Source of the DNA: Mesaphorura yosii
Lineage: Eukaryota > Arthropoda > Collembola > Poduromorpha > Tullbergiidae
DNA length: 64,000 nt
Direction of reading: 5' to 3'
NCBI GenBank assembly: GCA_009869945.1
Contig: WIXG01000031.1
Coordinates: 248,001 to 312,000, forward strand
Each line of letters opens with the position of its first letter. The first letter of the stretch is position 1. Shown here piece after piece: positions 1-64,000 of the stretch. The translations under genes and the position numbers were made by a program. Under the pieces are notes generated by a model. That model was not told the DNA's origin. It ran no database searches and saw nothing but the letters and a program-made list of their open reading frames with translations.

Positions 1-1866
1 TGACCACATCCCATTTCTCTGGCGTCTATTGGTACAAGTAACATAAATGGTGAGAGTGGTGAGTGAAGTAATATGGACTGGAGCTAGGGATAGGAATACT
101 GCTTTACTGCTTACCGTCACAAGCATTTGAGTCTTTAGAATCTCAGACTTTGTTAGTTGCATGTCACCGGTTAACTCTCGAACGGTAATCCCCAAAGGCG
201 CGAGTCGCTTAGAAAAGTTGGCAGTCATTTCCGAGGCTAGTGCTTTCATCGGTGCCACGTATACTATCTGCAAAAAATGTCACACATCCATTTTATATTC
301 TACTGCCTGCCCTGCAGCTAACATAGTCGTATTCCGTCGTAAGAGATTAGGAGACTTGCCTTAAACTGGTCCTTCATTATCACATCTCCCTCCATATTAT
401 TTTTTAAACAGTTTACTATCGTTAGCAAGGCTATGTTTGTTTTTCCTGCTCCGGTTGGAGCGCATACAAGAAGATTCTCGTTAGATTTGTACGCAGTTTC
501 AAAGACAAGTGTTTGTATTCGATTCAGCGTCTTCATCCCTTGAAAGACTAGCTGGCCCATTGTGTCCAATGATGATATTTTAATCAGTTCTTTCGCTGTA
601 GCAGAGCTTGGGACAACTTTTGCCTCTGGTGGTATGCTAACTTCTTCATACTCGTGGGTTTGCGTTTTTGTCATATTCTCCGGTAACACAATCTTGACTC
701 CAGAAATAAAGCCTGCTTTTTGCTTCGTTTCCTGCAGCGTATCGTACACGTTTGGCATATCACTACAACTAGGTAATTCGCCGATACCATTTCGGCTTGC
801 GCAGCCCCAGTTTGCCTGTTGTTGCTGGATCATGCGACTAACAGCCTTCCCAGTCTCGACTTCCGCTTGGTAAATGGCATTACTGGTTGTGTTACACGAC
901 CCGGCCTTTGATGTTTTCTTTTCTTTTCGATACAATTTCTCCAACATTTTTTCCTCCGCGGATTGTACAGTGACCCCGATTACAGGATGAGACTTCGTTG
1001 GGTTGTAGGTCGTACTGTTCATATGATTTCTTACTGCCTGTGCTAAAGCGTCTTCCTTCGATAAGTTCTTGACAATGGTTCCTCGGTTTTGCAAGACACT
1101 GCTAATTATGTCCAACTTATCAAATCCAAGGAGGTCAAATAATTGCTCCTCAATTTCAGTGTTGGTCTTTGACGAGAGAACAACATTGACAAGAGCTTCC
1201 AGCAAATCTTGATTTCCCACCAAATTCAATAAATGGGACCGATCCCAGTCTTTCAGCATTGCTTTAGAAGTTGAGGGTCCAGGTTGACTGGGTTGCTCCT
1301 TGCTTGACACAGATTCCTCGTTCTCATTGGTGCCATTGAATAAAAACAGTGCAGCAAACTTCTCATCTTCTGTTGGAGCCGCACTATCATGACGTGACTT
1401 ATGGACATCAATAAAATCGACGAATTCCAAGTTATCATATTCCACCGAAGGTGCTGATGGATCAGAAAACCCCTTCAACTCGATTCGGCCAAACGGAAAA
1501 TACTCTTCATCCTCTGCGTTTGTCTAGCAAATCATTCCACGGTTTTAAAAACTAAATTAAATAGCATTAGTATAGCAATTCTGCGGCCTTACAAAAGCAG
1601 TTGGCGATGAGAGAGCTCTCGATCTCTCCCTACTGTCAGTTTCAATTGTTGAGCAATTTTCTTCAGTCTTTGGTTTAAATTTTGTTGTTGTGGTGGGCTG
1701 GAGTTTTCTGCGTTGTATTCTTAACTCATTAATATTGTACTTATTGGGTACATGCAACCCATTGTTACTTTGTGTCGTATTGGCATTGCCCTGTTAAAAG
1801 TTAAAATCAGTTATCCATCAAGAATAAAGTAAGCAAGGTTAGAAATGTTCTTCGTCTACTCACCAT
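1..1866 (-). CDS. ASCC3: Activating signal cointegrator 1 complex subunit 3 (Ski2-like helicase), 5' part
   Basis: ASCC3 is the tandem-cassette ATP-dependent helicase of the ASC-1 complex, acting in alkylation repair and in splitting collided ribosomes. Exons read on the minus strand are 1864-1866, 1593-1790, 360-1523, 115-267 and 1-25, and the gene runs off the left edge. The translation shows the family helicase entry ([15 protein letters not shown]), Walker A APTGAGKT, then [22 protein letters not shown] and [12 protein letters not shown], all in ASCC3 order. The N-terminal region is shorter and more divergent than in human. Two oddities: the ATG is the last codon of exon 1, directly followed by the donor GTGAGT, and the intron after exon 360-1523 appears to use a GC donor (AAG/GCAAGT). 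Snrnp200/Brr2 is the only near alternative; motif spacing and wording fit ASCC3 better. Confidence 0.93.
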
Positions 1867-2463
1867 CTTGACAAGCTACGTGAAGTTACGTCTGACAAGT
1901 GGTCACGCGTCGCAGAGTCGCAGTCGCGGTCGGGATTCCGGAGTTAAAGCGAAACTTCCTCTTGTACAATCTATAGTGATTAAGTAAGAAACATTATTGG
2001 CAACCTAATAAGAACCGAGATCATTTCTTGGGTCACTTACCCTACTCAATATGGATATACAATAGTCACAGCCACAAATAACAAAGACTGTTAAAATCAG
2101 ATTGACTTGTCTAGGCACTTGGCCCGGGAGGACCGGAATACTCGCGCAATCGCAGGGTAGGTAAATGATTCATCAAAGTAAAGTTAACGACAATGGAACG
2201 TATGCTACGAAAAACGTAAACACGATTTGCATCGCATGACAATCATGCACGATAAGAAGGATGACTAATTCATAAAGCAGACACGAATGCACAATTGGTC
2301 CGGACAATCTGTGCCGTTTTAGCACGTACCGAAATGAAAGGATTCACCATATGATCTCAGAGACCAAGTAAAAATGTTTCAAATACGTTCGTGGTCCGTT
2401 CGGTGAATTCGGTCGCATTCTGAGCTGTTCATTATAAAGAAAAAAGAACTGATCAGATTAAAG
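1867..2463. promoter_or_regulatory. Shared divergent upstream region of ASCC3 and ELP4
   Basis: These 597 bases lie between the start codons of ASCC3 (minus) and ELP4 (plus), so they must hold both 5' UTRs and probably a shared promoter. I see no clear TATA box and no ORF of note. The assignment rests on gene geometry only. Confidence 0.5.
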
Positions 2464-3828
2464 ATGGCCTCAGGTCCTGGGGACCTATCAAGAACTTCCA
2501 ATGCACCGCAGATACCGATTATAGCCAAGAGACCTGCCGCCGGAGTTGCAACTACTGGGTCTGCCAGAATTCCTGGTGTACTCCCGTCCGTCAGGTATGG
2601 ACAACAAGTTGTGTCAACAGGCATTCCATCCCTTGATTCATACTTAGGGAATGGATTCCCAGTTTCTTCTATTGTGTTAATTGGTAGGTCATTTAAGCAC
2701 TGGTTTTGGAATCCGCGTTTTGGCGTTTGCTATTGTTTCTGACCTGTTGCGTGTTTCATGTTATAGAGGATTTATTCCCCGGTCAGTACGCAGACATGCT
2801 GCTGAAATGCTTCATTGCTGAGGGTGCCACGTATAATCACCACATTTTTCTGAGTTCTGGGGGTTCTATTTCCTCCACTACATTTGCAAGTCAATTACCG
2901 TCCCTCGTTCCCAAAGAAGATGCCGAAAGATCCTCAAATCAATATTCCGAGACTGACCGCATGAGAATTGCATGGAGATACAAAGACGCTTCCCAATTAC
3001 CAACCACTTTATCGACAAGGGGTTTGGGCACTGCTTCCGCCAACAAAATTCAGCAGAAACTTTTGTCTAAATTTGAATTCGCAAAAAAGTCTACGGTGGC
3101 TGATTTAGGAGGTAAATACTTCACGGTTGCTGTGCCGGACAACGTTGACTTTGACAAATCACCGGCGAGCTTCGAGAGCGACAGGGACGACAGCAGCCAT
3201 CTTCTTCGTGAAATTGTGTCAACTGCGAAAGACTTCGACCAGACTGGATTGGCAGGTGGCACGAAGCTGCCCAATTTCTTGAGGATAGCGTTGTCTCATT
3301 GCGAATACGTGCTAAGGCCAAGCTTTATGAGACGCCTTCGAGCTATAGTTAGACATACAAATTCTTGTGCAATTTTGACGATATCAAATATGAGACTGGA
3401 TCAGAGACAAAGCTTTGATATTGAACATTACGCTGATTACGTGATACAAGTACAAGGAATAGTAGACGACTCAAAGAAGAAACAATTTGGGGAAAACATT
3501 GACGGAATTTGTGAGATCAAAAAGCTGGAATCCATCAATTCAAATAAGCCAATGCCCAAGCCGAAGGATTTAGGATTTTCGTTTCGCAAGAAGCGGATCA
3601 TATTCCAAGTAAGAAGCCTTGTCTGTACAATTTAATTTGCAAGCAAAGTGCGAGAAATGCTTATTTTCTTCATTTTGTCAATTTCAGGAACTACACTTGC
3701 AACCCGAAGATGACACGACGGCTCAACGAGAAACATCAAGTTCCAAGACGATCTCAGTCAATACGATGCCGAAAGAGTCAAAAGGATGTGGTGGCTCAAA
3801 TATGAAAGGAAAATCGATTGATTTTTAA
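2464..3828 (+). CDS. ELP4: Elongator complex protein 4 (PAXNEB)
   Basis: Elp4 is a RecA-like subunit of the Elp456 ring of Elongator, needed for wobble-uridine modification (cm5U derivatives) of cytosolic tRNAs. Exons are 2464-2683, 2767-3608 and 3688-3828; phases close to give 400 residues. The family start is seen in PSVRYGQQVVSTGIPSLDSYLGNGF, broken by intron 1 just after IVLI, and is followed by EDLFPGQYADMLLKCFIAEG. MRIAWRYKDASQLP is the conserved central WRY block. The end, FRKKRIIFQELHLQPED and a final KGKSIDF, matches the Elp4 C-terminus (human ends in a similar HLDF). As in other Elp4 proteins there is no good Walker A motif. ATG 2464 is the first ATG after an in-frame stop-rich leader. 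Confidence 0.93.
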
Positions 3829-4086
3829 TTCAGAATGTCCTAATATCCTTTGTTACGTACTTTTACTACTGGACTGCATTCGATTCACCGACGGAACCGA
3901 TCCGTTTACCTTTCAAATGCAACACATATCAACGAACACTTTGTTACATCTATTGAATGTTGACAAACTGTTAATAAAAAGCATGAGGAATTTTGTGCTT
4001 TCACGGATCCAATTTAAAGAATTGCATCTTTTGCCGTGCACGTGAACGGTATACATTTTCAATTCACATAATTACGCATTTAGTGC

Positions 4087-4414
4087 ATGAGCCGTTCATT
4101 CCGTACGTTACAATTAGTCGCAAATACATCAAATGCATGGTCAAATTGTATCGACGATTTCCCTCACGCTCATTATAGCTAACGTAATCACAAGCGAAAC
4201 ACAAATGAATCAACCACCTACAACAGATCCCGCACAGCCTGAACACCGAAATCGAAACAAATGCTTCGAAGACTGCTGCGAAATATTTGGTGACTCATTT
4301 GTGAGTGCTTTCTGTCGTTCAGGGAGCAGAAGCCAGGATTACAGTGCCGACGGAGCGGAAGGAGGACTTGAACATGGCTGCTGCAGCGACGATGGCTGCG
4401 ACTGTGACTGCTGA
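4087..4414 (+). CDS. Small cysteine-rich protein, cluster member A
   Basis: First of four tandem genes sharing an NVITSE motif and a Cys/Asp-rich tail. Exon 2 (4179-4414) begins in phase 1 and reads ANVITSETQMNQPP or PNVITSETQMNQPP depending on the joined base; it ends CCSDDGCDCDC. The best exon 1 is 4087-4102 (MSRSF plus one base, donor GTACGT), which gives a 76-nt intron and 83 residues. This exon was chosen because genes C and D have the same phase-1 mini-exon; it is less certain than exon 2. There is no signal peptide or membrane segment. A poly(A) signal lies at 4641-4646. Function is unknown. The Cys clusters could bind metal, or be palmitoylated; a distant likeness to the Cys-rich C-terminus of I-mfa (MDFI/MDFIC) proteins is possible. 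Confidence 0.6.
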
Positions 4415-5068
4415 GCGGCCAATTCTCCATTTCCCATATTTTGTAAACATAGTCACTTTGGGCATTTATGTTCAAGAGTTGGACCTTGAACTTGTGTGCA
4501 TTTCTGTTTATAAACCGTTTAGGCGATCTCGGCAGTGATTTCACTAATTTCGTCCAACCATGTCATCGAACGCTTTCCAAGATTTGTTTAGAACAGGGAC
4601 GCAACGCAACAATGCATAATTGTCCAGCTTATTCTTGTCAAATAAAAGATTCTGTGAATCTTCGATCAGGATTACCGAATGGTTTTTGTTTCATTCTTGT
4701 CTTTCTTGTTTACTTCTTGCGAAGAGAATACGATACCATGTGCTCAGGCGAACTTATGACTCGGTTTCTATTCTCTAGATTGGCAAAAAATCACAACACG
4801 TATCAGTGACCGACTGAAGCTATTGTGGGGTTTGCGGGGAATGTTTTGAAGTACGGAGTTTGTTTAGCTAAGATGAATCACACTTTATTTCGTGTGTGTG
4901 TTTCTTCATGTTAATGAGATTAGTAACATAATTAAACATTAATGCAATTGTTTATCATGTATGCATGGTTAAGCCACTTCATTCATTCAGTAGCACGTCT
5001 GTTTTCCTCCTTTGCAACTACTGCAACGCAATTTAATGTGAGTGTTCTGTTTTCTCATACTCTCCGTT
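4415..5068 (+). other. Spacer with 3' UTR of gene A
   Basis: Holds the gene A 3' UTR with AATAAA at 4641-4646, then AT-rich spacer to the left target duplication of the MITE. Short open frames here look like chance. Confidence 0.5.
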
Positions 5069-5075
5069 AGCAAGA

Positions 5076-5625
5076 CAGGGTTGTACATCTAGTCTGGCCA
5101 GGGGATAAAACCCGATGGCCAAAAGGGGTTTTATCCCCCACGTCCAGGGTGGCCAAAAGGGGATAAAAGGGGCCAAAATAAAAATCACGCCAAATCAATG
5201 CGGTAGTTGCAGGAAACCATTGCAGCAATTGTTCGCTACATATTTTCATTGTGTACATTCAATGCAATCAGCATCGTACGAATTCGGAGAGTGAGATTTC
5301 GATACTGCTTCGGTGTGTGTTGCAGAGACTGCTCGTTACAGTAAAGAAATTTATCAAATTCGGGTTAAGTGATCATTTGATCGGTTCTGATCTGAAACGT
5401 TGGTTTTATTAAAATTCCAACTCCAGTATTAGCCAAAGTACGTACGTACCTCATTTCCTGTGCGCCGATTATTCTTGCGTATAAATGCACTGTTTACACT
5501 GCAGTTAGGTTTTTGAGTGTGATTAATCATTTTTAGCCCCTTTTATCCCTCTTTTGCCCCTTTTATCCACTTTTAGCCACTAGCCCGGACTAAAAACAGC
5601 CAAAGTGGCCAAAATGACAACCCTG
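5076..5625. mobile_element. hAT-like MITE (non-autonomous DNA transposon)
   Basis: The element of about 550 nt starts CAGGGTTGT and ends ACAACCCTG, the terminal inverted repeat style of hAT elements. It is flanked by a direct repeat agcaaga at 5069-5075 and 5626-5632 (7 bp; hAT elements normally make 8 bp, and the eighth base differs). Both subterminal zones carry many copies of GGATAAAA, GGCCAAAA and the reverse forms, typical of transposase-binding subterminal repeats. No transposase frame is present. The right end reaches into gene B and contains its apparent ATG (5614-5616). Confidence 0.8.
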
Positions 5626-5966
5626 AGCAAGACATCGACACCAATCTACCAAGGAGAAGTGGAAACTTCATTTGGTAAGTCCTCGAATTCCTCGATTTAT
5701 AGAAGCATTTTCTGTCCAGCACTACACAGCACTGCATTTTGATCACAGATGACGTAATTACGAGTGAGACACAAATGAATCAAACTTCTCGACCAATTAC
5801 CGCGCAACCAAAGTCCAGTGGGGACTACGGTTGGTGCGACGCCTGCCTGGATGCCGTTTGCTCTTCTACTGAAAGCTCTGGTCATGGACTGGAAGGAGCA
5901 GCATCCGGTGGGGATGGCGATCACTGCTGCTGTTGCTGCGGGGACAATTGCGACTGTGATTGCTGA
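5614..5966 (+). CDS. Small cysteine-rich protein, cluster member B, with a transposon-derived start
   Basis: Exon 1 (5614-5674) and exon 2 (5749-5966) join in phase 1 to give 92 residues: MTTLSKTSTPIYQGEVETSF, then DDVITSETQMNQTSRP, a CDACLDAVC block, and the tail HCCCCCGDNCDCDC. Exon 2 is clearly homologous to those of genes A, C and D. In C and D exon 1 is 22 nt long and begins at its own ATG. Here the last 22 nt before the donor hold no ATG, and the only in-frame one lies in the right terminal repeat of the MITE; upstream of the pre-insertion sequence the same frame meets a stop. Poly(A) signals lie at 6148-6153 and 6162-6167. Function is unknown; the tail resembles the CCCCCG..C.CD run of I-mfa proteins. 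Confidence 0.65.
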
Positions 5967-7285
5967 TGAGCGCTGACGCGTCATATCGTCCTTATCCCGG
6001 CATTCAGTGTTCAGCCTGTCAGCTGTTGATGGCACATTGGAACTGGAATCTTGTCCATCTTCTGGAATCTCGGAAGCATTGAATTGGACGGCTAACAGGA
6101 TCAATTCCAGGTTATTGCTTATACTCATACTCATGCGTCCTGATTTAAATAAACTCTTCCAAATAAATGGCGTACTTAAAACCGCAGTCTTGCAGTGCTA
6201 AATGCAAATTCGAACATTTCCTCATCCTGTCTTGGTCGAATCAAAGCATTTTATGCATACGTACGCCACGGCCACGACACCCCACTGCATGGACTACACG
6301 GATAATTCTATACTGTCGTTGCTCCCTATTCCAGGCTACAGGTAGGACCACTGCAAGTGCGACACAAACGTTGCACTGTAATTAAAAATTCTCAGCAAAA
6401 TTCCCATTCATTTTGCGATTTTGACGAATATGTGAAAATGTTCCGAATCTACGATGCAAAGGGTGACACACGATGGCACACGGTCTGCGCAGAATTGGCA
6501 CAGCCATGTCTTTTTCCAGTAAGCTGTGTTTGGAGTTAATGGGATTGAATTTTTGAGAGGGACGTGAAATGGGAGAAACCATGACACACATCCTATTGTC
6601 CTCGTTTTCATCCTAGACGCACACGCGTTCGTAATGACGGAGAACAATTCGCATGTGGAAACTGTGACGCTTGCATAGCGCGTCACCTACCACTTGAGAT
6701 AAGGTCGATGCCTTGCATGCTGATGCTGCCGAGGTTAGCGCATCGAACTAATGTCAGCTCCAAGTACATAAAAGTTGTGTCTGGATCCGGTTGCGAATGA
6801 AACATTGCCACCGTCATCAAATGAAATTGCTAATTGAGTTCTAATTAGAGTCGATTTATTCGCTGAAACGATCCTTTTATCGAGAGTGTCGACACTTATT
6901 CAATTAGTGCGCATACTTTATCGACTTTATTAAGTAAAACTCCTTTGCTTGGGATTGTCATTTTGTCTCTCCGGTTCAGAAGTTCATTTTGCAGTCTCTT
7001 GTGAATGTCTTCGGCAGTTGAATCCTTTGTTAATACAGTTTCTGGTTTCCTCGCTCATTTTGCTTGATCCCTGTTTTTTTTTCAAAAAGTGTGGTTAGTG
7101 TGGTGTAGTTCCCATTCTTGGTGAAAAACTCTGAAAAATTATAGTAGAAACTGAGCGCGTATCAGATTTACAACAAATTGCAAGAGTGCCCTTGGAGTGT
7201 TAAGAAGCTTGGCAATTTAATCTACCAGTTTTGCAGGTGAAATCTGACAAAACAGAATAACTGCGGGGCTCAAGTGAAATAAAAA
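5967..7285. other. Spacer between cysteine-rich genes B and C
   Basis: Carries the 3' UTR of gene B (two AATAAA at 6148-6167) and the 5' region of gene C. The short open frames at 6167-6686 on both strands have no protein-like pattern and no matching splice context. Nothing else is seen. Confidence 0.45.
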
Positions 7286-7731
7286 ATGACATCTTCAAAT
7301 GGTTTTGGTAAGTGACATTACGTGGAAGGACAGGGCTTTATGTCCTCCTGTGCTAAACAACTACACGCCATCGGCCTTTTGCTGCGATAAATGACTAAGT
7401 AGATTCTTTGATTCCAGATAATGTCATCACAAGTGAACCGCGACTTAATAATGCCGAGCCAGTAGGTACTGAAGCTGAGGAGGAAGAGGAGCGAAAGAAG
7501 ATGGAAGCGTCTTCCAATAATATGCATTCAATGTCAACTTCAACTCCTTATCAGGACGCCACCGATGATTGGCTTTGCACATGGTGTTGCTGGAATTGGT
7601 ACAACACGTCAGTAGCTCCATCAGGCGCCACCGGTACCTCTACCTCCAACGACTGCGATTGCTGTAGTTGCTGCTGTGATGATAACTGTTGCGACTGTGG
7701 CGATTGTGACTGCGGTGATTGCGACTGCTAG
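7286..7731 (+). CDS. Small cysteine-rich protein, cluster member C
   Basis: Exon 1 is 22 nt (7286-7307, MTSSNGF plus one base, donor GTAAGT) and exon 2 is 7418-7731, giving 111 residues. After the splice comes DNVITSEPRLNNAEP, then an acidic run (EAEEEEERKK), a WLCTWCCWNWY block, and a tail in which C and D alternate (DCDCCSCCCDDNCC, CGDCDCGDCDC). It is the longest of the four paralogues; the tail has been extended by small CGD/CDC repeats. A poly(A) signal is at 7938-7943. Low lysine content separates it from classical metallothioneins, although metal binding remains possible. Function is unknown. Confidence 0.72.
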
Positions 7732-8552
7732 CCCCATGGGGCCCAGCCGATGCAGTCATGCATGCAGTCCGTTCATGTATATGTCCGCTTTATTCTTTAG
7801 GATTACACTGTTGTAATTTTTTATAGTTTTATTGGCCATGGCATGATTCAAGATGAACGTTAGTGCCAATTTTTTCAGTCCACCCGTACTGTTCTGTGAT
7901 ATTTTTTCGGAGATTTTTGATTAACAATAATGTGAATAATAAAAGAATATACTGATTTTGCGTGTTCATGTCGCGTTTCTTTTGAAGTCACGAAGGAACA
8001 CCTCGAAATCAGAAATCTACTGTGCGTAACATCAAATTCAATTATAATTAAGCAGAAGCGAGAGTAGCTGCTTTCAGCCGTCTCATTTGCCTAACAAGCA
8101 ATGCTAATTCAGTGCTCTCTGGTTGAGTTAGGATTCATGAATTCAACATGTGAAAACAGAATCTCATGCGTGCGTGTCGGAATTAATGTCTGTGTCGTTG
8201 CTTGAACTGAACCCACAACAATATAGCATCCTGTTCCAGATGTCATGCTTGCCACTGTAATTGCGCGTGTGAATACGGTAGCATGACTAAAATCAGTCGA
8301 AAACCATGGACTCAGTTAGTAGGTACGCCATGTGGAAAGTGAATGGAAATTCAATTGAGCAATTTTGCAGCAACTCATTTCCGTGATGGTCGCGAACTCG
8401 CAAGTTGCAAGCATCGTTAGTCTTGTGATTAAGTTTCGATTTCGAAAGAGAGTAAGGAGATCATTAGCTCCCAAATTGGCATCATTCTTCAACAAAGTTT
8501 TACAACCTGTGTTTTGTCGAAAATATTTGATGACAGTATTTGCACAATACAA
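7732..8552. other. Spacer between cysteine-rich genes C and D
   Basis: Contains the 3' UTR and AATAAA (7938-7943) of gene C and the promoter side of gene D. The two overlapping open frames at 8316-8601 on opposite strands look like chance; only the last 22 nt of that stretch, exon 1 of gene D, is supported. Confidence 0.45.
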
Positions 8553-8912
8553 ATGGCATTGGAGGCAGCGAGAGGTAAGCATAAGACGAAGTATGGATTA
8601 ATCGCCCACAAGTGCATGAATCGGTAATCTGCTTGGATTCAATCATGGCGACTCTCTTGTCTCTTTCAAGGTGGCAATGTGATTTCGAGTGAGAGCGAAA
8701 TGAATCAATTATCCGCACCGATAACAATGACAATGCCCACGAAACCTGATGGCGAAGACAACTGCTGTAATTCCTGTCCGTGTTGGTGCTGTTGTGAACC
8801 TTTGTGCGAACTTTTGCAATGTCTTGACTGCTTGGTTAAATGCATCCCGGAGTGCTTAGGAGCCTGTGGACAGAGTGGAGGAGAATGCGGTGGTTGTTGC
8901 AATGATTGTTGA
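8553..8912 (+). CDS. Small cysteine-rich protein, cluster member D
   Basis: Exon 1 is again exactly 22 nt (8553-8574, MALEAAR plus one base, donor GTAAGC) and joins exon 2 at 8671 in phase 1, giving 87 residues. It reads GGNVISSESEMNQLSAP, then a block in which about every third residue is Cys: CCNSCPCWCCCEPLC, CLDCLVKCIPECLGACG and a final CGGCCNDC. Of the four it looks most like the I-mfa type pattern of spaced single and double cysteines. The AATAAA at 9021-9026 lies inside the terminal exon of IFT27 on the other strand, so the two transcripts probably overlap tail to tail. Function is unknown. Confidence 0.72.
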
Positions 8913-8988
8913 AATGAACAATTCTGAAGAATTATGCGGTCTCGGGTGTTAGTGAGTTACAATTTACTCACTCCGAAGTGACCTTTAC

Positions 8989-10575
8989 TCAGTATTCGTG
9001 ATTTATGGGCAATATCTTTGAATAAATTAGTTTTATCTCGAATCCATCTTTATCAGCACCAAAGTTGAAGAGTCCATCGGCTTGTGTTACTTTACTTGAA
9101 CTTCTTCTTTCCCGATTCATTGACTTGATTGATTCTAGCTTTACCAATGTGCTGGAACGCCTCTTGAAGTCCACGGTTTTCTTTCTGTTGGAATTGGCAA
9201 GCGATCACGTCATGTAAGAACCAACGAGGCTAATGACTAATGACGATACTTACCACAGAGCATTCGAAATACTCGAGACCATATTTCTTTGCGAATTCCC
9301 TCGCTGTGTTCGAGGGAACCACGCATTGTTCTTTCAGGTCCGTCTTGTTCCCAATCATGACACTGGTTTTCGGCAGCAGCGACGTGTCGTTTTTCTCTTT
9401 CTCATTCGCATTTGCAGCGGACGAATTTCCTACTGAGGCTTGTGCGAGCTCCAGCCAGGGAACAGCATTCTCAAGTGCGAATTTGTTTGTCAAGTCAATG
9501 ACAAGCACGAACCCGTCCAATTTGCCCCACTAAAACAAATGAAATTTCATAAGACGAGCGAGCAGACAAATCAATTTTAAAAGCTTACGCACATATTTGG
9601 GCAACACTTCTATATAAATGTCTTTCCCGGAAGAGTCGAGAAGTATCATGTTCACTTTTTCGGCGGTGGACGCTGAGTCGACTCCTCTCCGAGCTCCTGG
9701 CCCTCTTGGTCCCTTGCCACTTCCAGCCCCAGGCTGACCGCCGGAAATTCGTGCTGACTGCAATTCGTCCGATGGTTGACCCGTGACATCATTGTTGTTA
9801 TCTGCTTGTCTCGTGTCCACTTTCAGCGTTTTCGCATAAATCTCCACGCCACAAGTCTAATTCATATTTTTACACATTTATCTCAAACAATTACAAGCAA
9901 CGCGTCTTTACGACTTGCGATCTCTTAACCGATTAGCGGTTCGTAAGCAAATCGTAAAGACGCATTGACTACAAGTGAAGTTTGCGGTATTACAAAAACT
10001 CCTTACCAGCCTGTACTTTTCCGAGAACGTTGGATACTCACTGCAAATACTTTCGCAAACGCAGGTCTTCCCAGCCGTAGATTCACCTGGAAAAAATGCA
10101 GCATCTTACAGTGCATAGTGACGTCGAAAACAATGGTAAGGCAATTTCATGACTAACCGACAACTGCGAGTTTCAACATTCGTGGTAGTTTGTGACTCAA
10201 TTCGTATCCGCCAATCGCAGTGGCAATGACTGCACTTGTCACCGCAGCCGCATTGTTACCCGATTTTGTTGCTGATCGTGCATTAGTAGCATTAGGAATC
10301 GCGAGCGTATTGGCTGCCGCTGTCGGAGGTGGCTTGATGAAAGTTAGCGAGTCGTTCTCCAAGCCACTTCCACTCCCGCTACCATCATCATTCTGACTGC
10401 TGCGTTCCGACTCCGACCTTGAAAATGTGCCGAATCGGCCCTCTCGTTTACTGCTGCTTGGATTCCTGCTGGATGACGAGTCTTCGAACCCAAGCCCAAA
10501 TCCGGAAGAATGCTTGGATATTGTGTTCTTCTCGACCGGGACCTCAATCTCCATGTTAAAGTTGTTGAAATTCAT
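8989..10575 (-). CDS. IFT27: Intraflagellar transport protein 27 (Rab-like 4 small GTPase), extended form
   Basis: IFT27 is the small GTPase of IFT-B, paired with IFT25 and needed for BBSome-dependent export from cilia. Exons on the minus strand are 10158-10575, 10007-10086, 9593-9856, 9254-9529, 9145-9184 and 8989-9080, all phases closing (389 residues). MLKLAVVGESTAGKT is the P-loop; FSEKYRLTCGVEIYAKTLKVD covers switch I; DSSGKD replaces DTAGQE; then YWGKLDGFVLVIDLTN, IGNKTDL and the KENRGLQEAFQHI helix. The donor after PKY is the unusual GTGCGT, chosen because it restores family spacing. Two additions are odd: about 132 Ser/Asn-rich residues before the normal start (internal Met at 10179), and a Gly-rich insert of roughly 45 residues between switch I and G3. 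The long leader frame is open, but the protein may really start at 10179. Confidence 0.85.
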
Positions 10576-10967
10576 GGAGCCTGATTCCTGCGATTATTTT
10601 GATCTGGAATAAATGAACCCTTTGTCTCGTGCTTATTCTTTTATGTTAATTACTTGGGAGTCACTCCGAAACGTATGCAGTAAGTTCAATGAGTCCAGTG
10701 ATGAGGCTGAGTCTCCAAGGCGATCGGCTCACAACATAGCACTTTGGCCCCACCATCAGAGCCGCGCTCATCGATATTTCATACATTTTTGGTTTGTTTC
10801 GATTCTCAAGACCCATGCTGTTTCAATCCCTCTTCGCCGAAAGCGGATTTCGGATTCCGTAATCACCAAGAATCGAATTAGTATCAACCAGCACTTCTCA
10901 AGGACAAACTTTTGTGGTCATTGCACTCGTTCCATTATTATAGTCGATCAACAGACGCAAAGACGCG
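10576..10967. promoter_or_regulatory. Bidirectional promoter region of IFT27 and B9D1
   Basis: The 392 bases separate the IFT27 (minus) and B9D1 (plus) start codons. Both products work in cilia, so a shared ciliogenic promoter is a natural reading. The stretch contains the candidate X-box listed separately and no obvious TATA box. Confidence 0.6.
10711..10724 (-). promoter_or_regulatory. Candidate RFX/DAF-19 X-box
   Basis: On the minus strand the site reads ATCGCC-TT-GGAGAC, an exact fit to the loose X-box consensus RYYNYY-N(1-3)-RRNRAC. It lies 136 nt upstream of the long IFT27 start and about 245 nt upstream of B9D1. It differs from the stricter nematode form (GTHNYY-AT-RRNAAC) at a few positions. 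The loose consensus is expected by chance every several hundred bases, so position between two ciliary genes is the main support. Confidence 0.45.
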
Positions 10968-11985
10968 ATGGACGACGGCGACGCCGGAAGTTATTACGGG
11001 CGAAAGCAAAGCCAAGATAACATTTCGTCAAGACCTCCTTCGTCGTCAATCCTGAGGCCGCGTTCAAGTTTACATTCAACAGTCGCTGGAGGTGGTGGTC
11101 CGGGAATTGTGGCTGGTAATGCGAACAAATGCTTTTTAACGTCTGTCACTGGAAGCATCGAAAGTGCAAGAATATTTGGTGTGAGCAACATCTACTGCAA
11201 GTACAACTTTGTGTACGGTCCGGATTGGCAAATTACTGCGGTTAGCATCACTTTTATCGCGAGAGGCATTACCTTTACTGCTAACCTCAAGGCCCCGCGT
11301 ATGCTTACAGGGAATGGAGGAAGGCATCTCCCAAATCACGGAGAAAGACAGGAACGGGCTGCTTGTGTGGAACTTTCCAATCGAAGTGACTTTCAAATCA
11401 ACAAATCCGTCTGGATGTAAGGCAGAATCTGACCTCGGATGAAACCATGCTTGATTGCTACAAGATTGCATTTGTTTAGGGCCGCAATTAGTTGTAAGTG
11501 TCTACGGATCGGATCTTTTTGGAAATCACATCGTGCGTGGTTATGGAGCAACTCATTTCCCAATTGGGCAGGGATCGTTCACGAAAGAGTAGGTCACTCG
11601 TGTTACTCGTGTGCAGCCAATGCCCTCGTCATGAGCTCTCGATGATCATGCAAAATTATTTGAACCACAATTTCAGAATCGCTCTCTTCGTGCCGGAATC
11701 GAGCTCGTTCCTACAAAAGATCTCATCATGGATCATGAGTCGGCGTCCAGAATTCATCGATCCCAAAATTGTCGCTCAAAATGAAGGCCGTCAAAGTTCG
11801 TTTTACAAAGTTGTGTTCTCCCTGCTATCGTTTAATTTTCACTTATTCTCATTAATCTAGTTGTTCGAGTCAACTCATCGGGAACGGTGACCGTCAAATT
11901 CGAGGCTATCATGAAGGATATGAACAGATTGGGGTACACAACATCATCACAAGTCTACGAAGGTGGTCGCGCTGTTCCAAAATAA
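10968..11985 (+). CDS. B9D1: B9 domain-containing protein 1 (transition zone, MKS module)
   Basis: B9D1 is part of the MKS/B9 complex at the ciliary transition zone, with B9D2 and MKS1. Exons are 10968-11240, 11311-11416, 11480-11588, 11677-11795 and 11861-11985, giving 243 residues with all phases closing. The B9 domain is complete: [29 protein letters not shown], then [67 protein letters not shown] and [15 protein letters not shown]. The gene is longer than human B9D1 because of about 50 extra Ser/Gly-rich residues at the N-terminus. ATG 10968 is the first in the frame after the spacer. It is transcribed away from IFT27. Confidence 0.95.
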
Positions 11986-12256
11986 GTTCAGTTCAAGAGC
12001 CAGTAAGAATTTTGTCAGAATTTCGTACTAATGGTTTTTTGTATTTACGCTTATTATGAACCTTTGAAAACATAACATGATCCATAACTTCAAATCTCAC
12101 AAATGTTATAAAAGTGTACGAAGGTGGTCATTTATTTCACGAGCATTCAGTCTGCTACGCTTATAAACATTTTTGATTATTACTTATCGAACTTCGATCT
12201 AGTGTCTACTTGAATAACTGACTGATATTACATTATAGACTGGCCACAATTTTCTC

Positions 12257-12631
12257 CTAGCATCTGATTCCAGTGCCTATCGCCATGAATGTGCCGAATG
12301 TTCCTCCTCCTTGCACCATCGTTTTTCCAACATTATTGATCAGTTCACGTCCTCTCATTCCGTACCTGTAAATAAAATCGTTCATTAAAAAGGTCATGCC
12401 ACATTTGACAAATTAAGGTCAGCTCAATAAAGTAACGTGGCACTTGGCTCTGCTCACCAGGTAGTTTTACTGATAACAAAGTTCATACCTTAGAGCTGTA
12501 AAACCACCAAAAATAGCGCCTGATGCCATCCCGATGCAGAATCCCAACATGAAGCCAGTTTTCATTCTATCAAAGCAAGACGGCGCACTTTGACCATGTT
12601 GTTGTTGGTATACACTTCCAGGGACAGGCAT
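12257..12631 (-). CDS. ROMO1: Reactive oxygen species modulator 1 (inner mitochondrial membrane)
   Basis: Two exons (12489-12631 and 12257-12365, phase 2) give 83 residues. The product is ROMO1 (yeast Mgr2), a small inner-membrane protein that gates lateral release at the TIM23 channel and influences mitochondrial ROS and cristae. Family residues are almost unbroken: [18 protein letters not shown], a glycine-rich first membrane segment, then [16 protein letters not shown] and [16 protein letters not shown] at the exact C-terminus, where human ends in the same IRC. Length matches the 79-residue human protein. The N-terminus has a short Gln/His insert. The gene lies tail to tail with B9D1. Confidence 0.95.
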
Positions 12632-12898
12632 GTCTAATTAGTTTCCAATTGACCACAGCACAGCTGAAATCCACAGCTAAGACCCACTCGAACTCGAATT
12701 AACCACAAACTGCACGAGGGATTATGACTTTTCGGCAGAAATCATACTTGAACCTTCTTCAATGATGTAATGATCCAAATTCGCCTTAATTCAAGAGTCG
12801 CGGCTGCGTGCATGGGAGCAGAACACAACATTGACCACATGCAAGATTTTCACTTTACAATCAAAAGGTGCTATAAAACCTTGTTGGAACATACGTGA

Positions 12899-12970
12899 GG
12901 CTCGTTGGTCTAGGGGTATGATTCTCGCTTCGGGTGCGAGAGGTCCCGGGTTCAATTCCCGGACGAGCCC
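12899..12970 (+). tRNA. tRNA-Pro (anticodon CGG)
   Basis: The 72-nt sequence folds into a full cloverleaf. The acceptor stem pairs GGCTCGT (12899-12905) with ACGAGCC (12963-12969), followed by discriminator C. The anticodon stem is TCTCGC/GCGAGA with loop TTCGGGT, so the anticodon is CGG. The T-arm reads GTCCCGGGTTCAATTCCCGGAC with a GTTCAAT B-box; the A-box region is TGGTCTAGGGG. There is no intron and no encoded CCA. A run of five T at 12976-12980 and a longer T run after it would end Pol III transcription. Confidence 0.96.
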
Positions 12971-13080
12971 TCTGATTTTTGCATTTTTTCACTTTTTCCT
13001 TGAGATTTTCCTTTTTTGCAATGTGTAAATCCGGACTTTTGCATGGTTCTAGACGAGCCTACTGATTTCTGCGTTTTTTG
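12962..13080 (+). repeat. Duplicated tRNA 3' end and terminator
   Basis: The 29 nt at 12962-12990 (last tRNA-Pro bases plus its T-rich terminator) recur at 13052-13080 with 24 of 29 bases equal, starting gacgagcc in both. The second copy lacks the rest of the tRNA, so it is a fragment left by local duplication or by replacement of a second tRNA gene. Confidence 0.55.
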
Positions 13081-13501
13081 CTTCAGGTAAAGTTATAATC
13101 CTAACATTTTACTTTCGTTTTGCAATAATCGCATCACACAATACGATAACACATGTAACAATAACAGAACAACGAAGAAACTACGACGTAAAATCGTATC
13201 GTGATTGAGTACAGTTTCATCAGCATGTCATCATACAAGTTTTAAGTTTTACGTCTATGCATTGAACAACATTGCGTGGATATTGAATATTGATTGCATT
13301 ATTATTACTCTATCTATTATTAAGTCAATCTTAAAAACAACTTCGAAACAGTCGAACAATTAGCTTAATAATTAATAAGTATTGTAAGTCGTAGAAGTTA
13401 CGCGCTAAAATCTCACTCGTTGGACTTCATTTTATAAGATGAATCTAACAATGTGGTTGACTTCTATTCGTTAATACTTGACTCAAATGACCCTCATCTC
13501 A
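13081..13501. other. AT-rich spacer between tRNA-Pro and MTERF3
   Basis: No gene is seen. It should hold the MTERF3 3' UTR on the minus strand. Base composition is AT-rich with no repeat of note. Confidence 0.4.
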
Positions 13502-14774
13502 TCACAAAGTCTTGAGAAATTTGTTGAAAGCTTGGATGCTCGACTTGGCCACTTTAACTGCAAATTCACTATCGTCACCATCAACGAGATGGTTGGCGCT
13601 GATATAATTTGGTTTTTCGGGGTTGAATTGAGCTCGTCCCAGCAAACGTAGGAAATTTACTCGCTCCTTCATTCTGGCTTCTCGGTTCAGCAAGAGCTGA
13701 GGTGACCGCACCATTTCCGCGTGTGTGAACTTGAAATCGTTGTGAAGTTGATCGAATCGACGCCAAAGGGTGTGCGGTTCTGCAAAATTGAACAAGTTAG
13801 GAATTAACTCTGAGTTCCGTGAACCTTCGTTTTGTAATAATTGAGAACTTACCTATATTCCAAATCTGTGGGCAGGCTAATAACAAAGTTCGGATTTCGT
13901 CTGGCTCGAATCCCATTTCTTCCTTTACCTTCAAGTTGATATTTTTAATCTGGGCAGAAGGTTCAATAACTGTTTGGGGCCCCGTGATTGCTAGTTTCCG
14001 AACGGAATCACCAGTGAGATGGAAGGCTTTTTGAAAGAAGCCCAGTTTTCGATCAATATCTTCCACACTACAGAAAAAAGATGAAATACAGACAGAATCA
14101 AGCATACGAATGAGAATGTATTGTAATGCTATTGTGCTAGTGTCATCCAATCCGAACCTGAAATTAAGCCATGTTGGACAGGAGTCAATTATTTGGGCAA
14201 TACTCTTCGGTGTGAATTTTTTCGACTTCAGATAATCAACCCGCTTCTGGAGGTTTTCTATTTCGAATCCAAATATGTGGGGGTTCTCCGTGAAAAAATA
14301 GGCCAGTCTATCTGGACTCAGCCCATTGTCAACCAGGAACCTGGAACCGGAGTAAGAAATGAATAGTTGCCTAACTTCAAAACAATGAAGATATTACCTT
14401 ATGCGTGGGCCCACATCCTTTTGAAAATCCAACTTCATGATCATTTCTGGGACTTTGGGCAACTTCTCCCATTTGTATATTTTTACGCCAAGATGTACAA
14501 ATTGCTTAATTAATTCAGACTCATTGGCATATGCTGCAAAATTAAATGTGGGCTTATATCCAGGAGCGGCGCTCCAGATTTCTTCTGTGTCATCAATTTC
14601 GGGAAAGTCTCCCAAGTCGAAGTCATCAGAACGGATGGTGGGTGACGACGGCTGAGTATTGTTCTGAGTAACTGCGATGTTGCTGAAGTTGCAGAATCTA
14701 TTAACGTGCCGAAACGTCCTGACATTTTGGTGATGGAGTAAGCCTTTACAGATACGAAAACTACAAGTCCACAT
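13502..14774 (-). CDS. MTERF3: Mitochondrial transcription termination factor 3
   Basis: MTERF3 is a mitochondrial MTERF-repeat protein that represses mtDNA transcription and helps mitoribosome assembly. Exons are 14398-14774, 14158-14340, 13853-14067 and 13502-13779, giving 350 residues. The start MWTCSFRICKGLLHHQNVRTF is Arg-rich and acid-free, as expected of a mitochondrial targeting sequence. MTERF motifs follow: ELIKQFVHLGVKIYKWEK, KLDFQKDVGPRI, FLVDNGLSPDRLAYFFTENP, KSIAQIIDSCPTWLNFSVED, LGFFQKAF. The end, FLRLLGRAQFNPEKPNYIS to FNKFLKTL, matches human MTERF3 closely, down to the last four residues. The donor after NFS is GTTCGG, weak but fixed by conservation. The ATG at 14774 lies 14 nt inside the upstream folliculin frame. 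Confidence 0.92.
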
Positions 14775-15714
14775 GGTGGAGTATCTTGGCAAATTTCTCG
14801 TGTAAGTCCAGAAACACATGCGAATTGGCAGTTAGAAGTGGTAGCGACCGAGCCCCTGTTTGATGGGCTCTGCTGGCTCTTGGATCTCCAGGAATTGTGG
14901 CTATAGCCAGGCGGACAGCTCTCTGAGGTGATGCGTTCTGTTCTTTGAAATAAACCTTTTCACACTCTGTTTGGAGGGCCTTGGCAATCAAGTAGAACTC
15001 TTCCGTGATATAGTCGTAATACGGAACAAGACTTGGATGAGGACTAGTCGACTCGCCGGGTCTTGCGGGAGGTGGTGGGGCACACTTCTTTGCTTCTTCT
15101 GGTAGGAATGTGAAGACCAAACAGTATTTCCGTTGAAATCCTCGGGCTTGGGCGTCTTTCAACGTAAACGCTGTGCCGATCGCCCAAACGTTGGAACTGG
15201 TGAACGCAACCGAATTGGAAGGCGTGAGCTCACAGGAGAGACTTCGGGCGATACACGTGTGAAGATGACTAAGATGCGAATGGTCGTAATTGCTGTGCGA
15301 GCAGTAGTATTGAGTTGGTGTACTCCGACTTGAGTGATGACTCGAGGCTGTGTTGTAACGACTAAATGGCTGATTGCCACCGGATGAACTAGACGAGGTG
15401 GATGGTTGTGGAGAACCTGGCGATTGCACGTCAGTAGGTTGGATCTTGACTGTAGAAATGTATCCTTCCAGGATGGGTGCCTTGCAGCCGGCGCAAAATT
15501 GGAGCTCAGCAGCAGGGCATTGGCTTACGAATTGGGGCTCGTTGGCGTTTCGAATCGTGTAAAATACTAGACGGGGCCCATGCACTTGACAGACATGAAA
15601 TACAAAAACATCACATTTTACGCTAAAGCAAACACTATTCAAAGATTTCATTTGAATAAATCATTCGACATCAATACCTTCACAGAAGTGACCGAGAGCA
15701 ACCACCGTAGACAT
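14761..15714 (-). CDS. FLCN: Folliculin, N-terminal (longin) half only
   Basis: Folliculin, with FNIP, is the GTPase-activating protein for RagC/D in lysosomal nutrient signalling. Exon 1 (15678-15714) encodes MSTVVALGHFCE and joins exon 2 at 15584 in phase 1 to read VHGPRLVFYTIRNA, the family start. Further family blocks are CAGCKAPILEGYIS, CIARSLSCELTPS, AIGTAFTLKDAQARGFQRKY and LHEKFAKILHHVDL, where a TAG follows. The 286 residues cover the longin domain, which holds the catalytic arginine in the human protein; the C-terminal DENN domain (about half of human FLCN) is not in this window. A Ser-rich linker fills residues of about 60-110. The stop sits inside the MTERF3 start on the same strand. 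Either the gene is truncated or a distant 3' part is joined by splicing that I cannot see. Confidence 0.88.
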
Positions 15715-17110
15715 CCAAGGACTCTAGCAAAACAATTCCGTCTGTTATGTTTCTCTTGAATTATCAATCCCGTGAACACGAGAAGCACGGAGCTTACCAA
15801 AGTTATTTTCCCATTCCAATTAGGAAAATATCAACAGGCTAGTGAGCAAGACAACTTGCAAGCGTTGAGGTGACTCAATTCAGGCGCAGCACAGTCTAAG
15901 AACTTGAAGACGATATTGTATTATTTATGACATCCCATATAAATCTCCCATATTCACCTCACACTCACACCTAAGATTCTCGTCAAAATTCCAGTCCAAG
16001 TTTAATGGTGAACGTTGGCCGCACTACGCGCTTGGAATTGTCCAACAGTGGGTTAAAGTTATTTACTACGACTTGGAATGCCAGATTAGCCACACATTCT
16101 GAGCAGTTTGATTTAAGCACTAGAAAAAGTAATGTGATGTTGAACTCGTGACTCAACTATCGTATTTGAAAAGATTTTCTTCCTTACCTTCTTGGTCACT
16201 GAATTTTTTGATGTCACTCGAATTTTCTAATTACAGACTTTACGTAAGTAGTAACTTTAAATATTTTGAGCAGGAAGACTTAAATGAATATGCCATTCAG
16301 AAATGATCCATATTATAGCACACATCCTTCCTTTCCGAATGACAGGTTGTTTTGATTGATAAAATTTGAATTTGATCGATGTGTGTACACAAGCACGATA
16401 AAATCGATAAGTTATGATTGTTCAAACTCAAACTCGTGCGTGCATTTGGGTCTTCGAAATTCCGAACAGACAGACAGGCAACCAAGAAGCAAGAGCAAGA
16501 TGCAAGACTTTCCGAGATCCATCCGACAAGAATTGCAAAGTTTTGCGTAAGACGTTTACAAGATTCTGTGCGCAGAATGATGTAAATACAAAAGACTGCA
16601 ATTTTTTGCTTTTTAGCAAGTGCACATGATCAGCTTTCTTTTATCCTTCAGCTTAAATTGTTGTCCCGTGAGTGCCGCAACGGCGGTGAGCTGCGGGGTT
16701 TGATGCTCTCTGTATCATATGACTAAAGAAACATAACACGAGGGTGACCAGGATGAGAATGCTATTTAAATATTTAATACAAGTTCTCGAGCTCTATCAA
16801 TTAACTGTTGCCGACGACTTGATGAATGTGATGATCGAGGCACGTGAATCTCAAAGTCTCAACCGCGTAACATCTGCCATTTGTCGTTACTCGCGAACTA
16901 GTTTGTTTCCTAACAGACCACAAATCACATGACATGACGCTAGTGGATTAAAACTTGAGATTGATTGAACAGATTGGCAATCGGCTATCATCTATGCTAC
17001 TACATTAACTGTCATATCACCTTTATTACGTACACACACTTGTAGCTTACACTTTCATGATAGAATGATAATTAGATAGTGACTACGTTATGTAATGTGG
17101 TTAACAAATT
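15715..17110. other. Spacer upstream of FLCN
   Basis: Contains the FLCN promoter side and the 3' flank of the unrecognised gene ending at 17111. Open frames at 16356-16932 are short, overlap on both strands and lack splice context. I see no gene here. Confidence 0.4.
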
Positions 17111-18839
17111 TTACTTTTCACACAACGGGCATCCTTGAGAGGGCATCAGTTCTAGGAGAGCCTTGGAAGGGCCGAGAGGCTCGAGATTTTGCGCAGTGAC
17201 TGGATAGGGGATGGGGCTAGGGCAATGCTTGGACACGTTGTAAAGCGACTGGGCGGAGGTTGAGATCGTGGTGTCGGAGAGGCTGCAGGTACAGCTGGGG
17301 ATCCATTTCCCATCTGGTTTTGCGTTTGAACTGGTATTGGTGGGAGGATAAATTGTACACAGTTCGCATGAACCGTCGGCTGCAGTGGCTTGTTCCAGAA
17401 ACTTTCTCTGTCTCCGCATACACGGCACTTGGTTCATATTCAGACGAACATCACTGAGACGAGCACGGAGTCTAGTTAATCCTGTGCTAGAAGTAGTTAT
17501 TAGTGTTCGCAGCCAATGCATCGGATTCAGATTCACGGACGTGTCGCTGAAGCGTGCAGGGATCCGAGTCAAACCTGTCAAAGCCGTACTTGATTTTGCC
17601 AGTACTCCTCGAAATTGCCTCCAGTGGACCGATGTCCACTTCTTCGCGTTGTCCCAAATAAGTGAAGGTCGGCATGACTCGAGGTCGCTCGTCAGTCGTC
17701 GTCGTCGTTTTGACTCGAAGGGCGATGCCACGTTCTCAGATAGCTTCATCGCCGGCAGTGTCGGCGAACGATCGACCACGACATTCTCACAGTTTTCAGG
17801 AATATGTCTGTTAGTTCTGTTTACAGGCTTGAAGAATAGTTAAATGAAGACGCGTGAAATGAAGAAAAACGCTTACAAGTCCACTTGACGTGTAGGCTCA
17901 TGCTTCAAAGAGTTGGCGACCCGTATTAGCTCACGAGTGTCCACTGATTTTTTAACCACTTTAATGGTTTCAGTTTGATGATTCGTGTTGTTAACGAATT
18001 CTTTGTACTTGGTGAGGAGATTGACTCCGTTGTCAACCCCTGCCAGTGCGGGAGTATTCATCGGGACAGACTTGCAAGACTCTTCGTCCTCACTGCTTTC
18101 GGGACTCGAAGTGTATTGGCTGGGTTTGTCTTTGGTCAGTCCGAGGTTGTACATGTGGTGAATGACGGCACGTCTCATCACGTAGTATTCGTACGTTGAC
18201 TGGTTTCGCATGTCTTCAGTCTGGCGCATTGATTTTGGTGGACTGGCATAAAATGGATCCATGTCTCTGCAAAAAGTATAAAAATTGGTTCAATGTCTGC
18301 TCATATTCAAGTTCTGTCTTATGTTAAGTTGTTAGAATGTTTTACTCCATCATTTTCGTAAACTTCTTCCTATTGCTTCTTTTCAGACGGTAATTGCGAA
18401 AATGGGCAGGAATTGAGTCCAGTAAGGAGACATATTCACAAAATTCGATATCGGACAAATCGATTGAGGCCATTCCTTCAGTCAATTGGAGAGATTGAGA
18501 ACTGTGAAGCATGAACGTGTGAAAAGTAAGTAATCGTCCATAATCCGTTCCTTTTTTCGTGATCGGCTGTTTCGAGGTATTTAACTACCTGCTCAAGGAG
18601 CATGGTCCAATTTTAAATCGCGTGTTTACTGGAGACATGACTCCGCCTGCTTTTCCTTCACGACCACCATCACGTTCATGAAGTTCATCCGTGAGTTTCG
18701 TTTTCGCAGCCGAACACTCTTCTCTAACCACGCACTCATGACCGCCATCACCGCAACCGTTGATGGGCATGCTGCAGTGCATCATGTCCGTCGAAGGACT
18801 ACAGCTTTTAGAATTGTCTTCCATCTTGGGTTTCCCCAT
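17111..18839 (-). CDS. Unrecognised 497-residue protein with an internal duplication
   Basis: Four exons (18589-18839, 18346-18501, 17877-18266, 17111-17807) close in phase. I do not recognise the family. The N-terminus is Cys/Ser-rich without a signal peptide. Residues about 95-140 form the best ordered part (SIDLSDIEFCEYVSLLDS, PAHFRNYRLKRSNRKKF), followed by QSTYEYYVMRRAVIHHMYNLG. A basic stretch SKRRRRLT near residue 300 looks like a nuclear signal. A unit of about 30 residues is repeated in tandem at about 327-360 and 363-391: HWRQF..SSTALTGLTRIPARFSD, then HWLRT..SSTGLTRLRARLSD. The tail has CELC, CTC and a terminal CPLCEK. The 5' leader (18840-19130) holds small upstream ATGs, so ATG 18839 is the likely but not certain start. 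Confidence 0.6.
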
Positions 18840-19222
18840 ATGGTTGCTAATCTATGGTTTTTAGCTGGGCATTAATTTCACGCGCAGAGATTTTAGTGCA
18901 GAATTGTAATGACTTCAAGAACGTTATGAACTCCTGAAGAAATGTGGCCCTCCATAAGTTTTTGACGGCGTATCAATGTGCATTAGCGGTCGAGGAAGAG
19001 AGCGGCCATGTTTGCAGCGGCCCAAACCAGCAGAGTCCTTGACAACACACCCTTCAGCCCTTGAAGGACTGGCCATCGTAGGAGGGTCAAGTCCACAATG
19101 CAATGATGTGTTTATCAAGACATTTTAGAACTTGCTTATGCTTATTATTTATTGTTTAGAGGTTGCATTGGAACATTAGAAAATAGCACATAGAGTTAAA
19201 TATTTTCATGGATTCTTTCCCG

Positions 19223-20070
19223 CTAAAGAAATCGTAGGCCACAGCAATCAGCCAAACAACACATAATCGGGTTTCGTTTGCGTTTCTTATTGGATGAGTG
19301 CCCGAGCGCAGAGAATATCTGCGTGTCAAACTTGCGGTCTTCAAATTCACGATTATTCATTGCTGGATCGTTTGGATTAATGATGATCTCGTTCTTATTG
19401 TGGTGTAGATCCATGCCACCAACATTTCCAGGAGGTTCCTTCGTGATCACAGTGCGCCCTGTACAATAGCCGAGTTTGAAACCGACCTGAGTACTGAGAT
19501 TCTATTAAAAATACCTGCAGCCAGTTTTGTCAGAAAGATTCCGTCAACCACTCTGTGAGAGTCGTAACCCATCGGGTTTATGCCCACCGTCTGCTCCTCT
19601 GGCTCGGTTTCAGTCAGATCGATCTGAGATCCATCGTCTGTATCCTCGAGCGAACTGTTACAAAAGAGAATGAAACAGATAGTCTTTAGTGAATCGGTCA
19701 CAATCCCGTCAAATACAGTCAAACTCGTTCGACGTCAACCTGTACTCAGAATTATCGCCAGATGAAACATCTCCACACCCAATAAACATTGGCAGAGTAA
19801 GAACTGGAGCCAACTGAAGCGGTCGTGGTTTGTGCACTTGGGCGAAGAAGTCGGCAGCCGAAGGAGCCTGTTTGCACACAATCATTTCTTCGCCAGTTGA
19901 CCCTTCGACGTGCTTACCGAATTCCATTTCCATTCCCAATCTTGACTTCTGTGATTGCGATTGCGATTAACTGAAAGGCGTTTCTTATGTTCCAACAGGT
20001 AATCAAGACAAGCGAGTACTTCAGCAGGCGACAAAAGTATTTCGGGAATCGACTGGAAAATTGAACTCAT
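19223..20070 (-). CDS. Unrecognised acidic protein, about 211 residues
   Basis: Exons 19740-19948, 19515-19654 and 19223-19458 are well supported: splice sites and phases close, and the text is protein-like (SGEEMIVCKQAPSAADFFAQ is close to the frame at 19740-19948; EDTDDGSQIDLTETEPEEQ and VGINPMGYDSHRVVDGIF come next; HSSNKKRKRNP is a basic tail that suits a nuclear signal). The first exon is less clear. ATG 20070 opens MSSIFQSIPEILLSPAE; a donor GTACTC there gives a 71-nt intron and keeps phase, but the frame runs on into VLACLDYLLEHKKRL, which also looks coding, and would reach exon 2 only through a 22-nt gap or a one-base shift. AATAAA on this strand is at 19153-19148. I cannot name the family. 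Confidence 0.5.
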
Positions 20071-20340
20071 TGACGCAAAATTACCTACATGCTTTATGCT
20101 TTATCATAGAACGGATAAACTTCGTTACAATTTCTAGTATATGCTTTATGAGACGCTGAATTAAATGCTATCAAATGTTGCCATAAATACTGCTTATCGA
20201 AACCCTCCAAGCAAGCCTGTAGCTTGAGACTTATGGAAATGACATTTTATTCGGCAGTTGTGTGCTTGGAACGCGATATGGTAATACGATATGAAGTAAA
20301 TGAGGACCTATTTGTAATAACCTTCCTATTGCATTTCACA

Positions 20341-21783
20341 TTATGGTGGTCCTCGGATCCACTGTTCCTCGTACTCCGGCAGCAGAAAGCCAGGCTTCAG
20401 TGCTGTTTGTGTTTCTTGAAATCCTGCAGCAGCTATATCGGTTTCTCGATGGCCAACCATTTCGCAGATAATTTCTGCAACAGAACAAGACGAGTGTTGA
20501 GGTACATGTAGAATAGTGCGTTTAGTCAAATTTTAAATACATACCGTCAAGCACAGCACAGGACACGATCTTCTTATCCATCTCTGTGAGAACTTCTTTC
20601 GTCAGCCACGGCTGAACCAGGTCTAAGATTTATAGAAGCAGAAGATTAATCATATAGCAAGAGCCGAACAGCTGAACGATTGGCTTGTGATGTCCAATAT
20701 GTTATGCCTAACTAACCTGCCAAATATGCAGTAGTGTTTAAGCCTTCATTCTCCAGACTAATCAGCAGCTGTGGAATGAGATTCATCAGATATGATCGCG
20801 AAAATTGCGTGGCGCAAACTCCGTCTTCGACCTCGTGCTCTTCTCGAATCTCCTTGATGTACCGCTTGACCAGTTTCTCTTGCTCCTCGAACATTGCACG
20901 TTGGCGCACGTACAGGAAATGTTGCTCAAGCTGCTCCACTCGCCTTCTGTCCTCGAACTCATTCTGGCGAGCACGAAGCTCCCAGAGCTCTTCTTCCTCC
21001 TTGGCTTCCAACATCGATTGCTGAACCACTTTGTCAGCCAGAGTCTCGACGACTGGCTCGACCTCCTCGTCGAAGCTGTACAGATTCCGAACGTCCATTT
21101 CTGTCGAGACATCGTAGCCAATCTTCGCCACCACTGGACAGTCACGCGGTGATTTGAGATTGATGTAGTCGGTTTGTGCTTCTGCGTCCGCTTCGGCAAC
21201 CGCTGCCACGTCCTCCTCGAGAAATTTCTCGATTGGAACTCGTGTACCTCGACCGCCAATATCTAGTGGAGTATTTGGTCGTTCAATACCACCGAACAAA
21301 ATTGATCTGGGCTTTCGCTTATTTGGTTTCCGCTTGCACTGTGCAGAGAGGCGTTCCTTCTCGACCTAGTCAGAGTACCATAATCATTAAATCCTGGCAG
21401 GAGATCTTTCAATCAAGTTAACGCACCGCCTGGAATGTTTTGAATGTCTCCCCACGGTACACACGAGGATCCCACATCAAGTTATAGAAATCTCTGGTGC
21501 TTTGAGGCCTGCGTGAAGTATCAATATGATTTTGGCGTTTAAATGCTTTATGTAATAATTTAAAGTTGGTTTAAGCCAACTTTACAGCCCCCGAACGATA
21601 TTTGGGTCTTGCCAGCTTGCATGGCTTCGGCGTGCTTGCGTACACGTAGTATCCCAAATGCTTCGGCATTGGTTTGGAAATGTATTCTGTTGAGGGGACC
21701 CTGGCGTTAATTGTCATCGTTCTAGAGCCTCTGTTGTGAGCTCCAGCCCGACGAATCTTGAGGCAACCTCTGTGACTGGTCAT
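20341..21783 (-). CDS. RSPH3: Radial spoke head protein 3
   Basis: RSPH3 is the dimeric stalk protein that docks radial spokes on axonemal doublet microtubules and acts as an A-kinase anchor; it marks motile cilia or flagella. Exons are 21581-21783, 21427-21508, 20717-21365, 20545-20622 and 20341-20474 (381 residues). Family blocks run in order: FYNLMWDPRVYRGETF, RPNTPLDIGGRGT, VSTEMDVRNLYSFDEEVEPV, ETLADKVVQQSMLEAKEEEE (the spoke dimerisation and helix start), a long charged coiled coil, FSRSYLMNLIPQLLISL, PWLTKEV and VLDEIICEMVGHRE. The donor closing exon 1 (GTTGGC) is weak but is the only one that keeps phase. Human RSPH3 is longer at both ends. Confidence 0.9.
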
Positions 21784-22005
21784 CGCGCAGTGTGAACTTC
21801 AGATTTGGAGATTGCCCCACTGATCTGTCGATGTTTTAGTGGCTGCCGAGTAGAAGGAAATGATGCCAAATTTTCTTGAGACGTTTTACTATTCAAGCCA
21901 ATGCAATGAGCCACTGATAGGCACGCTGAAACTGACCATAATGGCTATGTTGACTCTCAATGAGAGTCTCATATCGAAGGGTGATGAAAAGTTCACTATG
22001 GGCTG

Positions 22006-22018
22006 ATTCCTCGGAAAC
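22006..22018 (+). promoter_or_regulatory. Possible X-box upstream of RSPH3
   Basis: ATTCCT-C-GGAAAC fits RYYNYY-N(1)-RRNRAC and lies about 225 nt upstream of the RSPH3 start codon. The loose consensus turns up by chance about this often, so this is weak on its own. A perfect palindrome GACTCTCA-A-TGAGAGTC lies nearby at 21952-21968. Confidence 0.25.
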
Positions 22019-22341
22019 AATCATTCACTGCGCTTCGCCTAACTGTCAAGATTCCTGAGCAGATGATCAAAGTTCAAGATGTACGCTATAAAATTACGAG
22101 AATTAAAATTATGCTAAGCTGATACTATCAATTCATTAGCCAATTAAAACAATGCAGTAGAAATGTAATTAGGCCGAAGATTTTATTTGTGACGCTTTTT
22201 TGTCGCGAAACTACAATTATGTGCACAGATGTTTGTCCGGAGATGTCAATGGAAGTCGAAAGCAAGAACTGACTATTATATCACTTGACTTTGGCTTTCT
22301 GGGAAAGCTAAAAAGTAAATTATAAATTAGGCGGAACTAAT

Positions 22342-22938
22342 TTACAAAAGGACTGAGTGAGTCTTGACGACCGCTGGAGCAGCGATGACCTTCGCGGCGG
22401 GTGCTCTGTGGAAGGTGCTGGTGCTGTAGGCGACTGGAACGGGAGCAGCAGCGACGATTGGGGCAGCCGGAACCACGTGAGTTGTGCGGATGACTGGTGC
22501 GGCCACGACAGGAGTCACGGTGCGAACGACTGGAACTGTGCGCACGATTGGAGCAGGAGCCACAACGGTGCGAACGACTGGAACTGTGCGCACGATTGGA
22601 GCAGGAGCCACAACGGTGCGGACCGCTGGAACTGGGGCGACGACTGGCACGGTGCGGATAACCGGAGCGGCAACGACTGGGGTCACAGTGCGGACGACTG
22701 GCACAACAGGAGCCGTACGAACCACGGTTGGTGTGAAGACTGGAGTGGCAACGGTTCTGACAACGGTTGGCGCAGCAAGCACCACTGGAGCTGGAGCCAC
22801 AGCAATGTTTCCGGCATTGGCAACAGCCAAGAGGGCAGAGACGATAACGATTGACTGCAAAGAAGGCAATTACAAAACCATATTTTATACGGTTAAAGGA
22901 ATAGGATGCGACTCCTGGGATTTAGAACTTACAATCAT
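22342..22938 (-). CDS. Val/Pro/Ala-rich cuticular protein
   Basis: Exon 1 is only six bases (22933-22938, M-I) and joins exon 2 (22342-22854) to give 172 residues. MISIVIVSALLAVANAG is a signal peptide. The mature part is a chain of VVRTV/APVIRTVPVV units, including a near-exact tandem repeat (APAPIVRTVPVVRTVV twice), and ends VVKTHSVLL. Such low-complexity Ala/Val/Pro secreted chains are typical of arthropod cuticle. A TATA box sits upstream at 23052-23045. The long open frame on the opposite strand is a composition shadow. The plus-strand cuticle gene at 28396 has the same design and a similar end (VVKTHHTYAAGPVLL). Confidence 0.85.
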
Positions 22939-23044
22939 GTTTGTGGGTGAGGTCTCGGACGAGAAGAGGGAGATTTGAGTTTTTTAAATGAAGCTCGAAG
23001 CTGAGTTCAGTGACTTGTGGTGAATTTGGAAGAATATGTTTTTC

Positions 23045-23052
23045 TTTATATA
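23045..23052 (-). promoter_or_regulatory. TATA box of the minus-strand cuticle gene
   Basis: TATATAAA read on the minus strand, 107 nt upstream of the start codon at 22938. This distance leaves room for a short 5' UTR of about 75-80 nt, the arrangement expected of a strongly expressed cuticle gene. Confidence 0.6.
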
Positions 23053-24377
23053 CAGAATCATGACGAGCTCCATCAACCACGCACGTGCTAGTTTGACACA
23101 CATTTTTCGCCTTTAGCCTGTAATTCATGAATCAGGTATCCCAAAAGAGCTAGCTGTATTGGACATTATGACAAAATGCTAATCACATGGTGGAATGATA
23201 AGTTGTCTTCCTTCTTCTGGACAACTGAATCGTAAAAAAATCTTCTTCCGTTTATGTGCGCCAAGAAGACGCGTGAACTGCAACAAAGCACACATCCAAA
23301 TTGAAATTACTTCCCAGTCCCAGTCTACTAATTTTGTCACAAAGCAATAAATTCAATCCCACCAAGCGAACATGATTCAGGAAGGAAGGTTAATTGTTGA
23401 ATTAGGCTCTCGTAATGCTTTAGCAGAATGTTCAAGCAGGATCGTCCTTCCTTCCTGCTTCTTAGCCTGTAACAGAGGCGAAATGTGAAATGACTATGCT
23501 GTATCATTCATTTCCTTCGTAAAGATGTTTATAATCCCCACTGACCTTGGTCGCCAAACTGGTCAAGTTCTTTGCAACAATAATATTTACTTGTACACAT
23601 AGCAGACGGTGTGCAGCTGTGTACTGTGTGGTTTGAGTTGATTATTAAGACGAGCACGACATCAAATGACCACAACAGCAATACAAATGCAATCATATCT
23701 TCGAATGTACAAATGTTGATGTTCGCGTGAGAGAGATATATGGCTGTACGAACGAGCACGACTTATCAATTTGCAGCCAGTTTTGGCAACCGTCTCATCA
23801 AAGAACGACAATTATAATGATTATGAGTCGTGTTAAATGGGTTTAAATTAATTGCTCTTTGCAAATTAGACTTCTGACGAGGATGCTGACATTGCCACTT
23901 GAAAAGTAGCAAGACAATCACAAATTGCTATAATCTATGCTGTAACGTCCTGCGTTCTGTTCTGTGCTGTCTTTTATTGGTTTAAGGCAATTTCCTAATG
24001 TCATGAACCACAAAAGAAACAGAATAATCAGTCGAATTTGCCGAAAAATTGTAATTAGGCTGAATAAGACCGATGACCCCAACCATTGCGTGTTCCATGC
24101 AATGACTTTTATCGGCGGAGCCAAGGCGAATTTAGACTGATGTGTGAGATTGTCCTAACAATTCTCTGAAAGCGTCTCAAGCAAATTGTATTCAATTCCT
24201 AGCGAACTCCGAACTCGATCAAGATGCCGCTTATTTTTTCATCGGTATGTCATCTTTACCATGCGGCATTAAGTCGACTGCGCTCGCGATTCTTTAGAAA
24301 TTATAAACTGTGTGCTATGGTAGAAGTCCCCAGTAGTCTTTTATGCTAATTTGTATTGCGTACTTCTAACTGTAAGA
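23053..24377. other. Spacer between cuticle gene and coiled-coil gene
   Basis: Holds upstream regions of two divergent genes. Short open frames at 23529-23759 and 23918-24124 have no splice context and low protein character. No repeat or RNA gene is seen. Confidence 0.4.
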
Positions 24378-26503
24378 ATGTCTTCGCCATTGTTGCCAGC
24401 CGTCAAGCCCGTCAAGTCAATGAATAATCTGGACGACCCGTGCAATGCCCTACTGATTCCTTCGCCAGAGCCATGGGAGCTGCCCTCCGTGTCATTACTG
24501 CAGTCTCCGGTTTACTCGACTCCAAATTCATCGTTACATGGCCCGACTCCGTCAACGCCGGCTCTAAGCATATCCACTCCCAAGCACGACAAACAGCAAG
24601 GTCATCAATCACGAGTGACTGCAACGGTTAGCTCTACTGGAGGTCGGCCAAGGCGGCACGCATCAATTGAAAATATGCATCGCCCGTGGATCTATCGATC
24701 CACGATCCATGTGCCCTCATCAAAAGGTGATTATCGGTCGCAAAAGCCGCAGTCAGGGGTGAAAACAGAAACTGTCGTGCACCCACTTCCAACCAAAGTG
24801 AATTTAGAAGACAGGTTTCCGAAATTAAGAGCAGTGGAAGCTGGCGGTGATGGATTAGATGACATCGGTAGCAATACCAACGAAGAAGAAGACGCCGAGC
24901 TCGATGATTCTTATTCTCTGAACACTCGAGACAAGTCATTAACGGTTGTGCAGATGCACCGTCTGCGACGTGAACACAAGTTGCTGTACGACTCTCAGGA
25001 TCATGGAAGAAAGTCACTAATTGTCCAAAAAGCACTTAACGCATTCATGTACGGTGCACTGCGCAAACAGTCCGAGTCGCTCCACCTGCTCGAGATGCGA
25101 ATCACGATGAAATCACAAGAGTGTGCTGCGAGGCTGATTCTCCATAATCTGCTGATTAATTTACACCGACGTACCAAGCAGGAACTGGAAACTGCGAACG
25201 CAGAGAATGCGCAGCGAAACGAATCAGTGAGGCACAGATAACAAGAAAAAATATTCGCTTCAAGTTCGGAATAATTTTTTGCTGTGTTCCAGGTCGAAAA
25301 CCTCTGCCTTCAGCTTCGAGTGGTTCGCCATCTTCAAGCTACCAAAAAGGAAAAGATCATTGAAAAAGGGCATGATATCAATACACTCAAAAGTGAACTC
25401 TCATTACTACGCGATGAGCACGAGCGATCTCAACAGGTAACTTTATGCTCGACGCTGAATAGTTCCGAAATTCCACTACCATTTCTTAAACCTTCCCATT
25501 TCATAGAAACTCCAAGCTCTTGAGAAACAATTGTATGAAGAACAGATCAGCAATGAGAAGTTGGCAAAAGAAAAACTGCAGATTCAAGATGAGTTGAGAG
25601 TTTCACAAGAGAAGATTGATTTGCTCAATGAATGCTTGAAGTTGGAGAAGAAGCAGGCGACCAAATATTTGGAGACGTCCAAGCTATTGAAGCGACAGGT
25701 GCGTTTTGCTCGGTATTGTGCTTATTGTGTTAGGCTCCACGCATTTGCTGGTTTAAACTTTAAACCCCGGATTGTAGATTTCTGAGGCTAAGCAACACAT
25801 TAAGGATTTGATGTATCAAAGTACACATTGGCAAGAACGGACACAATCGTATGAATCGGAAAACTTTGAGTTGGAAGTACATGTGAAATCTGGTGACAAA
25901 GGATACGATGAATTGAAAAGAGCATTCGAAGACCTTTTGGAAGAAAATCGGATGTTGGTCAGGTAAATTAACCCTGAAGGACATCCAACGCTCACGGTCT
26001 AATAAATACATGCTTAGTGAAAAAGAAGCTTTGCTGAATCAAAAATCTTTGATCGAGGTCAAACTCGAGGAAACCAATAATGAATCAATCATTGTGAAAC
26101 GTGATCTTTCTTTGACCAAAAAGGAACTGGAGAAGCAAAAATTGGCTGCGCTAGAAATGGAAAATGTTTTTAGGAGATGCAGGTACTGTGAGCATAAGGC
26201 TAAATAATGTTAGCGCCTAAGTGAACTCGACCCAAGGTTCCTCCTTTCTAACCAGGACTGAAAATTTGGCCATACAAGCAGAATTATTTAGCTACAGAGT
26301 TGCGCATGTAAGAAAACGCCGAGTCTGGGTTCAAGTTTTAATGAGCATCATCAACCCGTTGGAGACAATTCGTTTACTCGTCTGTAGTGGACCAACACGT
26401 GAAGTGCTTCCTTCTAGTAGTGAAATACCAACAGCAGAAACTGAAACTGATGCAACGCGTGCAAGCGAAACGCCTTATCCAAACTAGATTAACTAATTGC
26501 TAG
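24378..26503 (+). CDS. Unrecognised coiled-coil protein, about 551 residues
   Basis: Seven exons close in phase: 24378-25226, 25293-25436, 25507-25698, 25778-25962, 26018-26182, 26256-26307 and 26435-26503. The first 200 residues are Ser/Pro-rich and disordered (SPLLPAVKPVKSMNNLDD, many STP motifs). From about residue 205 (MHRLRREHKLLYDSQDHGRK) the chain is almost wholly helical with heptad-like charge patterns to the end, passing LALHNLL-like, KLEKKQATKYLETSKLLKRQ and SEKEALLNQKSLIEVKLEE segments. Such proteins are common in centrosomes, cilia and testis, but I cannot assign a family. The last exon was chosen because QKLKLMQRVQAKRLIQTRL continues the coil; without that intron the frame would end in a Thr/Glu-rich tail. 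AATAAA lies at 26534-26539. Confidence 0.65.
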
Positions 26504-26713
26504 ACTAGCCTGCATTTATTGGCGCTTTAAGCAAATAAATCTATGTATTGAGTGATGAAATGGAGTAATTATACCGTGTCATACAAAAATTAAGTCGTTC
26601 ACCTTTAATTGAGCAACAGCGGGCAAAAGGTTGTGAAAAATTAAAAGTCGTGACCTTTTTTATATTAGAAGAATAGTAAAAAGTTTAAGTGAAAAAAATT
26701 GAATCTTGGCCAG

Positions 26714-26863
26714 GCTGCAAAAATAAACGAGGAAGTTTCAACACAGTTAAAGCTTGAGCTGATTTCGGGCAATAAAAACGAGTTCCCTGCCACTGGAGTG
26801 CTTTGGCTTGATCCAATTACTGTACAATTGCCGCGTCCGCATCTCCGTAAAATGTTCAATTAA
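26714..26863 (+). other. Possible alternative last exon of the coiled-coil gene
   Basis: After an AG at 26712-26713 the frame reads AAKINEEVSTQLKLELISG and runs 49 codons to TAA at 26861-26863, ending RPHLRKMFN. It would join the 26307 donor in phase 0. The text is protein-like, but a frame this long is not rare by chance and the acceptor has a poor pyrimidine tract. Confidence 0.25.
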
Positions 26864-28280
26864 ATCAGTACATTGTGGCAAGTACGGTAACTCTAGCATG
26901 ATAATTACTCATTGAATAATTGAGACAATTGAAACCCATGATTAGTGGTTGATTTAAACACGATTTAAACATGACGTGGGATCTCTTTTTTGGAAGATGA
27001 GTCTGCAAATTCAAACTCTTTGTACACACGTTCTTAAGTGCGTATTCAATTGCTCGTAAACCTCTTCCGTGTTATTGTTCGCAAGTCTAGACGCTCGTGC
27101 CGATGCGATGATTACGTTCACTCCAGTTATAGCCATCAGCATGCCTGCGTGACGTCAAATCATAAGACGCAAAAAATTCAATACCAACATGCTACACGTT
27201 TCGAGCAAGATTAATTTATCGTATTTAGCAACACGACCTTCACCTCTCAACTTCAACTTGAAATCTGTGTCAGTGATTACTTGCCTTTGACACTTGTCCT
27301 CATGCATCATCGCTTCATCGTTCATCCCAGTAATTACTTGAACTTGAGCTCTCCCACAAAAAAGAGCGGCCAAGATTTGAGAGAACGACACGACACGTCG
27401 ACATCGACGTTTTTGCTATGTCTAAATAAAACAAGGTATAAAAATTCGTAAATCAAATAGTAATCACATTTTCCTGTATTTTCGACATCTCGTAAGTCGC
27501 GACTGAATAGGTCCTGGCTAATTGCAGGAAAACAACATTAAGAATTTGAAACTAATTTTTCTTGGCACTTGTTCCATTTACGCAACTGTACCTGCTGTCT
27601 ATCTGGTGTGAGATCATGTTTCAGAGATTCAGGAAATTTTACGACTTCAGGTTACGGTCCATGCACGCGTACGTAGCATTGAAACGTGAGAAGGAGACGA
27701 ATTAATAATTCATTTTTTTTATATCAAATTCTATTCCTCTCTTCCTTCTTCAATGATTCTGTCGTTTTTGCCATTTTAATTTGATAAATCATCCTCATTT
27801 GTATCATAATGTTATTATTATGGTGTGGCCGACTCGGCGGTGGTGTTCCAAAGTTCTTCCTCAATTAATAAATCTTGGTTTCTTACGCATGAGCAAAACG
27901 GGACGAGATACACCACCATGTCGATAACGTTAAGTACAGGCGCACGATCGTGTGGACGTGGTTGCTACTAGTTTAATGTGAGTGGCTGCTTGTTGAAGGC
28001 GTGCAGCGTACTTCAGCGTGTAACTGGCTTGACCATAAAAGTAGTACATAATGGCAAGTACTGTAATTATACGCACAAAGAATAAAGAAGAAACGTCCTT
28101 CAATGATTAAATCGAAAAATGCATCATAATGATCCTTTTAAATCGTTTGTACACAGAACGACTACAACTTCAGGGCATGTTTCGTTCGCCTGCATTGATA
28201 GTGCCAAATCAGAGTCGTCAGCATGTGGTCTATGGCGCATGATATTGGCGTTAGAGTATTGTTGGTGGTCAAAGTCAGAG
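26864..28280. other. Spacer upstream of the plus-strand cuticle gene
   Basis: No gene is supported. A minus-strand frame at 27155-27391 has an ATG and 78 codons but no domain pattern. The stretch is AT-rich with short T and A runs. Confidence 0.4.
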
Positions 28281-28310
28281 TATAAAAGGTTGAATAGAAT
28301 TCCATCAGTT
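28281..28310 (+). promoter_or_regulatory. TATA box and TCAGT initiator of the plus-strand cuticle gene
   Basis: TATAAAAGG begins at 28281 and TCAGTT lies at 28305-28310, about 25 nt on. TCAGT is the arthropod initiator consensus, so transcription should begin near 28307, which gives a 5' UTR of about 89 nt to the ATG at 28396. Confidence 0.75.
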
Positions 28311-28395
28311 CATCCAGTCTTCTCAAGTTGAACAATTTGAAACACTTCAAATTCTCTCTTTGCACTCCGCAAAACCAAACTCCAAAATCTTCATC

Positions 28396-29045
28396 ATGAA
28401 ATCCGTAAGATTCCAATACTTTGTTCACGAGCAAAGCTCACTCAACACTCGTAGCGCTGAACCTAATCACCTGATTTTTTCCAATTGGAAATTCACAGGC
28501 AATCATTCTTGTCTTCGCTGCAGTCGTTGCTTTCGCCAGCGCCGGAAACCTCCTCCGCGCGGCTCCAGTTCTTGCTGCTGCTCCAGTTGCCGTAAGTTTA
28601 GCACACAAATTACCCTAGCACTTTCTTAATTACTCAAGTTTAATTGCTGAATTTATTCCATTTCTGACCTAATAGTATGCTGCTCCTTACGCACATACAG
28701 TAGTGAGCCACAAAATATTTCTTACTTTCAATAATAATCGTTTTCCGTGCTGCCAGCCTTATGGTTTCCGGAGAAAGTGTAGAATCTCGTTCTAATTGCG
28801 TGCGATTTTTATCTTAGGTGGCTGCCCCAGCACCCATTGCCTACGCTGCTGCCCCAGCGCCTATTGCAACCTACCACGCTGCTCCAGTTGCCACCTACCA
28901 TGCTGCTCCAGTCGCATATGCCGCTGCCCCAGCCATCGTGAGACACGCTGCTCCAATTGCCTATGCCGCTGCCCCAGCAGTTGTTGCTGGTCCAGCTGTC
29001 GTCAAGACCCACCACACCTATGCTGCTGGTCCAGTCCTCCTTTAA
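28396..29045 (+). CDS. Ala/Pro-rich cuticular protein
   Basis: Three exons (28396-28404, 28499-28591, 28818-29045) give 109 residues. The nine-base first exon encodes MKS and splices into AIILVFAAVVAFASAG, so the signal peptide is split by an intron, as in many arthropod cuticle genes. The mature chain is built of AAPAPIAYAAAPAPIATYH and AAPVATYHAAPVAYAAAPAI repeats and ends KTHHTYAAGPVLL. AAPA/AYAA repeats are the mark of low-complexity cuticular proteins of insects and crustaceans; no chitin-binding RR domain is present. AATAAA is at 29299-29304. Confidence 0.9.
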
Positions 29046-29474
29046 GTAACTCCTGCACAATGAACTTGGAGACCCACCCTGATTAAAGTTCCCCGTCCTT
29101 CAAAATTGCCCTGTACTAATAGCTTTGCTCAATCCAGTCCAGTCCACCATGTGATACACGAATTGGAAACGAAACACTAAACAAACTTCAACTTGCAGAA
29201 AACTGTCCATCCTCTTGCCATTAAACTGCAAATTAATACTCAGTTGTTTTCTACTCAATTTTGTATTGTTAAACTTTTGTACAAAATGATTCGAATTCAA
29301 TAAATGTTAAATTCTCCGTCTGACATATTTGCCTTATTATCTCACTTCATAAAAAAATTACAGGTTACAGGGTTGTATAACCTATCTACAATAGCCAGGC
29401 TAACCAAACACCTGCACATCATCTAAATGTAAATCAGCATTAGTTGGACATCTTAATAAGAAGAGACTGAAGCG

Positions 29475-29928
29475 CTATAGGTTCTTGCCGATTTGATCGT
29501 TTCTGTGCTGGCGGAATTTCGACGACTCGCAATCATCAATTTCTTGATCACAGCTTAATTCAGACTCAGAAAAGGCAGGTTCGAAGTAGAAGATTTTTTC
29601 TCGTCTTTCCTCCTGTTCTTGCTATTAAACAATAAAACAAGTTTCAACCAAAAGTGATAGTAAAAGCATCGAGTGACTGTCTATGGATGAAATTTCTCAC
29701 CTTTTTACTGATTGCTTCAGTAAGCTGGCTTGCAAAAGTTGTATTGGCGGCACGATGAGGGTGAGAATCTAATTGAGTGACCCGTAATAGCGGCGTCTTT
29801 TCATTAAGACTCAACTTGTCAATCACTGCTAGATCCTTTGCCCGACAGCAGGGCTCAGTTTCACCATTTTCTTTACTTGACAGACATTCACTGTTTTGGC
29901 AGAAGCAAAGGTAGCAAAAGAAGCACAT
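29475..29928 (-). CDS. Small protein with a cysteine-rich N-terminus, function unknown
   Basis: Two exons (29701-29928 and 29475-29621) join in phase 0 to give 124 residues. The ATG at 29928 is preceded by an in-frame TAA, which fixes the start. MCFFCYLCFCQNSEC carries six Cys in its first 15 residues without a hydrophobic signal core, as in palmitoylated peripheral membrane proteins. The middle has DKLSLNEKTPLLRV, which contains a dileucine-like EKTPLL sorting motif. The end is acidic and polar (YFEPAFSESELSCDQEIDDC). The combination suggests a lipid-anchored endosomal or trafficking adaptor, but this is inference; I do not recognise a family. Confidence 0.65.
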
Positions 29929-30571
29929 TTAGATGTGTTGGAGCCAAAAGTCACAATTGAAATCTTGTTATGATCGAAGGATCGCAGAATTTCGCAAAAA
30001 CGTGCAGGCGACGAGTGCAACGCAATAAAATAGTATCTTGTTGGACTAAATGCGCGATGTAAGGACGAGCCGAAAACGTAGTGAGTGCACAGGCAAATGC
30101 GTTATCTTATCGATTTTTGTTATGACGCGAGTTTCGCACTAATTTTATTCAACCATTCAACATGAACCGTATTTTGAAACGAGTCGCATGTGTGAACAAT
30201 CAGAGTAAACATGAAGTGAGTACAAACTAGACAAATCGATTCTATTATATTTGGTCCTACTCCTACTTGTCAATTGCTTGTCTAACTAGATATTACTTAT
30301 CCTACTTATCAACTAGCGACAGAGATTGCTTAATCAGGTGAAAGAGACTTGACGGACTCTCACAACCTTGAATTCTTTAAAGAACTGATTGATCATTGCC
30401 GCAGGAATTGATAATAAACCACATTTTCTTAGTGTTGGCCAGTTTAATGCATGAAGATTGTCACTCTTGAATTTTTAACTTGTATTGTTGGTTACCCTCT
30501 TGAGTATTCTGAAATATGCAATGAAATAAATGCCCTATTCGTTTGGCATTGATGTTGCGTTTCACATACCG
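29929..30571. other. Spacer between two small minus-strand genes
   Basis: Holds the 5' region of the 29475 gene and the 3' flank of the gene at 30572. The frame at 29829-30020 is its 5' UTR in another frame. Nothing else is seen. Confidence 0.4.
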
Positions 30572-30883
30572 TTACTGGTGAGGAGGAATACTTTTTACTC
30601 CGTTTTTAATTACGTCGATTCCGGCAGCCGACGTGTCGATGAATCCTGTGAAAAGATTCCACGGAAATTGTCCAATTGTTGTCTGTTCAACGTGATCGTG
30701 CTCGTTGTGATGGGGAGAAGGTGGTGGTGGCGCGTAATGCTGTTGCACGGGAGCGGTAGGAGGTTGTACGGGAGCGGGAGCCTCGACGACTTGCGAGCCT
30801 GGCCTTGATTCGGCAGTACTTGAGAAGATGACCAACATGAAGGCACACGTTAGGAAGAAACCTGACTTAATTTGGTAGTGCAT
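30572..30883 (-). CDS. Small Pro/His-rich secreted protein
   Basis: One coding exon gives 103 residues from ATG 30883. MHYQIKSGFFLTCAFMLVIF is a signal peptide with likely cleavage after SSTAES. The mature part is Pro/Val/His-rich (EAPAPVQPPTAPVQQHYAPP, SPHHNEHDH) and ends in a less biased FPWNLFTGFIDTSAAGID segment. The start MH.QI, the signal peptide, the biased middle and an LFTG motif near the end are shared with the gene at 31992-32450, so the two may be diverged neighbours of one secreted family. Function is unknown. Confidence 0.65.
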   Translation of the reverse strand: MHYQIKSGFFLTCAFMLVIFSSTAESRPGSQVVEAPAPVQPPTAPVQQHYAPPPPSPHHNEHDHVEQTTIGQFPWNLFTGFIDTSAAGIDVIKNGVKSIPPHQ

Positions 30884-31991
30884 TCCGACCACAAAGAAAG
30901 CAAATTCGGAGCAAAGTCTATTCTAATTTCAGGCAGCTTCTCAACGTCTCCCAGAATCCAGACAGACGGTAATTAATTTGACTAACAATGCAGTAACGCC
31001 TCTTCTGCAGTTTATTTGTGCACAATGATATTACCTTTGTAGTAAAAGAACGTCAGGTCGGGATAAATTCACCTGTCGTACAGCGCGTGAACGGCGGCAC
31101 TGGCACCTAAAAGGTGAAGGGCTTGTGCCTGAAAACACGTCAAGAGCTGGTGACAGAACAGAAAAACAGATCTTTGGTCTTGGCAGTGAGTTGGTATTTG
31201 CCGGATGTTGTTACGATTCGAGTTGAGTTAGTTTACATGCAACCACAAATCTAGATTTTAGACATAAACTCACATTTTAAGCATAGATTTTTATTGCATG
31301 TAAACGCTCGACAAAATCTAGATTTCTGTGAATGGGAGAATCCGTGTTTAAAATTTAGGGTTGGAGAAACTTGATAAACCTAATTGCACAAGGTAGGTTT
31401 GGACCCGAAAACTAGATTTATCCCATCCACTGCCGTAGATTTTTTATACTTAACACGAAATCACACCGAACACGTAAACTCGTCGAGCACGATTGTCGGA
31501 TTTTTTAATCGCTGGTCGTAATTTCACCCCTTGGTGGCTGGAATTCCAGACAGGCTTTACAACCCTGCTGCCAGCGCATTGTTCTGTATGCGGTCGGTTC
31601 GTCGCCTTCACTCCGCAACTGCACCCGTACAACCGCCGAGCTTCATTAACCTTTTTTTTTAGAGCCTAGAGTCCCACGTGAGCCATAGGCCATCCTGACT
31701 CCTGAATGACTCATACTGTAAAAGCAATCCGAATGCTTCCGCTGAGGCAGAAAATGTTCATGAACATGGGATGGCTAATACGCAAATCTGGCATATTTAA
31801 TTTTTAATTCACAAAATGTAGCATTAAGGAATACAATAAATGTTGAGATGAGACTCAGGAAAGTTAGGAATGCGACCGAGAGAGCCCGAACTGAAAATTC
31901 GAAGAAATGAAACTAAACTAAACTAAACCTTTGCAATTCGTAGTCAAAACACGGGAAGACTTTTTGTCAGCCTTGCAAATATTACCTCGCA
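30884..31991. other. Spacer between two small secreted-protein genes
   Basis: Contains the inverted repeat listed separately at 31231-31305 and a run of ten T at 31652-31661. A minus frame at 31450-31632 has no support. No gene is seen. Confidence 0.4.
31231..31305. repeat. Short inverted repeat with CTAGAT palindromes
   Basis: GTTTACATGCAA (31231-31242) is repeated exactly inverted as TTGCATGTAAAC (31294-31305), 51 nt apart. The palindrome AAATCTAGATTT occurs inside the loop (from 31247) and again just outside (within 31313-31325), with a decayed copy near 31409. It looks like a small foldback or a decayed MITE; no target duplication is clear. Confidence 0.45.
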
Positions 31992-32450
31992 CTACTTTTT
32001 CCCAAAAAAGTTTTCAAAACCTGGGAATTTAAACCCGCTGCCCCTGCCCCATGACTTTCCTGTAAAAAGGTCCACAAGAATGTACAGCGGATTTTTTGAT
32101 GATGCTGTGCGCCAGCTGCCGAAAGCTCTTGTTTTTCTGTCATCATCTGTGACGTAGGCCGGAGTAATTAATGGTCGTGTGCGTACGGTGGTTGTGGTTG
32201 TCGGTGCTGTTGTAGGAATGCTGTCCGTGGTCGTTTTAATTTCATTCGTTGTTTTGTTCGTGGTGGTTTCTGACCCAAGTGCGCTGGTGCTGGTAGTGGT
32301 CTCATCCGGCGTCGCTGAAGGTGCCGCGCTATTCGCTGGCGCCACTGTGCTTGTCCCGATCTCGTCAGTAATAACGGGAGTTGATTTCACGATGTAGAAA
32401 GCGCAAAGAATCAGCGCAAAGCGGAGAACGGGTCTGATTTGATTATGCAT
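31992..32450 (-). CDS. Thr/Ser-rich mucin-like secreted protein
   Basis: From ATG 32450 the single exon encodes 152 residues. MHNQIRPVLRFALILCAFYI is a signal peptide. The middle is dominated by Thr, Ser and Ala (EIGTSTVAPANSAAPSATPD, TTTSTSALGSETTTNKTTN), a mucin-like stretch expected to be O-glycosylated. The end switches to ordered, aromatic and basic text (NPLYILVDLFTGKSWGRGSG, FPGFENFFGKK). The same frame stays open upstream to 32780, but that part is not secretory and the signal peptide sets the start. It is probably a matrix, gut-lining or cuticle surface protein; I do not know a family. Confidence 0.65.
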   Translation of the reverse strand: MHNQIRPVLRFALILCAFYIVKSTPVITDEIGTSTVAPANSAAPSATPDETTTSTSALGSETTTNKTTNEIKTTTDSIPTTAPTTTTTVRTRPLITPAYVTDDDRKTRAFGSWRTASSKNPLYILVDLFTGKSWGRGSGFKFPGFENFFGKK

Positions 32451-33327
32451 GATAATACTGTATGCTGGCCAGTCAAGTGATTTCTCTGCTTTGACGTTTG
32501 GTTTGCAATGGCAGCAGAATGTATAAGCAAAAACCGTCAGAACAGTTTTGAGGAATAATCGCGGCATTGGCAATTTTAAGAAGTAATGAAGGCCAGCACA
32601 GAGAGGAAAATAAAGTCGCTCTCTTAGATCCCCAAAGCCTTGATGGTGTTTGTTCCACGTGCCAACAATTAAAATCACTCTCAGATGGGTAGTGTATTCC
32701 CTAACCGTAAACATCAAACGAAACGTCAGCCTTTTTAACCTGTAGCAAATAAGTGCCCGTGCGATGCAGTCTCGGGTCACCTTGTATTAGTCCTTCATCT
32801 CAAGAGTGCCTAGTTTTTAAGTACACAAATAATTCAATTCAAGTCGATTTATAGACTTCTTGTTTTGGTCAACATGTATAAATGCTGCAAGATGAGATCA
32901 CAAGATGTGTATTCATCTCTTTTTCCAACAATATGGTTTTGACTCATGCTTTGTCAGTACACCTGTTTATGAAACTGGGTCTGTATTGGACGTTGGAGAA
33001 GTTAACCATTTAAATCCCGATGTGGATAGGCTTATGGTCGCTATTGTATGGTGGTTGCAATGAAATACATTTTTCAGCTGCAGTTTATCGACTCTGGCAC
33101 TGCGCAGATGACAAATGAGGATCAACACACTTTGTAAACATTGTTATCACTTGATCACATGTTTTCCTCTCGCAACACGATAAAAAGATGAACCAGACCG
33201 TCAGAGGCAAAAGGAATATTTTACTTAATGTCATCCTGGCCAGGCTGAACGCTGACAAATTAGCGGGCGTTCAGAACAGAAGATCGATAAAGATTAGTAT
33301 TTGACCAGCTTACCCATAAAGTCCGCC
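32451..33327. other. Divergent spacer between the mucin-like gene and GBA
   Basis: Shared upstream region. The minus-strand frame runs open to 32780 as noted, probably untranslated leader. The rest is AT-rich with nothing recognisable. Confidence 0.4.
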
Positions 33328-35349
33328 ATGCATTGTATCAGATTCAGAGTGGTCGAAGTTGTGACTTGGATAATTTTCGTTCACGTCGCTGCAAACGCGA
33401 GTGTAATCTCAAGGGCAAAGTCATGTATTCCAAGAAATTTTGGCTACAGTAGCGTCGTTTGTGTTTGCAACGCAACGTACTGTGACGAAGCTGAGCCGGT
33501 ACCCGAAATTACCCCGGGTAAATACGTGCAAATTGTCTCATCGTTAAGTGGACAAAGGTTTGAAGCACATGAAGGAGAATTGAGACCTGCTTCTGACATC
33601 GAGCGTAAGACAGTGACTACACCCGACAAACACGAAACACGTTTATGTTGTAGCCTGGTGGTTGTATCGTTTTAGATTCGTCCGAGGACGTTCAACTTTC
33701 GATTAACAGCACTGTCAAATACCAAAGCATTGTCGGATTTGGTGGAGCATTCACAGATTCAGCTGGAATTAACTTGGCGTCTGTGTCGACCTCCTTACAG
33801 CAGTTAATCCTGCAGTAAGTTTCTGGGAGGTTAACAGCGAAACCGGATACAATGATATCGTTTAATTTTGCAGGTCATATTTTAGTGACACGGGTCTGAA
33901 TTACACATTCGGTCGAATTCCAATTGCTGGAACTGATTTTAGTACGCGTAAATATTCATACGATGACGATGTGGAAAATGATGCAGAACTCAGCCATTTT
34001 AATTTGACCATTGAAGATACAAAGTATAAAGTAAGTGGTTGGTTAATTACCAATAATCAAAGATACTCGACTTTTCTGTGTCAAATTCGTTAGATTCCAT
34101 TCATCACCCAAGCGTTGCAACTACAACCTGGTTTAAAGCTCATAGCGGTGGCATGGAGTGCTCCGAAATGGATGAAAACGAACGATGCGTTCGATGGTTA
34201 TGGATTCCTTAAGCCAGAGTATTATCAAGTATGGGCAGATTATCTAACGCGATTCCTGAAAGAGTACCAAAAGCATAATCTAACCATGTGGGGACTGTCA
34301 ACACAAAATGAGCCATTTGATGGGCAAGTGCCACACTTTCCGTTTAATTGCATGGGCTGGACCGCGGAACAGCAAAGGAGCTGGATTAAGAACAACCTGG
34401 GGCCTACAATGAAAACATCGGGGTTCAGAAATGTTAAAGTTATCATACTTGACGATCAGAGGTCGTTTGTGAACAGTTGGTGTCGAACAGTAGGCGACGA
34501 TAAAAATACTGGCAACTTTTAGCCTTTACTACGATGATATATTGCATAATGCTTATTGTCGTTTTAGATATTGCAGGATCCGGAAGCTGCGAAATACGTT
34601 TCTGGGATTGGAATTCATTGGTATATGGATTCATACTATCCGTCCTCCATTCTCGACATCGCACACACGAATTTCCCAAATTATTTCCTTCTTGCAACTG
34701 AAGCGAGCATCGGTTCCAACCCCGGCGAGCATCAAGTCCTGCTTGGCTCCTGGGAACGGGGCGAAGAATATGCACACAATATTATTGACGATTTGAATCA
34801 CTGGATTACTGGTTGGATTGACTGGAATTTGGCGCTGAACATGAACGGTGGGCCAAGTTGGGCAGAAAATTTTGTCGATGCGCCAATTATTGTGGACAGG
34901 TTCGGGGTGAAATTCTTTTTAATATAATCGGATGCTGCAGACCTCTATTTCTTTTTGAACTTACAGATACACTGATACAGCATATAAGCAGCCAATGTTT
35001 TATGCCATCGGCCACTTTTCCAAGTACATCCCGGAGAACTCTGTACGAGTTCATCATGAATTACGGACGGGTACTGGTATTGCGAACGATTTATCGGTAA
35101 TTCATGGATTTGAGGTTTTAACTGCTCAGCGCCCGGACGGTGACTTTGTCATTGTTGTTTTGAACAAGTACGAATTCGTATTTATTTTCTGAAAGATGTT
35201 GGTGGACATGCTATGTGCATTTGTTCGTGTTCTCACACAGGCTGAGTCGAACGATAACAGTGCATATCACACTGCATGGGAATCAGCGACACTCTATCAA
35301 GGTCGAATGTGACCCACGATCGATTCGAACAATAATTTCAAGATTTTAA
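33328..35349 (+). CDS. GBA1: Lysosomal acid glucosylceramidase (GH30)
   Basis: The enzyme cleaves glucosylceramide to glucose and ceramide in the lysosome. Seven exons (33328-33604, 33676-33814, 33874-34030, 34094-34489, 34568-34899, 34967-35167, 35241-35349) close in phase: 536 residues, exactly human precursor length. A signal peptide (VVTWIIFVHVAANA) precedes CIPRNFGYSSVVCVCNATYC with its conserved disulphide cysteines. GFGGAFTDSAG, SYFSDTGLNY and APKWMKTN follow. The acid/base glutamate is E264 in STQNEP (human E235 of the mature chain) and the nucleophile is E368 in ATEASIGS (human E340). DWNLALNMNGGPSW and KQPMFYAIGHFSKYIPE are near-identical to human. No catalytic residue is missing. 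Confidence 0.97.
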
Positions 35350-35740
35350 CATCGAAGGTGCAAAGTACGGAATTTGAACAGAGTGTGCGTGGATTGCATC
35401 TTGCGTGCTGAGGAACTTGAAACCCAAATTTTCAGATTTTCTATTGAGGCGAATCGGAGAAGAAACAGCTTGATATGCCTTAGTAACTTTTCGGAGCAGA
35501 TTAGGATTAAAGTAGATATCGGATATCATCATGAGTGATGGCTATTCATTCAATAGAAGTAGAACTATTAATTACTATGATTCATTCAAGGTTCTACACA
35601 GCACGAAAGTTTTCCGGACGTTAGAATTCATTAGAATTTTAGGACACAGAAATTAGGAGAGATCATTTGGTCTATCTCCTCACTATTTGTACAATTTTTG
35701 TAACATAAAGCAAAATCTGAAGAGCAAAACGTTGGAAGCA
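35350..35740. other. Spacer between GBA and the F-box gene
   Basis: AT-rich 3' flank of GBA and 5' flank of the next gene. A minus frame at 35338-35532 overlaps the GBA end and has no support. Confidence 0.4.
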
Positions 35741-37846
35741 ATGGCACAGCCCAGCAAGCGTCTGAAGACATCAATTAAACCAGTCGAACTCCAAGGAACT
35801 GCACCTTCGGCGCCTCGACGGACAAACATTTGCCATCTGCCGAATGAGGTTACCAAAATTCATTTTTCATTTAGTAATGCTTCCTTTCGGGTATTCCAAA
35901 TAGTTCATTCTCAGTGGGAACGTCTTTTCAGCTCTTACACAAAGTGTTCGGCTTATTACCTCAGAAGAATTTGGAAGCATGCATCTACGTCAGCAATCAT
36001 TGGTCTGCTTATATCAATGGAGGCATGGGACTCAAAGTACAAGTTGGCAAGAACGTGGAAAATTGTCGATATGAATCGATGTGGTGGATTTGGGGTACAC
36101 GACTACGACTACGACGCTCACAACCGCAAACAGACGATGACATGAAGAAGGTTCTCATCGGCTCGATCGATTTCGTCGAAAAATTTGGAGTCAGTGAGTG
36201 TTGGTTTCAAGGCTGCATTCCCAGAAAAGACGTTCGCTTCAAATACCCGTTCTTGGTTCGGAAATTAACGTTCGACTGTTCTATTCCGACTCACAACTTT
36301 AAAACTCTGATGTCACCTTTAACAACTCTTCAAGAATTGACGCTGAGCCAGTTGACGCTTCTGAACAAGCATGTCGGCCTAGTTCCATTGTCTCTTCCGC
36401 ATCTGAAGACGTTGATTATCTCCGGCCGGAGTCTCTGCCAAAATATTCGCTGGAAGAATCGCACGGTTCAAAATTGGAGACAAATGGTATTGAACATTCT
36501 CTTCATCCTTCGAGAAATGACGTTCCCACGAATCAATGAAGTTGTACTGCAAACTCTGAATGTTTCGTCTACGAAGCAAGAGGACATGATCATGGAGGAA
36601 CTGGTCAACTTTTTAGCTCGACAAAAGAAAACTTTACGCAAGATTTCCATTCTGATTCGTCACCATTCAAAGGGAAAACTCAAGACTGAGCACACCAATC
36701 AATTTCGATAGTCTTACGGCTTTGTTGGAAAATATTCAGCTGGAATCCATTTTCGTCCGTAATTGCAGGCACGACTCCACGACACGGCGAACTCAGGAGC
36801 TGCTTTCGTTTTGCTTGAATCAAATTGCGCAGACATCAATGCACAACGTTAAACATTTCACTTGGTTGTTTCACCCTCAAGCCCTCGTGCTCTTCCAACC
36901 CGGCCCATTCATTACAAACAACTCCAGATAACTGGTTTCTGTTGAGATGAAACTCTCGCCGTATCTGCGCCTGGTCAATTGTGACATGTTCAAGAACTGT
37001 TCTTCATTGAATATACTGAAGCTGAAGGCGGGCAGCAGACTTTTCGCAGCAAATGGAAGATTGGATCCTCAAGCCAAACTGTTCAACCTTGGCTCTCTTC
37101 CCGGAAACCTGAAACACCTGTCGCTGGTTGGATTCGAAATTTTGAAGCAAGACTCGCAACATTTGGGCAATCTCTCGCATCTGAACGCGCTGGAATTAAT
37201 TAAAGCGGGTACGAAGACGGACTTCGGACTCAGCAATCTCGTTCTCTCGCACATTCTCAACAAGAAAACTGTGGGAGTGATTCGACTAAAGCACTCTTTA
37301 AACACTTCCGGCGTGAATACAAATCAAGGACGTGGGTTGCTGACCTTTGGCGTCGACACAGTGATGGAGCAGCACGGTGGCGACATCGTTCTGAAGCTTG
37401 TGCAAAACACTTACAAGCTTTGCCTTCTCATGTGTAAGTTAGCCGGTTCGGACCGCATCGGCTTCGCGAATGACAGGTCAAGATACTTCAACAATCCTGC
37501 CACCCCAACGTATTTCTACGATAATGCGGAAGGAAACTCGAAGGAATGGAAAGTCGAAGCCGATGTGCTGTCTGATAGGGATACGAATGCGATTGGTCAT
37601 TACCATCATTATCGGACGATGCCAGCACCACCCACGAGTCTGATTTTCGTAGCAGAAGATCTGGAAATTTCTGACAGTGATGCAGACGAGGAAGCAGGAG
37701 AGGTTGACGTAGAAATAGAATCGGAAGCCGAACAGGACTCTGAAGAGGAGCGGGTGAGCAATGAGGACGAATCCGAAGACGATGACACTGACATTCGTTC
37801 TGTTTCAGCTACGTCGTCCTCTCAAGAGGACTCGGATTCCGATTGA
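35741..37846 (+). CDS. F-box protein with LRR-like body and acidic tail; frame broken once
   Basis: F-box proteins are substrate receptors of SCF ubiquitin ligases. Exon 1 (35741-35848) ends NICHLPNE and splices to 35932, LLHKVFGLLPQKNLEACIYV, which together form a standard F-box ending in HWSAYI. The body has leucine-rich repeat-like strands (FLVRKLTFDCSIPTHNF, LTTLQELTLSQLTL, LPHLKTLIISG; later LNILKLKAGSRL and LPGNLKHLSLVGFEI), and the tail is a long Asp/Glu/Ser run. The frame used from 35932 ends at 36711 while the coding text resumes one frame over from about 36705, with no good intron to explain it. A second stop at 36929-36931 is removed if an intron from about 36889 to 36946 (GTGCTC to GTTGAG) is spliced. 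This is either a recent pseudogene or an assembly indel. Confidence 0.65.
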
Positions 37847-38734
37847 GCCAACGACCCACACGAGAAGCCTCCAATTAAATTCAGACGCTGCTGTCTTGAG
37901 CTTACGCCATGCATTCTTCAAAAATTCAAAATTGAATTATTATGATGTCCACAAGAGCCAATTTTCCAAACAGTGTGACTTTGCCAGCAAGGGACTTTTC
38001 ATAAAACCAAACTCCTATTCGAATTTCTCAGAGTGCTCAGAGTCATGGCTTCAATAATATGGCACACATTGCGCTTCCCATTCTCCAGACTTCTAGCAGA
38101 CTTCTCGAACAATCTTTGCCACTCTCATTTCAAATATTCCAGTAATCCCAATGGCTTCGTGGACAATTTCTCTTAAATCGGAGCACCAATGGAACGCAGG
38201 ACTTTTGCTGGGCTGCTGTGATAGACCCCACATCTAACGCCTCCTGAGAGAAAATTTAACCGACTGCTAGGTCCGTGCCCTACTGGTCAATAAATTACCT
38301 CGCCAGTCACTGGCACCAACCTCCTCATGGTCCGACGTGTGCTGTCCAACATTATGCGTATCCATCAAGGAATTGCAGTCAGAAAAACCTTGATTACTTT
38401 TAAAGCTGTTGAAATCATGACTCATGTGTTCAGCGGCTCCTTTAGCCTTTTATGTTGTCAACACCTTTACTTCTTTTGTACTATTCCGTATCCTGGCGGT
38501 CAATTAGCTTAGGTCGAAACTTCTTTTTACATGGCTGCTGGCAGTTGAAATTTCCGCAGACATTTCAAGGCTACGGATAAGAGCGTGTTGTGTTCCACGC
38601 ATGTACCAATCACCAATTGCCCAAAGCCTAGAAGAAGAATCAGATCGATTACGCTAATTACTTGGATAAAGAAACTTGGAATCGCTCCGTGCAATAATTA
38701 ACCGCTCCTTAATTTTGCAGTTTCGAAAGCAATC
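37847..38734. other. Spacer between F-box gene and secreted charged-protein gene
   Basis: The first part is probably F-box 3' UTR. A splice acceptor-like TTTTGCAG just before 38721 suggests that a non-coding first exon of the next gene lies in this stretch, but I cannot place it. Confidence 0.4.
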
Positions 38735-39319
38735 ATGGCCAAGAAGATCTTCTCACTTCCCGTATTGCTGACTGTGCTGATTCTGCTTCAGCTGTTTCTC
38801 ATCGACGGGGGCGAATGTCGCAGAAGAAAGCGCAAGCGCCATGGCCGCGGACGCGACCATGAACATGAACGAGAGCGAAACGGGCACGGACGGCGTTCCC
38901 GTCATAGAGGAAGATCGACCCATAAGTCACGGCGTTACGAGGAGGACAACGATGTCAAGGATTCTCAGGACGAGGAAGACTCTTCGTCGCGGGACAAGAG
39001 CGATGATCGTGACAGAAACAGCGACAAAGATCGAGATCGTGAGAGAGACGACGACGACAAAAAGTCATCCAAACGTGGGAACGGCAATGTGATCGTGTTC
39101 GGAGGCACAAAGAAGAGTGACGGGACATACAAGGACCCCTGGAACGCCTCCGGCGAAAGAAGCCGCAAAAACCGTGATGGTGACAGCAACGGTAGCAATG
39201 AGAACCGCAACGGTGGTGGTTGGAACTGGGGCGGAGGTGGTGGACACGGTAGGAAGAACAGAGAATTCCCAGGCTTCGGCGGATTCGCAGACTTGCTCTC
39301 AATATTTTCATTTGGATAA
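38735..39319 (+). CDS. Highly charged secreted protein, Arg/Asp-rich with Gly-rich end
   Basis: A single coding exon encodes 194 residues. MAKKIFSLPVLLTVLILLQLFLIDGGEC is a clear signal peptide. The mature chain is first very basic (RRRKRKRHGRGRDHEHERER), then alternates Asp/Glu and Arg/Lys (DKSDDRDRNSDKDRDRERDD), then turns Gly/Asn/Trp-rich (NGGGWNWGGGGGHGRKN) and ends PGFGGFADLLSIFSFG. The bias suggests a disordered matrix, silk-like or cuticle-mineral protein, but this is inference from composition. Overlapping long frames on both strands are composition shadows. The short hydrophobic end recalls FPGFENFFGKK of the mucin-like protein at 31992. Confidence 0.7.
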   Translation: MAKKIFSLPVLLTVLILLQLFLIDGGECRRRKRKRHGRGRDHEHERERNGHGRRSRHRGRSTHKSRRYEEDNDVKDSQDEEDSSSRDKSDDRDRNSDKDRDRERDDDDKKSSKRGNGNVIVFGGTKKSDGTYKDPWNASGERSRKNRDGDSNGSNENRNGGGWNWGGGGGHGRKNREFPGFGGFADLLSIFSFG

Positions 39320-40254
39320 GGTCAGTCTCCATAATTAAATGCTGGCTCCCATTATCCCGGTTCATTTACTAGATTGAATAATACCCTACATTTTTGATTC
39401 TTCTTTTCAGATAGAATGGCAAAGGATACTTTTATTCAACATTCTGGATTCTAATTCTAGTTGAAATTCACCATCTTGGAATAAAGCTTGCACGTGAACC
39501 CATATGTACGAATACTTAATTTCATATGCAGCTGTCGTTTGATTGAATTAATGTAAAGCGACCGCGGCAGGAAGTTGCTCAATGCTCTGAACTTGAACCA
39601 TGTGCGTCACAGAAACTTTAACCGAAAGCTAGTCTTTGACTTGGCTAAACAACAACGAACTCAATCTTGCATAATGCATCATTCATACCGCTAATCAATA
39701 ACTGTGATCTCCATTTCATTAGTACAAGTACTATTTTACTAGACGATATACGACGGTCATTTCATTCCATTCGTCTATTGTTTCTCTCGTCCATTCACAT
39801 TCGCTTTTATCGTCGGTCTGTTTTATCGTAGAAATCACGAAAGTCACTTGACAACCCAGCTCACAAGCAGCGATGCGACGATGCAATTTTGAGACACGCA
39901 AAATATTGAGTCCATCGACCAAACATAAACAGTCGGATTGCATGCCGTTGAAATAAATGCCAAAGTCCCATGAAACAGAAGCTTATCAAGCAAGTACGCA
40001 CGGAAATGCAAAATCTGACTTTCTCGGTCGATCCACTGGGCTCGTAGCTTGTCAATTCGGGAGTAAAGTCAATACTGTACATCATCAGCGCAATAGGTCC
40101 CAGGTTAGAGATACATTAAGCGCATCTAAAATCTAATGGAGTAGCCAGGACACCATTGATTTAATTTTAACTAGCTAGACACTACGTATTCTCCATTCCA
40201 AAAGTCTCAGTAACTAAATTCATAGCTGACGCATTTTGAATTGACATCGACATC
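39320..40254. other. Spacer between charged secreted-protein gene and PACRG
   Basis: Contains the 3' end of the former and the promoter of PACRG. I looked for an X-box near PACRG and found only partial matches. No gene is supported. Confidence 0.4.
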
Positions 40255-41324
40255 ATGGCAGCTTCAGCAATTTGGGGTAAAATGTACGATCTCCGCGCTC
40301 CGTACAACGTCCGTTGTGGTGACATTGCATGTAAGTCCTTTGCATCCTACTACAGGGATTTTTGTCTTGTTATCTGAAGCTTGAATTTCCCAACAATAGG
40401 CTTACGTGTCGTGAGTCCATTTGGTATTGAATCCTGGCAGAAGGACACAATCACAGATTGTCCACCACGGGCTGGATCAACGTTTCCACGCTGTCCCACA
40501 CCAACTCTGTTCCGTAAATGTTATGATCGCGGCGAATTCCCAATCATGATTGACCACAGCAAAAATGGAAAATGCATTCTCTGGAAGGTAGGTCCTGAGA
40601 AGGCTTCATGCTTGCACGTTAAATCCTTGTCGTAAAACTAACTTTGCCGTCGTCATAAAATTTGACAGGTAGAACCTGAACGACTGGATTACCATCATTA
40701 CTTGCCGCTGTTCTTCGAAGGTCTCCGAGAGATAGACCATCCGTACTCCTTTTTCGCCAGACAAGGAGTTCAAGATCTGCTGATGAAGGGCTGCGAAAGT
40801 GGAGGAACAGGAAAAGTGTTACCGGTCGTTCCACAGTTAATTCGTCCTCTTCGTGGTAACATTCATTTTTAGCACTCTTTGACAGTCTGATATGAATCAG
40901 TATCGGACTGAGCACTGAGTTATCGTATTTAATTGCAGAAGCTCTCAACACACGATGTCCTCCGATCTTAAAGGCTACGCTTCACGCCCTGCAACAACTG
41001 ATTGTCTCCGAGAAACACGTCGGCGAGGCTCTGGTCCCGTACTACAGACAATTACTGCCAGTACTGAACATTTTCAAGAATAAAAACGGTATGAGTCGCT
41101 TGTATTATCTTGCAAATTGACTAGCCATTGACTAAAGGCGCATGTTTCTTAATATTTTTGCAGTAAATATTGGAGATGAAATTGAGTACGGGCAGTACAA
41201 ACGTGAAAACATCGGAGATCTGATTCAAGAAACGCTGGAGTTGATGGAGCGCTATGGTGGAGAAGATGCCTTCATTAACGTGAAATATATGGTACCAACG
41301 TACGAATCGGTTTGCCTCAACTGA
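40255..41324 (+). CDS. PACRG: Parkin co-regulated gene protein (axonemal inner junction)
   Basis: PACRG with FAP20 forms the inner junction joining A- and B-tubules of doublet microtubules; it is needed for motile cilia and sperm flagella. Exons are 40255-40330, 40400-40587, 40669-40855, 40939-41088 and 41164-41324 (253 residues). The match to the human protein is strong and collinear: [111 protein letters not shown] and the end [10 protein letters not shown]. Only the first 45 residues diverge. AATAAA is at 41567-41572. Its 3' end faces that of the SASH gene. There is no parkin gene beside it in this window. Confidence 0.97.
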
Positions 41325-42068
41325 GTCCACCGATTTCTGGATATGGTCCTGATCCCCTGGATTGGCACGGTCTGTCTCAACTCAACCGCAAAATGTCGAC
41401 GTATATGCAATAAGTAATTAATGAGGCTAAGATACTATACCTAATAACGAACGTTTAACATATGACATGTAAAATAGGGTAATGTCAAAAATTGCAATCA
41501 CAAAGCACGAATGCAATCAATTCAATACTTCTGTGATATGCCACTAAAACACAAAATTGGAAAACGAATAAAGTTAATCTGATAACGATAATGATCTGGC
41601 TATGCCATCTGCGCATACGAATTTGAACCGATGTATCCTGAATAAATTGATGTCGAAATCTGTTTGAGTAAAATGGAGTACAATCATTCTTAAATAGATT
41701 CTTTATTCGCAGTATCACTTACAAATGACTTATCAAGCTTGTTCGTGCAACACGTAGTAATGAACATATTACAGGACTTAGCAGTATTAACATGATTCAA
41801 TATTGCGATCAATTACACTACAAAATCATTAATTAATTGTAAAAATGTGCGTACACGAAGAGCGTGAGCGTAAAAATTTCTCTAGAACTTCCCTAAAACT
41901 CTTCTTGATATGAAGTTGTACAATAATCTTAACGTCTACTAAAAGCTCACACCATTGGCGACCCCAAAACCTGATTCCATTGCCCTTACATTTCTATTAC
42001 ATCATTTCCGCACACCTTAGGATTAATGTACAGGCTTAACTACATTTTGGAACTTAACTGGGTTCGTC
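41325..42068. terminator. Convergent 3' region of PACRG and the SASH-family gene
   Basis: Holds AATAAA on the plus strand at 41567-41572 (PACRG) and AATAAA on the minus strand at 41707-41702 (SASH gene, 362 nt past its stop). The two predicted ends are separated by about 130 nt, so read-through of either would make overlapping transcripts. Confidence 0.6.
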
Positions 42069-59161
<17,093 letters not shown>

Positions 59162-62100
59162 GTTTGTGGAATTTTTGTGAATGAGTAACGTACTGAGCTG
59201 CAGGTTCAAGTGGAGTCAAAACTAACGTCACGGATTTGCTGATATACGGCCTACACGGCCATTGAAGTACTCGTTTCAAGAAACTCCCAAAATATTCTAA
59301 AGTGCTTGGTCGATGACTTGATAACGACAATTGTCATGAAGTATGAATCAATAACCCCAAACGAAATGAAAATTACACGGCAAAACAACAATAACACTAC
59401 TCAATTGCGTGGCTGTGATTACATTTAGTGTATGAGTGCGTAGTAATTGGTTTACGTGCAAAACAAAAACATTGCGAATTGTGAATCGGATGACACTTGC
59501 TAATGCTAATGCACATGTCAATGTAAATAAAAACCTAAATCAGTCACACAATTTAATACGACTTATGTTGTCTATATGCACTACAGGTTTGTCAACAGGA
59601 AATTAGATTTGGACACGGACTGGGAATCAAAATCCTTTCTACACTTCGCGTATTAAAAATTGCGAATCAACGAAGCAGTCCAAAGTCTAGTGTCCGGCAA
59701 CCTAGACAACACTTCCTGGGAATTGAAGACGAAACATCAGGCTAGCCAGGCAGCTTGACCACTCACAATATCCTGTCTGCCCAGTTTGTTCAGTGACTAA
59801 CACCGATTTGGTAACGAAGTTGCAAATAAAAACTGATTTTAACTGATCGTATTCTGAACTTGTTCAGTGCTGTGGAGTCGTACGGACACTGTGACTGATG
59901 AGTGCTAGCACAAAGAGTTCTGATGCCATGTCTATCATAATCACCAGACAGACGTTGCAACTTGTTTTGAAAACACAATTCCAATCAATAATTTAGTGTA
60001 TATTTATTGACGTCTCTTTCCGTTTCATCTGTCCTAAACTCTCATTTCACTCTTTGTTCTTGCTTTGGTTTCTGAAGCACTTCAAGAAAACTCATTCTTC
60101 ACAACTGTAAATCTGGCACTACTTTTGCACATGCAAGTGAGTCATTGTTTCCTGCTACTGTTGCTGTGCTTAAAGTTTGCTAAGTCACATCGAGCCTCCC
60201 TGGAAGCGACGAGAAGTCATAAATCATTAGCCCAATTTTTACTACCAAGTAATTTGAAACTGCTTGAATTAGCTTTCGCTTGCGCATTTCGTATCAAAAT
60301 TCAAGTCTTTATGGCACTTGCACTTGTACTAATGGCTTTGGCTTTGGCTTTGGCTGGAGGAACACGATAGCTCAGCATCATTCTCCTTTGTTTGTGCCAT
60401 GATGGAGATGAGTCATGTAAATTGATAAGTGTTAACTTTGCCTGTCACTCGCCCATGAATTCGATTGTCGTCTTTGTTTGCTGTTTTCGTAACAACAACA
60501 GCGTGCTTCAGCTTTCTGGCCACACTTTTATCAATTGAGAATTGACACAATTATCAAAAAGCAGAGGTAAACACAGACAAAAATCTCCGATAACAGCTTC
60601 TTATGTCGAGAAATAACCCGGGCTTGCAGGCGCTTTTACGTGTCCAGTGCTCTGTCTGAGAGTCTGTTTAGAATGGGTTCGTTAATCCACTAGCGTCCAA
60701 TTATCCTAATTTTAACTGCACAACTCTACAGGAGTAGCCGTCGTCGTCAGTACTTTACGTAAGCACGATTAGTACGAGCTGCACGTTCTGCGAACCAGAG
60801 TTGATGGACATTGCTCGGGAAAGATACAATCACGGCTTTTGTTCATGCTTCAGTGAACGACGTAATAATAGCAATGTTAACGTCCATAATGCCAGCTCAT
60901 CTTGGAAGTTATGAATTGTTAAGAATATAATGATCATGATGCATTGTCATGCAACGCGCAGTCGCACGCAGCCAATATTCACGACTCTATTCTTGTCTGT
61001 CCATCTGATGATCTAATCTTCCGAAGAAGCACAGAGCAGGAAAAAATACTGGACAGTATCGGAATGCCGACACGCAAACACAAAATGCAATACACATCGA
61101 CGCACGAGCATGTTCGATAATCTGCAAAGAATGTCACAAATATTCAAATATCATCTCGCAAAAAATCAGTGTCACATTCTTTCGTGATCTGCCCTGTAAT
61201 TCATGCGAACGCGAATAATGAGCTACCGGAAAACTCAACTCAGAATCTATTATTCATGAACTTGCTACTTGAAGGATGAAATTGATTGGCATTCGCAATT
61301 GCATGGAGTGGAGTTTTCATTCAGGCTTTTGCACTCTACTCACGGTATTTATTCCAATTTACTGATCATGCAGTTTCGGCGCATGGCAAGTTGAAAATGC
61401 GCGTGTGCGTGCAGACTTCAGCACAGACAGACAGCATGGCCAGCAGAATGACAAACAGAAGGATTAATGATCCAAAACAATCAAACAAACACAAACGCGG
61501 AAAGTGAATGCATACAGAGGACGAATAGGCCGTAGCCATATTTTACTCGTATTATAAAAAAACAGTCCAGCAGGTGTATTTACTCACATGATTAAATTTA
61601 CATAACCTGCTTGCACTTTGTGCTCCGAATCCGAGGACCAAAAATAATACAAAAATACATTTGCTCCTGATAGCATTACACTTTACGTTGTCGGGAAGTT
61701 TAGATTTTGCTGGAGAGCTCTCCAATTTCATAAAGTATTCGAAAAATCTCTTGCATGCATAATAAGCTGCTGCTATTCTCCGCTGCAACCCCAGCAAAGA
61801 AATCATAATAATGCAACGCTCAGCATAAAATATTCTGAATTCGGACTCGACACCTCTCTCGTGTCTGACGCTGAGAATCTGCTGTTTCTGCTGGAACTTA
61901 GCTAGAAATACTGTGGTGTAGCTTTGAACCTCATAAATAAAACGAAAAATATTTATTCCACTCAGCCTAAAAACTCACACTTCTTCAATTCATTCTTCTA
62001 TGCTAATTGTAATGCACATACACGAGTCTGCATCCTTGATTGAGTATTTCGTTCATTCATGATCATTCTTTCAATCTGATTCATCAATTCATTAATTTCA

Positions 62101-64000
62101 GTCAACAATGAGTTCTAGTACACACAATTCTAGTTTCGGGCATGGTTTGGGTGCACACCACTTGATAATTCCATGAAATTGTCGGTATTGCAACCGCCAA
62201 GTCAGGTGAACTGGATTTATTTCATGGTACTTCGGCGTTTCATTGCGAAGCCAAATGATAATTCGCGTACCATGCAGACATCTTCCGTTAGTTAACCAAT
62301 TATTGCAAACTTCCATTAAATGTCAGGATGAGGATCTGCCTTCACGTCCGCCAGAATTAATCAAACAGTTAAAATACCCTTCAGACTAAGAGGGCCACGC
62401 ACGATGCAAAATATATTCAGAATTTATCCAGACACAAGCCTGAACAGTGCAGACACGAGCGGCGGGTCACTATACCCGTGATCCGATTTACCCAACCAAA
62501 AACCTTTGCATTTGCACGATCATGATCACAGAATTTCACAGAACGCCATAACTCACTAAAGTAGGAACTGACATGACATGGCATGGCAGCTTGTATTATG
62601 CTTTTGTACTGCAATTATAGATTCCGAATTAGCATGCATAACTGCATCGCTCCACTGTGGTTACGTGACATGACATTTTCATGTTGGAATATTTATGCGA
62701 ACAGGAAATGAAAGAGAGAAAATACCAAAATCGAGAGTGAGAGTGCTTCCTTTTAGCCGATGCGACTTGAAAATCTCTACGTGCAGCTCTCTAATTGGGG
62801 AGGACAGCAAGAGCTTTGGAAGATTCGAGCGAAATAGATATTCGTCAAAGTCTGGCTCAAAATGCGCTGGAAACAAAATGTATTAATATGCACTGTATCC
62901 TCCAAATGATCTTTCAAGTCTACATTTGAACTCGTGCTTCTCGCTCGCCACATTGCAGGCAGAGACTACAGTCGAATCAGAGCTTGAAATTCTCGGGCTT
63001 TACACGAATGGTCACTAGTCACTATTCTCAAGTTTAGAGGAAATAATTTATGCAGAGCACTCGTAATTGTGTCTTAATACTTAATACATTTGCCTGCAAA
63101 CTCGAACAAGTCCTTATAATGATTAATTCGCAATAACAATAAGGTCAATATTGCCTTACGTGTTTCTTGGAAATCCACTTTGACCAGCAATGCACCATTT
63201 TAAACTTCAAATGAACACACCGTACCCGATTTAAGCTTAAAGCGAGTTATTTCGTGGGCACGCTACATTGTAAATTGTTCTCGTGTCTATTTCCCTAAAT
63301 ACATAAGTCTAGGACCAAAAATAGTCTGTCACAAAATCGCACCTTCCCAGTTTAATGGCACTTTGGTTCCTAGTTCACACTTCCTTTAACAGTTCCTAGC
63401 TTAATTCCACTGCGAAGTACGTGAACTTTATCCATGAGTTTATTTTGCGGTTTGTTTCCAAATTCAGTAACGAGTACTCAATGAAGCTGGAAGCTCATTG
63501 CACTCGTGGTGAACCGACATAAGGATAGATTTGAGACCACCTGTTCGATTACTGTGTAAATTAGAAGCTGAATTGGTACAGCATTGGAATTTTATATCAT
63601 TTTTATTTCCAGTAGCGTGACGTGGCGGTTTACACACTTGTGTCGTATAATTATTCATAAAATTAATCATCAAATGACGATCCTGGCATTCATTTGCCGG
63701 GATCCGAGATGTCGAGATGGATGGAGTTGGAAAACGATTCACAATTCAGGAAAGCCCAAATCTTTATGGACAAGTGTGTCCTCATTCGAATTTGAATACG
63801 GATGGCCACATTCGCAGACGCACATTTGTGTGGTTTGCGTATGTAGAACGATGAAATTGTCACATCAAATTAGAAACTTATTTTGTGTAGTTTATTTGAC
63901 AAAGTTCCTGCCTGGCATTCAACAACACGAGCACAGGACAGGACAAAGGAGCGCGAGAGCCACACTTGCCCATTTAATTATAATTCCAAGGTAGAGTCGG
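59162..64000. other. Upstream region of the SASH-family gene, no gene recognised
   Basis: Nearly 4.9 kb without a supported gene. The first part should hold the promoter and leader of form A. A short TTTGGC tandem repeat lies near 60,335-60,355. Longest frames (60065-60370, 63584-63994) lack any domain, signal or splice support. Confidence 0.45.

Follow-up and report, generated by a model that had tools for sequence, protein, structure and literature searches.

A tandem family of four genes for small acidic cysteine-tailed proteins, one with its only in-frame ATG in the end of a hAT-like miniature transposon

The window analysed here, a 64-kb stretch of DNA from the genome of an animal, probably an arthropod, carries four neighbouring gene models (A to D) on the plus strand. 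The models span positions 4087-8912 and are all in frame when spliced. Their parts are as follows.

4087..4102, plus strand: proposed exon 1 of gene A; MSRSF, phase 1, weak donor GTACGT
4133..4178, plus strand: alternative unspliced start of gene A; MHGQIVSTISLTLIIA-, reading into the motif
4179..4414, plus strand: exon 2 of gene A; NVITSETQMNQ, first Cys cluster CFEDCC, tail CCSDDGCDCDC
5614..5674, plus strand: exon 1 of gene B; the right end of a transposon element makes up the ATG and the first four codons
5749..5966, plus strand: exon 2 of gene B; DVITSETQMNQ, Cys cluster CDAC, tail CCCCCGDNCDCDC
7286..7307, plus strand: exon 1 of gene C; MTSSNGF, phase 1
7418..7731, plus strand: exon 2 of gene C; NVITSEPRLNN, an acidic stretch, Cys cluster CTWCC, tail of CDC/GDC units, the last being CGDCDC
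8553..8574, plus strand: exon 1 of gene D; MALEAAR, phase 1
8671..8912, plus strand: exon 2 of gene D; NVISSESEMNQ, a long Cys-rich body, tail CCNDC; the most divergent copy

The predicted proteins of A, B, C and D have 83, 92, 111 and 87 residues, respectively. The first exons are 16, 61, 22 and 22 nt long and the introns 76, 74, 110 and 96 nt, every intron being of the GT-AG type and in phase 1. The four same-direction genes with a tiny first exon and a phase-1 intron that an earlier, sequence-only reading had proposed were thereby borne out as in-frame GT-AG models. Candidate first exons were defined as ATG exons shorter than 200 nt that end in phase 1 before an intron of at least 40 nt. 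The donors modelled for genes B, C and D agree with 7 of the 9 consensus positions, a score that one rival candidate in C and one in D also reach. The donor of A (TCC/GTACGT) is weak, none of the candidate first exons of A reaching 6 of 9 positions, and exon 1 of A is doubtful. An A[A/T]TAAA signal was found 3' of the stop codon in all four genes, the first one 109-227 nt away in the 400 nt searched, the background rate being 35% of 300-nt windows. No 7-mer common to at least three of the four upstream pieces (200 nt each) was found.

Directly after the splice, all four proteins carry the motif [N/D]VI[T/S]SExx[M/L]N[Q/N]. The shorter (N/D)VI(T/S)SE noted earlier at this position was confirmed, and the motif extends further than had been claimed, to 11 positions. 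In six frames, the window holds four motif sites, those of A-D only; the best match in 10 Markov-1 sequences of 64 kb has 6-7 of the 11 positions, while the 11/11 score of the four copies holds by construction, the pattern having been derived from them. Within the motif, 35 of the 59 base differences, summed over six pairs that are not independent, are located at third codon positions. Because of this distribution, the peptide is what is conserved, and the comparison of the four sequences shows that selection acts on it. There is good support for A-D being a tandem family of paralogues, and they look like real duplicated genes.

The four proteins share one anatomy: a short exon 1, the phase-1 intron, the 11-residue peptide, a variable stretch, a first Cys cluster and an acidic Cys tail, with a second Cys-free stretch between the first cluster and the tail in A-C. 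The spacing from the motif to the first Cys is 16, 17, 41 and 18 residues in A, B, C and D. All four are acidic (net charge of -9 to -18) and contain 9-17 Cys each, corresponding to 10.8, 12.0, 14.4 and 19.5% of the residues, and 6, 4, 7 and 1 aromatic residues (W, F, Y). Many of the tail Cys are flanked by Asp. The tails had been described as CDCDC in A-C and CCNDC in D; this is correct for A, B and D, but C ends with ...CGDCDC. The sequence between motif and tail had been called nearly unrelated. Post-motif alignments, the aligned parts of which take in the Cys tail, were compared with 500 full and 500 Cys-fixed shuffles. The A-B score was reached by 0/500 and 2/500 of these and the B-C score by 0/500 of either kind, whereas B-D (297/500 full, 341/500 Cys-fixed) and C-D (125/500 and 350/500) did not rise above the shuffles. 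A-C (36/500 and 28/500) and A-D (23/500 and 65/500) were weakly above them. The description as nearly unrelated is overstated for A-B and B-C; the body of D aligns with that of B or C no better than composition allows. The earlier observation of a small Cys-rich family stands as a whole, with amendments for exon 1 of A, which is doubtful, the tail of C, the middle in A-B and B-C, and exon 1 of B, which starts in a transposon end.

Gene B showed a feature that the earlier reading had not contained: its modelled exon has a single in-frame ATG, which is located within the terminal repeat of a hAT-like miniature transposon. The insertion consists of the following parts.

5069..5075, no strand assigned: left copy of the target-site duplication, AGCAAGA, 7 bp
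5076..5625, no strand assigned: hAT-like miniature element, 550 bp; ends CAGGGTTGT, inverted repeats also in the interior
5626..5632, no strand assigned: right copy of the target-site duplication, AGCAAGA, 7 bp

As hAT-type miniature elements do, the 550-bp stretch has terminal inverted repeats (TIR), CAGGGTTGT at both ends. The ends are unlike each other past their first 9 bases (15 of the first 30 agree, ungapped), and the inner inverted repeat is 29 nt long at 90%. The 61-nt exon 1 of B starts within the end of the element, and the empty site has no ATG. When the element was removed in silico, the frame of B could be followed upstream from the last 16 nt of exon 1 for 20 codons before it met an in-frame TGA, and none of these codons was ATG. 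Four further ATGs are located upstream within the element. The CAGGG-type end, the short TIR and the short target duplication are like those of hAT-superfamily miniature elements. The duplication at B, however, is 7 bp on both sides, unlike the 8 bp given as typical of hAT in the consulted parts of PMC12511174 and PMC3942097; one base of an 8-bp duplication may have been lost. The assignment to the hAT superfamily is not proven. At 550 bp, the element is too short to hold a transposase gene. Insertion of the element would have supplied the present start codon of B, its terminal repeat presumably reading ATGACAACCCTG into the old exon 1. B could also use an upstream exon beyond the model, or be in decay.

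The family has no meaningful match that would give it a name in Pfam, NCBIfam or solved structures. In Pfam scans run with the HMMER speed filters on, which can drop weak matches, none of the four full proteins had a match, nor did three of the four Cys regions; that of C matched only one bacterial family (E 5.5), far under its cut-off. NCBIfam gave no match for any of the four proteins. Among solved structures, D, which was the one protein searched singly, had no match, and the four-protein profile had only one, with E 1.7. In viral and prokaryotic contigs, 16 viral and 7 genome-contig stretches fit the motif pattern, and none was a relative by tblastn, as is expected of an animal family. Among the matches listed in searches of the open-access literature (CDCDC, VITSE, Collembola-type Cys-rich, arthropod I-mfa and transposon-derived starts), nothing was recognisable as the A-D family.

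A direct match to MDFI/MDFIC or CYSTM, it had been said, would name the family; Pfam gave no match to either, or to any other Cys-rich animal family. The faint likeness to the I-mfa Cys region, which the sequence-only reading had offered as a lead, would make A-D divergent members of that family, the proteins of which have a palmitoylated Cys-rich domain and bind, for example, transcription factors or PIEZO channels. MDFI, MDFIC and MDFIC2 (PF15316) do share with A-D a C-terminal acidic Cys-rich region, Cys runs and CDC-type units, and CCCCCGD..CDC of B resembles MDFIC by eye; their PDB chains, however, have 211-269 residues against 83-111 in A-D. PF15316 matched none of the four, either as full proteins or as Cys regions, although the model matched an I-mfa domain at E 5.5e-35 as a positive check, and hhalign against I-mfa gave probabilities of 1.5% for the four-protein profile and 0.2% for D. 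With an HMM built from three I-mfa domains in the PDB (filters off), the real scores of A, B, C and D were reached by 751, 69, 152 and 785 of 1000 full shuffles and by 416, 39, 19 and 933 of 1000 Cys-fixed shuffles, against 0/1000 and 0 for the MDFIC2 control. The Cys-fixed values of B and C, and the full-shuffle value of B, speak for I-mfa; the weak lean of the two Cys-fixed values is lost after correction for eight tests. I-mfa proteins have a C-terminal palmitoylated helix after a CxCxCDxDC stretch, as described in the consulted part of PMC12626003, whereas A-C stop at the Cys tail and lack the C-terminal part that comes after CxCxCDxDC in MDFI/MDFIC. Membership in the I-mfa family was rejected on these grounds as very improbable, the likeness being compositional. 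Hardly more probable is the view that A-D are duplicates in decay or without function, the frames of which are open by chance. In its favour are exon 1 of B, where the only ATG comes from the element, and the diverged body of D; against it stand four open frames with one splice phase, a motif that differs chiefly at third codon positions, and 3'-end signals in 4/4 genes.

A membrane tether of the CYSTM or S-palmitoylated Cys-string type, with a lipid-anchored Cys tail, is unlikely. The order of parts is as described for CYSTM: small proteins with a short N-terminal element, a highly variable linker (16-41 residues in A-D) and a Cys-rich C-terminus, an order not diagnostic alone. In CYSTM, according to the consulted part of PMC10217909, the Cys are carried on a C-terminal transmembrane helix, 5-6 in number with 3-4 consecutive, followed by an acidic residue. 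The best 19-residue hydropathy is 0.62, 0.24 and 0.16 in A-C, not near that of a transmembrane stretch, and 1.35 in D, where it belongs to a Cys/Leu-rich segment. With Asp beside many tail Cys, the longest runs free of charged residues, Asn, Gln and His are 7, 6, 14 and 11 residues in A-D. Hydropathy and composition led us to reject CYSTM identity for A-C, D being borderline. For exon 2 of D, AlphaFold predicted a helix at residues 47-67 of that exon with low confidence; the model, at a mean pLDDT of 48.9, is uninformative. Secretion, with the Cys forming disulphides, would be favoured by the weak donor of A and by its unspliced 282-nt ORF from the ATG at 4133, which has a hydrophobic, signal-peptide-like beginning (MHGQIVSTISLTLIIA; 19-residue hydropathy 1.51). 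In B, C and D, an intron stop interrupts the frame that leads into exon 2, and from the last stop of this kind to the motif there is no ATG; the unspliced form would therefore be private to A. In addition, the Cys of A-D come as runs and CxC pairs, from which the spacing in disulphide-knotted peptides differs. We consider secretion quite improbable. Metallothionein identity was rejected. Crustacean metallothioneins such as Daphnia MT are likewise small and have Cys arrangements of the kind found here, CxC and CC in all four proteins and CxxC in all but A; A-D are, however, acidic, contain aromatic residues and have 10.8-19.5% Cys, as against about 30-33% Cys without aromatic residues or His in the consulted part of PMC2234263.

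The reading that we prefer, tentatively and at somewhat less than even probability, is that A-D are four tandem paralogues with an acidic thiol- or metal-binding Cys tail behind a docking peptide, B having obtained its start codon from the hAT-like element. The function named here is a weak best guess from composition. The proteins would be cytosolic; the N-terminal VI[T/S]SExxMNQ peptide may be a short motif on which a partner docks, and the putative binding tail would be formed by the Cys clusters, which have Asp and Gly as neighbours and, in A-C, no transmembrane stretch. D may instead sit on the membrane through its Cys/Leu-rich segment. A bolder form, possible but rather doubtful, is that of a lineage-restricted family of acidic thiol- or metal-binding proteins with Cys tails and a docking motif of their own, one copy of which, after losing its ancestral start codon, survived with a lengthened N-terminus through a start codon taken over from the terminal inverted repeat of a miniature hAT element. 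Neither the restriction of the family nor the start codon of B would overturn the known picture. If lineage-restricted, the family would be a compact case of small Cys-rich genes multiplying while a short N-terminal peptide stays fixed. Gene B would be a further clean example of a host gene that received its start codon from the end of a transposon.

The end of exon 1 of B provides a lead to such a lost start, as it may be the remnant of a 16-nt exon like that of A. Read in this way, it has GTG in place of the ATG of A, and 10 of the 64 codons differ from ATG by at most one base. Of the 13 nt that follow the GTG, 6 agree with those of A. Excluding the sites of A and B themselves, agreement of at least 6/13 was found in the window at 1 of 21 GTA[A/C]GT sites and at 314 of 3637 GT sites (8.6%).

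Judged by its genes, the window comes from the nuclear genome of an animal, probably an arthropod. Genes A to D, four neighbouring plus-strand models (4087-8912) encoding small cysteine-rich proteins, lie between two other genes, and a miniature transposon is found at gene B:

One flank of A-D, plus strand: ELP4-type gene with a PAXNEB domain
Other flank of A-D, minus strand: Ras-type small GTPase gene
5076-5625, at gene B: 550-bp element, recognised by its ends, inner arms and target duplication

The short first exon and phase-1 intron that the sequence-only reading had proposed for these adjoining genes were supported by the joined models. In all four, a short exon 1 and a long exon 2 connected by a phase-1 GT-AG intron gave a clean translation. 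The exon 1 donors of B, C and D agreed with 7 of 9 consensus positions. No higher score occurred among the 4, 7 and 7 candidate first exons of these genes; C and D each had one further candidate with an equal score. The donor of gene A (TCC/GTACGT) is weak, and none of the exon 1 candidates of this gene reached 6 of 9 positions; an alternative unspliced start at 4133 would give a hydrophobic N-terminus. An A(A/T)TAAA signal follows the stop codon in every gene, first at 227, 182, 207 and 109 nt in A, B, C and D, respectively, while such a signal is present by chance in 35% of 300-nt windows.

The six frames of the window contain four copies of the 11-residue motif (N/D)VI(T/S)SExx(M/L)N(Q/N). 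Each copy begins the second exon of a Cys-tailed open frame, so that its placement directly after the splice held in 4/4 genes. The full score of A-D is given by construction, since the pattern was derived from these copies; the second-best places matched 6 of 11 positions, and the best matches in ten simulated 64-kb sequences were 6-7 of 11. The motif codons showed 59 base differences, summed over six non-independent pairs, of which 35 were at the third, 18 at the first and 6 at the second position. Such an excess at the third position would be expected from selection on the peptide.

The C-terminal tails end in CDCDC (A and B), GDCDC (C) and CCNDC (D); the CDCDC ending assigned earlier to A-C therefore fails for C. 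The region between motif and tail had been regarded as nearly unrelated and unconstrained. In post-motif alignments including the tails, however, A-B and B-C scored above shuffles and A-C and A-D weakly so; B-D and C-D did not. A first Cys cluster was recognised by eye (CFEDCC, CDAC, CTWCC and CCNSC in A-D) at 16, 17, 41 and 18 residues from the motif, and in A-C a Cys-free stretch separates it from the tail. Since MAFFT did not align the cluster of C with the others, the shared layout is a reading by eye.

The absence of a known domain was upheld: the full proteins had no match in Pfam (E up to 10) or NCBIfam, and the isolated Cys regions had a single, meaningless Pfam match. Among solved structures, D, the sole single protein searched, had no match, and the four-protein profile had one at chance level. 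No relative was found in the viral and prokaryotic contigs searched, nor was anything recognisable as this family among the open-access literature matches listed. The faint I-mfa likeness, once taken as a lead, was not sustained in a comparison with authentic domains, which were taken from the PDB chains of MDFI, MDFIC and MDFIC2. Overall scores of A-D were no better than those of their own shuffles, and hhalign gave 1.5% for the four-protein profile and 0.2% for D; in the positive control, MDFIC2 was found against MDFI and MDFIC, with shuffles as good in 0/1000. With Cys fixed, 19/1000 shuffles of C and 39/1000 of B reached the real score, an upward lean too weak over eight tests. The proteins also differ, as first noted, from metallothioneins, in which Cys makes up about 30-33% of the residues and aromatics are absent (PMC2234263); A-D have 10.8-19.5% Cys and 1-7 aromatics each. 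A direct match to MDFI/MDFIC or CYSTM had been thought able to name the family. Pfam gave none, and the Cys-bearing transmembrane helix described for CYSTM proteins in PMC10217909 is absent from A-C by hydropathy and borderline in D.

Both ends of the element at gene B read CAGGGTTGT inward, its subterminal arms (29 nt) are 90% complementary, and AGCAAGA flanks it on either side (7 bp matching); the ends are alike at just 15 of the first 30 bases. The element resembles hAT elements in its short TIR and short target duplication, although the duplication is 7 bp here and 8 bp in hAT elements (PMC3942097 and PMC12511174). Its right end is CCAAAATGACAACCCTG, and the ATG in this sequence serves as start codon for the 61-nt exon in the model of gene B. 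When the element was removed in silico, the reading frame leading into the final 16 nt of this exon ran 20 codons back to a TGA, with no ATG in these codons or in frame within the 16 nt. Since the sole in-frame ATG comes from the element, the start codon of gene B, as modelled, belongs to the element. Going upstream from this ATG, the nearest stop in frame is at 5581; four further ATGs and a TATAAAT sequence (5480) lie upstream within the element. Alternatively, an unseen exon further upstream may supply the start, translation may begin at a non-ATG codon, or B may be a dying gene. A GTG aligned with the ATG of A is only a lead to an older start. Elsewhere, at 29368-31567, two inward-facing CAGGGTTGT ends stand 2200 bp apart and agree at 21 of their first 30 bases; the pair, which has no matching target duplication, is possibly a relative of the element.

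All four proteins are acidic (net charge -9 to -18), and by hydropathy none of A-C contains a transmembrane stretch. From composition, we infer that the products may be cytosolic, with a short N-terminal docking peptide and an acidic, thiol-rich tail that would bind soft metals or be modified on Cys. The predicted structure of D exon 2, the only one modelled, had a mean pLDDT of 48.9 and no usable fold.

Other open frames and genes were observed in the window. The minus-strand frame at 22345-22869 has a leader-like start and VAPAPVVRT-type repeats, had no Pfam match, and resembles a low-complexity cuticle protein. The leucine-rich plus-strand gene at 35657-37843 has an acidic tail and looks, by eye, possibly F-box-like; its two scanned frames (35878-36708 and 36932-37843) had no Pfam match. 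The frames at 31995-32786 (minus) and 38702-39316 (plus) both begin with a signal-peptide-like stretch, have a low-complexity middle and end in similar C-termini that contain FPGF; in Pfam the former had no match and the latter one, under the family cut-off. A radial spoke protein 3 domain at 20715-21365 (minus) suggests that the source animal has motile cilia or flagellated sperm.
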